Below are positions 1 through 64,000 of a stretch of DNA of 64,000 nucleotides, piece after piece (positions within the stretch are counted from its first letter, which is position 1; each line of letters begins with the position of its first letter). Location of the stretch: the NCBI GenBank assembly GCA_018816865.1, contig JAHIUW010000009.1, forward strand, positions 1-64,000, read 5' to 3'. Below the pieces are notes generated by a model, which was given only the letters and a program-made list of their open reading frames with translations, was not told where the DNA came from and did no database searches. A program made the translations under genes and the position numbers. The stretch comes from Pseudomonadota bacterium. GTDB taxonomy: Bacteria; Desulfobacterota; Desulfovibrionia; Desulfovibrionales; Desulfovibrionaceae.

Positions 1-19
1 CCTTCTTCCTCGTGGTCAT
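1..19 (-). CDS. Start of an unidentified gene running off the left edge
   Basis: Only the first six codons (MTTRKK) are inside the window. The ATG at 19-17 on the minus strand is preceded by a good AGGAGA ribosome site seven to eight bases upstream. It lies about 95 bases downstream of the rtcB stop on the same strand, so it is probably the next gene of an rtcB transcript. The frame is also open back to the rtcB stop, so a longer upstream start is possible. No function can be assigned. Confidence 0.35.
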
Positions 20-115
20 GACGTTCTCCTGGCTTGAGGTTTCGGTGAAGTTTCGCAACTCCAGCCGTACCCCAACCAAGGGCGGCATGACCACGTTCAC
101 TTTTGTGGCCAACTG

Positions 116-1237
116 TCAGGTGATAACCATCTCACTACACCCCTTCACCACCAGCACCGGCCTGAAATGGTCGATCACGTCCACCAGCACCCCGTCCTGG
201 GCTTTTAGTACATCATCGATCTTCTTGTAGGCGTCCGGGGCCTCGTCCAGCAGTCTGGGCTCCACCGGGGCCACGATGCCCTCCATCTGGGCCATGAAGC
301 TGCGGAAGTCGATGGCCTGGCGGGCCTTTTTGCGGCTCATGGTCCGTCCGGCCCCGTGCGAGGCCGAGCATAGGAAAAATTCGTTGCCCAGGCCGCGCGT
401 GATCCAGACCCCGTCACGCATGTTGGCCGGGATGATGCCCAACTGTCCGCTCTCCGCCGGGGTTGCGCCCTTACGGTGCAGGACCCCGGCGGGGGTGATC
501 TCGGCGTGGTTGTGGTTCTCGTTGATCATGCCCTGCATCAGGTCCTCGCCCAGTCCCAGCGCTTCCAGGCAACGGCGCATCATGGCGGCGCGATTCTCCA
601 GGGCGTACTCCAGCGCCCATTCCATGTCCTGCACATAGGCCCTGGCAATGGCCGAATCCACCGGCACCGGGCCCTTCGTCTTCTTCATATAATAATCGCC
701 GATCTGCCAGCCCGGGTGGCGCGAGCCGCTGTGGATGGTGATCCCCACGATGTCGTAGGGGTTCACGCCGATCTCGATGAAATGGTTTCCACCGCCCAGG
801 GTGCCCAGTTGGATGGGGGCCTTTTCGCGCACCACGTCGTTCAGTTTCCCGTCGCCCGAGACGTTGGGGAATTTGTCGAAGCCGGTCTTCTTTTTGTGGG
901 TCTCAAAACCCACGGGGATCAGCTGCAGAATTCGGTTATAGACCTGATGCAGGTCGGGCAGTTCGGCCAGGGGCTTTTCCGTCAAGACGTGGCACATGCC
1001 GCAGCCGATGTCGTAGCCCACGGCCCCGGGCCAGATGTGCCCGTCCAGCAGGGCGACCCCGCCGATGGGCAGGTCGTAGCCCACATGCACGTCGGGCATG
1101 ATGGCCAGCACCTTCAGGCAGGGCAGGGCCAAGGTCCGCTCGATCTGTTCGCGCGCACCGCCCTCGATCTGCTCCAGGGGGATGGTCAGGCGTAGCCTGT
1201 CGTTGGTGACTGCTCTTTTGTGCTTCTTTGCGGGCAC
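116..1237 (-). CDS. rtcB: RNA-splicing ligase RtcB
   Basis: RtcB joins RNA 2',3'-cyclic phosphate ends to 5'-OH ends using GTP and Mn2+, acting in tRNA or rRNA repair in the cytoplasm. The 373-residue protein shows the family's metal and guanylate motifs in order: PDVHVG near residue 49, GYDIGCGM with the metal-binding Cys at about 80, GGGNHFIE, SGSRHPG, and HGAGR holding the His that becomes guanylylated. The GTG start at 1237 is chosen because an AGGAGAA site sits just upstream; the frame stays open further upstream, but that extra 128-residue stretch is low-complexity and lies antisense to the neighbouring gene. No rtcA is visible nearby. The gene is divergent from the DUF4197 gene. Identity is firm; the biological substrate is unknown. 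Confidence 0.95.
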   Translation of the reverse strand: MPAKKHKRAVTNDRLRLTIPLEQIEGGAREQIERTLALPCLKVLAIMPDVHVGYDLPIGGVALLDGHIWPGAVGYDIGCGMCHVLTEKPLAELPDLHQVYNRILQLIPVGFETHKKKTGFDKFPNVSGDGKLNDVVREKAPIQLGTLGGGNHFIEIGVNPYDIVGITIHSGSRHPGWQIGDYYMKKTKGPVPVDSAIARAYVQDMEWALEYALENRAAMMRRCLEALGLGEDLMQGMINENHNHAEITPAGVLHRKGATPAESGQLGIIPANMRDGVWITRGLGNEFFLCSASHGAGRTMSRKKARQAIDFRSFMAQMEGIVAPVEPRLLDEAPDAYKKIDDVLKAQDGVLVDVIDHFRPVLVVKGCSEMVIT

Positions 1238-1400
1238 TGCGGGTTCTCCTGATATCAACGGCGATGGCGCACTGTTCGCCGCTCCTGCGGGCTTCCTTCG
1301 CCCCCCGAGCATAGCAAAAAACAGCGCAGGGTTCATTGAATAGTGGTTCTTGCATTGTTCTGCTGCTAGTCTGGGGATAACCGTTTTGGAGGTAAGGCTT

Positions 1401-2171
1401 ATGATCTGCTCCCGCAAGCTCAATATCCTGGTTTTATTGGCTGTCATGGTTGCGCTGACGCCCTTGGCCGCGCGCGGTGGCTGGCTGGACAAGGTCAAGG
1501 AGGTCGCCCCGGTCATCATGGACGGTGGCAGTGGATCGTCAAAGACAGTGACGAACCTGACCTCCAGCGAAGTCATCTCCGGCCTGAAGGAGGCCCTCAA
1601 TGTGGCCGTGGACAAGGCCACGTCGTTCCTGGGGAGTCCCGGAGGCTATCTGGACAACCTCGAGGTGCGCATTCCCATGCCCGCGTCCCTGACCAAGGCC
1701 GAGCAACTGGCCCGCACCCTGGGTAAGGACAAGTTGGCCGACGAATTCATCACCTCCATGAATCGCGCCGCGGAGCAGGCCGCGCCCGAGACCGTCTCCA
1801 TCCTGAGCGACGCCATCAGCAAGATGAGTTTCGACGATGCGCGGGCCATCCTGAACGGTCCGGACAACGCGGCCACCAAGTATTTCGAGCGCACCAGCTC
1901 CAAGGCCCTGATGGCGCGCATCCGGCCCATCGTGGAAAAGGCCACGGATTCCGTGGGCGTGACCAGCAAGTACAAGAGCTTTACGGGCGGGGTCTCGGCC
2001 CTTGGGGCAGTCACCGGGATGCAAGTGGACGATCTGGACGGCTACGTCACGGACAAGGCCGTTGCCGGGCTGTTCGTGGTCATGGCCCGCGAGGAAAAGC
2101 AGATCCGCGAGAACCCCGTGGCTAGGACCACGGACCTGTTGCGTAAGGTCTTCGGTTCCAGCAGCAAGTAG
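1401..2171 (+). CDS. DUF4197 family exported protein
   Basis: This 256-residue protein starts with a clear Sec signal peptide (positively charged MICSRK, then a hydrophobic stretch ending near LAARG). The mature part matches the DUF4197 pattern as I know it: an alternating helix-rich protein with SSxEVxxGLKEAL near the N-terminus, a P-MP stretch, and a C-terminal VxAREEKxIRxNPxARTTxLLRKVFG block. The ATG at 1401 follows a GGAGGT site seven bases upstream. Function is not known for the family; a periplasmic location is inferred from the signal peptide. It stands alone, divergent from rtcB, and ends at a strong hairpin terminator. Confidence 0.8.
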   Translation: MICSRKLNILVLLAVMVALTPLAARGGWLDKVKEVAPVIMDGGSGSSKTVTNLTSSEVISGLKEALNVAVDKATSFLGSPGGYLDNLEVRIPMPASLTKAEQLARTLGKDKLADEFITSMNRAAEQAAPETVSILSDAISKMSFDDARAILNGPDNAATKYFERTSSKALMARIRPIVEKATDSVGVTSKYKSFTGGVSALGAVTGMQVDDLDGYVTDKAVAGLFVVMAREEKQIRENPVARTTDLLRKVFGSSSK

Positions 2172-2199
2172 TGGCGACAAAGCATCAAAGAATGCGAAA

Positions 2200-2234
2200 C
2201 GCCCCCCGGCAGCCATGCGTTGCCGGGGGGCGTT
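2200..2234 (+). terminator. Hairpin terminator after the DUF4197 gene
   Basis: A perfect 12-bp GC-rich stem (CGCCCCCCGGCA / TGCCGGGGGGCG) with a nine-base loop lies 28 bases after the stop codon. It is followed by a weak T-rich stretch (TTGATGTCTT). Confidence 0.75.
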
Positions 2235-2289
2235 GATGTCTTATTGAGGCCTTGCGCCGGGAGGACCGCCACGTTGATGACGGTCGGCC

Positions 2290-2330
2290 TTGAAAAAGAG
2301 AAAGGCTCATGACGACCGCCGCCATGAGCC
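2290..2330 (-). terminator. Terminator of the kbl-tdh operon
   Basis: On the minus strand an eight-bp stem (GGCTCATG / CATGAGCC, 2304-2311 and 2323-2330) is followed by TTTCTCTTTTT. It lies about 60 bases after the tdh stop, in the right place and orientation to end the operon. Confidence 0.75.
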
Positions 2331-2391
2331 CTTCTCGTACGTCAGTTGCGCTTCATTCGTGGAGGTGAATGAGGCGCGCGTGTATCAATAT

Positions 2392-3426
<1,035 letters not shown>

Positions 3427-3440
3427 GGCAAAGACCTCCA

Positions 3441-4631
3441 TCAGTTGATGACTCCCAGTGTGCGCCCCACCTTGATGAAGGCGTCCACCGCACGATCGAT
3501 CTGTTCCGGGGTGTGGGCGGCGGACATCTGGGTGCGGATGCGCGCCTTGTCCTTGGGCACCACGGGAAAGCTGAAGCCGATGACGTAGATGCCTTCTTCG
3601 AGCAGCCCGGCGGCCATGCTCTGGGCCAGGATCGCGTCACCCAGCATCACGGGGATGATGGCGTGTTCGCCCGGGACCAGGTCGAATCCGGCCTCCTGCA
3701 TCCGGCTGCGGAAATGGCGGCTGTTGGCGGCCAGGCGTTCGCGCAGCTCCGTGGTCCCGGACAGCATGTCCAGCACCGCGATGGATGTGGCCGCGATGAC
3801 CGGGGCCAGGGTGTTGGAAAAGAGATACGGGCGCGAGCGTTGCCTGAGCCATTGCACGATCTCCCTGCGCCCGGAGGTGTAGCCCCCGGAGGCACCGCCC
3901 AGGGCCTTGCCCAGGGTGCCGGTGATGATGTCCACCCGACCCATGACCCCGCAGTGCTCGTGTGTGCCCCGGCCCGTCTGGCCCACGAAGCCCACGGCAT
4001 GGGAATCGTCCACCATGACCAGGGCCTGGTATTTGTCGGCCAGGTCGCAGATGGCGGCCAGATCGGCGATGATGCCGTCCATGGAGAAGACGCCGTCGGT
4101 GACGATGAGCTTGGTGCGGCAGCCTTCGGCCTCCTTGAGCTGTGTCTCCAGGTCGGCCATGTCGTTGTTGGCGTAGCGAAAGCGCTTGGCCTTGCACAGA
4201 CGTACGCCGTCGATGATCGAGGCGTGGTTCAGGGCGTCGGAGATGATGGCGTCCTCGGGGCCGAGGAGGGCCTCGAACAACCCGCCGTTGGCGTCGAAAC
4301 AGGAGCCGTAGAGGATGGTCTCCTCGGTGCCCAGGAACTCGGTGAGTCTCTTTTCCAGGGCGGTGTGGATGTCCTGGGTGCCGCAGATGAAGCGCACCGA
4401 GGACATGCCGAAGCCGTATTTGTCCAAGGCCGCCTTGGCCGTCTGGACCAGCTGCGGGTGGTTGGACAGTCCAAGGTAGTTGTTGGCGCAGAAGTTGAGG
4501 ACCTCGGGACCGTTCTGGACGGTGATGGCCGCCTGCTGCGGCGAGGTGATGATCCTCTCTTCCTTATAAAGACCTTCGCGGCGCAGCTGTTCGGTGTCCG
4601 CGGCCAGACGCTGGAGAAGGGGGTGGCGCAT
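3441..4631 (-). CDS. kbl: 2-amino-3-ketobutyrate CoA ligase (glycine C-acetyltransferase)
   Basis: Kbl is the PLP enzyme that cleaves 2-amino-3-ketobutyrate with CoA to glycine and acetyl-CoA, consuming the product of Tdh. The 396-residue length is typical. Visible family motifs include [10 protein letters not shown] near residue 50, SHAVGF after the DD cofactor residues around 208-214, and the PLP lysine in [11 protein letters not shown] (Lys242). A GGAGGA site lies six bases before the ATG. It is the first gene of the kbl-tdh operon and is divergent from an Lrp/AsnC-type regulator, which is the likely local regulator. Confidence 0.97.
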
Positions 4632-4692
4632 ATGGGTCCTCCATGGACATGCTTTGTTTCTTGTTTGGACGAAATCACAGCTTTAAATTACT

Positions 4693-4720
4693 TGTCAAGA
4701 ATATTTAATGAGCGTTCATT
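4693..4720 (-). promoter_or_regulatory. Candidate kbl promoter -35 box with adjacent operator-like palindrome
   Basis: On the minus strand a perfect TTGACA lies at 4698-4693; the matching -10 is poor. Just upstream of it is the inverted repeat AATGAGCGTTCATT (4707-4720, five-base arms). A weak -10 and a palindrome abutting the -35 suggest an activated promoter, plausibly by the divergent Lrp-type protein. This is inference. Confidence 0.4.
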
Positions 4721-4779
4721 GCGCGTTTCGTAATTCAGTCGCATAAAAATGGAAAAACCCGATAGCAGAATAACACAGT

Positions 4780-4809
4780 TTGACGTGGCTGTATGCCAGG
4801 GCCTATGAT
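4780..4809 (+). promoter_or_regulatory. Sigma-70-type promoter of the Lrp/AsnC regulator gene
   Basis: TTGACG (4780-4785) and TATGAT (4804-4809) are separated by 18 bases, a near-consensus housekeeping promoter. Transcription would start near 4816, giving a leader of about 50 bases before the ATG at 4866. Confidence 0.65.
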
Positions 4810-4865
4810 CCGCGAAAATCGATTATGTGGTTCAGAGAAAAGCGGATGCGAACTAAGGAGAGACG

Positions 4866-5339
4866 ATGGAAGAGAGGAAGCTCATTCTGGACGAGATCGA
4901 TCGGGGGATTATTGAGGAACTGCAGGTCAACGGGCGCGAGTCCTACAAGAGCATCGCGCGCAAGCTCGGCGTCTCCGACGGTACGGTCCGTCTGAGGACC
5001 GAACGCATGATCCGCGCCGGGTATCTGCGTATTTCCGCCTCGGTGAACCCCCTGTTTTTCGAGAATACCGTGACGGCCCTGGTGGGTATCAACCTCGAGC
5101 GTCGCGCCGATCGTGCCCTGATGGAGCAGTTGGCGGCCATCCCCGGGGTGCAATCCGTGATCAACGCCACGGGCCGCTACGATCTGATGGTTGAGGTCTC
5201 CGTGTCCTCGCGTCGTGGCCTGCGCCGGTTCCTGGTGGATGGCCTGTCGGACATCGGCGGGGTGATTGCTTCGGAGAGCTACGTCTATCTGGATGCCATG
5301 GGCAAGTGGGTGGAACAGAAGGAGGACGCAAGCGATTGA
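4866..5339 (+). CDS. Lrp/AsnC family transcriptional regulator
   Basis: A 157-residue DNA-binding protein of the feast/famine type. Residues 8-60 form the AsnC-type helix-turn-helix (LDEIDRGIIEELQVNGRES..., then SIARKLGVSDGTVRLR), and the C-terminal half is the ligand-binding AsnC domain, with the typical GRYDLMVEV strand near residue 102. The start has AAGGAGA just upstream. It is transcribed divergently from kbl-tdh, so it probably controls threonine catabolism and may sense an amino acid; both points are inference from position. The last codons of the gene lie inside one arm of a large palindromic repeat. Confidence 0.9.
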   Translation: MEERKLILDEIDRGIIEELQVNGRESYKSIARKLGVSDGTVRLRTERMIRAGYLRISASVNPLFFENTVTALVGINLERRADRALMEQLAAIPGVQSVINATGRYDLMVEVSVSSRRGLRRFLVDGLSDIGGVIASESYVYLDAMGKWVEQKEDASD

Positions 5340-5454
5340 AAGACGCATGATTGCTGCGTTGCTTCAAAAACATCAAATCCTCACGTACGCTAAGTACGTT
5401 TCGGCCTTGATATTTTTTCGCGCCTTGCACTCTTACCTTTTTGAATCGCTTGCG
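5328..5454. repeat. Palindromic repeat element overlapping the regulator's stop codon
   Basis: An imperfect inverted repeat of about 127 bases. The outer arms are GCAAGCGATTGAAAG (5328-5342) and CTTTTTGAATCGCTTGC (5438-5454); inside are ATCAA/TTGAT and ACGTACG/AGTACGT pairings around 5375-5420. The left arm includes the last three codons and the stop of the Lrp-type gene. It resembles the REP-like long hairpins found in many copies in delta-proteobacterial genomes, and a related element is at 6684-6809. Confidence 0.7.
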
Positions 5455-5568
5455 TATGGAATGAAGTCAGCACGTTGCGCCTAACATCCACCCCTTTTTG
5501 AGACACTTGCGCGTGGGATGAAGTTAGCATTTCGTGCTTTGCACGCTTTAGTTTTTGAATCGCTTGCT
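5438..5568. repeat. 57-base tandem repeat, about 2.3 copies
   Basis: The sequence TTTTTGAATCGCTTGCG at 5438 recurs in diverged form at 5495 (TTTTTGAGACACTTGCG) and at 5552 (TTTTTGAATCGCTTGC), exactly 57 bases apart each time. The first two units also share a GGAATGAAGTCAGCA / GGGATGAAGTTAGCA block. The array is a tandem duplication of the right arm of the palindromic element at 5328-5454 and fills the space before the next gene. Confidence 0.75.
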
Positions 5569-5657
5569 TGAGAGCTACGAGAGTTTCATTCAAGAGGCGG
5601 TGTTTCCAACCGAAGACAAGGGTTGCCAAGGCTTCCCAAGGGGATTATCTGGCCCTC

Positions 5658-6461
5658 ATGTTTTGCGATAATGAAAAATGCAAGCGGTGTGGCGCGTGCG
5701 TGGCCGAGTGCCCGTTCGAGGTCGTTGTCGAGGATCGTGAAGGCTTTCCCAGGCTGCGGCCTGCGGCCAAGAAACTCTGTATCGGCTGTGGGCATTGTGT
5801 GGCCATCTGCCCGGTGGGGGCGCTGACCCTGCCGGACCTGCCTGTGGCCCCGCGCATGGGGCCGGATGACTGTCCCGTGGTGGAGCGCGCCTGGATCATC
5901 GACGCTGGGCAAGCTGCCCAGTTCATCGGCACCCGCCGTTCCACCCGCACCTATCGCGACAAGACCATCCCAGGGGAAGTCATGGAGCGCCTCTTCGAGG
6001 TGGCTGCCCAGGCCCCCAGCGCGCACAACTCCCAAACCGTGCACTGGTCCGTGACCCGCACACCCGAGGCCACTCGTCGCTTGGCCGGGCTGGTGGTGGA
6101 ATACATGGAACGGATGAAGGTCTTTCCGGGCATCGTTCGCCATTGGAATAACGGTCGGGACATCGTCCTGCGCGGGGCTCCGCACGTGGCCGTGGCCTGT
6201 GCGCCCATGGACAGCCTGAGCCCCTGCGAGAACAGCTGCGTGGCCGCCTCGTATCTGGAACTGGCCGCCCATGCCGAGGGTCTGGGCGCGTGCTGGGCGG
6301 GTTTTTTGCAGGACGCCGCCAAGGATTACGAACCCCTGCGTTTGGCCATCAAGGTCCCCGAGGGTCATCAGGTCTACGCGGCCATGATGCTCGGTTACCC
6401 CAAATTCCGCTACAAGCGCATTCCCTGCCGCAAAGGCGCGGACATCCACTGGCTCGACTAG
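5658..6461 (+). CDS. Nitroreductase family protein with N-terminal ferredoxin domain
   Basis: The 267-residue protein begins with two [4Fe-4S] cluster motifs (Cys 8, 11, 14, 18 and Cys 41, 44, 47, 51) followed by an FMN-type nitroreductase domain from about residue 88, recognisable by TRRSTRTYRDK, AAQAPSAHNSQTVHW and the C-terminal MMLGYPKFRYKRIP. The iron-sulfur part would pass electrons to the flavin; the substrate is unknown. The ATG at 5658 is chosen because it begins just before the first cluster motif; its ribosome site is weak (AAGGGG about 14 bases upstream). A tandem repeat lies immediately upstream, so the promoter may be within or next to repeated DNA. Confidence 0.88.
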   Translation: MFCDNEKCKRCGACVAECPFEVVVEDREGFPRLRPAAKKLCIGCGHCVAICPVGALTLPDLPVAPRMGPDDCPVVERAWIIDAGQAAQFIGTRRSTRTYRDKTIPGEVMERLFEVAAQAPSAHNSQTVHWSVTRTPEATRRLAGLVVEYMERMKVFPGIVRHWNNGRDIVLRGAPHVAVACAPMDSLSPCENSCVAASYLELAAHAEGLGACWAGFLQDAAKDYEPLRLAIKVPEGHQVYAAMMLGYPKFRYKRIPCRKGADIHWLD

Positions 6462-6618
6462 GGCCGATTCTTTCTGGGTTTCTTTGAATTGTTCAGGCCG
6501 GGTGGCGAATGCTGCTCGGCCTTTTCGTTGTCTCCAGGCTAAGGTCCCGCGCGGTGGGCAGGGTGGGATTTACCATGAGCGGGACCTGAGGGGGTCGCTA
6601 TTGAAAAGTGTTGTCACG

Positions 6619-6660
6619 CAGGCTGCTCAAAAATCGTTGGATGCAAGGCGCAAGAGCAAC
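6619..6660. repeat. Truncated copy of the palindromic repeat's left arm
   Basis: CAGGCTGCTCAAAAATCG followed by GGATGCAAGGCGCAAGAGCAA is a diverged copy of the left arm of the complete element at 6684-6809, offset by 65 bases. It has no matching right arm. Confidence 0.6.
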
Positions 6661-6683
6661 CATCTCTTGAAAATCCTTTTGGG

Positions 6684-6809
6684 CAGGTTGTTCAAAAAGC
6701 GCCGGATGCGAGAAGCAAAACAAGTTCAAGCTCGACGTGTATCAGAGACATACGCAAGAGTTTGAACTTGTTGCCGCGTCGAAGCAGACGGTGCTTTTTC
6801 AACGACCTG
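6684..6809. repeat. Complete palindromic repeat element abutting the sixA stop codon
   Basis: A 126-base inverted repeat. Outer arms CAGGTTGTTCAAAAAGC (6684-6700) and GCTTTTTCAACGACCTG (6793-6809), and perfect inner arms AACAAGTTCAA (6719-6729) and TTGAACTTGTT (6762-6772), enclose a CGTGTAT/CATACG centre. It ends one base before the sixA stop codon. The structure could act as a terminator or RNA-stability hairpin for both convergent genes. Confidence 0.8.
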
Positions 6810-7298
6810 TCAGCGGCCTGCGATGAGTTGCAGCTGCATCGGCGACAGCATCCAGCGCAGCTGGGCCGTGTCCGTGGGTAGGCGCTCGGCGTCGATGCGT
6901 AGCAGCCCGCCGTTTTCGATGCCCAGGCGCAGGCGGCCATGGCCGCTGATGAGGTGCGAGGCCAGCCGCTCCAGATTGGGCAGGTGCCCGGCGATGAATA
7001 TGGAATCGGCCCCGAGGTTGCGCAGGAACTCCATGGTTTCTTCGGGGCGGGTCATGGCCTTGACCGACTCGCTAAGGGTCAGGCAGTCGTTCGGCAGCCC
7101 CAGGGCCATGGCCACGGCCTCGGCGGTCTGCATGGCCCGCAGCTTGGGACTGCTGACGATGGCGTCGAATCCCAGGCCCAGGTTGCGCACGGCGGTGGCG
7201 CTTTTACGTATCTGGTCCCTGCCCACCGGAGACAGGGGCTGGTCTGGGTCGATTTCCTTGGACAGGTAGGTGCCATGCTGCATCAAGTAGAGTTCCAT
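6810..7298 (-). CDS. sixA: SixA-like phosphohistidine phosphatase (histidine phosphatase superfamily)
   Basis: A 162-residue protein of the small SixA branch, which removes phosphate from phosphohistidine on proteins. Residues 1-10 carry the catalytic motif as MQHG, with Gln where the usual motif has Arg (RHG). SSPKLRAMQTAEAVA near residue 49 and IAGHLPNLERL near 121, with the second catalytic His, are typical. The start is supported by AGGAG eight bases upstream. The QHG form also occurs in some SixA relatives as far as I recall, so activity is still likely but not certain. No phosphorelay partner is adjacent. Confidence 0.82.
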   Translation of the reverse strand: MELYLMQHGTYLSKEIDPDQPLSPVGRDQIRKSATAVRNLGLGFDAIVSSPKLRAMQTAEAVAMALGLPNDCLTLSESVKAMTRPEETMEFLRNLGADSIFIAGHLPNLERLASHLISGHGRLRLGIENGGLLRIDAERLPTDTAQLRWMLSPMQLQLIAGR

Positions 7299-7431
7299 GG
7301 ACCGCTCCTGGCTGTAGTTTGGGGGATTCTAGCAGAGGGGAAAGCGGGGAGCAACGGCCTCCCCATTCCTTTCATGTTTCTTGCATTAGACTTAGAACTG
7401 GGAAGGCTTTTCTTTTCGTCCGAGGGTGATT

Positions 7432-8607
7432 GTGAAACGGTTGCTAAAAAATTTTGCTATTTCAAGGCGTAAGGCCCTGGGTTCGCTGGCTGTGCTCTCT
7501 GTCGCCGCGTTGACGCCCGGGGTGCTGACCGCTGCTGCCTGGGCCGGTTCAACGGCCCTGGAATTCGGACTTCGGGCTCAGGACCTGCTGGCCGCTGGCG
7601 ATGCGCCCAGGGCCGTCGGGACACTGGAAAAGGCCCTGTCCCTGTCCCCCGAGGACCCCTGGTTGCAGGGGCTGTTGGGCAGGGCGCGCCTTGGTGCCGG
7701 GGACCGTCGCGGGGCACTTGCGGCCTTCCGCCGAGCCGTCTCTCTGGACCCCGGGGACAGCTATTCCCGGATGATGGCCGAGCGCATCACCCAGACCCCG
7801 TTGCCGCCCGTCGTAGCCCAGCGCATTCGCAGTCCCAGCGCCCTGGACCGCCGGGCCGCGCAGGAACGCAGCGAGGCGGTCTCCCGCGCCCAGGCCGCAG
7901 GCCAGGACTCGGGCAGGTTTACCTTACGCCGGGTGATGCTGGACCCGGGGCACGGTGGTTTCGATCCCGGGGCCGTGGGCCTGGGCGGGTTGATGGAAAA
8001 GGACGTGACCCTGGACCTTGCCCTGCGCACCGAGAGTATCCTGGCGAGCACCGCGCCGGGTCTCAAGGTCTACCTGACGCGCCGGGAGGACTACTATCTG
8101 CCCCTGTCCGCCCGCACGGCGGAGGCCAATCGCTTTTCCGCCGATGTCTTCGTCTCCCTGCACATCAATGCTGGGGAGCGCCGTGGGGCCAATGGGGTAG
8201 AGACCTATTCCTGCTCTGAAAAGGCCTCCAGCCGGGAGGCGGAACGCTTGGCGGCCTTCGAGAATTCCGTGCTCAAGCTGGACAACGGGAAGCAGGCCCG
8301 GCCTGGATTCCTGGACATGGAGGAGCTGCTCTTTCGCTTCGAGCGTCGCCGCTACTGGGATGCCGGTGCACGCGCTGCCCGGCGGGTGCAGACGGTCCTG
8401 GCGGGGATGTTACCCATGCCCGACCGGGGGGTGCAGAGCGCCGATTTTTACGTGCTGCGCAAGGCGCGGATGCCGTCCCTGCTGCTGGAGACGGGGTTCG
8501 TCTCCAATCCCCAGGAAGAGGCCGCGCTCAAGCGAGCGGAGCACCGTGAGCGGGTGGCCTTGGCGCTGGCCGCGGCCGTTGCCGGACTGTACCGGGAGGG
8601 CGTGTGA
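7432..8607 (+). CDS. N-acetylmuramoyl-L-alanine amidase with TPR repeats
   Basis: A 391-residue exported enzyme that cleaves the amide bond between muramic acid and the peptide in peptidoglycan. The N-terminus has an ISRRKALGSL motif and a hydrophobic run ending at AWA, resembling a Tat signal as in E. coli AmiA/AmiC. TPR-like repeats follow at about residues 45-115. The Amidase_3 domain starts with MLDPGHGGFDPGA and shows zinc-binding residues in DPGHGG, the Glu in EKDVTLDLA, and SLHIN, ending with LLETGFVSN. GTG at 7432 is used because GAGGGTGAT lies six bases before it. The stop overlaps the next gene, so the two are translationally coupled. Confidence 0.92.
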   Translation: MKRLLKNFAISRRKALGSLAVLSVAALTPGVLTAAAWAGSTALEFGLRAQDLLAAGDAPRAVGTLEKALSLSPEDPWLQGLLGRARLGAGDRRGALAAFRRAVSLDPGDSYSRMMAERITQTPLPPVVAQRIRSPSALDRRAAQERSEAVSRAQAAGQDSGRFTLRRVMLDPGHGGFDPGAVGLGGLMEKDVTLDLALRTESILASTAPGLKVYLTRREDYYLPLSARTAEANRFSADVFVSLHINAGERRGANGVETYSCSEKASSREAERLAAFENSVLKLDNGKQARPGFLDMEELLFRFERRRYWDAGARAARRVQTVLAGMLPMPDRGVQSADFYVLRKARMPSLLLETGFVSNPQEEAALKRAEHRERVALALAAAVAGLYREGV

Positions 8608-9482
8608 CCCGAGTTGTGTCCTTGGGTTCCCGGAGGCCCTTGCTGGGGCGTTTCGTGGTGATGCTTCTGGCGGGCTTCCTGCTGTTGGTCGGATGGTTTT
8701 CGGCGGCCCTGGCCCAGGCCACGGACGAACTGGTGCTGGCCGGTGCGGATGCCCTGTATCAGGGGGATATCCCGGCGGCGGAACGGGCCTTTGCCGAGGC
8801 CGTGCGCCGCAACCCGGACGACGATTTCGCCATGAACCAACTGGGACTGGCCCTGGCGCGCCAGGAACGGTTTGACGGGGCACAGGAGATGTTTGCACGG
8901 GTGGCCGCGCGCTCGCAGGACAACGTCTTCTCCAGGCTCTGGCTGGGGATCATCGCCCTGCATGACAATGATCCCCGGAGGGCGGCGGACTGGTTCGAGG
9001 CTGTGTTGGAACGCAGCCCGGACCATCCCGGGGCGCTGTATCTGCTGGGAGTGGAGGCCGCCTCGCGGCGTGACTTGGCACGGGCGGTGGAACTGTTTGC
9101 AAGGGCTGGGCGTTCAGGAGACGACGATGCCGAGGTACAGTTCCGTCTGGCCGAGGCCTATCGTGGTCTGGGGCTCTCGACCAATGCGCAGTTGCATTAC
9201 GGCCGGACCCTGGAGCTGAATCCCCGCCATGCCCCGGCCCTGGTGGGGCAGGGCTGGCTGTTCTACAACCAAGGCAGACGCGATGAGGCCTTGGCTGTCT
9301 GGACCCGGGCCTTGGCCCTTGCCCCCGGGCACGGCGAGGCGCGGGCCAGCCTGGCCGCGGTGCTGGTTCGGGAAGGAACGGACCTGAAGCGCGCTGGTCG
9401 TTCGCAGGCCGCGCTGATGCGATTTCGCCGGGCCTTGGAATACGACCCGGGCAACAAGGCCGCCCTGTTTTACTTGCACTGA
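8604..9482 (+). CDS. TPR-repeat protein with N-terminal membrane anchor
   Basis: A 292-residue protein starting at a GTG that overlaps the amidase stop (GTGTGA), with GGGAGG upstream. A hydrophobic segment at about residues 18-38 is a signal peptide or anchor ending near ALAQA. The rest is at least six TPR-like helical repeats (for example GDIPAAERAFAEAVRRNPDD, NDPRRAADWFEAVLERSPD). It probably works outside the cytoplasmic membrane as a protein-binding scaffold beside the amidase. No enzymatic motif is visible. Confidence 0.85.
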   Translation: MTRVVSLGSRRPLLGRFVVMLLAGFLLLVGWFSAALAQATDELVLAGADALYQGDIPAAERAFAEAVRRNPDDDFAMNQLGLALARQERFDGAQEMFARVAARSQDNVFSRLWLGIIALHDNDPRRAADWFEAVLERSPDHPGALYLLGVEAASRRDLARAVELFARAGRSGDDDAEVQFRLAEAYRGLGLSTNAQLHYGRTLELNPRHAPALVGQGWLFYNQGRRDEALAVWTRALALAPGHGEARASLAAVLVREGTDLKRAGRSQAALMRFRRALEYDPGNKAALFYLH

Positions 9483-9554
9483 CGGGATGTTGCGGGATAC
9501 GAAGAGCATAAGGCCGTCCGGGAGTCCGGGCGACGCAACCAAGGAGCAGAGGGC

Positions 9555-10409
9555 ATGAAAATTCTGAAGCAGGCACTGTTCATCAGCCTTGCACTCCTGC
9601 TGGCAGCGGGTTCCTCACTTGCCCAGCAGGAGGCCCCCGCTGGGGACGAGTACGTGCAGCAGGCCGAAAGCGGCGCTGTCAACTGGGGCAGCTACACGGT
9701 CACGGCCACGGGCGTGGGCGCGCCTCCGGCCAATGCGGTCAACGCGGCCCAGGCCAGGGGCATGGCCAAGCGCGCGGCCACGGTTATCGCACGGCGCAAT
9801 CTTTTGGAACTGATCAAGGGCGTGCAGATCGACTCCAGCACCACGGTGGAGAACTTCATGGTTTCCAGCGACGTGGTGGTCTCTCAGATTCGCGGATTTC
9901 TGCAGAATTCCCAGATCCTCGACACCGCCTACATGTCCGATGGTTCCGTTGAGGTCAGCGTGGGCTTGAAGCTGGGCGGCAGTATTGCCGATGTGGTCTT
10001 GCCCAAGGCCGACAGGTTCAAGCTCCAGGCCCCTGCGGCCATGCCCAAGCCTGTGCAGCAGGTTCCCGGTGCTTATAGCGGACTGGTGGTGGACGCACGT
10101 GGTTTGGGCGTTCGCCCGGCCATGAGTCCGCGCATCCTCGATGAGGCAGGCAATGAGCTCTACGGTACGGCCATGGTCAGCCGTGAATACGCCATCCAGC
10201 AGGGTATGGCGGGCTATGCCAAGGACCCGGACAAGGCCGCTGCCAACCCTCGTGTGGCGAGCAATCCCATGACCGTGGCCGCCATTGGCGTCCTGGGAGC
10301 GTCCCGCTCGGATCTGGTGATCCCCACGGCCAAGGCCGATGAGATCCGGGCCCAGACCGAGAGCAAGGACTATCTGGCCCAGGCCCGGGTGATGATCCTG
10401 CTGGACTGA
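9555..10409 (+). CDS. LPP20/FlgP-like exported protein
   Basis: A 284-residue protein with a clear Sec signal peptide (MKILKQ, hydrophobic core, SSLAQ). The mature N-terminal half carries the LPP20-type pattern: VTATGVGAPP, an alanine-rich AARGMAKRAATVIARRNLLELI helix with the usual G-V-x-I-D-S-S-T-T-V turn, and GFLQNSQILDT...DGSVEVSVGLKL. LPP20 proteins include FlgP, an outer-membrane-associated flagellar ring protein, but no lipobox Cys is present here. AAGGAG lies upstream of the ATG. The C-terminal part is unrecognised. It sits in a run of envelope genes, which suggests a structural role. Confidence 0.75.
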   Translation: MKILKQALFISLALLLAAGSSLAQQEAPAGDEYVQQAESGAVNWGSYTVTATGVGAPPANAVNAAQARGMAKRAATVIARRNLLELIKGVQIDSSTTVENFMVSSDVVVSQIRGFLQNSQILDTAYMSDGSVEVSVGLKLGGSIADVVLPKADRFKLQAPAAMPKPVQQVPGAYSGLVVDARGLGVRPAMSPRILDEAGNELYGTAMVSREYAIQQGMAGYAKDPDKAAANPRVASNPMTVAAIGVLGASRSDLVIPTAKADEIRAQTESKDYLAQARVMILLD

Positions 10410-10477
10410 GCCGTGACCTCTGTTGATGTTCGATAACCGCCTGCCCGCGCTGACGCGCAGGTGACTGGAGGCCCCAT

Positions 10478-11659
10478 ATGTGGCTTAAAGCATTGAAACA
10501 ACTAATGAGTCTTGCCGGAGTGCTGATCTTTGCCCTGGCCCTGAACGGCTGCGGCGGCAAGCAGCCCCGCGTGGCGGTGGGCGTCATGGACAGCCCGGCA
10601 CATCATTTCAATAACGGACTGAAGTTTCTGGACGCGGGTGACTCTGTACAGGCCGGTCAGCAGTTTGATCTGGCCCTGTCCATCGAGGCCGAGTATCCGC
10701 CGGCCCTGGCGGGTCAGGGCGTGGTCATGGCCATGAACGGCGATGAGGACGGCCTGGAGTTGGTGGACGATGCCCGTGATGCGGCCGATGACTGGGGACC
10801 GGAGATTCAGATGTGGCCCGAAGTCATGACTATCCGGGCCCTGACCGAGCTGTATTCAGCCCGAAAGCTGACCCGAGAGGAGTTTATGGAGGAGATTCTG
10901 GCTCCCTACGAGGATGCGCTGGAGATCGCCCCCCAGGCCCCCGAGCCGTATTTCTACATGGGAGAGGCCTATGTGCGGGCCCTGGAGTTCGGTCCTGCCG
11001 AGGGCCAGTTCCACAAGGTGCTGCTGTTGGGCAAGGGCTATGAGGCCCGCGCCGAGCAGCGCTGGCGGCTGGTGCAGGATGTGAATCGCGCCGCCCCGGG
11101 CACCGTGGTGGGCAAGAAGATAGCCCTGGTGGAGGCCCTGACCCGCGCCGATCTGGCCGCGCTCATGGCCGAGGAACTGGATGTGGACAAATTCTACGCC
11201 CGTACGGACATCCCGCGGGTGGGTGAGTTCAAGGAACCCGCCGCGACCCTGGTGGTGCTGGATACCTCCCAGGCCGTGACGGACATCGCCGAGCATCCTC
11301 TGCGGGTCGATATCGAGAAGGTCCTGCACTATCAGGTCAAGGGCCTGGAGCTGTATCCCGACCGCTCTTTCCGGCCCGATGAGGCCGTGACCCGCGCCGA
11401 GGCGGCCATGATCTTCGAGGACGTGGTGGTGCGCTCCACCGGGCGGCTCGAACTGGCCACCCAGTATATCGGCCAGGAGAGCCGCATCACGGATATGCGT
11501 GGCGATCATCCGGCCTACAATGCCGTCATGCTCTGCGTCACGCGCGGCATCATGGCCACCGAACTGCGCACCGGGCTGTTCCGTCCGCTGCAAACCGTCT
11601 CCGGCATCGAGGCGCTGCTGGCCGTGAAGGCCTTGCGCCGCGAGTTGAGCCTGTTCTGA
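10478..11659 (+). CDS. TPR lipoprotein with C-terminal SLH-like domain
   Basis: A 393-residue lipoprotein: the signal peptide ends in a lipobox, LALNGC, with Cys25 as acylation site. Residues 40-190 contain TPR-like helices (FNNGLKFLDAGDSVQAGQQFDLAL, PEPYFYMGEAYVRALEFGPAE). The C-terminal part has SLH-type sequence (LELYPDRSFRPDEAVTRAEAAMIFED), a module that in other proteins binds peptidoglycan-linked polymers. A CTGGAGG site precedes the ATG. Its combination of lipid anchor and SLH suggests a link between membrane and cell wall; this is inference. A hairpin terminator follows. Confidence 0.82.
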   Translation: MWLKALKQLMSLAGVLIFALALNGCGGKQPRVAVGVMDSPAHHFNNGLKFLDAGDSVQAGQQFDLALSIEAEYPPALAGQGVVMAMNGDEDGLELVDDARDAADDWGPEIQMWPEVMTIRALTELYSARKLTREEFMEEILAPYEDALEIAPQAPEPYFYMGEAYVRALEFGPAEGQFHKVLLLGKGYEARAEQRWRLVQDVNRAAPGTVVGKKIALVEALTRADLAALMAEELDVDKFYARTDIPRVGEFKEPAATLVVLDTSQAVTDIAEHPLRVDIEKVLHYQVKGLELYPDRSFRPDEAVTRAEAAMIFEDVVVRSTGRLELATQYIGQESRITDMRGDHPAYNAVMLCVTRGIMATELRTGLFRPLQTVSGIEALLAVKALRRELSLF

Positions 11660-11685
11660 GCGGGAAGGACCTCTGTTGATTAATG

Positions 11686-11720
11686 AACGGAACGGGTGAT
11701 TCGCACTCGTTCCGTTTTTA
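11686..11720 (+). terminator. Terminator after the SLH lipoprotein gene
   Basis: A nine-bp stem AACGGAACG / CGTTCCGTT with T-rich tail (TTTTTACTTTT). It splits the envelope cluster into two transcription units, unless there is read-through. Confidence 0.75.
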
Positions 11721-11754
11721 CTTTTCAACGGAAAAGGTGTATTCGCCGCGAATC

Positions 11755-12831
11755 ATGAAACGTATCCTCAGTTCTTCTCATATTGTCCGTCCCCTGGCCC
11801 TGGCAATGGCGCTCCTGGCCCTGTTCTGTTTGGCGTCGCCGCTGTGCGCGCGGATGGTCGAGGTCGGCTGGTCCCCCAATGACGCCCAGTCCGAAATCCG
11901 CACCCGAGACGACGCCAGGACCGTGGGCTTCAAGCGCGCGGTCTATGCCGAGGCCCTGGGGCTGCTGTCCGGAGCCCTGGACGAATCCCGCGGCACTCTG
12001 TTGTACCAACACCTCGCCCCCAAGGCCGCCGAGTTCGTGCTCAGCTATTCCGAAGTGGTGCAGACCGCACCGGCGCAGGCGACCCTCGTCCCTGGGACGA
12101 GCAGCCCCGGGGACACGGTGGATTCCGTGCCGCCCCTGACGCTGAAGCCCGCTCAGGGCACGGCCCGGGGCGTCTCCACCAACATGCTGCGCATGGAAGT
12201 GGCCGTGAACAGGACCGAACTCAAGGCCGAATTGAAGCGCCTCGGCGTCTATTTCACGGTGTCCGCGCCCCAACCCTACGACTTGAGCCTTTTGGGTTCC
12301 GCCGCCGGGGCCTGGGATGAAATCGGCCGCTTGCAAACCCTGACCGGGGTCTCCGTGCGGCGCGGGACCGAGCCCCTGTTGGAATTGAACTCCACCTTGG
12401 TTGCACCCTCCGAGCAGGAGCTCAAAGACGGCCTCAAGCAGGCCGCGCCCATGTGGACCGGCAGCCTCAAGGCCGAGGGTCGGTCCTGGACGGCCTCCCA
12501 TCGCAGTCTGGATGCGCTGTGGTCCGAGTTGTGGGCCGGGTTCTTCACCCGCCCCGGGGCCGAGGTCGGAACCGTGGAGCGAGTACCCCTGACCGTGTCC
12601 GGCTGGTATGCGCCGGATGGTGTCCAGGCCTTTGACAAGGAACTGGCCGCCTGGGACGAGGTCGTGGAGAGCGCCCAACTGCGCGAGATACTGATGCTGC
12701 CCGACGGCATCGCCGCTGTCTGGAGTGTGCGCACCCTCGACAGGGCTGCATTGCGGCGCAAGCTGGACCAGAATCTGCCCGGGCGTGGTTTGTCCTGGGA
12801 CTTCTCCCCACAACCGAACGCCAAGGAATAG
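11755..12831 (+). CDS. Exported protein of unknown function
   Basis: A 358-residue protein with a Sec signal peptide (MKRILSSS, hydrophobic run, SPLCARM). I recognise no domain. The first mature stretch (DDARTVGFKRAVYAEALGLLSG) has the 'AR..A..DAL..A' helical pattern seen in FlgT-like and LPP20-like envelope proteins, which is weak similarity only. The ATG at 11755 is chosen because the earlier in-frame ATG lies inside the preceding terminator and because the signal peptide begins here; AAGGTG about 20 bases upstream is a weak ribosome site. It is followed closely by pgsA. Confidence 0.75.
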   Translation: MKRILSSSHIVRPLALAMALLALFCLASPLCARMVEVGWSPNDAQSEIRTRDDARTVGFKRAVYAEALGLLSGALDESRGTLLYQHLAPKAAEFVLSYSEVVQTAPAQATLVPGTSSPGDTVDSVPPLTLKPAQGTARGVSTNMLRMEVAVNRTELKAELKRLGVYFTVSAPQPYDLSLLGSAAGAWDEIGRLQTLTGVSVRRGTEPLLELNSTLVAPSEQELKDGLKQAAPMWTGSLKAEGRSWTASHRSLDALWSELWAGFFTRPGAEVGTVERVPLTVSGWYAPDGVQAFDKELAAWDEVVESAQLREILMLPDGIAAVWSVRTLDRAALRRKLDQNLPGRGLSWDFSPQPNAKE

Positions 12832-12848
12832 GGAACAGGGGGTCGGCC

Positions 12849-13427
12849 ATGAAAATGCGCGAGAACAATTGGACGATCCCCAACCTGTTGACAGTGGTGC
12901 GCATCATGCTCACTCCGGTCGTGGTCATGTGCTTCATCCACAAGCGTGTGGACCTGGCGCTGCTTTCTTTTTTCGTGGCCGGGATCACCGATGCCTTGGA
13001 CGGGTTGCTGGCCCGGTTGCTTAAGCAACGCACCGAACTGGGGGCCATGCTCGATCCCCTGGCCGACAAGGTGCTCATCGTGGCCACCATCCTCTGTTTG
13101 GGCATTCTGGGGTGGGTTCCGGCCTGGCTGGTGGTCATCGTCATCACCCGCGACCTGATCATCGTGGGTGGGCTGATGCTGGTCAGTCTGTGGGGGGTGG
13201 ACGTCCGCGCTCAGATTCACCCGAGTTTCGCCTCCAAGACCAATACTTCCGCCCAGATCGTGCTGATCCTGCTGGTGCTCACCGAACGCCTGGGATGGAA
13301 CTTCCTGCCCTGGTTGCAGCCCATTGTCCTGTACGTGACCTTGGTGCTGACGGTCTTTACCGGAGTGGACTACGTACTGCGCGGGCTGGCGCTGATCCCT
13401 TCCAATGGCGCGGGCAACGGGGACTGA
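12849..13427 (+). CDS. pgsA: CDP-alcohol phosphatidyltransferase, probable phosphatidylglycerophosphate synthase
   Basis: A 192-residue membrane enzyme that transfers a phosphatidyl group from CDP-diacylglycerol, most likely to glycerol-3-phosphate on the way to phosphatidylglycerol. The family signature D-G-x2-A-R-x8-G-x3-D-x3-D is complete in DALDGLLARLLKQRTELG and MLDPLADK. IPNLLTVVRI at the N-terminus and four or more hydrophobic segments fit PgsA. The gap to the preceding exported-protein gene is 17 bases, so they share a transcript. An alternative member of the family cannot be excluded from sequence alone. Confidence 0.9.
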   Translation: MKMRENNWTIPNLLTVVRIMLTPVVVMCFIHKRVDLALLSFFVAGITDALDGLLARLLKQRTELGAMLDPLADKVLIVATILCLGILGWVPAWLVVIVITRDLIIVGGLMLVSLWGVDVRAQIHPSFASKTNTSAQIVLILLVLTERLGWNFLPWLQPIVLYVTLVLTVFTGVDYVLRGLALIPSNGAGNGD

Positions 13428-13478
13428 ATTTCACGGTGGGCTGTGGATAGGACACGGACGCCGGACTAACAACAAAAG

Positions 13479-13513
13479 GCGCCCCGGGAGTCTGCTGACT
13501 TCCGGGGCGCTTT
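13479..13513. terminator. Bidirectional terminator between pgsA and tatA
   Basis: A nine-bp stem GCGCCCCGG / CCGGGGCGC with TTTGGTT on the plus side and CTTTTGTTGTT on the minus side. It sits between two convergent genes and can serve both. Confidence 0.8.
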
Positions 13514-13536
13514 GGTTGAAATATGTGAACCAGGGC

Positions 13537-13746
13537 CTAGGCCTTGTCCTTTTCCTTTTCCTCTTTCTTCTCTTCGGTTTTGCTGGGGGTCACATCGATT
13601 TCATCAGGCTCGTTGGTGGCCTTCTTGAAATTGCTGATGGCCCTGCCAAGTCCCCCACCTATCTCGGGGAGCTTCTTGGCGCCGAAGATCACCAGGACGA
13701 TGAGCAGAATGATGATGAGTTCCCAGATACCAGGTGCACCGAGCAT
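13537..13746 (-). CDS. tatA: Twin-arginine translocase subunit TatA
   Basis: A 69-residue TatA/E-type protein: a single N-terminal membrane helix ([17 protein letters not shown]), the conserved hinge [14 protein letters not shown], an amphipathic helix and a charged, Lys/Glu-rich tail. TatA oligomers form the pore through which folded Tat substrates cross the membrane. GGAGG lies eight bases before the ATG at 13746. No tatC or tatB is adjacent. The Tat-like signal on the amidase at 7432 is a possible local substrate. Confidence 0.93.
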
Positions 13747-13926
13747 AGATTTTCCTCCGTTGGATTGGATTTTTGCGCTATACACCTCGGTTTTGGGGAG
13801 GTCAAGACGACTCGCTGTCTTCAGAGGAATAATCGGCTTGCCATTTTCGGGGATTACTGGAAGAAACCCAAGTGACCGGTGGTCTTCCGGTCCTACGCCT
13901 CGCTGGATTTGAGACAAGGATGACCC

Positions 13927-14325
13927 ATGGCTGACAATGTCCGGCTTTTTCCCGCGTGCGCCTGTGGGCACTATCAATTAGGCCGTTGCCTGTATGAGGA
14001 GCGTCTGAATCCCGGGTTCAGGGACCGCTGGCGGTGCCGGGTGCTGACGAAGTGGGAAAAGGCCTACGATGATTTTCTGCTGCGGGCCGAGGCTTTTCAT
14101 CTGGAGCTTGCCAATGCGGTGGAACTCTGGGAAGCCCGTCTGGAACGCCTGCTCGTCCAGGCCCGGCAGTGCCCTGATTATGCAGGTGGGGCCGAGGAAA
14201 GCGCCACGGGCTGCCTGAACGAGATCGAAGGCCTGTGTCTGCGGCTGCTGCCCGAATGCCAAGGGCGATGCCGCCACTACACCACCGATCAATCAAAAAA
14301 CAATTTCAACGGCTGCGACGCTTGA
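13927..14325 (+). CDS. Uncharacterised cysteine-rich protein
   Basis: A 132-residue soluble protein not matched to any family I know. It has ten Cys, including an N-terminal [15 protein letters not shown] that looks like a metal or iron-sulfur site, CP near residue 82 and CQGRC near the end. Residues 35-80 are predicted helical. AAGGATG lies just upstream of the ATG. Twenty-six bases after its stop begins another unknown gene, and then a HAD phosphatase, so the three probably share a transcript. Confidence 0.7.
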
Positions 14326-14351
14326 CGCCGCCGGGAACGTGGAGAACGGCC

Positions 14352-15158
14352 ATGCCCCAGCCCCGTCTGATTCTTTCTTTTCCCCAGATGCATCCCTCGT
14401 CCCGGCCGCAGGCCGTGTCCGGCGTGTCCTATCTCGACCCCGGTTTGGCCCCGGAAAGCGAGGAGCGTTACGTGCCGGGGACCTTGCCCCTGACCCGGGC
14501 CGAAGCCGCGGGCTGGCTGTCCCAGGCCGTGGGGTTTGCTCATCTCTTCAGGAAGCCCGGCGAGTTGTTGTCCGCCTACACCTCCGGAGGCAACGATTTC
14601 TATTCCGGCACCGCCCATGCCATCGTCAGTGAACTGCGGGCCATGGACAAGCCCAAGAAGGACGACCAGGACAGTAAAGAACTGATCCGTGCTCAAGCCG
14701 TGTTGCTGCTGTCCTGGCAACGTGAGCAGGTCCTGGTCGAGATCGGCGGTCTGGAAAACGGGGTGGAGGCTTCCTGGGACGAGATGGGACTGACCCTGGG
14801 TCTGGAGCCTGACGACGCCGCCGAATTGGCCGAGGCCGCCGCGCAGTTCCATCCTGAACTGGACTCCTCGCTGTTTCTTGCGCCCGAGGAATGGCAACCC
14901 GTGCTGGAGGCCATGCTGCGGCTGATCCCGGCCGAGGCGGCCTTGTTCGTGGACGATTCGGGTGTGCTGGCCCATTGGCGGGAACTGGGGCTGACCTTCA
15001 GTCCTGCGGACGCCGAGGACTGCTCCGGGTTGCCCGCTGGCGATTGGCAGGCGCTGCGCGCCAACGGTCATGAGCTTCTCGGGGTGCGCGAAGGCACCCC
15101 CGCGTTGGCCGCCCAGCGTTTGGTCCTTGCCCCGGCGGGAGCTATGGATGCCGCGTAG
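14352..15158 (+). CDS. Uncharacterised protein
   Basis: A 268-residue soluble protein of unknown function, acidic and rich in Ala, Leu and Glu. No signal peptide, membrane segment or catalytic motif is visible. It contains LLLSWQREQVLVEIGGLE near residue 115, and LDSSLFLAPEEWQPVLEAML near 175. ATG at 14352 follows GGAGAA seven bases upstream. Its last codons overlap the start of the HAD phosphatase gene by eleven bases, so the two are translationally coupled. Confidence 0.75.
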   Translation: MPQPRLILSFPQMHPSSRPQAVSGVSYLDPGLAPESEERYVPGTLPLTRAEAAGWLSQAVGFAHLFRKPGELLSAYTSGGNDFYSGTAHAIVSELRAMDKPKKDDQDSKELIRAQAVLLLSWQREQVLVEIGGLENGVEASWDEMGLTLGLEPDDAAELAEAAAQFHPELDSSLFLAPEEWQPVLEAMLRLIPAEAALFVDDSGVLAHWRELGLTFSPADAEDCSGLPAGDWQALRANGHELLGVREGTPALAAQRLVLAPAGAMDAA

Positions 15159-15828
15159 TGCCTTGATCTGCAACGATTTTCAGTCAACGGCTTTTTTGAA
15201 TGGTCTGAAGGGCATCGTCTTCGATTGCGACGGGGTGTTGTTCGATTCCTGGGAGGCCAACAAGGCCTATTACAACGGCATCCGCGCCGGACTGGATTTC
15301 GGGCCCATGGACGCCGACATGGAGCACTACGTTCACGCCCATGCGGTCAAGGATTCCATCCGCTACGTGACTCCCGAGGATCGCTGGGACGAGGCCTTCG
15401 CCGTGGCCAAGAGCCTTGAATACCGTGATCTGCTGCACCACATGATCCCCGAACCCGGACTGGAAAACCTGTTGGGCACCGCCCGTCAGGCGGGTCTGAA
15501 GCTGGGAGTGTTCACCAATCGCACCAACACCATGGAACTGGTGCTCAGCATCTTTGGCCTCGAAATGTACTTCGCCCCGGTGATCACCGCCGCCAAGGTG
15601 CCCCCCAAGCCCCGGCCTGACGGGCTGCATCGCATCCTGGACGAGTGGGGAGTGCGTGCCCACGAGATCGCCTTCGTGGGCGATTCGCATCTGGATGGCG
15701 CGGCGGCCCGCGCGGCGAGTGTCCCCTTCTGGGCTTACAAGGCCCCGGCCCTGGAGGCCGACCTGCATCTGCCTGATTTCTGGAGCCTTCTACGCCAGCT
15801 GCAACGAGCCTTCCAGCACCGGCTGTGA
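15148..15828 (+). CDS. HAD superfamily phosphatase
   Basis: A 226-residue haloacid-dehalogenase-type hydrolase with all four motifs: I, VFDCDGVLFDS (Asp26 nucleophile, Asp28 acid/base); II, VFTNRTNT; III, the Lys in PPKPRPDG; IV, GDSHLDGAAA. A helical cap domain lies between motifs I and II as in phosphoglycolate-phosphatase relatives. The substrate is unknown. The ATG at 15148 is used because GGGAG precedes it, and the reading frame upstream is unrelated to the family. It overlaps the preceding unknown gene by eleven bases. Confidence 0.88.
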   Translation: MPRSALICNDFQSTAFLNGLKGIVFDCDGVLFDSWEANKAYYNGIRAGLDFGPMDADMEHYVHAHAVKDSIRYVTPEDRWDEAFAVAKSLEYRDLLHHMIPEPGLENLLGTARQAGLKLGVFTNRTNTMELVLSIFGLEMYFAPVITAAKVPPKPRPDGLHRILDEWGVRAHEIAFVGDSHLDGAAARAASVPFWAYKAPALEADLHLPDFWSLLRQLQRAFQHRL

Positions 15829-15945
15829 ACCGTCTTCTTTGAATTTTTTCTTGATAACCGAACCTGTCTGTGCCAACACTTTTGACTACGCAGCCTCCAG
15901 CCATTCGGTTTGGAAAGCGCGTGGAATTTCCGCAAGGAGGACGCC

Positions 15946-16239
15946 TTGGGATTGTTTATCGAAGGAATTGCCGAAGTCTTATCGATCGTTTTGAATCTCT
16001 ATATGTGGATCGTGATCATCTCCGCCCTGTTGAGTTGGGTCAATCCGGATCCCTATAACCCCATTGTGCGTACGTTGAGGACTCTGACCGAACCGGTGTT
16101 TTTCCGGGTTCGGCGCTGGTTGCCTTTTTTGAATATCGGGGGCCTTGATCTGACCCCCATCGTGATTCTGCTGGGGATCGTCTTTTTGAAGACAGTCCTG
16201 GTGGGGAACCTGTTCAGGCTTGCCATGCGAATGGGCTAG
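15946..16239 (+). CDS. YggT family membrane protein
   Basis: A 97-residue inner-membrane protein with two hydrophobic blocks joined by the YggT signature SWVNPDPYNPIVRTLRTLTEPVFFRVRR (positions about 30-57, given here only in part: SWVNPDPYNP, LTEPVF). TTG at 15946 is chosen because AAGGAGG lies five bases before it. The family is often next to divIVA and yggU genes in Gram-negative and Gram-positive genomes, as it is here, and may help organise division or osmotic response; the molecular role is not known. Confidence 0.87.
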   Translation: MGLFIEGIAEVLSIVLNLYMWIVIISALLSWVNPDPYNPIVRTLRTLTEPVFFRVRRWLPFLNIGGLDLTPIVILLGIVFLKTVLVGNLFRLAMRMG

Positions 16240-16248
16240 GAAGGGACT

Positions 16249-16755
16249 ATGGCTGTTACCAAGATTGATGTCTTGAACAAGATTTTCGGACGCTCGTTCC
16301 GGGGCTATACCTGCACCGATGTGGATGCGTTTCTTCAGGAGATAGCCGAGTCCCTGGGTGGTCTTGCCGGGGAGAAAGAGGCGCTGGATACCCGCATGCA
16401 GATGCTGGAAGAGCAGCTGGATGAACATAAGGGCCGCGAGAAGACCCTGCGCGACACCCTGATGACCACCCAGCGCATGATCGACGACATGAAGTCCAAC
16501 GCCCAGCGCGAGGCCCAGCTGATCATCGACGCGGCCAACTCCAAGGCCGAGATCATGGTCCAGCAGGCACACCAGCGTCTGGCGCAGCTGCACGGCGATA
16601 TTTCCGAGCTCAAGAAGCAGCGCACCCAGTTTGAGATCAAGCTGCGCTCCATTCTGGACGCGCACGTGCGCATGCTGGAGGCCGACAAGGAAGAGCAGGA
16701 TGTGCTCGATGTCGCCGAGTCCAAGCTCAAGTTTATTTCCAAGGCAGGGGCCTAA
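16249..16755 (+). CDS. DivIVA domain-containing coiled-coil protein
   Basis: A 168-residue protein with the DivIVA N-terminal motif (TKIDVLNKIFGRSFRGY, then CTDVDAFLQEI) and a coiled coil from about residue 35 to 155. DivIVA proteins recognise curved membrane and recruit division or pole factors. The gene lies nine bases after yggT and seven before yggU, a commonly conserved arrangement. The Gram-negative versions are short and poorly characterised, so the exact role is open. Confidence 0.9.
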   Translation: MAVTKIDVLNKIFGRSFRGYTCTDVDAFLQEIAESLGGLAGEKEALDTRMQMLEEQLDEHKGREKTLRDTLMTTQRMIDDMKSNAQREAQLIIDAANSKAEIMVQQAHQRLAQLHGDISELKKQRTQFEIKLRSILDAHVRMLEADKEEQDVLDVAESKLKFISKAGA

Positions 16756-16761
16756 CGGTTC

Positions 16762-17076
16762 GTGCCTGCGGTGCCCGAGTACGTCCAGCAGATCGAGGGG
16801 GCCTGGCGGCTCAAGGTCTGGGTCCAACCGGGGGCGAAGAAATCCGAGTTGGACGGCGTGCATGACGGGCGATTGAAAATCAGGCTCCAGGCCCCGGCCG
16901 TGGAGAACAAGGCGAACAAGGCCCTGGTGGCCTTCATCGCCAAAACATTGGGGATCAAGAAGAATCGCGTCGTCATTGAGCATGGTGACAAAAGCCGCGC
17001 CAAGACGTTGTTCATCGATTCGGAGACCTCTCCTCAATGGCCTGACTGTAGTGAGGGCTTGAACAACCAAACCTAG
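16762..17076 (+). CDS. DUF167/YggU family protein
   Basis: A 104-residue protein with the DUF167 core: VWVQPGAKKSELDG, LKIRLQAPAVENKANKALVAFIAKTLG and IEHGDKSRAKTLFI. The family has a known small alpha/beta fold but no established function. The start is taken as GTG at 16762; the ribosome site is weak and GTG at 16771 is an alternative. Position between divIVA and a DUF465 gene is typical. Confidence 0.83.
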   Translation: MPAVPEYVQQIEGAWRLKVWVQPGAKKSELDGVHDGRLKIRLQAPAVENKANKALVAFIAKTLGIKKNRVVIEHGDKSRAKTLFIDSETSPQWPDCSEGLNNQT

Positions 17077-17087
17077 GAGAAGGATCA

Positions 17088-17315
17088 ATGGAAAAGCAGG
17101 ACCTTGAACTGATCGCAGAACTCTCCGACAAGAGCCCCGAAGTGAAGATTCTTTGGGAAGAACACCTCCTTTACGAAAAGCAGCTGGATAAGCTTGAAAA
17201 GAAGTCCCATTTTACGCCCGAAGAAGATCGGGTGGTCAGGGAAGTGAAGAAGAAGAAGCTCGCGGGCAAGACCAAGCTTCTCAACATATTGGCACGACAT
17301 CGCGCGGAGGCTTAG
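17088..17315 (+). CDS. DUF465/YdcH-like small protein
   Basis: A 75-residue, highly charged, helical protein. Features of the family are [11 protein letters not shown]-like sequence ([20 protein letters not shown] in the middle) and a C-terminal [23 protein letters not shown] precedes the ATG. Function is unknown. It is one base from ilvB and eleven from yggU, so it is part of the same transcript. Confidence 0.8.
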
Positions 17316-17316
17316 C

Positions 17317-19017
17317 ATGGAGCTCACCGGGGCCCAGATCCTTTTGGAAAGTTTGAAGAAGGAAGGCGTTGATTCGATTTTCGGCTTCCCTGGCGGAGCT
17401 GTGATCGATATCTACGACGAGCTTCCCAAACATCCGGAGCTCAAGCACTATCTGGTGCGTCACGAGCAGGGGGCCATCCATGCCGCCGACGGCTACGCCC
17501 GGGCCACGGGCAAGGTCGGAGTGTGCCTGGTGACCTCGGGCCCCGGTGCCACCAATGCCGTCACGGGCATCGCCAACGCGTATCTGGACTCGATCCCCGT
17601 GGTCATTTTCACGGGGCAGGTCCCGTCCCCGCTGATCGGCAACGACGCCTTTCAGGAAGTGGACATCGTAGGTATCACCCGCCCGTGCACCAAACATAAC
17701 TATCTGGTCAAAGACATCACCAAGCTGGCGCAGACCATTGCCGAGGCCTTCTACATCGCGCGCACCGGCAGGCCCGGTCCCGTGCTTGTGGACCTGCCCA
17801 AGGACGTGCTCCAGCAGGTGACGCCGTACAGCTATCCCAAGTCCGTGACCATGCGCAGCTACAATCCCAATACCAAGCCCAACAGCAAGCAACTCAAACG
17901 TGCGCTGGACTTGATCTGCAAGGCCGACAAGCCGTTGTTCTACGTGGGCGGAGGCGTGATTTCCGCCAATGCGCACGAGGAACTGACCTGGCTGGCCCGG
18001 ACCTTGAAAGTCCCGGTCACGGCGACGCTCATGGGGTTGGGTGCGTTCCCGGGCAACGATGACCTGTGGTTGGGTATGCTGGGCATGCACGGCACCTTCG
18101 CCGCCAACCAGGCGGTGCAGGAATGCGATCTGCTCATCGCCGTGGGCGCGCGTTTTGACGACCGCGTCACCGGCAAGCTGGACACCTTTGCCCCCAACGC
18201 CACGGTCATCCATGTGGATGTGGACCCAACCTCCATCCGCAAGAATGTCTCCGTGGACGTGCCCATCGTCTCGGACTGCATGCAGGCCCTGGGCGGCATG
18301 AAGGAGTTGATGGAGAAGGGCGAGGCCGGGAAGGGCAAGTGCAAGGTGCACAAGCAGTGGCTCACGCAGATTGCCGCTTGGAAGGCTGACCATCCCCTGA
18401 CCTACAACGGCGGGGACAATCCTGAGATCATCAAGCCCCAGGCCGTGGTCGAGACCATCTATCAATTGACCAAGGGCGACGCCATCATCACCACCGAGGT
18501 GGGTCAGAACCAGATGTGGGCCGCGCAGTTCTATAATTATCACACTCCGAGGACGCTTCTGACCTCGGGTGGCTTGGGCACCATGGGCTTCGGCTTTCCC
18601 GCCGCCATTGGTGCGCAGGTGGCCTTCCCGGACAAGCTGGTCATCGACGTGGCCGGCGACGGGTCCATCCAGATGTGCATCCAGGAGATGGCCACGGCGG
18701 TCTGCTATGGCCTGCCCGTGAAGATCGTCATCCTGAACAACGGCTACCTCGGCATGGTCCGGCAGTGGCAGGAGCTGTTCTACAACAAGAACTACTGCGC
18801 CACCTGCATGGACTACGCCCCCGACTTCGTGCTGCTCGCCAAGGCCTACGGGGCCGAGGGCTTCCGCGTGACCGACCCCAAGAAGGTCAAGTCCACGCTG
18901 CAGAAGGCCTTCGCGCATCCCGGGCCGGTCATCGTGGACATTCGCGTGGCCAAGGAAGAGAACGTCTATCCCATGGTCCCGGCGGGTGCGTCCCTGTCCG
19001 AGATGTTGCTCGTTTAG
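17317..19017 (+). CDS. ilvB: Acetolactate synthase large subunit
   Basis: IlvB condenses two pyruvates to 2-acetolactate (or pyruvate with 2-oxobutyrate) using thiamine diphosphate and FAD, the first common step of valine, leucine and isoleucine synthesis. The 566-residue protein shows [15 protein letters not shown], the catalytic Glu in [22 protein letters not shown], and the ThDP motif beginning [11 protein letters not shown] and ending ILNNG. GGAGG lies seven bases upstream. It overlaps closely with the DUF465 gene and is followed by ilvN ten bases later, forming the holoenzyme pair. Confidence 0.97.
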
Positions 19018-19027
19018 GAGGCCGCCG

Positions 19028-19510
19028 ATGTCGAGACACGTACTCTCTGTTCTTGTGGAAAACGAACCCGGTGTGCTTTCGCGCATCTCGGGGCTGTTTA
19101 GCGGTCGCGGCTTCAACATCGAGTCCCTGAACGTGGGGCCGACCCTGGAGCGCGATGTGTCGCTGATGACCATTGTCACCTCCGCTCCGGAGGTGATCAT
19201 CGAACAGATCATCAAGCAGCTGCGCAAGCTCGTCACGGTCATTAAGGTCGTGGACATGAACGAGCACAAGGCCGTGGAACGCGAAATGGTCCTCTTGAAG
19301 GTCAACGCGGTGGATACTACGCGGGCCGAAATTCTGCGTATTGTGGATATCTTCCGCTGCAAGGTGGTGGATGTGGCCGCAGACGAATTGACCATCGAAG
19401 CCAGCGGAAACAGGGACAAGGTCGAGGCCATCATCGACCTCCTACGACGCTTCGGAATCAAGGAAATCGCCCGGACCGGTACTGTGGCCTTGAAGAGGTC
19501 AGCACAATAG
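19028..19510 (+). CDS. ilvN: Acetolactate synthase small (regulatory) subunit
   Basis: A 160-residue regulatory subunit that activates IlvB and mediates feedback by valine. The N-terminal ACT domain is visible as SVLVENEPGVLSRISGLFSGRGFNIESL, where the conserved Asn/Gly residues bind valine in other small subunits; only the pattern is cited here (VENEPGVLSR, GFNIESL). The C-terminal domain has IEASGNRDKVEAI and RTGTVAL. AGGAGG lies upstream of the ATG at 19028. It ends before a pair of hairpins preceding ilvC. Confidence 0.95.
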   Translation: MSRHVLSVLVENEPGVLSRISGLFSGRGFNIESLNVGPTLERDVSLMTIVTSAPEVIIEQIIKQLRKLVTVIKVVDMNEHKAVEREMVLLKVNAVDTTRAEILRIVDIFRCKVVDVAADELTIEASGNRDKVEAIIDLLRRFGIKEIARTGTVALKRSAQ

Positions 19511-19521
19511 TATAATAGATT

Positions 19522-19609
19522 ACCACGCCGGGGCGATGCCCCGGCGTGGTCAATTCCCGACACCAATAAGAGGATCAGCCGCCGGGGAGCGCTCCGGGGG
19601 CTGATTTTT
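19522..19609 (+). terminator. Two hairpins between ilvN and ilvC, the second a terminator
   Basis: The first hairpin is a perfect 13-bp stem with a three-base loop (ACCACGCCGGGGC at 19522-19534, mirrored at 19538-19550) without a T tract. The second (19574-19605) pairs ATCAGCC with GGCTGAT, has a GC-rich interior and is followed by TTTTTA. Together they probably reduce transcription from ilvBN into ilvC. Confidence 0.65.
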
Positions 19610-19621
19610 ATCTGCAATTTC

Positions 19622-19635
19622 AAATGTGAACATTT
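19622..19635. promoter_or_regulatory. Operator-like palindrome before ilvC
   Basis: AAATGTGAACATTT is a perfect inverted repeat of six-base arms around GA, 20 bases upstream of the ilvC start. A DNA-binding protein or RNA structure could use it; no regulator is identified. Confidence 0.35.
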
Positions 19636-19637
19636 AA

Positions 19638-20645
<1,008 letters not shown>

Positions 20646-20854
20646 TTAGGAAGCGGCTCGTATCGGCTGCTCTGCATTCGGATGGCTTGTCCCGCGCCGG
20701 AGGGCGTCAGGCTGTATCGACTTAGCGCTGCTAAGCCTGCTGCGCCTTCCTTCTCCGGCCCGTGAACGCTCATCCTCGGTGCGACGAGCAGCGCTCCTCG
20801 ACGCTTCCTGGGAGTCCTGTGCAACAGTCGGACCTCCGAGATAAGAAAAGAATC
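20646..20854. other. Structured noncoding stretch after ilvC
   Basis: About 210 bases without a convincing gene. It contains short palindromes, for example CTTAGCGCTGCTAAG (around 20720) and CGAGCAGCGCTCCTCG (around 20785), and repeated GCGC-rich blocks. It may be an intergenic repeat; I found no second copy in this window. Confidence 0.35.
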
Positions 20855-20890
20855 AAGGCCGCGTCCCTTCGGGGGCGCGGCCTTTGTCGT
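20855..20890 (+). terminator. Terminator after ilvC
   Basis: A GC-rich stem AAGGCCGCG / CGCGGCCTT with additional CCC/GGG pairs around a TTC loop, followed by TTTGTCGTTTG. It ends the branched-chain amino acid transcript. Confidence 0.75.
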
Positions 20891-20951
20891 TTGTTGGAAA
20901 GGGGTGTGCAGAGGTCTTGTTACAATGAGTCAAAAATGAGTTTGCCCTTGC

Positions 20952-20980
20952 TGGACAATGCCAGACTTGGCTTGTATTAT
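20952..20980 (+). promoter_or_regulatory. Promoter of the quinone oxidoreductase gene
   Basis: TGGACA (20952-20957) and TATTAT (20975-20980) with a 17-base spacer, each one base from consensus. The start codon follows 37 bases after the -10 box. Confidence 0.6.
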
Positions 20981-21016
20981 TTGGGGTAATGGGGAAATCC
21001 CTTCCAGGAGTGAATC

Positions 21017-21991
21017 ATGACCAAGGCATTCGTGATCCATGAGTACGGTGGCCCCGAGGTCTTGAAGTGGCAGGATGTGGAGGTGGGCGATCCCGGACCG
21101 GGAGAGGTGCGCCTGCGGCACAAGGCCGTGGGTCTGAACTTCATCGACGTCTATCATCGCACGGGGTTGTATCCCCTGCCCGCGTTGCCCGCCGTGCCGG
21201 GCATGGAGGGCGCGGGGGTGGTGGAGGCCGTGGGCGAGGATGTTACGGAATTCAGGGCCGGAGACCGAGTGGCCTATGCCCATCCTCCCGGGGCCTACAG
21301 CGAGGTGCGCCTGATCCCGGCGGCCAAGCTGGTTGCCTTGCCCGGGGCGCTGTCCTTCGAGCAGGGCGCGGCCATGATGCTCAAGGGCATGACCGCTCGC
21401 TATCTGCTCTACGGCTGCTACAACGCGCTTCCGGGCGACGTGGTGCTGATCCACGCCGGGGCCGGGGGAGTGGGACAGATCCTGGTGCAGTGGGCCAAGG
21501 CCAAGGGGGTGACAGTCATCGCCACAGCGGGTTCGGTCGAAAAGGCCGCCCTGGTCACCGGGCTTGGGGCGGAGCATGTGATCAACTACCAGAGCGAGGA
21601 TTTCGTGGCCCGCGTCAAGGACATCACCCACGGCAGGGGTGTGCATGTGGTCTACGACGGGGTGGGGCAGGCGACGTTCCTCAAGTCACTGGACTGCCTG
21701 CGTCCCTTGGGCACCATGGTCTCCTTCGGCAATGCCTCGGGCCCGGTGGAGCCGTTCAATATCGGGCTGTTGGCCGCCAAGGGCTCCCTGTTTCTTACGC
21801 GACCCTCGCTGATGACCTACACTGCCACGCGTGAAGGGCTGCTGGCCCATGCCCGCGATCTGTTCGAGGTCGTGGCGCGCGGCGTGGTGAAGATCGCCGA
21901 GGGCCGGACCCGGCCCCTGGTCGAGGCTCCGCAGGCGCAGCAGGAGATGGAGGGCCGCAGGACCATTGGGTCCACGATCCTGATCCCCTGA
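21017..21991 (+). CDS. NADPH:quinone oxidoreductase (zinc-independent MDR family)
   Basis: A 324-residue medium-chain reductase like E. coli QorA. It begins IHEYGGPEVLKWQDVEV, has the family stretch LNFIDVYHRTGLYPLPALP, and the NADPH-binding Rossmann motif HAGAGGVGQILVQWAK; the zinc ligands of alcohol dehydrogenases are absent. Such enzymes reduce quinones or enals one electron or two at a time; the substrate here is not known. AGGAG lies seven bases before the ATG. It stands alone between two terminators. Confidence 0.9.
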   Translation: MTKAFVIHEYGGPEVLKWQDVEVGDPGPGEVRLRHKAVGLNFIDVYHRTGLYPLPALPAVPGMEGAGVVEAVGEDVTEFRAGDRVAYAHPPGAYSEVRLIPAAKLVALPGALSFEQGAAMMLKGMTARYLLYGCYNALPGDVVLIHAGAGGVGQILVQWAKAKGVTVIATAGSVEKAALVTGLGAEHVINYQSEDFVARVKDITHGRGVHVVYDGVGQATFLKSLDCLRPLGTMVSFGNASGPVEPFNIGLLAAKGSLFLTRPSLMTYTATREGLLAHARDLFEVVARGVVKIAEGRTRPLVEAPQAQQEMEGRRTIGSTILIP

Positions 21992-22016
21992 TGGGTCTTC
22001 GTTTCTGGCCTACGAA

Positions 22017-22048
22017 AAAGCCGCCGGGGCAACCCCGACGGCTTTGTT
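22017..22048. terminator. Bidirectional terminator between qor and cstA
   Basis: Stem AAAGCCGCCGGGG / CCCCGACGGCTTT with a CAA loop (one mismatch) between convergent genes; T-rich ends on both strands. Confidence 0.75.
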
Positions 22049-22071
22049 ATGTCTTGTTGCCCTTGCGGGTT

Positions 22072-23811
22072 CTAGGTTTGGCTGGACAGGGGCTCCTTCC
22101 CGTTGGCAGCGAGTTGCTTGAGGACGATCAGGGACTCGATGATCATCCAGATCTCCAGCAGGAATACCGCCAGGCCGATGCCGAACAGCATCCAGTTGCC
22201 CTTGGCGTAGAACGTCCCCAGGTTGATGGACATGGCCCAGCCCGTCATGATGACCATGAAGACCAGGGGGATGGCGGTGTATACGGTGGGCATCTTTTTG
22301 CGGGCCAGATACACGGTGATCACCAAGAGGGCCATGGCGGCCATCAGCTGGTTCACGGTACCGAACAGGGGCCACAGGGCCAGGGCACCCTTCTTGACCT
22401 CGGCGATGCCCAGGCCGTTGTGGAAGCAGACCAGGGCGGCGGTGCCCACGGCCACCAGGGTCGCGCCGTGGCGCGTGGCCAGGGGCTTCACGTTGTAGGC
22501 TTCGGCCAGTTCAGCAACCACGTAGCGCTGGATGCGGGTGGCGCTGTCCAGGGTGGTGGCCGCGAAGCTGACCAGGAAGACGCCCATGATGGTCATGGCG
22601 ATCTCCACGGGGATGCCGTAGCTTTCGATCATGTTGGCGGAGCCTACCACGAAGGCCTTGAGCTTCGCGCCCAGGCCGGCGGCGGAGGACCAGGAAGCAT
22701 AGTGGGTGGTGAAGGCGTCCGTACCGGTCAAGATGGCGCCGTCAGCACCGCTGGACATGCCCATGCCGATGCCCGCACCCACGGCCACGATGACCAAGGT
22801 GGACAGGGCGGCCTCGGTGAGCATGGAGCCGTAACCGATGAATTGGCAGTCGCGTTCATTTTCGCACTGCTTGGCGCTGGTGCCGGAGCTGACCAGGGAA
22901 TGGAAGCCCGAGATGGCGCCGCAGGCGATGACCACGAACAGGAACGGCCAGATGGACGGCGCTCCTTCGGGGCTCGGGTTGTAGGCCGGGGCCACGAAGA
23001 CCGGGTGAGCCACCAGGGCACCGATGGTCAGCAGTCCCATGGCCACCAACAGCTGGTGGCCGTTGATGTAGTCGCGCGGCTGCAACAGGGTCTGCACCGG
23101 CAGGATGGAAGCGATGTAGCTGTAAATGAGCATGATCAGCACCCAGAGCACGATGCCGTTCAGGCCGAACAGTTCAGGCATCTTCAGCGGGACGTAGGCA
23201 CCCCAGATCACGGTGAGGTACATCGCGATCACGGCGATGATGCCCCAGGTCACGTGGCTGGCGCCCTTCTTGTACACTGCGTAACCCAGGTAGATGGCGA
23301 GGGGGATTTCCAGCCAGACCGGGATGACCGCGGACGGGTACATGTTGAACAGGATGCCGATGATCAGCGCAAAGACCGCGATGACGATCAGCAGTTCGAA
23401 GAAGATGATCAGCAGGAACAGGGTGCGTACCCGCGAGCTGATCAGGCTGGAGGCCACGTCGCCCACGGAGCGGCCTTTGTTGCGCATGGAGACCACCAGC
23501 GAGCCGAAGTCATGGACTGCGCCCATGAAGATGGAGCCCAGAAAGACCCAGAGTACGGCGGGGACCCAGCCCCAGATGATGGCGATGGCTGGTCCGACGA
23601 TGGGTCCCAGCCCCGCGATGGAGGTGAAGTGGTGGCCGAACAGGACTTCCTTCTTGGTCGGAACGTAGTCCTTGTCGTCCCGAAGCGTGCAGCTGGGGCA
23701 TTCCAGCGCTTCGTCGGTTTGAAAGATCTTTTTGGAGAGGAATTTGCCGTACGTATGGTAGGCCACGATGTAGCCGACGAAGCACAGCAGGGCAATGACG
23801 AGTGAGTTCAT
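22072..23811 (-). CDS. cstA: CstA family carbon starvation/pyruvate transporter
   Basis: A 579-residue inner-membrane transporter with about 16 hydrophobic segments. Family blocks are GHHFTSIAGLGPIVGPAIA near residue 59, VHDFGSLVVSMRNKGRSVG near 99, and SGFHSLVSSGTSAKQ near 315. Characterised members carry pyruvate or peptides into the cell. The short form (below 600 residues) resembles those of other sulfate reducers. GGGAGG lies five to six bases before the ATG. It is a single-gene unit with a long upstream noncoding region. In this organism uptake of pyruvate as an electron donor is plausible but inferred. Confidence 0.92.
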   Translation of the reverse strand: MNSLVIALLCFVGYIVAYHTYGKFLSKKIFQTDEALECPSCTLRDDKDYVPTKKEVLFGHHFTSIAGLGPIVGPAIAIIWGWVPAVLWVFLGSIFMGAVHDFGSLVVSMRNKGRSVGDVASSLISSRVRTLFLLIIFFELLIVIAVFALIIGILFNMYPSAVIPVWLEIPLAIYLGYAVYKKGASHVTWGIIAVIAMYLTVIWGAYVPLKMPELFGLNGIVLWVLIMLIYSYIASILPVQTLLQPRDYINGHQLLVAMGLLTIGALVAHPVFVAPAYNPSPEGAPSIWPFLFVVIACGAISGFHSLVSSGTSAKQCENERDCQFIGYGSMLTEAALSTLVIVAVGAGIGMGMSSGADGAILTGTDAFTTHYASWSSAAGLGAKLKAFVVGSANMIESYGIPVEIAMTIMGVFLVSFAATTLDSATRIQRYVVAELAEAYNVKPLATRHGATLVAVGTAALVCFHNGLGIAEVKKGALALWPLFGTVNQLMAAMALLVITVYLARKKMPTVYTAIPLVFMVIMTGWAMSINLGTFYAKGNWMLFGIGLAVFLLEIWMIIESLIVLKQLAANGKEPLSSQT

Positions 23812-24501
23812 GCTACCTCCCAGGAAAGGAATGTTGGGAAACGGACCAATCTATCAGCAAACGGCTAGGCCCCGGTGGCGTTGCCGAATGAGATTGTCTT
23901 GCGCTGTGAACCGTCTTGTGGTCGCCGTCTGTTAAGGGCGGGCACAAGGTCAGTGGGGAGCGGCTGCCGTTTCTGTCATTCCTGCGGGAGAGTCTGATTT
24001 CGTGTGGGTGGTTCAATTACGAAGGCATGCTCCATCTCTGATTGTGATTTCTAGGGCAATGTTTTCCAAGAGTCAAATTAAAGCCCCCTGATTTTGATGA
24101 TTATCTTGTAAATTCTGAGTAACATCGTCGATTCTGCCAGCAATGATTCCTGTTGCCGATGAAGCCCTGGAGAATGTCCCTTGGAACGAGCAAGATTAGA
24201 CTCCTGCGCTTCTCGCAACATCATCCCTGTATTTTGTCTGAGGGGATGGCGTTGGACCTGGGCTCCGCCTTTAGGGGATGGGCGCATGAAATTCAGAATT
24301 TAGGCTGTTCGTCGTTGCTGGTCGATCTCGGTTTTAACTGCTGTTCAAGGGCCTTGACTCTCCATGGGGTTGCCATGAATTGCTTGCGGAAATCGTTAAT
24401 TCGGTGCATGAAAAGACGATTTTTCGAGCATGCCCCGTCGCGATTTTGTGGATCACGAAGAAACGGGCGATTCAGGCACCATTCATTGCTGAGGAGACAA
24501 C
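23812..24501. other. 690-base region without a supported gene
   Basis: It lies between the divergent cstA and amino acid transporter genes and should contain both promoters. It is AT-richer than its surroundings around 24050-24130. I see no open frame with coding character. A 20-codon frame (24430-24492) ends just before the ribosome site of the next gene but lacks its own ribosome site. No convincing promoter could be picked. Confidence 0.4.
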
Positions 24502-25248
24502 ATGAAACGCTTTGTGACGATGCTCTGTGCGTTGGCCATGACCGTGGCCTTGTGCGTCCCCGTGACGGCCAAGACCTTGGTCGTGGGAACCGACACCAAC
24601 TTTCCGCCCTTCGAGTTCAAAGATCCCGACAGTGGCAAGCACACTGGGTTCGATGTGGAACTCTGGGCCGCCCTGGCCAAGGAAATCGGCGTGGAGTATG
24701 ACCTTCAGCCCATGGACTTCAACGGAATCATCCCCGGTCTGCAGTCCGCCCAGGTGGATGTGGGTATCGCGGGCATCACCATCAAGCCCGAGCGCGCCAA
24801 GGTCGTTGATTTCTCCGACAGCTACTACAACGCCGGTCTGCTGATCCTCGTCAAGTCTGACAACCAGGACATCACCAGCGTCGAGACCCTGAAGGGCAAG
24901 CTCGTTGCCACCAAGCTGGGCACCACTTCCGAGGACTTCGTGAAGAAAGAGGCCCATGCCAAGGATGTGAAGCTGTTCCCCAACAATGATGCGATGTTTA
25001 TGGAATTGATGGCTGGCGGCGCCGACGCCGTGGTTTTCGATTCCCCGGTCATCGCCGACTTCATGCGCAAGGCTGGCAAGGGCCAGGTCAAGGTCGTCGG
25101 CCCCCTGTACATGGGCCAGTCCTATGGCATCGCCTTCCCCAAGGGCAGCGAGCTGGTTGCCAAGGTCAATGCTGCCCTGGCCAAGTCCAAGGCCGATGGC
25201 AGCTACCGCGAGCTGTACATGAAGTGGTTTGGCACCGAGCCCAAGTAG
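24502..25248 (+). CDS. Amino acid ABC transporter, periplasmic binding protein (GlnH-like)
   Basis: A 248-residue periplasmic protein with a Sec signal peptide (MKRFVTML...PVTAKT) and the family 3 solute-binding domain: VVGTDTNFPPFEF at the mature start, GFDVELWAALAKE, the AGITIKPERAKVVDFSDSYYN stretch and KLGTTSEDF. The pattern is closest to glutamine-binding proteins, but the true substrate cannot be read from sequence. GAGGAGA precedes the ATG. It is the first of three genes for a complete importer. Confidence 0.92.
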   Translation: MKRFVTMLCALAMTVALCVPVTAKTLVVGTDTNFPPFEFKDPDSGKHTGFDVELWAALAKEIGVEYDLQPMDFNGIIPGLQSAQVDVGIAGITIKPERAKVVDFSDSYYNAGLLILVKSDNQDITSVETLKGKLVATKLGTTSEDFVKKEAHAKDVKLFPNNDAMFMELMAGGADAVVFDSPVIADFMRKAGKGQVKVVGPLYMGQSYGIAFPKGSELVAKVNAALAKSKADGSYRELYMKWFGTEPK

Positions 25249-25276
25249 GTTTGTTGTCTCCCACAGACGTCTTCAT

Positions 25277-25300
25277 CAGGGGCGGCACCAGCCGCCCCTG
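25277..25300 (+). other. Intercistronic hairpin in the amino acid transporter operon
   Basis: Perfect ten-bp stem CAGGGGCGGC / GCCGCCCCTG with an ACCA loop and no T tract, between binding-protein and permease genes. Such hairpins often protect the upstream mRNA so that the binding protein is made in excess. Confidence 0.6.
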
Positions 25301-25323
25301 CTCATTATAACTGAAGGTATTCA

Positions 25324-25995
25324 ATGGCGTTCCAATTTGAACCAAGTGTGATCATCGAAACCTTGCCGATGCTGGGTCGTGGGCTGGTGTGGACCTTAAA
25401 GATCGCCACCGGCGGATTGGGTCTGGGGTTTGCGCTCGGGGCCGTGGCCGGAATGATGAAGCTGTCGCGCAGTTGGATTGTGCGCAAGCTTGCAGGGACC
25501 TATGTGGAGATCGTTCGCGGCACCCCCATGCTGGTCCAGGCCATGTTCCTCTATTTTGGCGTTCCCATGGCCCTGGGGCTGCGCATTTCCCCTCTGGTGG
25601 CGGGCATCCTGATCATCGCGGTCAACTCCGGCGCCTACATCGCCGAGATCGTCCGTGGTGCCGTGCAGTCCATCAACGTCGGCCAGATGGAGGCTGGACG
25701 TTCCATCGGCCTGACCCATGGCCAGACCATGGGCTACATCATCTGGCCCCAGGCCTTTCGGCGCATGATCCCGCCCCTGGGCAACCAGTTCATCATCAGC
25801 TTGAAGGACACCTCGTTGTTGATGGTCATCGGCGTGGGTGAGCTGTTGCGCACCGGCCAGGAGATCGTGGCCGTGAATTTCAGGGCCTTCGAGGTCTACT
25901 TCACTGTGGGGCTGGTGTATCTGTCCATGACCATGACCATCGCCTTTGTCCTGCGAAGGCTGGAAAATTATCTGGCCACCCGGACGACACGCTAG
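25324..25995 (+). CDS. Amino acid ABC transporter, permease (GlnP-like)
   Basis: A 223-residue inner-membrane permease of the HisMQ type with about five membrane helices. Family markers are [20 protein letters not shown] near residue 60, [17 protein letters not shown], and the ATPase-coupling EAA loop ([17 protein letters not shown]...). It forms the membrane channel with the neighbouring ATPase. The start is close to an AAGGT site. The spacing to the ATPase gene is ten bases. Confidence 0.93.
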
Positions 25996-26005
25996 GAGGA
26001 TCGCC

Positions 26006-26737
26006 ATGATCACTATTGAGAAACTGCACAAGAGCTTTGGGGCCCTGAAGGTCTTGAAGGGCATCGACCTGCACGTCAGCACAGGCGAGGTCGTCTGCAT
26101 CATCGGGCCTTCCGGCTCGGGCAAGTCCACTGTCTTGCGCTGCATCAATCGCCTGGAGGAACCGACCTCGGGGCGTGTCGTTGTGGACGGGCATGACATC
26201 ACCGATCCCGCAACAAACATCAACCTCGTGCGTACCGAGGCCGGGATGGTCTTTCAGCAGTTCAATCTGTTTCCGCACATGAGTGTCCTGGACAACGTGA
26301 CCCTGGGGCCCATCAAGGTCAGGAAGGTGCCCAGATCAGAGGCTGAGGAGCAGGGGCGCAAGCTGCTCGCCAAGGTCGGCCTGGCCGACAAGGCCTCCAA
26401 TTTTCCGGAACAGTTGTCCGGTGGGCAGAAGCAGCGGGTGGCCATCGCCCGGGCCCTGGCACTGAACCCCAAGGTCATCCTGTTTGACGAACCCACCAGC
26501 GCCCTGGACCCCGAATTGGTGGGTGAGGTCCTGGAAGTCATGAAGAAACTGGCGCGCGAGGGCATGACCATGGTTGTGGTGACCCACGAGATGGGCTTCG
26601 CCAAGGAGGTCGCCGACCGGGTGATCTTCGTTGACCAGGGCGTGATCCAGGAAGAAGCTGCCCCGCATGAGTTTTTCGCCAATCCCAAGAATCCTCGCCT
26701 GCGGGATTTCCTGAGCAAGGTCTTTTCCCACAACTAG
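26006..26737 (+). CDS. Amino acid ABC transporter, ATP-binding protein (GlnQ-like)
   Basis: A 243-residue ATPase powering the importer. Walker [10 protein letters not shown] near residue 34, Q-loop [10 protein letters not shown], signature [15 protein letters not shown], Walker [14 protein letters not shown] and H-loop VVTHEMGFA are all intact. ATG at 26006 follows TAGGAGGA. Ends just before a strong terminator. Confidence 0.95.
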
Positions 26738-26766
26738 GAGCTCGATCCCTTGCCGTGGGTAGCTGA

Positions 26767-26804
26767 AAAAGTGCCCGGCCGCCAACTGGCTGCCGGGCAC
26801 TTTT
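26767..26804 (+). terminator. Terminator of the GlnHPQ-type operon
   Basis: A long stem AAAAGTGCCCGGC / GCCGGGCACTTTT with an inner GCCA/TGGC pairing. T tail on both strands. Confidence 0.85.
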
Positions 26805-26919
26805 GGGTCTCCTGCCGGAGCGGGGGTCTGGTCTGAGGTCCGGTTTCGTTGTCTCTGGAGAGGTGCCAGGATCCCCGGACTTGGGCTGGCTGTCCCCGCA
26901 ATCAGGTGTCAGGACTCTG

Positions 26920-27024
26920 ATGGAAGCGGTGCAGCCCGGAGACGAAGGTCGTCCGTGGTTCAAGCCCGGGAAGAACATGGGCGTAACCGTGATCCAGGAT
27001 CTCCAAGGGAGGGTCTTTCCCTGA
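26920..27024 (+). CDS. Possible 34-residue small protein
   Basis: A short frame (MEAVQPGDEGRPWFKPG...) with an AGGA site five bases before the ATG and the high third-position GC typical of real genes here. It has no signal or membrane segment. It may be a small protein or the remnant of a longer gene, as the frame is open further upstream without a better start. No function proposed. Confidence 0.25.
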   Translation: MEAVQPGDEGRPWFKPGKNMGVTVIQDLQGRVFP

Positions 27025-27181
27025 TCGAAACCCTAAAGAAACCGCGCAACTCACCGATAAGATCTACTGAACAGGCTTGGTGGACGATTCGACTTGCAGG
27101 TCGGCGGTTTGGTTGCGTTTTGCCAAAGGCCATGGCATTTTGGAATGGACACAACACTCATTGCAAGCGAGCACTGCGATT

Positions 27182-27430
27182 ATGAATGTTCGAAATGACA
27201 GCGTCAATGCCCACTCGGTCGTGACCAACAGTGGTGAGAGAATGACCAAGTCCATCCTGCGCGACAAGGTGGTCAACAGCTCCGATCTGACCGTTGCCGA
27301 CTCCACCGCCGCAGGCTACATGTGGTCTCGCGATGTGGGAGGGCAGTACCCCAGCATCCTTGATCTGCCCCGGCGCACCGCTGTGGCCACCGAGCAGTTG
27401 CTGGGCCTCATCAGGAGCCTTCAGATCTAG
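27182..27430 (+). CDS. Hypothetical small protein
   Basis: An 82-residue frame (MNVRNDSVNAHSVVTNSG...). It has no clear ribosome site; ATG at 27242 with GAGAG upstream is an alternative giving 62 residues. No known motif. The composition, with many Ser, Thr, Asn, Val and a PSILDLPRRTAVATEQLLGLI tail, is protein-like. It precedes the aminopeptidase gene by 88 bases. The 26805-27181 stretch upstream otherwise holds only the possible 34-residue frame. Confidence 0.45.
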   Translation: MNVRNDSVNAHSVVTNSGERMTKSILRDKVVNSSDLTVADSTAAGYMWSRDVGGQYPSILDLPRRTAVATEQLLGLIRSLQI

Positions 27431-27518
27431 CCGCTGTCCGGCCTCGCCTGTCCGGAGATTTCTTCCAACCATCCCCGCGCGCGTGTAATTTCCGCACGTC
27501 CGGTTACAGGAACCCCAC

Positions 27519-28718
27519 ATGTTTTCACCCTCCCAGCTCGAGCAGTACGCCGAAGTCATGCTCTGGGCCCTGGACGCCTCCAGGCCCGCCCCCATTAAAG
27601 CCGGTGATGCCGTCCTCGTCCGGTTCGATGTTCCCGCCCTGGAACTGGCCGAGGCCTTGCACAGCCGCCTGGTCAAACGAAAGGTCAATGCCGTCATCCG
27701 GTTGAATCGTACGGCGACCATGGAACGGGATTTTTACATGAACGCGGGTCCGGGGCAGCTGGCCTTTGTGCCGCAGGGAACCGCCGAACTGTATGAACAG
27801 GTGGCGGGCTCCATCCATCTGCTGGCGCCGCAGGCCCTGACGCACCTCGCAGACGCCGATCCTGCGGATATCGCCGCTGCCGCCCGCGCCCGCAAACCCT
27901 TCCGGGACATCTTGGACCATCGCGAACTGGCAGGAGCCTTTTCCTGGACCCTGTGCCTGTATCCGACTCCTGGGTTGGCCGAGAAGGCCAACCTGTCCAT
28001 TGAGGAGTACACCCGACAGGTGGCCAAGGCCTGCTATCTTGATCGGCCAGACCCGCTGGGCGAATGGCGTCAGACCATGGCCCGGATCAAGGAACTGCGA
28101 ACCTGGCTGGATGGTCTGGGGGCACGCCGTTTCCGCATTGAATCCGCGAGCATGGACCTGGAGATCGATCCCGGCGAGGCGCGGAGTTGGGAAGGGTTGA
28201 CGGGGCACAATATCCCCAGTTTCGAGTTGTACCTGTCACCCGACTGGCGCGGCACCCGGGGCATCTACTATGCGGACCAGCCCACCTATCGCGGGGGCAA
28301 TTACGTGGAGGGTGCGCGCCTGGAGTTCGTGGACGGCAGGGTGGTGGATGCTTCCGCCGACCGAGGCGAGCGTTTTCTGCTGGAGCAGTTACGCATGGAC
28401 GAGGGCGCTTCCAAGTTGGGAGAGTTTTCCCTGACGGACAAGCGGTTCTCGGGGATCAACCAGTTCATGGCCATGACGCTGTTCGATGAAAACTTTGGCG
28501 GAGACTATGGAAACTGCCATGTGGCTCTGGGGGCGTCCTATCCTTCGACCTATGCGGGCGACCCGTCAGAACTCGACGAGGAGCAAAAACGCAGGCTGGG
28601 ATTCAATTCCTCGGCCCTGCATTGGGATCTGGTCAACACCGAGCCCAAGGTCGTGACAGCAACCCTGGCCGACGGGAAGACCAGACTCATCTATGAAAAT
28701 GGCCTCTTTGCCTGTTAG
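27519..28718 (+). CDS. M29 family aminopeptidase
   Basis: A 399-residue cytoplasmic metallopeptidase of the thermophilic aminopeptidase (AmpS/AmpT) family, which removes N-terminal residues from peptides. Recognisable blocks are KAGDAVLVRFDVPALELAEAL near the N-terminus, ASMDLEIDPGEARSWEGLTGHNIPSFE (given in part: GHNIPSFE), the metal Glu in LGEFSLTD near residue 305, and HVALGASYPSTYAG with the His. Ends with LHWDLVNTEP, containing the HxD metal pair. AGGA lies eight bases upstream. Likely in one transcript with the small unknown gene downstream. Confidence 0.85.
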   Translation: MFSPSQLEQYAEVMLWALDASRPAPIKAGDAVLVRFDVPALELAEALHSRLVKRKVNAVIRLNRTATMERDFYMNAGPGQLAFVPQGTAELYEQVAGSIHLLAPQALTHLADADPADIAAAARARKPFRDILDHRELAGAFSWTLCLYPTPGLAEKANLSIEEYTRQVAKACYLDRPDPLGEWRQTMARIKELRTWLDGLGARRFRIESASMDLEIDPGEARSWEGLTGHNIPSFELYLSPDWRGTRGIYYADQPTYRGGNYVEGARLEFVDGRVVDASADRGERFLLEQLRMDEGASKLGEFSLTDKRFSGINQFMAMTLFDENFGGDYGNCHVALGASYPSTYAGDPSELDEEQKRRLGFNSSALHWDLVNTEPKVVTATLADGKTRLIYENGLFAC

Positions 28719-28733
28719 GAACGACTTTCTGGA

Positions 28734-29045
28734 ATGATCGATCGCAAGAATATCGAGAAGATTCTGGCGGCCAGGCTCGCGGAGCTGCCTCTTGGCCACG
28801 CCCTGGAGATCAGGACCTACAAGCGCAACCGGGCGGTGTTGTTTTTCCGTCAGGAGAGCGATGAATATCGCATCGTGCAGAAGGGGTTCGGCCAGAGTGA
28901 CGAGATCGTTGCTGCCCACAGGCTGAAGAAAACCCTGCGGCGTTTGCTGGCCGAAGAATTTCCACGTAGCAACAAGGTCAGGCTGTATGCGCTCGGGGTC
29001 TTTGATATTGATGTCGATTCATCAAAACATCTTAAAATAATTTAA
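28734..29045 (+). CDS. Uncharacterised basic protein
   Basis: A 103-residue protein, rich in Arg and Lys, beginning MIDRKNIEKILAARLAELP. No signal peptide or membrane segment. It has EIRTYKRNRAVLFFRQ and IVAAHRLKKTLRRLLAEEFPRSNKVRLY, a mixed alpha/beta pattern. I do not recognise it. It starts 15 bases after the aminopeptidase stop and so probably shares its transcript; the following AT-rich stretch may hold the chemosensory promoter. Confidence 0.7.
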   Translation: MIDRKNIEKILAARLAELPLGHALEIRTYKRNRAVLFFRQESDEYRIVQKGFGQSDEIVAAHRLKKTLRRLLAEEFPRSNKVRLYALGVFDIDVDSSKHLKII

Positions 29046-29163
29046 TTTTTATTTCAGCATGCTCGCTCTGGATCTCAGCTTCAGCTATCTTCCCGTATCG
29101 ACTCCTTGGGGCGGTGCAGGGAGGGAAAACCACGATTTGTATTCTAGGTCTTGATTCGCTGTG

Positions 29164-29192
29164 TTGATAGGCTTAGTTTATGACAATAAATA
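29164..29192 (+). promoter_or_regulatory. Candidate promoter of the chemosensory operon
   Basis: TTGATA and TAAATA separated by 17 bases (weak -10), followed by a small GTGCCT/AGGCAC hairpin at 29196-29215 before the first gene. This is the best match in the 198-base gap but is not strong. Confidence 0.3.
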
Positions 29193-29243
29193 GAGGTGCC
29201 TCCCCCAAAAGGCACGAGATTATCCGGGCTCAAATAGTGTCGC

Positions 29244-31163
29244 ATGATAGCAAAAACACAGGCTGAAGTTTCTCTGGAGGCATTGTCTGGGCAGCTCGAC
29301 GCCCATGTTGATGCCCTACGTCGGCTTTCCGGCGGGCTGGCCGAGCTGGTCTCCAGCAGGGAAGAAGAGTTTCTGGGGCTTGGCTCGAACCTGATGGAGT
29401 TCACTACTCGTTCCAGGTCTCTGACGCAAAGTGCTTCCGAATTGACCGATCTCTGCTCTGGCGATGAGGTCGCAGCAAACGCTGCGGCCCTGTCCGAGGA
29501 GCTGAGCAGCCTCTCGGCCATCTGCAACCCTGAAGATGCGGCAAAAGGGGCACGGGCCCTCGAACGGGTCATGACCCTGGTCTCCAGTCTGGGAGGACAG
29601 GTCGTGGAGTTCGGGCGGATCATCAAGAGCTTGACGATGCTCGGGATTTCGACCCGTATCGAGAGCGCTCGTCTGGGAGACCAAGGCTTGGGATTCAGCA
29701 CCCTGGCCGATGACGTGGAAACCCTGGCGAGCAAAATTGTTGAAAATTCGTCGTCCATCTCCATCAAATCAAAGTCTCTGGGTTCGCTTCTCGAGTCCGT
29801 TGACCTGCGCACCAAGGCCCTGACTCAGGAACAAGGCGAGTGCTCCAGCGGCATCCTCTCCGACATCGATTCCAGCCTGACCGCCTTGAACAAGATGATG
29901 GACCGTTCCAGGACGGGGGCCAGCCATATCGCCCAGCGAAGCGAAATCGTGATGGCCAATGTGGCGGAAGTCGTCTCCTCCCTCCAGTTCCATGACATCG
30001 TGCGCCAGCAGGTGGAGCACATCGAAGAGGCCCTCGACGAGATGGTCACCCAGGCTGATGAATACGCCCGGGGGGCGCAACTCCCCGTTGAAGACCGGGA
30101 GGAACAGGATGGTGCCGGAGCAGAAGCTGCGGGACGCACATCCCGCGAGGGCCGGGAGGGCATCCAGGACGTTGTGGGTTGGATTGCCGACGTGTCCGAA
30201 CTCCAGATTTCGCAATTGGACAATGCCAGTCAGCGTTTTGCTTCCGCCGTTGGCGGGCTGCGCGATGGATTGGCCGGTATTTCCGCTGCTGCGGGCGAGA
30301 TCGGAGCGGAGGTCTCAAGGGTCCTCTCCGCAGGCGAGAGCCATGACGGGGGGACGGTCTTGGACCGTGTCGGCAGGAGTACCAAGGCCGTACTGAGCGC
30401 CATGGAGGCTTTTTCCGATAAATCAGCCGAGATCGCCCAGCTGATCGGTTCCGTGACCGGGACTGTTGCCGAGATGACGGAATTTGTGAGTAGCATTGAG
30501 GAAGTCGGCTCTGAAATCGAGCTGATTGCCTTGAATGCGAGCATCAAGGCTGCCCATACCGGCGAGGAAGGCAAGGCTCTGGGCGTTCTGGCCCAGGCGA
30601 TCCAGCGGCTGTCCGTGGATGCCAGGGACAGGACCCAAGCCGTCTCGTCCATGTTGCTGGAAATTTCCCAGGCCTCGGCTGAGTTGGTGCTGGCTGCTGA
30701 TACCAAACAGCAGAAGGTGCTCATCGATCAATACGCCCAACGGCAACGTGAGCTGATGGCCGTTTTGGCCGAACTCTCGACGAGGCTTTCCGGGGCCGCT
30801 CGCGAGGTGTTGTCGCTGTCGTCCTCCTTGGGGACGGACATGGACAAACTGGTGAGCTCCATCCGTCTGGATGAACAGATTTGTCCCGGTCTTGACGATA
30901 CCCGTGCGGCGCTTCGCAGGATTGCGGATGCCTTACGTCTTTTGGTCCCGGTTTCGGATGACAGGGGACGCCCCAAGCGGTTGAAGGAACTGCTGTCCCG
31001 TTACACCATGGAGGCGGAGCGGACGGTTCATGAATCCACCTTCGGAGGCGGTGGTTCCAGGCCAGCGGCCACTCATGGGGGCGAGGGTGAGCTCGAACTG
31101 TTCGATGAACCGGACGGAGCCGCGCAGGACGAGGACGACTGGGATAACGTGGAGTTGTTCTGA
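29244..31163 (+). CDS. Soluble MCP-like protein with CheZ-like motif and C-terminal acidic tail
   Basis: A 639-residue, almost entirely helical protein without membrane segments. Two MCP-tip-like stretches occur: LGISTRIESARLGDQGLGFS (about 133-152) and LIALNASIKAAHTGEEGKAL (about 427-446). Between them, SSLQFHDIVRQQVEHI (245-260) matches the CheZ phosphatase motif D-x3-Q (Asp251, Gln255). The C-terminus is a flexible Gly-rich linker ending DDWDNVELF, similar in layout to the CheY-binding tail of CheZ and loosely to the CheR-binding NWETF pentapeptide. It heads an operon with STAS, CheY, CheA, CheR and CheB genes. It probably combines signalling input with CheY-P dephosphorylation; this is inferred. 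The ATG has no good ribosome site. Confidence 0.78.
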   Translation: MIAKTQAEVSLEALSGQLDAHVDALRRLSGGLAELVSSREEEFLGLGSNLMEFTTRSRSLTQSASELTDLCSGDEVAANAAALSEELSSLSAICNPEDAAKGARALERVMTLVSSLGGQVVEFGRIIKSLTMLGISTRIESARLGDQGLGFSTLADDVETLASKIVENSSSISIKSKSLGSLLESVDLRTKALTQEQGECSSGILSDIDSSLTALNKMMDRSRTGASHIAQRSEIVMANVAEVVSSLQFHDIVRQQVEHIEEALDEMVTQADEYARGAQLPVEDREEQDGAGAEAAGRTSREGREGIQDVVGWIADVSELQISQLDNASQRFASAVGGLRDGLAGISAAAGEIGAEVSRVLSAGESHDGGTVLDRVGRSTKAVLSAMEAFSDKSAEIAQLIGSVTGTVAEMTEFVSSIEEVGSEIELIALNASIKAAHTGEEGKALGVLAQAIQRLSVDARDRTQAVSSMLLEISQASAELVLAADTKQQKVLIDQYAQRQRELMAVLAELSTRLSGAAREVLSLSSSLGTDMDKLVSSIRLDEQICPGLDDTRAALRRIADALRLLVPVSDDRGRPKRLKELLSRYTMEAERTVHESTFGGGGSRPAATHGGEGELELFDEPDGAAQDEDDWDNVELF

Positions 31164-31188
31164 GCCTGGCAGGTTGGAAGGAGGATTC

Positions 31189-31512
31189 TTGGCAAAGTAC
31201 GATATGGTCGGCGCCGGTTCCGAGGGCACATTGGTGTTGTCGGGCGAGTGGACCATCGAGAGCGCGGCGCGGCTGAAACAGGCGTTGCAGGAGGCCTGCG
31301 AGCGGTTTGAATCGCTCGCATTGGACCTCTCTGGAGTGACGCGCGTGGACCTGATCTTTTTGCAGACGGTCTGCGCGGCCCAAGGCGAGTTGCAAAGTAA
31401 GGGCAGGGAATTGGGGACGGCAGGCCCAGTTTCAGCGGCAGTGGAAGAGCTTGCCGAGGCCGCCGGATTCCGGTTGGGTAGCGTTGATCATTGTTTTTGG
31501 AGGAGAAGATAG
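31189..31512 (+). CDS. STAS domain protein
   Basis: A 107-residue single STAS domain (anti-sigma antagonist fold): GTLVLSGEWTIESAARLKQAL, then LALDLSGVTRVDLIFLQTVCAAQ. In phosphorylated STAS proteins the residue after this Asp (Asp54) is Ser; here it is Leu, followed by Ile, so the usual phosphorylation switch is absent. TTG at 31189 follows GGAGG. It lies in a chemosensory operon directly before cheY with no gap, suggesting a scaffold or partner role for the MCP-like or CheA protein. Confidence 0.8.
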   Translation: MAKYDMVGAGSEGTLVLSGEWTIESAARLKQALQEACERFESLALDLSGVTRVDLIFLQTVCAAQGELQSKGRELGTAGPVSAAVEELAEAAGFRLGSVDHCFWRRR

Positions 31513-31872
31513 ATGGCTTTGATTATGACGGTGGATGATTCTGCAAGCGTTCGGCAGATGGTGAGCTTTACCCTGAAAAACGACGGTCATGAGGTGCTTG
31601 AGGCCTGTGACGGTAAGGACGCCTTGAGCAAGCTCTCGGGTCCCATCAAGATGGTCATCACCGACCTGAACATGCCTAATATGGACGGCATCGCCCTGAT
31701 CAAGAATATCAGGGCCAATGCCGCCTACAAGTTTATTCCGATCATTATGCTGACCACTGAGTCCCAGGCCGCGAAAAAGCAGGACGGCAAGGCCGCCGGA
31801 GCCACCGGATGGGTCGTCAAACCCTTCAAGCCCGAGCAGCTGCTGGCCGTGGTGAAAAAAGTACTCAGATAG
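31513..31872 (+). CDS. cheY: CheY-type response regulator
   Basis: A 119-residue single receiver domain. Acidic pocket Asp8/Asp9, phospho-acceptor Asp51 in VITDLNMPNMDG, Thr81 in MLTTES and Lys103 in VVKPFKPEQ are all present. Phosphorylated by CheA, it likely binds a motor or another output. GGAGGAG precedes the ATG. Confidence 0.93.
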   Translation: MALIMTVDDSASVRQMVSFTLKNDGHEVLEACDGKDALSKLSGPIKMVITDLNMPNMDGIALIKNIRANAAYKFIPIIMLTTESQAAKKQDGKAAGATGWVVKPFKPEQLLAVVKKVLR

Positions 31873-31959
31873 CTCGCTGCCCAGGGTGAAGACCAGTCCG
31901 TGAGGGCCGGTGCCGCTCTTACGCCAGGTGCAAGTACGGATCTCCAGGGAGTGTCGGAC

Positions 31960-34065
31960 ATGTCGCAGGATGATATCAATCGCCAAGCCTTTCTCGAAGA
32001 GGCCAATGAGCTGCTGGCCGAGTTGGAAACGGCCCTGCTGGAACTCGAGGACACGCCGGATGATTCCGAGCTTGTGGACCGGGTCTTCCGGGCGATGCAT
32101 ACCATCAAGGGTTCCGGCGCCATGTTCGGATTCGAGGATGTGGCGCATTTCACCCACGACGTGGAAACCGTCTTCGACAAGGTCCGCTGCGGTGAGCTTT
32201 CCGTAACCAAGGAACTGCTGGACCTGACACTGGGCGCGCGGGACCATATCCTTGTGCTCCTGGAGGACGAGGGCGGCCAGGCCACCGGTTCTCCCCAGGC
32301 CGAGGCCATTATCGCCGGTCTGCGCAAGCTATTGGGTGTGGACGTTGAAACCGGCACCGCTGTTCAGTCCGAGGCCGAGTTGGATGACCTCAAGGGCTCG
32401 GCGTCCGGGGATATCGTTACCTATCGGATCCGTTTCAAGCCCGAGCCGGGGATCTTCAGCTCCGGTACCAATCCCCTGGCTCTGATCGAGGAATTGACCG
32501 AGATGGGTCTGCACCAGGTCGTGGCCCATACCGAGGGCATTCCACCGCTGTCCGAGCTTGATCCCGAGGATTGCCACATCTGGTGGGATGTCGTGCTGGC
32601 CACGGACCAGGGCGAGGACGCCATTCGCGACGTGTTCATCTTCGTGGATGACGATTGCGAATTGCTGATTCAGGTCATCGACAAGCTGGGGGTCCTGGAC
32701 AGCGACGCGAGCTACAAGCGTCTGGGCGAGATTCTGGTGGAGCGGGGCGATCTGACCCAGGACGATTTGAAAAACGTGCTGGGCGATCAGAGGCGCCTGG
32801 GCGACCTGCTCACCGAGGCCGGTGTGGTCTCCGAGGATCAGATCCGCTCGGCACTGGCCGAGCAGCAGGCCGTGCGCACCATGCGCAAGGTCAAGAAGGA
32901 AGAGACCACCGCCTCCAGCATCCGCGTGGGTGCCGACAAACTGGATTATCTGGTGGATCTGGTGGGCGAACTGGTCATTGTCCAGGCTCAGATCACCCAA
33001 GTCGCCGGGGAGAAGAGCGATCAGGTCTTCATCGAACTGGCCGAGGAGCTGGAACGGCTGACGGACGAACTGCGCGATTCCACGTTGTCGATCCGCATGC
33101 TGCCCATCGGCTCCACGTTCTCCAAGTTCAGGCGACTGGTGCGCGACTTGTCCGACGAATTGGGCAAGCAGATGGAATTGATCACCCATGGCGCTGAAAC
33201 CGAGTTGGACAAGACGGTGATCGAGCGCCTGAATGATCCGCTCGTTCACCTGCTGCGCAATTCCATCGACCACGGCATCGAATCCCCAGAGAAGCGGAAC
33301 GCCGCGGGCAAACCAGCCGTGGGGACGATCTCCCTCTCCGCCGAACATGCCGGGGGCGAGGTCCTGATCACCATCAAGGACGATGGTGCGGGCATGGACC
33401 GTGACGTCATTCTGGCCAAGGGCGTCGAGCGCGGGCTGGTGTCCAAGGATGCCGACCTCTCCGACAAGGAGATCTTTAGTCTGATCTTTGCCCCTGGATT
33501 TTCCACCGCGCACAAGGTGACCAGTGTCTCAGGGCGCGGTGTGGGCATGGACGTGGTCAAGCGCGGCATCGATTCCCTGCGCGGGGCCATCGACGTCAGC
33601 AGCACACGCGGCAAGGGAACGGCGATCACCGTTCGCCTGCCCCTGACCCTGGCCATCATCGATGGCCTGCAGATCAAGGTGCAGGATGAGCATTACGTCA
33701 TTCCCCTGTCTTTGGTGGAGGAATGCGTCGAGCTCATTCAGACTGCCGAGGAACGGGTTCGTGAACAGCAGGTCCTCAATCTGCGCGGCGATATCGTGCC
33801 CTATATCCGGTTGCGCGACTGGTTCACCGTCCCGGGGATTCCCCCGGAGATCGAGCAGGTGGTGGTCACCGGGTTTGACGGCAGCCGCATCGGGATCGTC
33901 GTGGACCATGTCATCGGCGAACACCAGACCGTGATCAAGAGCCTGGGACGGGTGTATCGCGATGTGGATGGCATCTCCGGAGCAACCATCAAGGGGGACG
34001 GCTCCATGGCGCTTATCCTGGACGTGCCGCAGATCATCCGTAGCGCGTCCTCGGGCCGGGGTTGA
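31960..34065 (+). CDS. cheA: Chemotaxis histidine kinase CheA with MshEN-like motif pair
   Basis: A 701-residue kinase that phosphorylates CheY and CheB. P1 (HPt) has the phospho-His in FRAMHTIKGSG (His47); residues 150-245 look like a response-regulator-binding P2 domain; residues 330-385 are the dimerisation helices; the ATPase has HLLRNSIDHGIE (N box), DDGAGMD (G1), GFSTAHKVTSVSGRGVGMD (F/G2, given in pieces: GFSTA, GRGVGMD); the C-terminus is the CheW-like P5. Unusually, residues 254-277 and 279-302 are two motifs of the form RLGxxL-x3-G-x2-x4-[LI]-x3-L-x2-Q, like the MshEN cyclic-di-GMP motif. ATG at 31960 follows GGGAG. No CheW gene is adjacent. Confidence 0.93.
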   Translation: MSQDDINRQAFLEEANELLAELETALLELEDTPDDSELVDRVFRAMHTIKGSGAMFGFEDVAHFTHDVETVFDKVRCGELSVTKELLDLTLGARDHILVLLEDEGGQATGSPQAEAIIAGLRKLLGVDVETGTAVQSEAELDDLKGSASGDIVTYRIRFKPEPGIFSSGTNPLALIEELTEMGLHQVVAHTEGIPPLSELDPEDCHIWWDVVLATDQGEDAIRDVFIFVDDDCELLIQVIDKLGVLDSDASYKRLGEILVERGDLTQDDLKNVLGDQRRLGDLLTEAGVVSEDQIRSALAEQQAVRTMRKVKKEETTASSIRVGADKLDYLVDLVGELVIVQAQITQVAGEKSDQVFIELAEELERLTDELRDSTLSIRMLPIGSTFSKFRRLVRDLSDELGKQMELITHGAETELDKTVIERLNDPLVHLLRNSIDHGIESPEKRNAAGKPAVGTISLSAEHAGGEVLITIKDDGAGMDRDVILAKGVERGLVSKDADLSDKEIFSLIFAPGFSTAHKVTSVSGRGVGMDVVKRGIDSLRGAIDVSSTRGKGTAITVRLPLTLAIIDGLQIKVQDEHYVIPLSLVEECVELIQTAEERVREQQVLNLRGDIVPYIRLRDWFTVPGIPPEIEQVVVTGFDGSRIGIVVDHVIGEHQTVIKSLGRVYRDVDGISGATIKGDGSMALILDVPQIIRSASSGRG

Positions 34066-34157
34066 CGGGGGGCATGATGGTCGCCTCCGCATCTTCACCC
34101 TCCACAGGCCTGGGGGGAGGGAAAAGCAGCACCCTCTGCACAGCCAAGGCTCGCTCC

Positions 34158-34973
34158 ATGAGCGACAAGGATTTCAAGCGTTTTGCCGAGTTCATCCATG
34201 AGGAATGCGGCATCAAGCTGCCACCCTCCAAGAAGACTATGCTTGAGGCGCGACTGCAGAAACGGCTGCGTGTCTTGGGATATGAGGGGTACAAGGAATA
34301 TTGTGAATTCCTGTTCACCCCCGAAGGCATGGAATGCGAGTTGTGCAACCTGATCGATCAGGTGACCACCAACACCACGGATTTCTTCCGTGAACCCAAA
34401 CATTTCGAGCATCTGTACGCGACGCTGCTGCCCCAGTGGATGGCGCAAAACGGAGATCGGCAGGCGCTGAAGATATGGAGCGCTGGTTGTTCCATCGGGG
34501 CGGAGCCGTACACCATGGCCTTCGTGCTTTCCGATTTTCAGCAGGCGAATCCCCAGTTCCGGTTCAAGGTTCTGGCCACGGACATTTCTTCCGAGGTGCT
34601 GGGCAAGGCGGCGCGCGGGGTCTACAGCCAGGAGCAGGCGCGGGGGGTGCCCGGAGCCGTGCTGCGCAAGTATTTTCTGCGGAGCAAGGACCGCGACAAG
34701 AAGCTGGTGCGCGTGGCCCCTGAGATTCGGCGGCTGGTGGAGTTCAGGCAGCTGAATTTCATGGAATCCTTCACCTTTCGTGAAGCCAAGGACATCATTT
34801 TCTGCCGCAATGTGATCATCTATTTCGACAAGCCGACCCAGGCCCGCCTGATGCAGAAGTTTTGCGCGAATCTGAAGCCCGGAGGGCATCTGTTCATCGG
34901 ACACTCGGAAAGTCTGGCTGGTCAGAATCTGCCCCTGGAGCAGGTTGCGCCGACCATCTACAGAAAAGCCTGA
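34158..34973 (+). CDS. cheR: Chemotaxis protein methyltransferase CheR
   Basis: A 271-residue S-adenosylmethionine-dependent enzyme that methylates receptor glutamates. The N-terminal helical domain ([19 protein letters not shown]) and the catalytic domain with [28 protein letters not shown], and FCRNVIIYF are complete. The ATG at 34158 begins at the usual start of the family; earlier in-frame ATGs at 34074 and 34077, near a GGGGGG stretch by the cheA stop, would add up to 28 poorly conserved-looking residues. Lies between cheA and cheB. Confidence 0.93.
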
Positions 34974-35001
34974 TGGATTCGGGTTTGTGAAAGGGAGAGG
35001 C

Positions 35002-36078
35002 ATGGGGAAGAAAATCAAGGTGCTCATCGTGGACGACTCGGCGGTGGTGCGCAACACCATCGCGGAGTTGGTGTCATCCGATCCTGACCTGGAGGTCATG
35101 GATACGGCCGCCGATCCCTTTGTGGCGGCCAAGAAGATGGAGCTTCAGGTTCCCGACGTCATCATCCTGGACGTCGAGATGCCGCGCATGGACGGCCTGA
35201 CCTTCCTGCGCAAGATCATGAGCCAGCACCCGATTCCCGTGATCATGTGTTCAACGTTGACCGAGAAGGGCTCGGAGACCTTGTTGCGCGCCCTGGAATA
35301 CGGGGCTGTGGACATCATCCAGAAACCCAAATTGGGCACCAAGCAGTTCCTGGAAGAATCCAGGATACGTTTCACCGACGCCATCAAGGCCGCGGCCAGC
35401 GCCAAGATGGAAAAGAGGGCGGTCCACAAGGCAATCAAGATCCAGCCCAAGCTCTCGGCCGACGCCGTGATCGACAGTCCGACTCCTGGGTTGAGCAAGC
35501 TGCAGACCACGGAAAAGGTCGTGGCCGTGGGGGCTTCCACCGGTGGCACCGAAGCCCTGCGAATATTTCTGGAGGCTTTGCCCCGCAACTGTCCCGGGGT
35601 GGTCATCGTGCAGCACATGCCCGAGATGTTCACGGCGGCCTTCTCCAAGCGCCTGGACTCCACCTGTGTGATCAAGGTCAAGGAGGCAGCCGATGGCGAC
35701 ACCGTGCTCCCCGGGCAGGCCCTCATCGCTCCGGGCAACAAGCACATGCTCCTGAAGCGCAGCGGGGCGCGCTATTACGTGGAGATCAAGGATGGGCCGT
35801 TGGTGCGCAGGCATCGTCCCAGTGTGGATGTGCTGTTCCGCTCCGCGGCCCGCTACGGTGGAGGCAACGTCATCGGCGTGATCATGACCGGCATGGGTGA
35901 CGACGGGGCCGTGGGCATGAAGGAGATGAAGGACGCCGGGGCGTATACCATTGCCCAGGACGAGGCGACCTGTGTGGTCTACGGCATGCCCGGTGAGGCC
36001 GTGAAGGCGGGTGGGGTGGACAGAATTTTGCCCCTGGAGAGGATCGCGCCGGAGGTGGTTCGCCTGGGTTCGACCTGA
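35002..36078 (+). CDS. cheB: Chemotaxis-specific methylesterase CheB
   Basis: A 358-residue protein with an N-terminal receiver (Asp11/Asp12, phospho-Asp57 in [11 protein letters not shown]) and a C-terminal methylesterase: catalytic Ser179 in GASTGG, His205 in VQHMP and Asp301 in MTGMGDDG. It removes methyl groups placed by CheR, closing the adaptation loop. GGGAGAGG lies upstream of the ATG at 35002. Last gene of the operon. Confidence 0.95.
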
Positions 36079-36110
36079 TCTCTCCTCATGATTCAAGGCC
36101 GATGATCGAG

Positions 36111-36140
36111 CCGTCAGGAAAGTCTCCTGGCGGTTTTTTT
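36111..36140 (+). terminator. Terminator of the chemosensory operon
   Basis: Stem CCGTCAGGA / TCCTGGCGG followed by seven T residues, 32 bases after the cheB stop. Confidence 0.85.
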
Positions 36141-36210
36141 CATGTCCATGGTCTGCCCATGTGCATGCCCATGTCCATGACCGTGCCCAGAGCGGGTCTT
36201 GGGGGCGGGG

Positions 36211-36558
36211 TCAGCCCTTTCTACCATCGTTGTGGCGATAGACCAGCACCTGCACCTGTTCGCGCACCACCAAGCCCTCGCCGATCATCGTATCGAGCAG
36301 CGGCAGGAAGGCGTCTATTTTGGCGGATTCGTCCACGATCTCGGTGATGATCGGCAGGTCCTCGGACAGGCGCAGGATCTTTGTGGTGTGGACCCGGCTG
36401 TTGGCGCCGAATCCGCAGATGCCGCGTAGCACGGTGGCCCCGGCAAAGCCGCTGCGGCGGGCTTCCTCCACGATGGCCTCATGCACCGGGCGGCCCTTGT
36501 AATGGTCGTTTTCCCCGGTATAGATTCTCAGGCGTTCGGCATGTTTTGGCAGCTGCAT
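36211..36558 (-). CDS. DUF190 family protein
   Basis: A 115-residue protein with the DUF190 pattern: ERLRIYTGENDHYKGRPVHEAIVEEAR, then GFAGATVLRGICGFGANSRVHT, and LPIITEIVDESAKIDAFLPLLD (short parts: GENDHYKG, GICGFG, IVEIVD-like). The fold is PII-like. It lies 36 bases after crcB on the same strand, a pairing common in bacteria, so it likely modulates or supports the fluoride exporter. The stop is followed by a His-rich sequence in another frame. Confidence 0.85.
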   Translation of the reverse strand: MQLPKHAERLRIYTGENDHYKGRPVHEAIVEEARRSGFAGATVLRGICGFGANSRVHTTKILRLSEDLPIITEIVDESAKIDAFLPLLDTMIGEGLVVREQVQVLVYRHNDGRKG

Positions 36559-36594
36559 GGTTGTCCTCTCTTGGCGTAGTTCCTGGATTTTGAC

Positions 36595-36972
36595 CTAGGG
36601 AATCAGACGCGCCAGCTTGAGCCCGGCAAACAGCAGGGCAAGGCCGATCAGGTTTTGGCCCGCGATATTGACGGCCGCAAAGAGCCATTGGCCCGCGCGC
36701 ATCAGGGCCACGGACTCGAAGGCGAAGGTGGAGAAGGTGGTGAATGCGCCCATGAAGCCGGTCAGGACCATGACCCTGGCCTGCGGCCCGAAGGCGGTCC
36801 GATCCTCAAAGATTCCCCAGACCAGTCCGAAGAGCAGACAGCCCAGCATGTTGACCGCGAAAGTCCCCAGTGGGAATGACCCGCCGACCAGGCGCTGGAC
36901 CAGTCCGGCCAGGCCATAGCGGGACAGGGCGCCGGCCCCTCCTGCCAGGGCGATGAGCACAAGCTTTTGCAC
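36595..36972 (-). CDS. crcB: Fluoride exporter CrcB/Fluc
   Basis: A 125-residue membrane protein with four helices that forms a dual-topology fluoride channel. Motifs: [11 protein letters not shown] at the N-terminus, [17 protein letters not shown] with the conserved Asn, and [15 protein letters not shown] with the phenylalanine track and the sodium-site region. GTG at 36972 follows GGAGG. No fluoride riboswitch is apparent upstream. It is first in a pair with the DUF190 gene and divergent from a CYTH gene. Confidence 0.93.
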
Positions 36973-37062
36973 GCGCGTGGTCCTCCATGCGTCGTTGCGG
37001 TTTTGTCCGGGACGGTTTACCCTAGTAAAACAGCCCATAAGGCTGATGAAGGGGACATTCCC

Positions 37063-37686
37063 ATGCCGATGGAGACGGAACTCAAATATCTCGGCGCGAA
37101 CCTGGACGACATGCACCACAGGCTACAGGCTTTGGGCGCGGATTTCCAGGGAAAGCGTTTTGAATCCAATATCGTGTTCGATGATCCCGAGCGGTCTTTG
37201 AAGGAACGTGGCATCCTGGTGCGTCTGCGCGATGACGGGCGGCGGATTCTGACGCTCAAGCGGCCTCCCGCAGGGCCGATCCCCCTGGGAGTCAAAGCCT
37301 GGGACGAGCATGAGACCGCCGTGGACGATCCCCTCGCCATCGAGATATTGCTGGAGACACTGGGCTACGGCCCGGCCTTCGCCTACGAGAAGGTCCGTGA
37401 GGAGTGGTTGTTCAGGGCCTGTCACATCTGCCTGGACCTGCTGCCGTTTGGCGAGTTCGTGGAGATCGAGGGCGAGCCCGAGGCGATTCCCGTTGCCGCG
37501 GCGGCCCTGGGGCTGGTTGCCTGTGAATCGTCCATCAAGAACTACCATCAACTCAACCGTGAATACCGAGAGGCCGAGGGCCTTGAGCCGCGCGAGAGTT
37601 TTGTGTTTGCCCCAGACCAGAAAAAGGCATTGCTGGCCCAACTCTCTCTGGCGTCGTTCTCTGGACAACTCCCGCACAGGTCTTAG
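37063..37686 (+). CDS. CYTH domain protein
   Basis: A 207-residue soluble protein with the CYTH signature ExExK as METELKYL at the N-terminus, followed by alternating basic and acidic strands ([26 protein letters not shown]). CYTH enzymes act on triphosphates: class IV adenylate cyclases, thiamine triphosphatases or inorganic triphosphatases. This one resembles CyaB-like proteins, but the substrate cannot be decided. AAGGGG lies eight bases upstream. The last residues after about 175 are outside the domain. Confidence 0.85.
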
Positions 37687-37714
37687 CTTTGGGGAAGGTT
37701 TTACTGTTTTCCCC

Positions 37715-37790
37715 TTGTGGTGCAAGGCCGGTTGGCGTAGTATGTTTCTAATGGAGGAAGTCCCGATTCCCAAGGCTGGGCGGGGCTTCC
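37715..37790 (+). promoter_or_regulatory. Candidate clpS promoter and leader hairpin
   Basis: TTGTGG (37715-37720) and TAGTAT (37738-37743) are 17 bases apart. The leader then contains a ten-bp hairpin GGAAGTCCCG / CGGGGCTTCC (one G-U) at 37756-37790, ending ten bases before the ribosome site. Confidence 0.45.
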
Positions 37791-37812
37791 GGTAACGTAG
37801 GAGGAGTCCACG

Positions 37813-38124
37813 GTGGCGGATCCTTTCGCGCGGCCCGGGCAACCGGGCGTCTATATCGAGGATGAGGTTCGCGAGCCCCGTAAGTACAAGGTGCTGCTGC
37901 ATAACGACGACTACACCACCATGGAGTTTGTCGTGCGGGTCCTCATCACCGTGTTTGGCAAGTCGCAGACAGAGGCCATGGACATCATGCTCAAGGTCCA
38001 CAACGATGGCGTTGGCGTCTGCGGCATCTATACGGCAGAGGTTGCGGAGACCAAGATGGTTCTTGTGCGCCAGTTAGCCGCCCGCGACGGGTTCCCCCTC
38101 AAGTGCACGACAGAAGAGGTGTAA
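37813..38124 (+). CDS. clpS: ATP-dependent Clp protease adaptor ClpS
   Basis: A 103-residue adaptor that delivers N-end-rule substrates to ClpA. The substrate-binding core is present: YKVLLHNDDYTTMEFVVRVL (with the NDD pocket residues) and ETKMVLVRQLA; the Val/Met pocket residues fit ClpS recognising bulky hydrophobic N-terminal residues. GTG at 37813 follows AGGAGG. Its stop is directly next to the clpA start. Confidence 0.95.
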   Translation: MADPFARPGQPGVYIEDEVREPRKYKVLLHNDDYTTMEFVVRVLITVFGKSQTEAMDIMLKVHNDGVGVCGIYTAEVAETKMVLVRQLAARDGFPLKCTTEEV

Positions 38125-40440
<2,316 letters not shown>

Positions 40441-40479
40441 TCGCTGGCCCGTGTTGAAACAGGCAAGATCAACCAACCC

Positions 40480-40512
40480 CGGCGCGGGCGGTTCGCCGTC
40501 CGCGCCGTTTTT
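40480..40512 (+). terminator. Hairpin terminator between clpA and aat
   Basis: A strong stem (CGGCGCGG...CCGCGCCG with TTCG loop) followed by TTTTT, 40 bases after clpA and 16 before the aat ATG. It may attenuate aat expression. Confidence 0.75.
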
Positions 40513-40527
40513 GCTGGCGTCGACCCC

Positions 40528-41244
40528 ATGAGCATTGATTTTATCCCACCTGGAACGGATTGGTTCCCCAACCCCAACAATGCGGACCCGGACGGGCTAT
40601 TGGCGTTCGGCGGAGATCTCTCCGTGCGACGGTTGGTGGAATCCTACGCCCGGGGTCTTTTCCCCTGGTACGGCCCGGGGGACCCAATTCTGTGGTGGTC
40701 GCCGGACCCCAGGCTGGTGTTGGCCCCGGCCGAGTTGCATGTCTCACGCTCCTTGCGTCGTGCGATCAACTCCAGGCGTTTTACGATTACCGTGGACCAG
40801 GATTTCGGCGCGGTGATCCGTGAGTGTTCGCTGGTCCCCCGACCGGAGGGACCGGGCACCTGGCTGGTGCCGGAGATGGTCGAGGCCTATGTGGAACTGC
40901 ATTGCGCGGGCTGGGCGCACAGTGTGGAGGCCCGCCTGGACGGGGAACTGGTGGGTGGGGTCTATGGGGTGTCCGTGGGCCGGGCGTTTTTCGGGGAATC
41001 CATGTTCTACCTCGAGCCCGAGGCCTCCAAGGTGGCCTTTGTCTGGCTGGCGCGGCTGCTGGAGTCCTGGGGCTACGGCCTCATCGACTGCCAGCAGACC
41101 ACGGCCCATCTGTTGCGTTTCGGGGCGCGCGAAATCCCCCGCAACCGTTTTCTGGCGCGGCTGTATTCGCTGGTGACGCAGCCCCCGGCTGACGGGGCCT
41201 GGGCCATGCCGCAAGCCTTCGATCCGCTGTCATCCCCCTCCTAG
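40528..41244 (+). CDS. aat: Leucyl/phenylalanyl-tRNA-protein transferase
   Basis: A 238-residue enzyme that adds Leu or Phe from aminoacyl-tRNA to N-terminal Arg/Lys of proteins, making N-end-rule substrates for ClpS-ClpA. Family motifs include FPNPNNADPDGLLAFGGDLS at the start (part: GLLAFGGDLS), YARGLFPWY, WWSPDPRLVL, VSRSLRR, GESMFY and DCQQTTAHLLRFGA. The start codon lacks a strong ribosome site. Its stop overlaps the convergent dgt stop. Together with clpSA it makes a complete N-end-rule delivery set. Confidence 0.95.
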   Translation: MSIDFIPPGTDWFPNPNNADPDGLLAFGGDLSVRRLVESYARGLFPWYGPGDPILWWSPDPRLVLAPAELHVSRSLRRAINSRRFTITVDQDFGAVIRECSLVPRPEGPGTWLVPEMVEAYVELHCAGWAHSVEARLDGELVGGVYGVSVGRAFFGESMFYLEPEASKVAFVWLARLLESWGYGLIDCQQTTAHLLRFGAREIPRNRFLARLYSLVTQPPADGAWAMPQAFDPLSSPS

Positions 41245-42464
41245 AAAGAGACGATCTCCTCAAAGGCCTTGATGGCGAAGGAGTCGGTCATGCCCGAGAT
41301 GTAGTCCAGGATGGCGCGGGTGTAGTCGGCTTCGTCGTCGGGATTGTAGAGCCGGTCAGCCATGTATTTCAGGCTGATGGTGCGCCGCAGGCTTGGGTAT
41401 CCGTATTTGATCAGCCAGTCGTAGAAGGTCCCTGCCAGGGCGGGGCAGGCCTCGCGCAGCTGATTGACGTTGGAGAGGCTCTTGTCCGGCTGGTAGGTGG
41501 CCTTCAGGCGCTTGAAGATGGTGTTCACGATCAGCTCGGCATACTCCACGAAATAGGCCAGCCGCTCATGGAAGTGGATGTGGCGGTAGTTGAACTCCGT
41601 GAGTTCGGCCATCAGCTCCACGTTGGCGTTCGAGAGGCGCAGCCCCCCCTCAAGGGAGCTTGAGCGACACAGGTCGTTGATGAAGACCTGCATCAGCAGG
41701 GAGTTGTTGATGTGCCGGAAGGTGGACTCCCCGAAGCGCTGGGCCAGGGAGCGCAGGTGTTTCAATTCGTCCTTGGTCAGGATCTTCAGGCGGATGGCGT
41801 CCTCGATATCCCGTCCAAGGGAGGCGATGCGGTCCGAGATCTTGACCACCGCCCCTTCCCAGGTGAACGGCTCGGCCGTGGTGTTTCCGGAAAACTGTTC
41901 CAGGGAGCCGGCCGTGTCCCTTGGGCGCACCGGGGTATTGCCGATCTGCCCGCAGGGGCTGACCACTCCGTCGCGCACCGCATAGGTCAGGTTCAGGTTG
42001 TAGTGCACCCCGCCCGGGGCCTCCAGGGTTTCGATGCGATCCATGAAATGCAGGCTGTTGCGCTCGTGCCTGAAGCGGCTGCCCAGTTCGGTCTCGGCAA
42101 TGCGCGAGATATGCCGTTCACCCGCGTGTCCGAAGGGGGCGTGCCCCAGGTCGTGCCCGATGGCGATGGCGCTGGTCAGTTCGGCGTTCAGGCCCAGGGT
42201 TTCGGCGATGGTCCGCGCCACGGCGGTGACGTGGTTCACATGCTCGATGCGCGTGCAGACGTGGTCGTTCTGCGTGGCGTAAAAGACCTGGGTCTTGTGC
42301 TTCAAGCGGCGAAAGGCCGTGGAGTGCAGGATGCGGTTGTAGTCGCGTGCGAAATCGCTGCGCAGGTCGCCTTGCCTGGCGTAGAGCGGCTCAAAGCGGG
42401 TGATGGCCTGTTCCCATTTGGGATGTCCGGGGCGCATGGCCTCGGACAGGAAGGCGGGCTCCAT
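41241..42464 (-). CDS. dgt: Deoxyguanosinetriphosphate triphosphohydrolase-like protein
   Basis: A 407-residue HD-domain enzyme that hydrolyses dNTPs to nucleosides and triphosphate. Key motifs: YNRILHSTAFRRLKHKTQV, EHVNHVTAVARTIAE (first metal His) and AIGHDLGHAPFGHAGE with the HD pair (His104-Asp105), then ISDRIASLGRDIED. AAGGAG lies before the ATG. The gene is convergent with aat and shares four bases at the stops. The exact nucleotide preference is not determined. Confidence 0.92.
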   Translation of the reverse strand: MEPAFLSEAMRPGHPKWEQAITRFEPLYARQGDLRSDFARDYNRILHSTAFRRLKHKTQVFYATQNDHVCTRIEHVNHVTAVARTIAETLGLNAELTSAIAIGHDLGHAPFGHAGERHISRIAETELGSRFRHERNSLHFMDRIETLEAPGGVHYNLNLTYAVRDGVVSPCGQIGNTPVRPRDTAGSLEQFSGNTTAEPFTWEGAVVKISDRIASLGRDIEDAIRLKILTKDELKHLRSLAQRFGESTFRHINNSLLMQVFINDLCRSSSLEGGLRLSNANVELMAELTEFNYRHIHFHERLAYFVEYAELIVNTIFKRLKATYQPDKSLSNVNQLREACPALAGTFYDWLIKYGYPSLRRTISLKYMADRLYNPDDEADYTRAILDYISGMTDSFAIKAFEEIVSF

Positions 42465-42582
42465 GAGAACTCCTTGAGTACGAAATCGCAGTATTTGGAA
42501 TTGAGGTGTTACACTTCAGAGGTACGGGGAGTCAAAGAATCTGAGGAGTCAAAGAAGCGGATAGAGAGCTTGATCCGTTGAT

Positions 42583-43584
42583 TCAGTCGTTAATCGTTAT
42601 GCCGGAAGTATTCTCAGGGAAACAAATCCTCGAGGGAGTGTAGACCACATCGGGTACAAATTCTCCGTGATGGATTTTGTACAAAGTCTCCACTGCTTTT
42701 TTGCCCATATCGTAGGGAACCTGACCAACATTGCCATGAGCGAGCCCTTGTTTCAGGAGTTGCAGTTGTGAGTCTAGGGAGTCGCCCACGATGACGAGGA
42801 CTTGTTTGGACTCCAGCGTTGCCAAGCGATTGGTCATGCTGGTTCTGTAGTCATCAGGGTTTTGCTGTGGCCAGGCTCCAAGGATGATGATGGTGTCGAC
42901 TTTGTTTTTGTCCTGGGTTCCCGTGTCGAATATGTAAAGCAGTTGTTCCAAAGCCATGTTTGGGTCATCACGGCAGAAGAGGGGGCAACGTTCGTATTCT
43001 TTCCATTTGCCGGAGGCGGAAGCGGCGAGTGCCTTCCGGACGCCTCTCATGCGGTCGTTCAGCCCCGGGGCGGACTTGTGCCCGCTGATGATGCACAGCG
43101 TTCCACCATCCGGGCGGTATTTTAGAACCAGTGTCCCCAGTTTCTGTCCGAATTCATAATTGTCTGTGCCGATGTAGGTGCTTCGAATGTCCTTTGAGCG
43201 AGCCAGGGTTTGTTGGGAGAAGTCCGAATCAAAGGTTACGACGGGAATGCCTGCATTGCGGGCTTTTGCTATACTCCGATTCTCTATGAATTCGGAGTGA
43301 ATGACCGCCACGGCCAGTCCGTCGATACCTTCGTCGATAAGGCGCGAGATGATGCTGTCCTGCAGGCGAGGGTCTGCCGTTTCTGGCCCCTCGTAGATGC
43401 ACTGGACATCTCCAAGTTCTTTGGCTGCGTCCATGCAACCCTGTTTAGCCGGCAGGTAGAATGTGTTGTTTTCTGCCTTGGGGATGATGGCGAAACGTAA
43501 AGTTTTCCCTGTTGCCGTATTGGACAAGGGGAGGGCGAGTACAATGCAAAGTGCAAGCGCAAGAAGAATTGTCTGTTTTAACAT
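42583..43584 (-). CDS. Periplasmic sugar-type binding protein, orphan
   Basis: A 333-residue periplasmic protein with a Sec signal peptide (MLKQTILLALALCIVLALP...). Its fold is of the ribose-binding type: RFAIIPKAENNTFYLPAKQG, a LIDEGIDGLAVAVIHS segment, VVTFDSDFSQ, and YIGTDNYEFGQKLG. No permease or ATPase gene is near, so it may feed a sensor or a transporter elsewhere. GC content is visibly lower than its neighbours, with more A/T third positions, hinting at recent transfer. The start lies near an AT-rich upstream region and lacks a strong ribosome site. Confidence 0.8.
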   Translation of the reverse strand: MLKQTILLALALCIVLALPLSNTATGKTLRFAIIPKAENNTFYLPAKQGCMDAAKELGDVQCIYEGPETADPRLQDSIISRLIDEGIDGLAVAVIHSEFIENRSIAKARNAGIPVVTFDSDFSQQTLARSKDIRSTYIGTDNYEFGQKLGTLVLKYRPDGGTLCIISGHKSAPGLNDRMRGVRKALAASASGKWKEYERCPLFCRDDPNMALEQLLYIFDTGTQDKNKVDTIIILGAWPQQNPDDYRTSMTNRLATLESKQVLVIVGDSLDSQLQLLKQGLAHGNVGQVPYDMGKKAVETLYKIHHGEFVPDVVYTPSRICFPENTSGITIND

Positions 43585-43624
43585 TTCTCCAAATATTTAT
43601 TATAATATATTAAACGTTGCAATG

Positions 43625-44287
43625 TCAGATGGGGCTCTTTGCAAAAGAATGTGAGGTAATGACGGCCACCGCTCGCACGGGCGACCCGTCGCCATTCTGG
43701 ATGGGCAGGGGCAGGGCCTGGAATTCGAAGCCGCTGGCGGGCAGTGCCCCAAGATTGCAGAGATTTTCCACGATCACCAGACCCGCTTCGAACAGCAGAT
43801 GATGGACCGGGTAGTGGCTGGAATCCGTCGAGTCCACGGAGATGGCGTCCAAGCCGATGCCCGAGAGGCCGAACCCAGTCAGCCATGCGGCGGCGGCCTG
43901 GTCCAGGACGGGGAAGCCCCTGAAGTATTCGGGATTGGCCCAGTGTTCTTCCCAGCCGGTGCGCAGGATGGCGAAGGCCGAGCGTGCCAGGGCCGGGGCG
44001 TAGGGCTCCAGGTCCGCCCGTCGGATTTCGTTGACGCCACGCAGGTCCAGGACGCACCCCGGCCCCATGAAACGCTCCGGGGGCAGGTTGCTGAGGGTCG
44101 GGCCCTCGGGCAGCATGTGCGCGGGCACGTCCAGGTGCGTGCCGGTGTGCGTGAGCAGCGTCAGGCGTTGCTCTGCAAATCCCTCGACCTGGATGGAGGT
44201 CGCCTGTTTGAAGACCGGGGGCTCGGTACCGGGGTAGACCGGCATGCCCGAGCCCATAGGGTGCGTGAGATCAATGATGCGGGCCAT
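43625..44287 (-). CDS. Cyclase family (kynurenine formamidase-like) metal hydrolase
   Basis: A 220-residue enzyme of the cyclase family. IIDLTHPMGSGMPVYPGTEP at the N-terminus and the metal-binding HTGTHLDVPAHM (His51 and nearby His/Asp) are characteristic. Later GLDAISVDSTD and HHLLFEAGLVIVENL fit. Members hydrolyse N-formylkynurenine or related amides; the substrate here is unknown. The upstream gene on the same strand is separated by a terminator. Confidence 0.85.
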   Translation of the reverse strand: MARIIDLTHPMGSGMPVYPGTEPPVFKQATSIQVEGFAEQRLTLLTHTGTHLDVPAHMLPEGPTLSNLPPERFMGPGCVLDLRGVNEIRRADLEPYAPALARSAFAILRTGWEEHWANPEYFRGFPVLDQAAAAWLTGFGLSGIGLDAISVDSTDSSHYPVHHLLFEAGLVIVENLCNLGALPASGFEFQALPLPIQNGDGSPVRAVAVITSHSFAKSPI

Positions 44288-44303
44288 GGCAATCCTTGCT
44301 CTG

Positions 44304-44335
44304 AAAAAGGCGAAGGCAGTCGCTGCCTTCGCCTT
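44304..44335 (-). terminator. Terminator after the 44352-44834 gene
   Basis: A perfect 13-bp stem AAGGCGAAGGCAG / CTGCCTTCGCCTT with a three-base loop; on the minus strand it is followed by TTTTTCAG. Confidence 0.8.
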
Positions 44336-44351
44336 GATTGGTTTGCTGGTC

Positions 44352-44834
44352 CTAGTCCAGGTCGTCCACTAGAGGGTCGGCCTGGGACAGGTCGTAGAGC
44401 CCGTGCATGGGGAACGGCAGGTCGAAGTTCGGCAGTTGCGAAAAGCGGATCAGGCCGATGGTCTTGCCCTCGGGGACGGAGGACAGGGGCGCCAGTCCCT
44501 TGGGAATGGGGAAGCTCATGGCGCTGGAGCTGGCCTCGGACACACGGTCCTCATAGCGGGTCTTGATGTATTCAAAGATCTGATCGCGTTCCTGGCTGGT
44601 GAAGGCCTCCAGCACGACTCTTTTGCTACCTTCGGGATCGTCCCGGCCGGGCTCCACCGCATTGCCCAGCAGGTGCTCCCAGGCGTAGCTGTCGAATTCG
44701 GCTTGGTCGAACTCCGGGCGGAAGAGATGCACCTGGACGTTCTTGCGACCTTTGAAACACTTGATGGTCATGGTCAGGACATAGCCCCTGTCCGTGGGCA
44801 GGGGGCGTTCCGGGGCCACACTGTGTATCTGCAT
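44352..44834 (-). CDS. Uncharacterised protein
   Basis: A 160-residue soluble protein, beginning MQIHSVAPERPLPTDRGYVLTM and ending with an acidic SQADPLVDDLD. No recognised domain. KGRKNVQVHLFRPEFDQAEFDSYAWEHL near residue 28 has a mixed strand/helix pattern. It has AGGAG nearby upstream and faces a divergent small lipoprotein gene across a region with a CRP/FNR-type palindrome. Confidence 0.65.
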   Translation of the reverse strand: MQIHSVAPERPLPTDRGYVLTMTIKCFKGRKNVQVHLFRPEFDQAEFDSYAWEHLLGNAVEPGRDDPEGSKRVVLEAFTSQERDQIFEYIKTRYEDRVSEASSSAMSFPIPKGLAPLSSVPEGKTIGLIRFSQLPNFDLPFPMHGLYDLSQADPLVDDLD

Positions 44835-44921
44835 GCCGTCACTCCTGTGCGGTTGCGGTTGAATCGGGTGAGCAGCCGTGGGCCTGCTCAGGTGGGCTTT
44901 GTGTACGAAAAAAAGAGGCTT

Positions 44922-44939
44922 TTGTGAAGCCCTTCACAA
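44922..44939. promoter_or_regulatory. CRP/FNR-type operator (HcpR-like consensus)
   Basis: TTGTGAAGCCCTTCACAA is a perfect palindrome with TGTGA-N6-TCACA core. It lies 83 bases before the tiny lipoprotein gene and 88 before the divergent 44834 gene. A candidate -10 (TGTGATACT, 44976-44983) would place it near -60, a class I activator position for the lipoprotein. In Desulfovibrio the consensus TTGTGA-N6-TCACAA is associated, as I recall, with HcpR. Confidence 0.6.
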
Positions 44940-45021
44940 GCGTCATCTCGCCAGGCTATTCGGGCAAAGGATCCTGTGATACTTTGGGCCGAATCCATCC
45001 AACACAAAGGGACATCTTGCC

Positions 45022-45174
45022 ATGCTCAAACGATTTTTGATTCTGACCTGTCTGTTGGCCCTTCTTGTTTCCACCTTTGGCTGCGAAAAGGAAGGGGAAA
45101 TGGAAAAAGCCGGGAAGAAACTGGATCAGGCCGCTGAAAGCCTGAAGGACTCGAGCAAAAAACTGTTCGAATAG
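45022..45174 (+). CDS. Small lipoprotein (50 residues)
   Basis: A 50-residue protein: positively charged start MLKRFLI, a hydrophobic run, and a probable lipobox STFGC (Cys21), followed by a Lys/Glu-rich helical tail ([20 protein letters not shown]). It resembles entericidin-like lipoproteins in size and layout, but toxin function is only a guess. AAAGGGA precedes the ATG by about ten bases. A palindromic CRP/FNR-type site lies upstream and a terminator downstream, so it is a monocistronic, regulated unit. Confidence 0.7.
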
Positions 45175-45197
45175 ACCAAGGCAATCACCGTCCAAGG

Positions 45198-45220
45198 GAA
45201 GGCTTCGGCCTTCTTTTTTT
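45198..45220 (+). terminator. Terminator after the small lipoprotein gene
   Basis: Six-bp stem GAAGGC / GCCTTC with a TTCG loop and seven following T residues. Confidence 0.85.
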
Positions 45221-45274
45221 GTTGACGAAGGTTTGACTGTTTACCTCGCTCCGGGCTGCAGGTACAAGCAGGAC

Positions 45275-47296
45275 ATGCCCTCATTCGATAATGTGAACGA
45301 CACCATCCCCTTTCGCATCCAGAGTCCCTTTGAGCCCCGCGGCGATCAGCCCCGGGCCATCGAGGACCTGGCCGCCAACCTGCGCCAAGGGGTGCCCAGC
45401 CAGGTGTTGCTGGGCGTGACCGGCTCGGGCAAGACCTTCACCATGGCCAAGGTGGTGGAGGCGGTGCAGCGGCCCGCGCTGATCCTGGCCCCCAACAAGA
45501 CCCTGGCCGCCCAGTTGTACAATGAGTTCAAGAGCCTGTTCCCGGACAATGCCGTGGAATATTTCGTCAGTTATTACGATTATTATCAGCCCGAAGCCTA
45601 TCTGCCCCACACGGACATCTACATCGATAAGGATTCGTCCATCAACGACGAGATCGAGAAGCTGCGCCATGCGGCCACCCATGCGCTGCTCACCCGGCGC
45701 GATGTGCTCATCGTGGCCTCGGTGTCCTGCATCTATGGCCTGGGCTCACCCGAATACTACTCCAAAATGGTGTTGCCCCTGGAGCCTGGGCAGCGGCTCT
45801 CGCGCGGGCAGCTCATCGAGCGGTTGGTGGAGGTCCACTACGAGCGCAACGACTACGACTTCCATCGGGGAACCTTCCGCGTGCGCGGCGACGTGCTGGA
45901 GATCATCCCCGCCTATTCCAACCAGCAGGCCCTGCGTGTGGAGTTCTTCGGCGACGAGATCGATGCCGTGTCCGAGACCGACCCCATCACCGGCGAGGTC
46001 TTGTCGCGTCTTCCCAGGGCCGTGATCTTTCCGGCCAGCCATTATGTTTCCGACCGCGCCAACCTGAACCGGGCCATGGATGAGATTCGTGACGAGCTGG
46101 CGGTCAGGCTCAATTACTACAGGGATCGCAACATGCTGGTGGAGGCCCAACGCCTTGAACAGCGCACCCAGCTGGACCTGGAGATGATTGAGGAGCTTGG
46201 GTATTGCAACGGCATCGAGAACTACTCACGCTTTCTGGATGGGCGCAGTCCCGGTGAACCGCCACACACCCTGCTGGACTATTTCCCCGAGGACTTCTTG
46301 ATGTTCGTGGACGAGTCGCATGTCACTGTGTCCCAGGTGGGTGGGATGTCCAAGGGCGACAACTCGCGCAAGCAGACCCTGGTGGACTTCGGGTTCCGCC
46401 TGCCCTCGGCCCTGGACAACCGTCCCCTGAACTTCGAGGAGTTCCGCAAGCGCATCAATCAGACCGTCTACGTTTCTGCAACGCCCGGCCCCTGGGAATT
46501 GGATCAGGCCCAGGGGCTTGTGGTGGAACAGATCATCCGCCCCACCTGGCTGGTGGACCCCGAGATCGAGGTGCGCCCTTCGAAAGGGCAGATGGACGAC
46601 CTGATGACCGAATGCCGCAAGCGTCGCGAGGCGGGGGAACGGGTGCTGGTGACCACGCTCACCAAGCGCATGGCCGAGGATCTGACGGAATACATGCAGA
46701 GCATGGGCCTTGCCACGCGCTATCTGCATTCGGATATCGACACCCTGGAGCGGGTGTCCATCATCCAGGCCCTCAGAAAGGGCGAATTCGACGTGCTGGT
46801 GGGCATCAACCTGCTGCGTGAGGGCCTGGACATCCCCGAGGTCTCGCTGGTGGCCATCCTGGACGCCGACAAGGAAGGCTTTTTGCGTTCCGTGCGTTCC
46901 CTTGTCCAGACCTTCGGGCGTGCCTCGCGCAATACCCAAGGCCGGGTCCTGATGTATGCCGACTCGGTGACGCGCTCCATGCAGACGGCCATGGAAGAAA
47001 CCGCGCGCCGCAGGGAGTTGCAGCTGAACTACAACGCCGAGCATGGACAGAAACCGACTACCGTACGGAAAGAATTGAATAATGTACTGGATTCGTTATA
47101 TACACGTCTGGAAGGGAGCAAGGGCAAGGTGCCCCTGCTGGCCGAGGACCTGGCCAGCGACCCCAAGGCCATGGCTGCCGAGATCAAGCGCCTGGAGCGC
47201 GAGATGCGGACGGCGGCCAAGGACCTGGAGTTCGAGCGTGCAGCGGAACTTCGGGATCGGATCACCATGCTGCGTGAACTGATGCGAGCTGTTTAA
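45275..47296 (+). CDS. uvrB: UvrABC system protein B
   Basis: UvrB is the damage-verifying helicase-like subunit of nucleotide excision repair. From the ATG at 45275 it is 673 residues, exactly the usual length; an upstream in-frame TTG at 45233 is rejected because it directly follows the terminator. Walker A GVTGSGKT (47-54), the beta-hairpin [13 protein letters not shown], and C-terminal UVR domain ([26 protein letters not shown], cited in part: FERAAELRD) are present. Its stop overlaps the start of the channel gene by one base. Confidence 0.97.
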
Positions 47297-48381
47297 TGTG
47301 TGCAGACGTATGTAGGATGAACAGGGGCAGGCACGACAAGCTTGGCCTGTGCGGCAAGATAAAATTCTCCAAGCTCCAGCAGCGCTATGGCAGCTTCTGG
47401 CCGCTGATCATGGGGCTGTGCACCCTGATGCTGATCTTCTTTGGCGGCGTCTATGCCTATATGGAGGTCGAGGGCTGGAGCTATCTGGACAGCTTCTACA
47501 TGGTCCTTATCGCCCTCTCCACCGTGGGGTTCGAGGAGGTACATCCCCTCTCGGACAACGGCATGGTACTGACCAGCGTGCTGATCATCCTGGGTGTGGG
47601 CAACTTCGCATTTCTCATCGGTTCGTTCACCCAGATCCTGGTGGAAGGCCGGATTCAAACCGTTTGGGGGAGGCACAGAGTGCAAAAATCCATCGATAAA
47701 CTGAATAATCATACCATTGTCTGCGGTTACGGGCGTATCGGTTCCATCGCCCTGCGCGAAATCGAACGCGAGGGACTGCCCGTTGTAGCGGTTGAAATGG
47801 GCGAAGAGCTGATCCCCAAGATGGAGGCGGACGAAGTTCTGTTCATCGCTGGCGACGCCACTTCCGATGATGTCCTGATGCGGGCGGGCATCGCTCGCGC
47901 CAAGAACCTGATCACGGCCCTGTCCTCCGAGGCCGCCAACGTCTACGTCTCCCTCACGGCCAGGCAGTTGAACCCCAAGCTGCATATCGTGGCCCGCGCC
48001 AATAATGAGTCGCACATCCATCGCCTGGAGCGCGCAGGGGCGGACCGTGTGATGCTGCCGCATACCATCGGCGGCATCCGCATGGCGCAGTCCGTGGTGC
48101 GGCCCGCGGTGACCAGCTTTCTGGAACTGACCGTGGCCGGGGATGGCATGGAACTGTCCATGGAGGAGCTGACCATCTCCGAGCGTAGCGAGTTTTGCGG
48201 CAAGAATCTGATCGAATCCAAGATTCGCCAGCGGTTCAACGTGATCATCATCACCCTGAAGCGCGCCGACGGTACGATGCTCTTCAACCCCGACGCCAAG
48301 ACCGTGCTTTCGGCTGGGGACACCATCATCGCCGTTGGCGATCGGGAGAACCTGGGCAATCTCTGGGAAGTCACCGCGTAG
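47296..48381 (+). CDS. Potassium channel with TrkA-N and TrkA-C domains
   Basis: A 361-residue protein: two membrane helices (about 36-58 and 85-110) around a pore loop, then a regulatory RCK domain beginning HTIVCGYGRIGSIALREI and a TrkA-C domain with ERSEFCGKNLIESK. The selectivity filter reads STVGFEEVHPLS, so the usual TVGYGD is TVGFEE. Related channels in this group carry TVGF-E type filters, so conduction is likely but selectivity is uncertain. The ATG overlaps the uvrB TAA (TTTAATG). Confidence 0.88.
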   Translation: MCADVCRMNRGRHDKLGLCGKIKFSKLQQRYGSFWPLIMGLCTLMLIFFGGVYAYMEVEGWSYLDSFYMVLIALSTVGFEEVHPLSDNGMVLTSVLIILGVGNFAFLIGSFTQILVEGRIQTVWGRHRVQKSIDKLNNHTIVCGYGRIGSIALREIEREGLPVVAVEMGEELIPKMEADEVLFIAGDATSDDVLMRAGIARAKNLITALSSEAANVYVSLTARQLNPKLHIVARANNESHIHRLERAGADRVMLPHTIGGIRMAQSVVRPAVTSFLELTVAGDGMELSMEELTISERSEFCGKNLIESKIRQRFNVIIITLKRADGTMLFNPDAKTVLSAGDTIIAVGDRENLGNLWEVTA

Positions 48382-48560
48382 CACCCCTGTGCCCGGGCGT
48401 CCGGGATTCTGTTCTGGGCGGCTCATGGCCCACCCCGCATCGGTACGGTGATTCGCGGTGGCTTGTCTGCCCGTTGTGGTCTTTGCCGGGTGATGATGCG
48501 CCAGGCCCTCCGCCCCCTTGAAAGGCAGCAGCCAACGACTTTGTTACAATTTTAATTATA

Positions 48561-48587
48561 AACGCCGGGAAGTTCCCGGCGTTTTTT
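48561..48587 (+). terminator. Terminator after the channel gene
   Basis: Stem AACGCCGGGA / TCCCGGCGTT with AGT loop and T tract; it may also serve the convergent glycosyltransferase gene. Confidence 0.8.
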
Positions 48588-48612
48588 TGTGCTGTGGTCG
48601 AGAGGCGCAGGG

Positions 48613-50127
48613 CTACAGACCCAGGGCCTGCTCCTTGGCCAGGACGTCGTCGCTCAGGGCGCGATCTGCCAGGGCGCGTAGCCGCCCGGTGTCGTCCGGA
48701 CCGATCTTGTATTGCAGCTTCAGGTTGTTGCCGAAGGCGTTGCCACTGGCGGCATTGCTCGTGACGCAGCGCGCGCCGGAAAGGCGGGCGTGGCGGACGG
48801 TCAGATGTCCTGTGTACACGGGGGTGTGCCCGACCAGCAGCAGGCGCAGGTCGTGTTCCAGGTCGTCGAACTGGGTGGGTGAAAAACGGATGTCGAATTC
48901 CCCGGCCTGCAGCAGTCTGTCCGTACGGAACAGGTGACAACAACCAGTGACCGAGGCGCAGGGCCGGATGTAGTCGAACTGGCCAAGGTCCGGTCCCTGG
49001 TGGTGCAGGTCCGTGACCTCGAACAGGGTGGGATGGACTGAGGTCTGGGTCAGGATGGAGTCCTCGTGTGGTTCGCGCAGGTGCAGGTCCGCGTTCTGGA
49101 TGATGGCGGGCTGTGCCATGTCCACGACCTTGCAGCCCCAGACCCCGGCGTCGGGATAGGCCGTGGCGGCTGCGCCCAGGCGGCCCAGCCAGTCATGCGG
49201 AAGTGTGATGTCGTCGTCCAGGTAGGCGGTCCAATCCGAGCGGCGCACCTCGGGCAGGGTCATCAGCCAGTTGCGCGCGGCGGGTGCGCCGATGTTGGAC
49301 GGCAGGCGGATCTTGGTGAAGCGTTTGCCCAGGCGGTTCGCCCAGGCGTCCAGCACCAGGGGGGTTGTGTCGGTGCTGCCGTTGTCCAGGGCGATGATAT
49401 GGGCCCCTGCCGTGTCCGAAGCGGCAAGGCTGGCCAGGGTCCTGTCCAGATCTTCGGCCTTGTTCCAGGAATAGAGCAGGATCGCCTTTTCGCCCGTGGG
49501 CACATCCACGGCCTGGTCCAGGCCGGAGTCCAGGTCGTGCAGTCGCAGCAGGGCGTTGACCTGCCAGGGGTGGGCCAGCAGGGAGTCTCGGTAGAGGGTC
49601 ATGGCCTGCTCGCGGTCGCCCATGCGCAGGGCGCATTCGGCCCGCAGGTTGGTCAGCCAGGCCAGGGGCGCGGCCGCGGCTGCGCAGGCCTCCCCCGCGC
49701 GCTCGAACCGTCCGGCCAAAAAGTGGCCTTCGGCCTGGAGCATGCGGGCCGCAGTGGGGAAAAAGGGCTCAACCTGTGAGGCGAGCGTGAGTATTCCGTT
49801 GGCTGAGGCCTTGTCTCTGGCGCGTACAAGTTCGGAGTGCAAGGCCTCCAATTTGATTTGGGCCTTGGAGGCCTGTTGGAGCAACGGCACGAGCGGCCCC
49901 GGGAGCATGTGGAGTTTATCATTCAGGGCCAGGAGTTGGGAGGCCACCGTGGCGTTGAGCGGGTCGTGCGCCCAGGCCTCGGCCAGCAGCGCCAACCCGA
50001 GGCCTGGTTGGGGCTTGTCCGCAGTCAGGGCGGCCAGCGCAATGCGGGTCAGGTGGGCATAACCCGTGCTTCCGGTCAGCAGGGACTCGATCACCGGTTG
50101 GGGCAGGGTGTTCCACGGGTAGGGCAT
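48613..50127 (-). CDS. Glycosyltransferase family 2 with helical N-terminal region
   Basis: A 504-residue protein with a TPR-like helical N-terminal half (residues 1-210) and a GT-A glycosyltransferase domain: ILLYSWNKAEDLDRTLASL near residue 215, IIALDNGSTDTTPLVL, NIGAPAARNWLM, and the metal-binding DXD as YLDDDITLP. In related bacteria such fused GTs glycosylate flagellin or surface polymers, but this is inferred. ATG at 50127 follows CCGAGG. Divergent from another glycosyltransferase gene. Confidence 0.85.
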   Translation of the reverse strand: MPYPWNTLPQPVIESLLTGSTGYAHLTRIALAALTADKPQPGLGLALLAEAWAHDPLNATVASQLLALNDKLHMLPGPLVPLLQQASKAQIKLEALHSELVRARDKASANGILTLASQVEPFFPTAARMLQAEGHFLAGRFERAGEACAAAAAPLAWLTNLRAECALRMGDREQAMTLYRDSLLAHPWQVNALLRLHDLDSGLDQAVDVPTGEKAILLYSWNKAEDLDRTLASLAASDTAGAHIIALDNGSTDTTPLVLDAWANRLGKRFTKIRLPSNIGAPAARNWLMTLPEVRRSDWTAYLDDDITLPHDWLGRLGAAATAYPDAGVWGCKVVDMAQPAIIQNADLHLREPHEDSILTQTSVHPTLFEVTDLHHQGPDLGQFDYIRPCASVTGCCHLFRTDRLLQAGEFDIRFSPTQFDDLEHDLRLLLVGHTPVYTGHLTVRHARLSGARCVTSNAASGNAFGNNLKLQYKIGPDDTGRLRALADRALSDDVLAKEQALGL

Positions 50128-50257
50128 GACTGGGCCTCGGGTGATTGCGGTTTTCGCTGGTTGCACGTACAGTTAAATGTCCCGGCGATTGTAGTTCCGG
50201 GGACGCAAAAAAGCAAAAGAAAACAGGGCGAACTCCCTTTGTCGCCTGACTGGAATC

Positions 50258-53151
<2,894 letters not shown>

Positions 53152-53173
53152 TATCAATCACTTGGAGAGCATT

Positions 53174-53953
53174 ATGAGCACATCCATCATCGTCATCGGC
53201 GCCAAGGGACGCATGGGGACCACCATCGCCGGGATGGTCAAGGCCGATCCCGAGCTTGACCTGAGCGGGGTCATCGAACGCAAGGGTTGCGACGAGGGCC
53301 TGGAAATCTACGGCTGCCTGTGCGGCACGGAGCTGGAGGCCATGCTACCCGAATGCCCCGGGGCCGTGGTCATCGATTTCACGGCACCGGCGGTGTCCGT
53401 GGCCAACGCCAAGAAGTGCGTGGCAGCGGGCAACCCCATCGTCATCGGCACCACGGGCCTGAGTGAGGCTGAAAAAGCCGAACTGGAGGAGAGTGCCAAG
53501 ACCGGGCTGGTGTTTTGGGCCCCGAACATGAGCATCGGCGTGAACGTGCTGTTGAAGGTGCTGCCGCAGTTGGTGCGCGCCCTGGGCGAGGGCTACGATT
53601 TGGAGATGGTGGAGCTGCACCACAACCAGAAGAAGGACGCCCCCAGCGGTACGGCCTTGAAGCTGGCCGAGTGTCTGGCCGAGGCCCGTGACTGGGACCT
53701 GAAGGAAGTGGGTGCCTATTGTCGCGAGGGCATCATCGGCGCGCGTCCCAAAAAGGAGATCGGCGTGCAGACCATCCGCGGCGGGGATGTCGTGGGGGTG
53801 CACACCATGTATTTCATGGGCCCCGGAGAGCGCATCGAGGTCACCCATCAGGCCCATTCCCGAGAGAACTTTGCGGCGGGCAGTCTGCGCGCGGCCAAGT
53901 GGCTGGTGGGGCAGCAGTCCGGCAGGCTGTACACCATGACCGACACCTTCTAG
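53174..53953 (+). CDS. dapB: 4-hydroxy-tetrahydrodipicolinate reductase
   Basis: DapB reduces hydroxy-tetrahydrodipicolinate with NAD(P)H in the lysine and diaminopimelate pathway. The 259-residue protein has the Rossmann motif IGAKGRMG, DFTAPAV, GTTGLSE, and the active-site block ELHHNQKKDAPSGTA with catalytic His and Lys. TTGGAGAG precedes the ATG at 53174. It ends before a strong terminator. Confidence 0.96.
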   Translation: MSTSIIVIGAKGRMGTTIAGMVKADPELDLSGVIERKGCDEGLEIYGCLCGTELEAMLPECPGAVVIDFTAPAVSVANAKKCVAAGNPIVIGTTGLSEAEKAELEESAKTGLVFWAPNMSIGVNVLLKVLPQLVRALGEGYDLEMVELHHNQKKDAPSGTALKLAECLAEARDWDLKEVGAYCREGIIGARPKKEIGVQTIRGGDVVGVHTMYFMGPGERIEVTHQAHSRENFAAGSLRAAKWLVGQQSGRLYTMTDTF

Positions 53954-54020
53954 TTCTGCGCTGTGGCTGAACGGAGGGGCTTGTCCCTGCCGGATGCCGT
54001 CTTGACTTGTTTTTCGCATC

Positions 54021-54057
54021 CGCCGTCTTCCGTCCCTGGGAAGGCGGCGTTTTTTTT
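54021..54057 (+). terminator. Terminator after dapB
   Basis: Stem CGCCGTCTTCC / GGGAAGGCGGCG followed by eight T residues. Confidence 0.85.
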
Positions 54058-54123
54058 ATGGTCTGCGCCTCGGCCTCTGGTCCCTGTCTCGGGCTCTGGG
54101 CCGCTGTTCATGCCCTGCGGGTG

Positions 54124-55026
54124 TTACTGGGCCGTGGGTGGTTGCGGTTCGCCCTGATCTGGGTTCGTCTTGAGAAAGGAGGTGATGATCCGCGCCATGC
54201 GCTCCGGGGACTGGTACATGAGCCAGTGGCCGCCCTGTCTGAATTTCACCAGCCAGGCCCCGGGGATGAGTCCGGCCAAGGCCAGGCTGTGCGCCGGGGG
54301 GGTGATGAAGTCCTCCTCGCCCACCAGCAGCAATGTGTCCTTATGCAGCGTGCCGAGGCGCTCCCTGGTGCCGGTCCATTGCTCGATGGCCTTGCGTTGT
54401 CTGGCGATGATGGCCGGGTCCGGGGCCTGGGCCGGTGCCGGGAGCCGTTCGAAGATTCCGGGATGTCCGTCAAGCCATGGCTTGGGGAACATCATGCCCA
54501 TGAGTTCCTCGGGCTTGAGGGTTCCCAGCCTGTCAAGGACCTTGACGATTTCCGTCGAGTCGGGGGCCGAGGCATAGAGGATCAGCTTCCCGGTCCTGTG
54601 CGGTGCCTTCAGGGCCAGTTCCTGCGCGATGCAGCTGCCCATGGACCAGCCCAGGACATGGGCGCTGGGGATGCGCAGGTAATCGAGCAGGCCCAAGGCA
54701 TCGCTGGCAAACAGGGCATAGGAAAACGACGTTTCCGAGGCGCTGGAGGTGCCCATGCCCCGGTTGTCGAAGGCGATGACCTGAAAGGACAGGGCGAGCC
54801 GCTCCACCAGGGTCGGATCCCAGACGTCCATGGTCGCGCCGTAGCCGGTGATCAGCAGCAGCGGCGGGCCTTGGCCCAGGACCCGATAGCCCAGGGAGAT
54901 GCCGTTGACCGGGGCCTGGTTGACGGGGGGCTTGCTGAATTCGTTGCCGCGGCAGGGGACGCTGAGGATGACCAGCAGCAGTGCCAGGAGCAGGGGGGCG
55001 AGGCGTGGGAACCGGTGGTGTTTCAT
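54124..55026 (-). CDS. Alpha/beta hydrolase, exported
   Basis: A 300-residue protein with a signal peptide (MKHHRFPRLAPLLLALLLVILS...) and an alpha/beta-hydrolase fold: oxyanion-hole GYGATMDVWD, nucleophile elbow GWSMGS, acid residue in VGEEDFITP and catalytic His in QGGHWLMY. The substrate is unknown. ATG at 55026 follows GAAGGT; a longer upstream frame has no ribosome site and would lie before the signal peptide. It stands alone. Confidence 0.87.
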   Translation of the reverse strand: MKHHRFPRLAPLLLALLLVILSVPCRGNEFSKPPVNQAPVNGISLGYRVLGQGPPLLLITGYGATMDVWDPTLVERLALSFQVIAFDNRGMGTSSASETSFSYALFASDALGLLDYLRIPSAHVLGWSMGSCIAQELALKAPHRTGKLILYASAPDSTEIVKVLDRLGTLKPEELMGMMFPKPWLDGHPGIFERLPAPAQAPDPAIIARQRKAIEQWTGTRERLGTLHKDTLLLVGEEDFITPPAHSLALAGLIPGAWLVKFRQGGHWLMYQSPERMARIITSFLKTNPDQGEPQPPTAQ

Positions 55027-55486
55027 GGCGAAAGACCTTCGTTCGCTTAAGTGTGGAGCCTGAGCCTTGGCCGTGACGACGTGCGCGGGGGGAGCCTGTA
55101 CATGGAGCGTCGCCGTCACACAAAGGACAAAGACACAGCGTTCAACCAGAGGACGAGTGGTGCCGAACTCCTTCATTTGTGACCTGTTTATTCAAGGAGT
55201 TCAAGCGAGTTTGGACCGAAAACAGTGGACAGACCCAGAGAGGATGGCCCTAACCAAGGGAGGGAGTGGTCAATGTCCCCCTCCACGGATGGCTTTCTCT
55301 CGGGATGGCCGCTGGTCTTCCTCGCCCTCTTGTGCCGTTGCAAACACGGCACGAGGCCGGATCAGCGAACCCGGCTGTGCGCGTTGCCTCTCCCGGTGGA
55401 TGCCACGGCCTCGGCCGCGGGGGAATGCGCGTCTCCGCCCCCCAGGGGGGCGGTCATCAGTTGGATGTTTGCAGCGTTGCTGAACA
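55027..55486. other. 460-base region without a supported gene
   Basis: Open frames here have implausible composition (many Pro, Arg, Cys) and no good ribosome sites. There is a short AAGGAGTTCAAGCG stretch around 55193 and GGAGGGAG near 55259 but no coding-like frame follows. It should contain the promoter of the alpha/beta-hydrolase gene. Confidence 0.4.
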
Positions 55487-56569
55487 TCACTGCGGCTTCG
55501 GGCTGACTCGAAAGCTGGTCAAGACCTCGCCCGGGAGCGGTGCGGTCATGCAGAGACCATGGCTGGATGCGGAGGCTGTGGCTCGTTGCATGGGCTCTCG
55601 CCAGTGGTGAATGGCGAGGTTGAAGGTGCTCCAATGAACGGGGACGAGGTGTTTTCCCCCCAGGTCCAGGTGGGCCTGGATGGTCTGCTCGGGCGTCATG
55701 TGTACGGAGGGCCAGTATTCGCTGTAGGCTCCGCACTCGATTAACGTGAGGTCGAAAGGCCCATAGGCGTTGCCGATGTCCTTGAAGTGCCGGGCATAGC
55801 CCGAGTCGCCACTGTAGAACACGCGCTTGCTCTGGCCCAGGATTGTCCATGAAGCCCAGAGGGTTCGATTGCGATCCAAGAGGCCTCGCCCCGAAAAGTG
55901 TTGGGCGGGCGTGGCCACGAAACTCAGTCCGGGCAGGTGTTCGGCCCGTTCCCACCAGTCGAGGGCCACGATCTGGTTTTCTGGGATTCCCCAGTTTCGA
56001 AGGTGGGCATCAACACCCAATGGCACATAGAATTTTCCGGTCTTGGGAGCAAGGGTCTGCACCGCCTCGCGATCCAGGTGATCGTAATGGTCGTGGGAGA
56101 TGAGCACCGCGTCCAGCGCCGGCAAGTCCTCGGCCGTGACGGGCAGGGTCTCGTGGAATCGCTTGGGGCCTATGAACGACAGGGGCGAAGCCCGCTTGGC
56201 AAACATGGGGTCCACGAGGATCAGCCTGCCTTCCAGGTTGATGAGCGTGGTGGAATGCCCCAGCCACGACAGGCTCAGTTCCTGCTCAGCGGTGAGGGCC
56301 TGGATGTCCAACACAGACACGGGCAATGCGGATTCGGGGAACCGTTGCTGTCCGCCGAAGAGATAGTCCCGGGCCATGCCCAGCCAACTGCCTTCGATGC
56401 TCAGTGTTACATTGCCGTCATTGTGGAAGGTGTCCTTGTAAAATTGCGACGAAGCATTCATTTTCATTCGGGATGTGTCCTTGGGTTCCATGCGTTCGGG
56501 CGTACATGCTGCCAGTCCCAGAAGCAGGGCGCAAAGGGCAGCGAAAGCTGAAACACACTTGAATTGCAT
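55487..56569 (-). CDS. MBL-fold metallohydrolase lipoprotein (NAPE-PLD-like)
   Basis: A 360-residue lipoprotein (lipobox LGLAAC, Cys22) with a metallo-beta-lactamase fold: SLSWLGHSTTLI, the metal motif SHDHYDHLD, ATPAQHFSGRG, YSGDSGY and VPVHWSTF. This arrangement resembles the L-ascorbate-6-phosphate lactonase/NAPE-PLD-like group acting on lipids or lactones; substrate unknown. Divergent from a TetR regulator with a shared palindromic operator, so it is probably its target. Confidence 0.87.
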   Translation of the reverse strand: MQFKCVSAFAALCALLLGLAACTPERMEPKDTSRMKMNASSQFYKDTFHNDGNVTLSIEGSWLGMARDYLFGGQQRFPESALPVSVLDIQALTAEQELSLSWLGHSTTLINLEGRLILVDPMFAKRASPLSFIGPKRFHETLPVTAEDLPALDAVLISHDHYDHLDREAVQTLAPKTGKFYVPLGVDAHLRNWGIPENQIVALDWWERAEHLPGLSFVATPAQHFSGRGLLDRNRTLWASWTILGQSKRVFYSGDSGYARHFKDIGNAYGPFDLTLIECGAYSEYWPSVHMTPEQTIQAHLDLGGKHLVPVHWSTFNLAIHHWREPMQRATASASSHGLCMTAPLPGEVLTSFRVSPKPQ

Positions 56570-56609
56570 GATTTATTCCTTTGGGGAGACGAATTGTCCA
56601 GTGTTGTAT

Positions 56610-56667
56610 TGTAGACTACACCGTGCAGTTTACATCTTGACTCGACAAAAGTAAACTGTAGGGTGTA
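56610..56667. promoter_or_regulatory. Divergent promoters with a large inverted-repeat operator
   Basis: Arms TACACCGTGCAGTTTAC (56617-56633) and GTAAACTGTAGGGTGTA (56651-56667) match in 15 of 17 positions when inverted, with a 17-base spacer. A second palindrome TGTAGACTACA is at 56610-56620. A minus-strand promoter (TTTACT at 56655-56650, TAAACT at 56632-56627, 17-base spacer) and a plus-strand promoter (TCGACA 56642, TGTAAT 56664, 16-base spacer) lie within it, so a repressor bound here would shut both. Confidence 0.65.
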
Positions 56668-56711
56668 ATTATGCTTTGTTTTTAGAGACATGAGAAACGC
56701 CAGGAGCAACG

Positions 56712-57332
56712 ATGACGCCGCCACGGGGATTACGAAACGACAAGCGCGAGGCCATTCTTGCGGCAGCGGCCAGCGAAGTGCTGGAACGCGGGTATCAGGG
56801 CAGCAGCATGGATCGCATCGCAGAGCGGGCCGGAGTGTCTAAGCGGACGGTATACAATCATTTCGGCAGCAAGGATGACTTGTTTCGTACGGTGGTGGGG
56901 GAGCATTGGGGCCAGGCCCAGCAGGCCATCTCAATGCCCTACGACGGTAATGTCCCCCTGCGTGAGCAACTGCTGGAACTGGGGCGTCGGGAAGTCGAAC
57001 TCTTGCTGGGTGAGGAGTTCATGGGCCTGACCCGGGCGGTGTTGTCGGAGTGCATCCGCTCGCCGCAATGGGCTGGGCATCTCTTTGCGGACATGAAAAA
57101 TGTCGAGTCCGGGATCCAGGTCTGGCTCCGACAGGCCGTGAAGGAAGCAAGACTGAATATTCCCGATGTGGAGTTTGCAGCCCACCAGTTCATGGGCCTG
57201 ATCAAGGGCTTCCTCTTCTGGCCCAGGATCATTGGTTGGCATCCGGATTCCACCCGGGAGGAACGTGATCGAGTGGTCGTCTCCACCGTGGACATGTTCC
57301 TGTCTTATTATGAAAAAAAGACGCATACCTAG
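56712..57332 (+). CDS. TetR/AcrR family transcriptional regulator
   Basis: A 206-residue repressor. The N-terminal HTH (residues 10-60) is typical: REAILAAAASEVLERGYQGSSMDRIAERAGVSKRTVYNHFGSK (shown in parts: AERAGVSKRTVYNHF). The C-terminal ligand-binding half resembles AefR-like regulators. It is divergent from the MBL lipoprotein gene across a strong palindromic operator, suggesting local control and autoregulation. Ligand unknown. The start lies ten bases after a CAGGAG site. Confidence 0.92.
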   Translation: MTPPRGLRNDKREAILAAAASEVLERGYQGSSMDRIAERAGVSKRTVYNHFGSKDDLFRTVVGEHWGQAQQAISMPYDGNVPLREQLLELGRREVELLLGEEFMGLTRAVLSECIRSPQWAGHLFADMKNVESGIQVWLRQAVKEARLNIPDVEFAAHQFMGLIKGFLFWPRIIGWHPDSTREERDRVVVSTVDMFLSYYEKKTHT

Positions 57333-57410
57333 GTTTCAATAACGTGGCGCATGCCCCGGCCCGTGTGCTAAGGTGGGGCTCTGCATCAACGCCGGAGGGA
57401 GGAATACCTC

Positions 57411-57836
57411 ATGGCCAAGAAAACCACAGTTGTTGGTCTGGACGGGTCCGAGTTGGCGTACAAGGCCTTGGATCGAGTCATTGCCGAAGCCACGTGTGGC
57501 GAGGTGCGCATCATCCTCGTCAGCGTGGCCGAGGCCCTGGCCACCATTTCTCCGCGCCAGGACTACGCGGAACTGGTGACCAAGCTGCTGACCAGAGCCA
57601 GGACCCTGACGGATCAGGGATTGGAACGGGTTCGTGCAGCCGGGCATGAGGCGGAGTGCATCGTCGAGTCCGGACGTCCGGCCATGGTCCTTGCGGAGGT
57701 GGCCCGGCGCGAGCAGGCCGATGAGATCGTGGTGGGCAGTCTGGGCAAGCATGCGGTGGAGCGGATGCTGCTGCTGGGCAGTGTTTCATCGCGTTTGATC
57801 GATCTGGCTCCCTGCACAGTGGTCGTTGTCCGCTAG
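57411..57836 (+). CDS. Universal stress protein (UspA family)
   Basis: A 141-residue single USP domain. It starts VVGLDGSELAYKALDRV and ends with the ATP-binding motif G-x2-G-x9-G-S as GSLGKHAVERMLLLGSVS, so it is of the nucleotide-binding type. Role in stress tolerance is inferred from the family. GGAGGGAGG lies upstream. Stop is only seven bases from the convergent gene at 57844. Confidence 0.92.
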   Translation: MAKKTTVVGLDGSELAYKALDRVIAEATCGEVRIILVSVAEALATISPRQDYAELVTKLLTRARTLTDQGLERVRAAGHEAECIVESGRPAMVLAEVARREQADEIVVGSLGKHAVERMLLLGSVSSRLIDLAPCTVVVVR

Positions 57837-57843
57837 GCCGACT

Positions 57844-58080
57844 TTAAAGTTTGCTGACCTTCAATCCAGAGGAATTGAAGGCTTTTTTGATCATTTTCCA
57901 GTAGCTGCCCTTGTCCAGGCCCACGCGGTTGCCACAGGGACAGTAAATGGCGTTGTCACGCTCCTGGGCCTCCAGCATCTTCGTGATACGGGCCTTGTGG
58001 CAGCGCAGAACCTCGCCCTTGCCCAGCTTATTGTATTTCCAGAGCTTGATCTTGCAGGTTGCGCATCGGATGGTCAGCAT
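57844..58080 (-). CDS. Small zinc-ribbon-like protein
   Basis: A 78-residue basic protein with CATCKIKLWKYNKLGKGEVLRCHK and a later CPCGN: four or five Cys and one His that could bind zinc. No function is known. A start at 58080 gives MLTIRCATC; its ribosome site is not strong. It is convergent with the USP gene. Confidence 0.65.
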   Translation of the reverse strand: MLTIRCATCKIKLWKYNKLGKGEVLRCHKARITKMLEAQERDNAIYCPCGNRVGLDKGSYWKMIKKAFNSSGLKVSKL

Positions 58081-58232
58081 GTCGGGGTTGTACCCATTGG
58101 CGACCGGGCGCGCAATAGGCAGGGATGGCTACTGGCCCGACGCCTGTTTCGGGATTCGGATGGTTTGTTTTTCCCGCTTGAATTGTGCATGCTTCCCACG
58201 TAGTTGAATGTCGCCAACCATCGGGGGACACC

Positions 58233-60437
58233 ATGCTTCAACGCCTGAATGAAATCAAAGCTGATCTGCTGACACCGTCCATCCTGCTGCCGTCCATGGC
58301 GCAGGGCCTGATCATCGGCATCATGTTGGTGATCATCGAATCATCTTTTGCCAACATGATCTTCGCAGGCCCTCTGGCGAGCTATTCCGCGCAGGCCTCG
58401 GGGCTGTTGATCTTCGGGGCCATGGTCATGACCCTGGTCACGGGGCTGGCGAGTTCCTTCAAGGGCGTGGTCACCCTGCCGCAGGACATCCCGGCGGCCA
58501 TCTTCGTCGGGGTTGCCACGGCCGTTGTCGCCGCCATGGCCTTGCATGGGCCGCAGGAGCAGTTCTCCACCCTGGTCGTGCTGATGATGCTCTCCGGTGT
58601 GCTCACCGGACTGTGCTTCCTTGTGATGGGGGTCTTCAGACTATCGAATCTGGTGCGTTTTCTGCCGTTCCCCGTGGTAGGTGGATTCCTGGCGGGCTGT
58701 GGACTGCTGCTCTGCCTGGGCGGGTTGGGGGTGATGACCGGTGTCTCGCCCGGACTGGGAACCCTGGGGGCGTATGGCCAGGGACCGGTGCTGTATAAAT
58801 GGTTGCTGGGTGTGGGGTTTGCTCTGGGGCTGTTCATCCTGCTCAAGCTGCGTCCGCATTTTCTGATCCTGCCCGTGGCCCTGGTGCTGGGGATCGGGAT
58901 CTTCTTTTTTGGGTTGATGGCGCTCGGGGTCGATGCCGACACCGCGCGCCAGGGCGGCTGGCTGGTGGATTCGCTGCCTTCGGGCAGATTGTGGCCCGCC
59001 TTTGTGCCGAGTGATTTCGCCAGTGTGGATTGGGCGGTGGTCCTTGCCCTGTTGCCGGATGTGCTGATCGTGGCCCTGCTGGCAACGATTGCCCTGCTGC
59101 TGAACATGGGGGGCATCGAGCTTGGCGCCCAGGCGGACATCGATATGGACAAGGAGCTGTACTCCGGGGCTGCGGCCAACGTCCTGGGCGGCCTTGGGGG
59201 CGGGTTTGCCGGATACGCCGCCTTGTCCTTGAGCCTATTGTCACATCGCACGGGCGTGGGCAGCAGGCTGGTGCCGATCTTCGGTGCGCTGGTCTGTCTA
59301 ATGGTGGTTTTCGTGGGGGCCGAGGTCCTGACTTATTTCCCGAAGCCCATCCTCGGGAGCCTGCTCTTCCTTTTGGGACTGTTCTTTTTCGATGACTGGA
59401 TCTTCGCCGGGCGCAAGAAGCTCACGGCCCTGGATTTCGGCATTGTGCTGGGGATCGTCGCCGCCATTGCTTGGTTAGGTTTCCTGGAAGGCGTCGGGCT
59501 GGGGCTGCTGCTGACGACGTTCTTCTTTGTCTTTCGTTTCAGTCGTGTCTCCGTGATTCGCCAGGAGCTGACCGGAGCGGATGTCTCCAGCCGGGTGGAG
59601 CGCCCGGTGGCGGCCCGGGTGTTGCTGCGGCGCCATGCGGATAAGATTCGCGTCTTCATGCTGGACGGCTTCGTCTTTTTCGGCTCCGCCTGTTTCCTGG
59701 CGCAGCGGGCCTCGGCCCTGTTGAAGACCGAGACTCCGCCTCGATTCATTGTCGTGGATATGGAGGCCGTTGACGGGTTTGACATCTCGGCTGTCAGCAA
59801 CTTCGTGCGCATCGCCCAGCAGGCCAGGAACCGTGATGTGCAACTGCTGCTGTGCCAGGTCCCTGACGGCCTGTGGGCATTGCTGAAACGCAACACCTCC
59901 CCCGATGTCCTGACCGGGGTCAGTTCCTATTCTACGCTGGACTTGGCCCTTGAGCGTTGCGAGGCCGAGATTCTGGAACGGGAATGCGCGGCCCTGTCCG
60001 CGTCCGAGGGGGGCGATAGCCTCTTCCACCTGGCCTTCGACGAACTGGATTCGCACCTCAAAGGCATGGAGCGCTTCGAGGCCGCGTTGGAGAGCGTCCA
60101 GGACTTTGCCCGGGAGACGAAAGTACCCAAGGGGGGCGTCATCGTTGCCGCGGGCCAGCCCCTGGGCGGGGTGCATCTGGTGGTCTGGGGCTCGGTGGGC
60201 GAATACCTGGAGCAGGATGGGCGGGATATCCGCCTGCGTCTGGTGGGGCGTGGAAACGTCCTGGCTCCCCAGGGCATCTTGCCGGACAGGGTGGCGACGA
60301 GCACCACCAGGGCCGAGGAAGACAGCATCCTGGCGTTCATCCCGCAGGAGGCCATGGAGAGCTTTGCCGAACGCGAGCCGGCGCAGGCCGTGCGTCTGTA
60401 TGAGCTGTTGCTGTCCATGGCTACGCGCGACTATTGA
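58233..60437 (+). CDS. SulP transporter with STAS and cyclic-nucleotide-binding-like domains
   Basis: A 734-residue membrane protein. Residues 1-430 are hydrophobic and SulP-like (for example LLPSMAQGLIIGIMLV at the start, FLPFPVVGGFLAGCG, GLGGGFAGYAALSLSLLSHRTG). STAS follows at about 460-600 (VFMLDGFVFFGSA...RFIVVDMEAVDGFDISAVSNF; Asp followed by Ile instead of the usual Ser). A final cNMP-binding-like barrel covers 630-734 (KVPKGGVIVAAGQPLGGVHLVVWGSVGEYLEQDG in parts). The anion carried is not known; sulfate is plausible in a sulfate reducer. ATG at 58233 follows GGGGGA. Confidence 0.85.
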   Translation: MLQRLNEIKADLLTPSILLPSMAQGLIIGIMLVIIESSFANMIFAGPLASYSAQASGLLIFGAMVMTLVTGLASSFKGVVTLPQDIPAAIFVGVATAVVAAMALHGPQEQFSTLVVLMMLSGVLTGLCFLVMGVFRLSNLVRFLPFPVVGGFLAGCGLLLCLGGLGVMTGVSPGLGTLGAYGQGPVLYKWLLGVGFALGLFILLKLRPHFLILPVALVLGIGIFFFGLMALGVDADTARQGGWLVDSLPSGRLWPAFVPSDFASVDWAVVLALLPDVLIVALLATIALLLNMGGIELGAQADIDMDKELYSGAAANVLGGLGGGFAGYAALSLSLLSHRTGVGSRLVPIFGALVCLMVVFVGAEVLTYFPKPILGSLLFLLGLFFFDDWIFAGRKKLTALDFGIVLGIVAAIAWLGFLEGVGLGLLLTTFFFVFRFSRVSVIRQELTGADVSSRVERPVAARVLLRRHADKIRVFMLDGFVFFGSACFLAQRASALLKTETPPRFIVVDMEAVDGFDISAVSNFVRIAQQARNRDVQLLLCQVPDGLWALLKRNTSPDVLTGVSSYSTLDLALERCEAEILERECAALSASEGGDSLFHLAFDELDSHLKGMERFEAALESVQDFARETKVPKGGVIVAAGQPLGGVHLVVWGSVGEYLEQDGRDIRLRLVGRGNVLAPQGILPDRVATSTTRAEEDSILAFIPQEAMESFAEREPAQAVRLYELLLSMATRDY

Positions 60438-60508
60438 TTGTCACTTTACAATCCGGCGGCTCGGGGGCTACAGGACCTTCTTTCATTTATCCTTGGAGGA
60501 GGCCAGTC

Positions 60509-61276
60509 TTGTTCACCCATGCCATTATCCGTACCCCCGGTGAGAATTTTGCTCAGGGCCTGACTATCTCGGGCCACCTCGGAATCGCCGATTATTCCCT
60601 AATGCTCAAGCAGCACGAAGCCTATGCCGAGACCCTGCGCTCGTTGGGACTGACCGTGGATGTCCTGAAGGCCTTGCCCGCGTATCCCGATGCCCATTTC
60701 GTGGAGGACACGGCGGTTGTCACCGCCGAAGTCGCCGTGATCAGCAACCCGGGCGCTCCGGCGCGCAACGGCGAGCAGGTGAGCATCGAGCCCGCACTGG
60801 CCAAATACAAGCCCGTGGCTCGCATCGAAGGGGCCGGGACCCTGGACGGCGGTGATGTGCTGCAGGTGGAGAAACGGTTCTTTGTGGGCCTGTCCGAGCG
60901 CACCAATGTCGAGGGCGCGCGCCAGTTTGCGCGCATCGTTGGTGAGCACGGCTACGAGACCGTCTCCGTGCCCGTGGGCCAGGGGCTGCATTTCAAGTCC
61001 GGCGTGAACCACATCGGCGGCAAGCGGCTGTTGGTGACCCCTGATTTCTCCGGATGCGAGGCCTTGCAGGGCTATGAGCTGTTCGTCACCCCACACGGCG
61101 AGGATTACGCCGCCAATACGCTGCTTATCAACGACACCTTGATCACTCCCTCGGGATTCCCCGGGGTGCGCGCCATCCTTGATGCCACGGGTCTGAATGT
61201 GGTGGAGCTGGATATGAGCGAGACCCGTAAGATGGATGGTGGCCTGACCTGCCTGTCTCTGAGATTTTCCGCATAA
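60509..61276 (+). CDS. Dimethylarginine dimethylaminohydrolase-like enzyme
   Basis: A 255-residue amidinotransferase-fold enzyme. HFVEDTAVV with the substrate-binding Glu-Asp, TLDGGDVLQ, the catalytic His in GLHFKSGVNHIG and the catalytic Cys in DGGLTCLSLRF (near residue 247) match DDAH enzymes, which release citrulline from N-methylated arginines. It may act on methylarginine or another guanidino compound. TTG at 60509 is chosen because GGAGGAGG precedes it. Stands between the SulP gene and a small protein. Confidence 0.87.
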   Translation: MFTHAIIRTPGENFAQGLTISGHLGIADYSLMLKQHEAYAETLRSLGLTVDVLKALPAYPDAHFVEDTAVVTAEVAVISNPGAPARNGEQVSIEPALAKYKPVARIEGAGTLDGGDVLQVEKRFFVGLSERTNVEGARQFARIVGEHGYETVSVPVGQGLHFKSGVNHIGGKRLLVTPDFSGCEALQGYELFVTPHGEDYAANTLLINDTLITPSGFPGVRAILDATGLNVVELDMSETRKMDGGLTCLSLRFSA

Positions 61277-61371
61277 CCCATTATCTATTGTTGATGAAAT
61301 AATCACTGCCCCCTTGTCGCCGCCTGTTGTGCGGGATATGTCGTTTGGTTCAATGTTTGAGGAGGTGCGGT

Positions 61372-61536
61372 GTGAATGTTCTCAAGGACAGGTACAAGAG
61401 GGTGGCAGTGGAGGTCCATTGCCCGATCCACAAGGTCACCAAGGTGATCTATCTTCCCGAGGAAGAGATGCCCACGTGCCCAATCTGCAAAAAGCCCATG
61501 ATCATCAAGGAAGTGCTTTCCGAAGGTAAATATTAG
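61372..61536 (+). CDS. Small zinc-ribbon protein (54 residues)
   Basis: A 54-residue protein starting at GTG 61372 (GGAGGT five bases upstream). It contains HCPIH and CPICKKPM, a compact four-ligand pattern. It lies just before the ABC operon with a hairpin in between. Function unknown. Confidence 0.65.
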   Translation: MNVLKDRYKRVAVEVHCPIHKVTKVIYLPEEEMPTCPICKKPMIIKEVLSEGKY

Positions 61537-61548
61537 CGTGTCGGTCCG

Positions 61549-61576
61549 GGCGTACCTGTGGTGCGCCTTTCCTTTT
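61549..61576 (+). terminator. Hairpin after the small zinc-ribbon gene
   Basis: Stem GGCGTACC / GGTGCGCC (one G-U) with TGT loop and TTTCCTTTT tail. Confidence 0.6.
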
Positions 61577-61603
61577 CACCCCTGAACGATGAGGAGTTGT
61601 TCC

Positions 61604-62425
61604 ATGAACATCGCCAAGAAATTGATGCTGGCCGCCTTTTTGGTGGCGGTTCTGGCATCCCAGGCCTTTACAGCAGACTTTGATCTGGCCAAGACATCCA
61701 CCCTTGAGGCCATTCTTCAGCGCGGCGAGCTGCGCATCGGTACCGACCCGGGCTACCCCCCGTTCGAGATGACCGACAAGAAGGGCGAGATCATGGGCTT
61801 TGACATCGACATCGCCAAGGAACTGGCCAAGGCCATGGGCGTCAAGCTGAACATCGTCAGCACCGATTACGATGGCATTATTCCTGCCCTGCGGGCCGAC
61901 AAGTTCGACATGGTTGCCTCGGGCATGACCCTGACCCAGGAGCGCAATCTGCAGATCAACTTCGCCGACCCCTACATCGTCGTGGGCCAGGCGATCATTC
62001 TGAACAAGAAGCATGAAGGAAAAATCAAGTCCTACAAGGACCTGAATGATCCCAAGTTCACTGTCGCCTCCCGCTTGGGCACCACCGGCGAGATCGCCAC
62101 CAAGCGCATGATCTCCAAGGCTGTCTACAAATCTTTCGACAAGGAAGCCGACGGCGCCCTGGACGTGGTCAACGGCCAGGCCGACGCCTTTGTCTACGAC
62201 CTGCCGTTTCTGGTCGTGTTCATGGCCCAGCAGGGTGGCAAGAACGTCGTGCTGCTGGATGAGCCTTTCACCTACGAGCCTTTGGCTTGGGGTATCAAGA
62301 AGGGTGACCCGGACTTCCTGAACTTCCTGAACAACTTCATGAAGCAGATCAAGGCCGACGGTACTTACGACCGGATCTACGACAAGTGGATCAAGAGCAC
62401 CGGCTGGATCAAGAACGCACAATAG
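61604..62425 (+). CDS. Amino acid ABC transporter, periplasmic binding protein
   Basis: A 273-residue protein with a signal peptide (MNIAKKLML...QAFTADF) and family 3 solute-binding features: ELRIGTDPGYPPFEMTDKKG, DIDIAKELAKAMG, SGMTLTQERN, SRLGTTGE and YDRIYDKWIKS. The substrate is probably a polar amino acid. Short upstream segment GAGGAG precedes the ATG at 61604. First gene of a second amino acid importer operon in this window. Confidence 0.9.
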   Translation: MNIAKKLMLAAFLVAVLASQAFTADFDLAKTSTLEAILQRGELRIGTDPGYPPFEMTDKKGEIMGFDIDIAKELAKAMGVKLNIVSTDYDGIIPALRADKFDMVASGMTLTQERNLQINFADPYIVVGQAIILNKKHEGKIKSYKDLNDPKFTVASRLGTTGEIATKRMISKAVYKSFDKEADGALDVVNGQADAFVYDLPFLVVFMAQQGGKNVVLLDEPFTYEPLAWGIKKGDPDFLNFLNNFMKQIKADGTYDRIYDKWIKSTGWIKNAQ

Positions 62426-62454
62426 CAGCGCGAAAGCCTGACTGAGTTTGCGAG

Positions 62455-62488
62455 GCGTCCCGCCCTCCGGTATGGGGGGGCGGGACGC
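62455..62488 (+). other. Intercistronic hairpin in the second ABC operon
   Basis: An 11-bp stem GCGTCCCGCCC / GGGCGGGACGC without T tract, between binding-protein and permease genes, matching the arrangement at 25277. Confidence 0.6.
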
Positions 62489-62537
62489 ATGTTCTCGTTT
62501 GTTCAGGTGGTTGTCTTCATTGCAAGGAGTTCAAAAG

Positions 62538-63542
62538 ATGTCATTGTATCCCGGCCTGGATCGGCCCAAGGGGCCTTTGTACAACAAGATCTGGTTCGGC
62601 GTGTTCGCTGCGCTTGTGGTCTTGACGCTGGCTGGCGTGTACGGGGCCTCGCAGTATGTTGACTACGTCTGGCGCTGGAATCGTGTCCCCCAATATTTCT
62701 TTTATCAGGAGTCCGTGAAGGTCCAGGCGGAATTCGGGGGCGAGGTCGCCTCCCTGGAAGACCAGGGCGAGCAGACACGGGTGGTGGTCACAGGCCCCGA
62801 CGGTGATGAGAGTCGCTTGGTTCCCACGGCCGGGTTGAGCGTGTCCCAGGGCGATTACGTCTACCCCGGAGATGTGCTCGCGGTGAGCAAGTTCTGGAAG
62901 GCCGGGCTGTTCCTGCAGGGGCTGTGGATGACCCTGAAGGTCAGCTTCATCGCCATCATCCTGGGCATGTTTCTCGGTCTGCTGACCGGTCTGGCCCGCA
63001 TCTCGGACAATCCGGCCTTCAAGTGGAGCGCCATCACCTACATTGAACTAGTGCGCGGCTCACCGCTGTTGGTGCAGCTCATGGTCTGGTACTACGTCAT
63101 CGGGACCTTGGTGAACCAGGTCCTTGCCAACACGGGCATCCCCCAGGTGGAAAATTTCTGGTACGGCGTTGTCGGGTTGGCGGTGTTCACCGGAGCCTAT
63201 ACGGCGGAGATTGTGCGTGCCGGCATTCAGAGCATCAACGTGGGCCAGATGGAGGCCGCGCGTTCGCTGGGCATGAGCTATGCCGAGTCCATGCGCAAGG
63301 TCATCATGCCCCAGGCCTTGAAGCGTATCCTTCCGGCCCTGGCCGGTCAGTTCATCAGCCTGGTCAAGGACTCGTCGCTCCTGGGTGTCATCGCCATCCG
63401 CGAATTGACAAAAATCACCCGCGAGGCGGCCAGCGCCTCGCTCATGAACTACGAAATGTGGCTGATCTGCGCCGTGCTGTATCTGGTGCTGACCTTCACT
63501 CTGTCCGTGTTCGTGCAGTCCCTGGAACGCAAGGCGGTGTAG
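62538..63542 (+). CDS. Amino acid ABC transporter, permease with extracytoplasmic insert
   Basis: A 334-residue permease. After a first membrane helix (about 15-40) comes an insert of about 85 residues with VQAEFGGEVASL and QGDYVYPGDVL, resembling a barrel-sandwich or biotinyl-type fold, before the usual HisMQ permease core (ELVRGSPLLVQLMVWYYV, the EAA loop GQMEAARSLGMSYAESM). Typical permeases of this type are about 220 residues, so the insert is unusual. AAGGAG lies ahead of the ATG. One base separates it from the ATPase gene. Confidence 0.88.
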   Translation: MSLYPGLDRPKGPLYNKIWFGVFAALVVLTLAGVYGASQYVDYVWRWNRVPQYFFYQESVKVQAEFGGEVASLEDQGEQTRVVVTGPDGDESRLVPTAGLSVSQGDYVYPGDVLAVSKFWKAGLFLQGLWMTLKVSFIAIILGMFLGLLTGLARISDNPAFKWSAITYIELVRGSPLLVQLMVWYYVIGTLVNQVLANTGIPQVENFWYGVVGLAVFTGAYTAEIVRAGIQSINVGQMEAARSLGMSYAESMRKVIMPQALKRILPALAGQFISLVKDSSLLGVIAIRELTKITREAASASLMNYEMWLICAVLYLVLTFTLSVFVQSLERKAV

Positions 63543-63543
63543 A

Positions 63544-64000
63544 ATGATAGTCGCAAAAGACGTTTGCAAATACTTCTATGTGCCCGAGAAGCTTGTGGCC
63601 CTGGACAAGGTTTCCCTTGAGGTTGCCGAGGGCGAGGTGGTCGTGGTCATCGGCCCGTCGGGTTCCGGCAAGTCCACGTTCCTTCGTTGCCTGAACCGCC
63701 TGGAGTTCGCCGATGCGGGCGAGATCTCCATCGATGGCCAGAGTGTTTTGTCTCCGGGCAGTGACATTAATAGCATCCGGGCCGAGGCGGGGATGGTTTT
63801 CCAGGGCTTCAATCTGTTCCCGCACAAGACAGTGCTCCAGAACCTGACCATGGCCCAGATGATCGTGCGCAAGCGCTCCAGCAAGGAGGCCGAGGCCAAG
63901 GGCATGGCTCTGCTGGAGAAAGTTGGGATCAAGGAGAAATGGAATGTCTATCCGGCCCAGTTGTCCGGTGGCCAACAGCAGCGTGTGGCCATTGCCCGCG
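63544..64000 (+). CDS. Amino acid ABC transporter, ATP-binding protein (cut by window end)
   Basis: The first 152 codons are inside the window. Walker [10 protein letters not shown], the Q-loop VFQGFNLFPHKT and signature LSGGQQQRVAIAR are present; Walker B and the H-loop lie beyond the edge. It follows the permease with one base between them and completes the importer. Confidence 0.93.
   Translation, partial: MIVAKDVCKYFYVPEKLVALDKVSLEVAEGEVVVVIGPSGSGKSTFLRCLNRLEFADAGEISIDGQSVLSPGSDINSIRAEAGMVFQGFNLFPHKTVLQNLTMAQMIVRKRSSKEAEAKGMALLEKVGIKEKWNVYPAQLSGGQQQRVAIAR

Follow-up and report, generated by a model that had tools for sequence, protein, structure and literature searches.

The first gene of a chemosensory operon in the window (the whole 64,000-nucleotide stretch of DNA analysed here) encodes P0001, a protein that looks like a chemoreceptor. 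A sequence-only reading of this gene drew attention to a stretch that lines up with the active site of the CheY-P phosphatase CheZ, and this raises the question of whether P0001 senses a signal, ends one, or does something else. As judged from sequence comparisons, it is probably a CheY-P phosphatase whose scaffold is a chemoreceptor signalling hairpin in two copies, with CheY as the presumed substrate of a presumed catalytic site.

Architecture of P0001

The open reading frame is intact in the window. Its features are as follows, with residue numbers referring to P0001.

29244-31163, + strand: P0001, a soluble tandem MCP-like protein with a CheZ-type site, 639 aa
29307-30071, + strand: repeat 1 (about residues 22-276), an MCP-like hairpin that keeps the phosphatase-type site
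29634-29708, + strand: first MCP-tip-like stretch, TMLGISTRIESARLGDQGLGFSTLA (residues 131-155)
29973-30020, + strand: CheZ-like active-site segment, VSSLQFHDIVRQQVEH (residues 244-259), with invariant residues, aligned with E. coli CheZ 136-151
29994-30008, + strand: D251 to Q255, placed on E. coli CheZ D143 and Q147 by an ungapped profile alignment
30255-30947, + strand: repeat 2 (about residues 338-568), an MCP-like hairpin without a conserved DxxxQ, assigned from the internal duplication
30516-30581, + strand: second MCP-tip-like stretch, IELIALNASIKAAHTGEEGKAL (residues 425-446), with N431 invariant
31002-31031, + strand: conserved YTMEAERTVH motif (residues 587-596), with T588, M589 and E592 invariant in 73 relatives
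31053-31145, + strand: acidic, low-confidence linker (residues 604-634; pLDDT <50 for 604-633)
31146-31160, + strand: C-terminal NVELF (family consensus GDN[VFI][DE][LF]F), with N635 and F639 invariant in both the 73- and the 91-sequence sets

A Pfam search of P0001 returned MCPsignal (PF00015) at 61.4 bits, against a cut-off of 34.6, in two stretches (the best at residues 382-528) and nothing else of note; the same profile matched all 73 aligned relatives at E<1. When the N half was compared with the MCPs of the same genome by hhalign, TMLGISTRIESARLGDQGLGFSTLA fell on the MCP tip (P=1.6e-7). The two tip-like stretches of the sequence-only reading are upheld. We rely on profile–profile results here, because an MCP HMM built from 15 proteins of this genome was weak for single sequences.

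Long helices make up both AlphaFold models, the one of the whole protein (pLDDT 84.8) and the one of residues 1-290 (pLDDT 85.5). The closest solved structures are MCP cytoplasmic domains, namely 2ch7 for the N half (TMq 0.66) and 3g67 for the full model (TMt 0.73), and among the top 50 Foldseek matches in the PDB for either monomer model MCPs lead and CheZ is absent. DSSP assignments for these models run the helices unbroken through both tip regions, the matches to the MCP-hairpin fold notwithstanding.

Within the family, the N-terminal half can be aligned with the C-terminal half over 232 columns (P=3.6e-12), and P0001 therefore reads as a tandem duplication of a single-hairpin unit minus its membrane part. 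The two copies have diverged. Tip residues SARLGDQGLGF are kept in the first repeat across a set of 14 sequences, and the second tip has KAAH where EAAR is expected. At the position equivalent to the CheZ-type site, repeat 2 of P0001 has IRLDEQICPG, which is not conserved, although a remnant in two genomes (G017 and G055) weakly matches the single-hairpin profile described below (2.5e-6 and 2.7e-6). By these alignments only repeat 1 of P0001 keeps the site, and repeat 2 has lost it.

Might P0001 simply be a cytoplasmic chemoreceptor, sensing something and controlling CheA, with its DxxxQ stretch serving in helix packing? The PF00015 score, the structural matches and the intact first tip all fit such a role. 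However, no sensory Pfam domain was found in P0001, nor any membrane helix (maximum KD19 1.24), and it contains none of the methylation consensus sites [ASTG][ASTG]xx[EQ][EQ]xx[ASTG][ASTG] (family mean 0.27). Among the 15 other MCP-type proteins in this genome, the count of these sites is one to five per protein, and all but L005 carry a strongly hydrophobic segment. The degenerate second tip also speaks against a receptor, as does the finding, detailed below, that invariance clusters most strongly in the CheZ-like segment and not in the tips. We consider this explanation improbable.

The CheZ-like segment of repeat 1

A bare DxxxQ string is uninformative, as P0001 holds six copies and each of the 15 ordinary MCP-type proteins of the genome holds at least one. 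The copy of interest lies in SSLQFHDIVRQQ (residues 245-256), which contains D251 and Q255. Relatives of P0001 were found by an alignment-based scan of genome contigs, where a single-sequence scan had given no match; tblastn against plasmids gave none either. In the set of 14 sequences, obtained by whole-protein search with no selection on the motif, V244, Q248, D251, R254, Q255, Q256, H259, N635, V636 and F639 are invariant. All 73 of the 73 relatives that were aligned likewise have D251 and Q255, and both residues stay invariant in a set of 91 sequences. Just 15 of the 639 positions are invariant in the 73-sequence alignment, and six of these (V244, Q248, D251, R254, Q255 and H259) fall within residues 244-259. 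Equivalents of D251 and Q255 are kept by 11 more relatives, sampled at the level of genus, family and order and all located by whole-protein profile rather than by motif. Conservation across the 80 loci of the alignment-based scan is weaker evidence, because these were fetched by patterns that included the motif or YTMxSER and the conservation is thus partly a product of selection. The other five DxxxQ strings of P0001 vary freely across relatives, which led us to reject a chance occurrence.

A CheZ profile, in which E. coli CheZ was joined by 15 CheZ-type proteins from the phylum, was aligned with the 73-sequence P0001 family using HHalign. The result was an ungapped alignment of 50 columns, CheZ 114-163 on P0001 222-271, with a score of 39.7 and P=1.7e-4. 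Its register is exact to the residue, placing D143 on D251 and Q147 on Q255, just as the sequence-only reading had proposed. Controls gave lower scores: at best 28.2 for 30 heptad-block shuffles, 23.6 for the reversed family, 23.9 for reversed CheZ and 28.4 for CheZ against ordinary MCPs from this genome. Since the reversed, shuffled and ordinary-MCP controls were all much weaker, general coiled-coil similarity was rejected as the source of the match.

The Pfam CheZ profile (PF04344) has a cut-off of 30.7 bits. Where the earlier reading had proposed profile searches against MCP domains and CheZ, the former passed its cut-off and the latter found no match in P0001. At E<1, PF04344 matches 12 of the 73 relatives, the best of them at 6.6e-5. 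Matches scored in whole genomes stay below the cut-off, and two of these lie inside the P0001-family gene, in G066 and G204.

One further sub-cut-off PF04344 match led to a different protein, P0002 (L158, 417 aa), which has hydrophobic N-terminal segments, a canonical MCP tip, the string FQDVVRQ and the tail KLELF, and which matches MCPsignal (101 bits) together with CheZ (5e-6, below cut-off). Using the end of P0002 as query, and then a five-sequence profile, we gathered 15 such single-hairpin proteins (L158, L162, L163, L165, L166, L171-L173, L176, L178-L182 and L184). All have a canonical tip, most have hydrophobic N-terminal segments, and a site of the FQD[IV]xRQ type lies 100-102 residues past the tip phenylalanine. 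The corresponding distance in the tandem family is 100 residues in 72 sequences and 99 in one. Five of the 15 were scanned against Pfam and gave PF00015 at 99-117 bits plus sub-cut-off PF04344 matches (best 5e-6); one of the five also matches the NCBIfam CheZ model (1.3e-4). Their tails are short and hydrophobic, of the IELF/VVLF/NVELF type, and one reads DFGDNVELF, as in the tandem family. One member (L166) sits upstream of a cheA-like ORF.

The single-hairpin class aligns by HHalign with CheZ (P=3.8e-8) and with repeat 1 of the tandem family (P=1.9e-23 over 257 columns), and this double match supports homology between P0001 and CheZ. A profile of its C-terminal part, run against the whole genome of the window at E<=1e-4, hit two places only, the site in P0001 (1.1e-8) and the genome's true CheZ (1.4e-6). 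The homology of the repeat 1 segment with the CheZ active-site segment is therefore well supported by these alignments. The earlier idea of a CheZ-type site in an MCP-like protein thus gains from the conservation, the profile register and the bridging class, and is left without a Pfam CheZ match in P0001 itself.

A second conserved motif, YTMxxERxxH, directly precedes the linker. It is conserved to the same degree as the catalytic segment and is common to the single-hairpin relatives, with YTM/YVM..[EQ]R in 13 of the 15.

The residue preceding the catalytic Gln is an invariant Arg in the P0001 family and Gly in all CheZ sequences listed, a change that could alter or abolish activity.

Operon partners and the C-terminal tail

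P0001 is first in an operon of the order P0001-STAS-cheY-cheA-cheR-cheB, whose remaining genes are listed here.

31189-31512, + strand: STAS-domain protein, probable TTG start after GGAGG, 25 bases downstream of P0001 (STAS_2, 54.3 bits)
31513-31872, + strand: CheY (PF00072, 87 bits), with N59, E89 and K109 kept and W106, K95 and K99 distinctive
31960-34065, + strand: CheA (domain matches to Hpt, H-kinase_dim, HATPase_c and CheW) with an MshE-related c-di-GMP motif
34158-34973, + strand: CheR (PF01739, 209 bits)
34999-36078, + strand: CheB (PF01339, 231 bits)

The order family protein-STAS-CheY-CheA recurs in most of the 80 loci, a count in which some of the short STAS proteins were missed, and CheR and CheB are usually nearby. 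Among the CheYs linked to the family, N59 is present in 68 of 72, and E89 and K109 in all. W106, T88, S90 and K95, with K or R at 99, are common to all 72 and differ from E. coli CheY; the W106, K95 and K/R99 set is not shared by 11 other receivers encoded at these loci. The face of CheY that carries positions 106, 95 and 99 binds CheZ and FliM in E. coli.

Residues 254-302 of the window's CheA, between the Hpt and dimerisation domains, match the MshE-related c-di-GMP-binding motif NF053729 (46.3 bits, cut-off 38), and the match suggests direct control of the kinase by c-di-GMP. In relatives, the CheA motif is over cut-off in L072 and L037 and just below it in L105, and it is not listed for L115 and L107.

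P0001 ends in DDWDNVELF, and the sequence-only reading likened this end both to the CheY-binding tail of CheZ and to the NWETF pentapeptide bound by CheR. The first likeness holds in layout, in that a flexible linker leads to a short conserved end, and not in sequence, as there is no match to the CheZ consensus DxVDxLLxxLGF. The second breaks a published rule: CheR-tethering pentapeptides have the form xZxxZ, with Z aromatic at positions 2 and 5 (PMC7390727); NVELF has Val at position 2, and was rejected as a standard CheR pentapeptide.

These facts bear on a further explanation, in which P0001 assists adaptation: like NWETF on Tar and Tsr, its tail would bring CheR (or CheB) to arrays, with only a secondary part for the phosphatase-like stretch. 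The operon includes cheR and cheB, and tails in a few relatives (NFELF and NFDLF) fit xZxxZ. Binding to CheR is also reported for CheT, a further DXXXQ phosphatase that is not a CheZ (PMC12654446), so CheR stays an option for the P0001 tail. Nevertheless, 82 of 91 sequences have Val at tail position 2, against the rule, and two ordinary MCPs of the window's own genome (L003 and L011) already carry proper aromatic CheR-type pentapeptides, EFERF and AFERF. We regard tethering of CheR or CheB as the main role of P0001 as very improbable. The acidic tail, set beside a CheY surface with two extra lysines, is circumstantial evidence in favour of CheY as its putative partner.

How might P0001 act as a phosphatase, the role we favour? 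In E. coli CheZ, D143 contacts an invariant lysine of CheY and Q147 positions the attacking water, a mechanism reportedly described by Zhao et al. in 2002 (cited in PMC10782961). By analogy, D251 would contact the invariant CheY lysine K109, and Q255 would position the attacking water. Repeat 1 would carry this CheZ active site on its descending helix, 100 residues past the MCP tip, at what would be the place of the second methylation helix in a true receptor. Repeat 2, its own site lost, may take the place of a second subunit by packing against repeat 1 within the chain. Docking at the CheA/receptor array would fall to the MCP-type tips, and capture of CheY (the partner we prefer) or CheR to the flexible acidic tail, GDNV[DE]LF. 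The proposal is framed at the level of residues, namely D251, Q255 and the tail.

Occurrence and relation to known systems

Geobacter lacks CheZ according to Tran et al. 2008 (PMC2577667). Of 76 genomes in the family to which Geobacter sp. H7geo belongs, 60 have a P0001-type protein and none has CheZ over the Pfam cut-off. In a sample of 148 genomes of the phylum, 13 have a P0001-type protein and five of these 13 also have CheZ. Strict mutual exclusion of the two was therefore rejected; it is true in the Geobacter family and not across the phylum. The record titles of the 80-locus scan cover Geobacteraceae, Desulfobulbaceae, Syntrophus, Nitrospirae and Ignavibacteria, and occurrence beyond the phylum is read from these titles. 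In one MAG contig (L113, 8995-10044) the coding sequence of the family member is broken up into overlapping frames, through frameshifts or assembly error. The P0001 family is large and apparently undescribed, and includes many bacteria thought to have no CheZ.

The genome of the window itself has P0001, a true CheZ and two CheX matches. P0001 is thus not the sole candidate CheY phosphatase there, and need not be a phosphatase at all. It could instead be a scaffold or sink, with the CheZ-like segment as a non-catalytic CheY-docking surface and the protein as a whole localising CheY, CheA and STAS at an array. The invariant Arg in place of Gly and the conserved STAS, CheY and CheA neighbours can be read in the same way as the presence of CheZ. 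Against this, D251 and Q255 are both invariant, although their loss from the second copy, in repeat 2, was tolerated, and the Geobacter family has the protein in most genomes and CheZ over cut-off in none. We judge a pure scaffold or sink unlikely, if less so than the receptor and adaptation roles considered above, and keep a CheY-P phosphatase as the probable function.

CheZ or CheC/CheX are the phosphatases named for most systems (PMC10782961), and the P0001 family adds a candidate type beyond them. Chemotaxis pathways without CheZ are common, and in the Geobacter family P0001-type proteins put a CheZ-type site into most genomes. This suggests that signal termination can be part of the receptor scaffold itself. 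More broadly, and tentatively (we lean somewhat against it at present), there may be a class of chemoreceptor-type proteins with a CheY-P phosphatase site at the place of the methylation helix, and CheZ and the MCP hairpin may share an origin. If so, in the membrane-anchored single-hairpin members receptor conformation could directly gate removal of CheY-P, and the signal would act via a phosphatase rather than a kinase. No account of MCP and CheZ joined in a single protein was found in the literature searched, subscription literature being outside its scope.

P0001 can be set against four known systems. With CheZ (PF04344; E. coli) it shares the active-site segment residue for residue, a helical build, and a flexible C-terminal linker with a short conserved end. 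Unlike CheZ, it is a 639-aa protein of tandem MCP-like hairpins, with Arg before the catalytic Gln, no Pfam CheZ match, and a family tail GDNV[DE]LF where CheZ has DxVDxLLxxLGF. The likeness to the MCP signalling domain (PF00015; Thermotoga 2ch7, 3g67) is one of sequence and fold, with tip-like stretches in both halves of P0001; the differences are two hairpins per chain, a degenerate second tip, and a lack of membrane helix, sensor and methylation consensus.

Sinorhizobium CheT is a DXXXQ CheY phosphatase, reported to have a CheZ-like predicted structure and to bind CheR (Agbekudzi et al. 2024, as cited in PMC12654446). It resembles P0001 in having a DXXXQ motif outside CheZ and in a chemotaxis operon. 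In that cited account CheT is not described as MCP-like, and we set it apart by description. Finally, Rhodobacter sphaeroides CheA3 has a phosphatase domain specific for CheY6 (as cited in PMC2829493). There too, a CheY phosphatase resides within another chemotaxis protein, at a cytoplasmic cluster, but the host there is a CheA, with domains P1 and P5, whereas in P0001 it is a receptor hairpin.

Follow-up and report, generated by a model that had tools for sequence, protein, structure and literature searches.

The CheA histidine kinase encoded in the window, i.e. the whole 64,000-nucleotide stretch of a Desulfovibrionaceae contig analysed here, carries directly in front of its dimerisation domain a segment that is, as judged from its sequence pattern and profile, a compact module derived from MshEN_N, the N-terminal subdomain of MshEN cyclic-di-GMP (c-di-GMP) receptors, without the accompanying MshEN_C. 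The kinase is 63% identical to its best relative in the genome_contigs set and 86% identical to that of a same-genus genome, and it combines Hpt, P3 dimerisation, HATPase_c and CheW domains, all above the Pfam cut-off, in one chain, so that the complete core of the known CheA architectures is present (Berry, Andrianova and Zhulin, 2023; PMC10542144). The domain upstream of the module (residues 148-242) has invariant G, P, W, F and F positions in 34 orthologues, and searches of Pfam and of the PDB, with the single sequence as well as with a profile, returned no relative for it. Since the PDB contains no relative by sequence or profile, the name P2 is positional only, and the region probably represents an undescribed P2-type domain.

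The gene order at the locus is MCP - STAS - CheY - CheA - CheR - CheB (Table 1), and most of these neighbours also adjoin CheA orthologues in many genera, with CheY being conserved and adjacent at most orthologous loci. The MCP-type protein, which is found upstream of CheA in many genera, has no evident membrane segments. From reading its sequence, both halves contain MCP-like hairpin sequence, and the stretch LQFHDIVRQQ at the end of the first half recalls CheZ-like proteins.

Table 1. Positions in the window of the CheA gene, its domains, the motif pair and the neighbouring genes.
Feature	Coordinates	Strand	Basis or remark
MCP-type signalling protein, 639 aa	29244..31163	+	Pfam MCPsignal 1.3e-16; synteny
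CheY, directly 5' of CheA	31513..31872	+	Pfam Response_reg
CheA histidine kinase, 701 aa (start MSQDD...)	31960..34065	+	Hpt, H-kinase_dim, HATPase_c, CheW above Pfam cut-off
P1 / Hpt, residues 8-92	31981..32235	+	Pfam PF01627, E 2.6e-16
P2-like domain, residues 148-242	32401..32685	+	conservation in orthologues
MshEN-type motif I, R254-Q277 (RLGEILVERGDLTQDDLKNVLGDQ)	32719..32790	+	exact pattern match; profile homology to MshEN_N
One-residue linker, R278	32791..32793	+	canonical MshEN linker is five residues
MshEN-type motif II, R279-Q302 (RLGDLLTEAGVVSEDQIRSALAEQ)	32794..32865	+	exact pattern match
P3 dimerisation domain, residues 319-378	32914..33093	+	Pfam PF02895 (H-kinase_dim), E 5.5e-13
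P4 / HATPase_c, residues 426-563	33235..33648	+	Pfam PF02518
P5 / CheW-like, residues 569-696	33664..34047	+	Pfam PF01584
CheR (open-frame bounds; true start probably later)	34062..34973	+	Pfam CheR 7.9e-62
CheB (open-frame bounds)	34945..36078	+	Pfam CheB_methylest 1.1e-68

A preliminary description of this DNA had placed two 24-residue motifs of the pattern RLG-x2-L-x3-G-x6-[LI]-x3-L-x2-Q between P2 and the dimerisation domain, one residue apart rather than about five, and each of these points held up. Both copies match the pattern exactly, no third match occurs elsewhere in CheA, only R278 separates the two, and the pair is flanked by the P2-like domain on one side and by P3, as assigned by Pfam, on the other. 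From the composition of CheA, the expected number of chance matches in the whole protein is 3e-6 for a single motif and about 1.6e-14 for a pair at a distance of 25 residues, and no match to the motif arose when the sequence was shuffled 20,000 times. The core of the consensus published by Wang et al., RLGxx(LVI)(LVI)xxG(LVI)(LVI)xxxxLxxxLxxQ, is likewise present in both copies, with deviations from the full consensus at position 11 of motif I (D) and at positions 7 (T) and 17 (I) of motif II. At the sequence level, all twelve positions that contact c-di-GMP in MshE are kept, Ile replacing Leu at 295. The five-residue spacer and 53-residue unit of MshEN_N are not found in CheA, which has a linker of one residue and a unit of 49; the canonical MshEN relatives compared here have linkers of 3-7 residues.

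The homology of the segment to MshEN_N is well supported by profile comparisons. A profile built from 62 orthologous CheA segments (A1) was searched against the PDB with hmmsearch, and the clear matches were all MshEN proteins, namely Thermus PilF (8.8e-22), PilB (9e-9), V. cholerae MshE with c-di-GMP (8e-8) and PilF GSPII-B (1.2e-7), below which a gap was followed by chance-level matches. Aligned with hhalign to canonical MshEN_N of related genomes, A1 covered 57 columns at 98.7% probability (P 1.9e-16), the only offset of note being a gap of four residues that falls exactly on the linker, and on whole genomes it matched the N-termini of secretion ATPases in addition to CheA. The best sequence match in the PDB, T. 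thermophilus PilF with its GSPII-A/B/C domains (6f8l, 8pdk), differs from the CheA module in having longer linkers, GSPII (MshEN_C) subdomains and a secretion-type ATPase as host.

The comparison with MshEN/T2SSE_N models, which had been suggested as a check, was thus positive with A1 but negative with Pfam, as the 'MshEN' model PF05157 (cut-off 23.1 bits) matched neither CheA nor any of the 62 orthologous segments. In a canonical protein (L130), the motifs occupy residues 9-61 and PF05157 aligns only from residue 64, and in the secretion ATPase of the window's own genome (L001) the alignment likewise begins only after motif II. From this starting point we conclude that PF05157 models MshEN_C, which is why Pfam misses the CheA segment and why we rejected the model as a membership test for the motif pair. 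Annotation by PF05157 misses c-di-GMP receptors that consist of the N-subdomain only, and it may count degenerate receptors. Two other Pfam families were considered and discarded, namely DUF4388/PATAN (PF14332), which reached 20 bits against a cut-off of 25 over the motif part only, and FumaraseC_C, which also stayed below threshold; canonical MshEN_N yields the same sub-threshold match to the former and the same weak match to the latter, so that neither is informative.

CheA relatives were collected from 79 loci of the genome_contigs scan and from 39 related genomes, and 72 motif pairs could be parsed. The linker comprises one residue in 70 of the 72 orthologues and three and 13 residues in one orthologue each, and the linker residue is mostly Lys (51) or Arg (12). 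With respect to the Arg, Gly and Gln positions, whose conservation the preliminary description had made a touchstone of its reading, the outcome is divided. Gly3 of both motifs and Gln24 of motif II are invariant in all 72 pairs, as are Leu6 of motif I and Ala20 of motif II, and in 69 of them motif I begins with Lys (41) or Arg (28), but Gln24 of motif I is kept in 53 and absent in 19, and position 1 of motif II is occupied by Arg in 40, Pro in 18 and Lys in 8. The deviations do not exclude binding of c-di-GMP, since Thermus PilF domains with Lys, Leu or Pro at these positions bind it: those in which a motif starts with Lys or Leu do so at 2-6 nM, including GSPII-B with Lys and Leu at its two first positions (6 nM), and GSPII-C, a three-motif domain with Pro at position 1 of motif II, binds at about 0.46 uM (PMC11731258). 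In MshE (PDB 5htl), the Gly3 backbone of the motifs contacts the guanine. MshEN_N of V. cholerae MshE binds c-di-GMP with a KD of 0.35 uM when isolated without MshEN_C (Wang et al., 2016; PMC5013675). Specific to CheA is an R9-G10-D11 sequence in motif I, kept in 62, 69 and 63 of the 72 orthologues, respectively. The covariation of I-17 with II-2, which touch each other in the MshE pocket, came second among 1035 pairs, and we discarded it as support because it stems from a single clade, that of Geobacter relatives, and comprises two independent pairs (sign test p = 1).

Of the 96 CheAs placed on a tree built from the kinase core, 14 lack the module, and the tree requires at least seven gains or losses, which characterises it as an accessory element outside this core; where it is missing, the sequence at the site is short or of low complexity. 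A Magnetococcales CheA (L043, 6001-8073) has a truncated motif I that runs into motif II (QQAMQPLGQRL) and could represent a decayed module.

A profile search of 297 genomes of the phylum found, among the matches listed, at least 35 genomes with a match of at least 76 bits, and those whose sequence was inspected were of the same CheA type with a linker of one residue. The weaker matches inspected were mostly other CheA classes, as assigned by BLAST to P1 and P3-P5 (and by Pfam for L209 and L220), in which the motif pair also stands immediately before P3, with linkers of one (L210, L213 and the three-repeat L219 and L227), two (L211, L212, L214, L215), four (L221), five (L209, L220), six (L218) or seven residues (L217, L222). 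As these other classes carry the pair before P3 as well, the MshEN_N pair can be regarded as a recurrent accessory module of CheA; by the sequences compared, one CheA class has it in a fixed form with a linker of one residue. Some Nitrospirota CheAs (L023, L046, L077, L051) have three tandem MshEN-type repeats before P3, with a period of 25 residues in L023, L046 and L077, and the same period is found in L219 and L227, the three-repeat CheAs of another class within the phylum. MshEN-type motifs were also seen in four non-CheA proteins of 233-372 aa (L223, L224, L225, L226), where two to about five of them follow in a row.

AlphaFold, run with A1 on the 67-residue CheA segment, returned four helices (pLDDT 87, pTM 0.53; monomer, without ligand or predicted-error map). 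The top PDB match of this model in Foldseek was 5htl, the structure of MshE bound to c-di-GMP (58 aligned columns with 41% identity, probability 0.90), yet the superposition of the monomer model gave a TM of 0.40 and an rmsd of 11.2 A, and a second aligner (VIA-align) superposed one half only (33 residues, 2.1 A). In the latter, the UPF0352 protein 2qti ranked slightly above 5htl (Z 2.5 and 2.0), both values being too low for interpretation. The control was a canonical MshEN_N as long as the CheA segment, which has a linker of five residues and was modelled from a shallower alignment; it reached a pTM of 0.70, matching MshE with a TM of 0.81 at 1.3 A and a Z of 10.3 over 60 residues. Helix 2 ends at residue 35 in the control, three residues past the motif Gln, and at residue 31 in CheA, so that the residues missing in CheA amount to about one helical turn. 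Because the CheA model matches MshE half by half while the control closes, the compact pair is predicted to keep both helical hairpins but to fail to form the known pocket from a single chain. The module has in common with V. cholerae MshEN_N (5htl), its best fold match in the PDB, the tandem 24-residue RLG...LxxxLxxQ motifs and the contact residues, and differs from it by a linker of one instead of five residues, the lack of MshEN_C, CheA as the host protein and the predicted orientation of its halves.

It had also been proposed that c-di-GMP or a similar ligand could control the kinase directly through this segment. The kinship to MshEN_N and the retained contact residues speak for this proposal; the step from a motif pair to a working pocket, by contrast, is not borne out by the predicted model, which fails to close where the control does. 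From our point of view, a c-di-GMP interpretation is plausible, and we would give about even chances to the module serving, in some form, as a c-di-GMP input to the kinase. A c-di-GMP pool is to be expected in the organism, as its genome has 45 GGDEF and 8 PilZ matches. The module would bind c-di-GMP and pass this input to CheA either by motif I of each protomer in the CheA dimer pairing with motif II of its partner, or by a rearrangement of the pair upon binding. The reason for proposing a pairing between protomers is the short linker, which is predicted to block closure within the chain, and motif I of one chain could reach motif II of the other since CheA dimerises via P3, which starts only 17 residues after motif II. 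The bound ligand would then fix the P1-P2 arm relative to P3 and thereby alter autophosphorylation. If the model is right, the usual pocket may be absent within the chain and form between protomers, or not at all; the narrower idea that the one-residue linker parts the half-sites, with complete c-di-GMP sites arising only between two CheA protomers, appears rather unlikely to us.

The main rival to a c-di-GMP input is that the module descends from MshEN_N but no longer binds c-di-GMP, and either mediates contacts to other proteins as a small helical element or links P2 to P3 as a rigid spacer, for example by docking CheY or by setting the distance of P1-P2 to the core. We regard this as a serious explanation, though not as the likelier one. 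It would fit the predicted arrangement, which unlike that of the control forms no pocket, as well as the three-repeat forms with a 25-residue period, which resemble a repeat array more than a paired pocket, the drift of I-24 in 19 of 72 orthologues and the invariance of II-A20 and II-E23, residues without a known ligand role; a MshEN known for lost binding is XpsE (PMC5013675). However, Gly3 of both motifs and Gln24 of motif II do not vary across several phyla although a spacer would not need them, and a spacer looks dispensable, since the orthologues without the module have only short or low-complexity sequence at this site.

An input by a different ligand, such as another cyclic dinucleotide (e.g. 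3',3'-cGAMP) or another nucleotide bound in a non-canonical geometry caused by the short linker, seems improbable. The predicted geometry does differ from that of MshEN, and relatives of Geobacter, which is known for cGAMP signalling, are among the carriers of the module. The MshEN of V. cholerae binds 3',5'-cGAMP weakly, with a KD of 3.3e-4 M (PMC5013675), but the guanine-specificity residues of MshEN are kept in CheA, and the GGDEF-rich set of the window's organism is an ordinary one. That the likeness to MshEN is a coincidence of a leucine-rich, helix-forming sequence, single copies of which weakly match FumaraseC_C and DUF4388, is strongly disfavoured, given that canonical MshEN_N shows the same weak matches, and given the PDB profile matches, the hhalign P of 1.9e-16, the Foldseek match to 5htl and the chance expectation of about 1.6e-14.

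The fusion of MshEN with CheA as such was mentioned already in 2016, when CheA was named in one phrase among the MshEN partners (Wang et al., 2016; PMC5013675), and at the level of family names the combination is the same as the one found here. The main-text passages of that paper considered here contain nothing on a compact linker, a position next to P3, conservation across a class or variants in repeat number, and in the open literature the compact linker, its class-wide fixation, the linker series and the predicted effect on folding appear undescribed. In a survey of thousands of sequences, CheA was described as being without an input domain, and the main text of this survey mentions neither MshEN nor T2SS nor di-GMP (PMC10542144). 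Our search, which was confined to this open literature, turned up no account of a CheA that binds c-di-GMP. That the module was overlooked in domain surveys is probably due to the Pfam 'MshEN' model, which omits the binding motifs.

CheA is usually described as receiving all of its input via receptors and CheW. If c-di-GMP binds next to P3, chemotaxis-type signalling would be joined to the decision between motile and sessile life inside the kinase itself, and the carriers of the module comprise widespread sulfate- and metal-reducing bacteria as well as Nitrospirota. With its natural series of linkers, from one to seven residues, CheA offers a direct way to see how far binding depends on geometry. 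Should the sites between protomers prove true, there would be a class of CheA with a built-in second-messenger switch on the dimer, against the view of a kinase that has no input domain.
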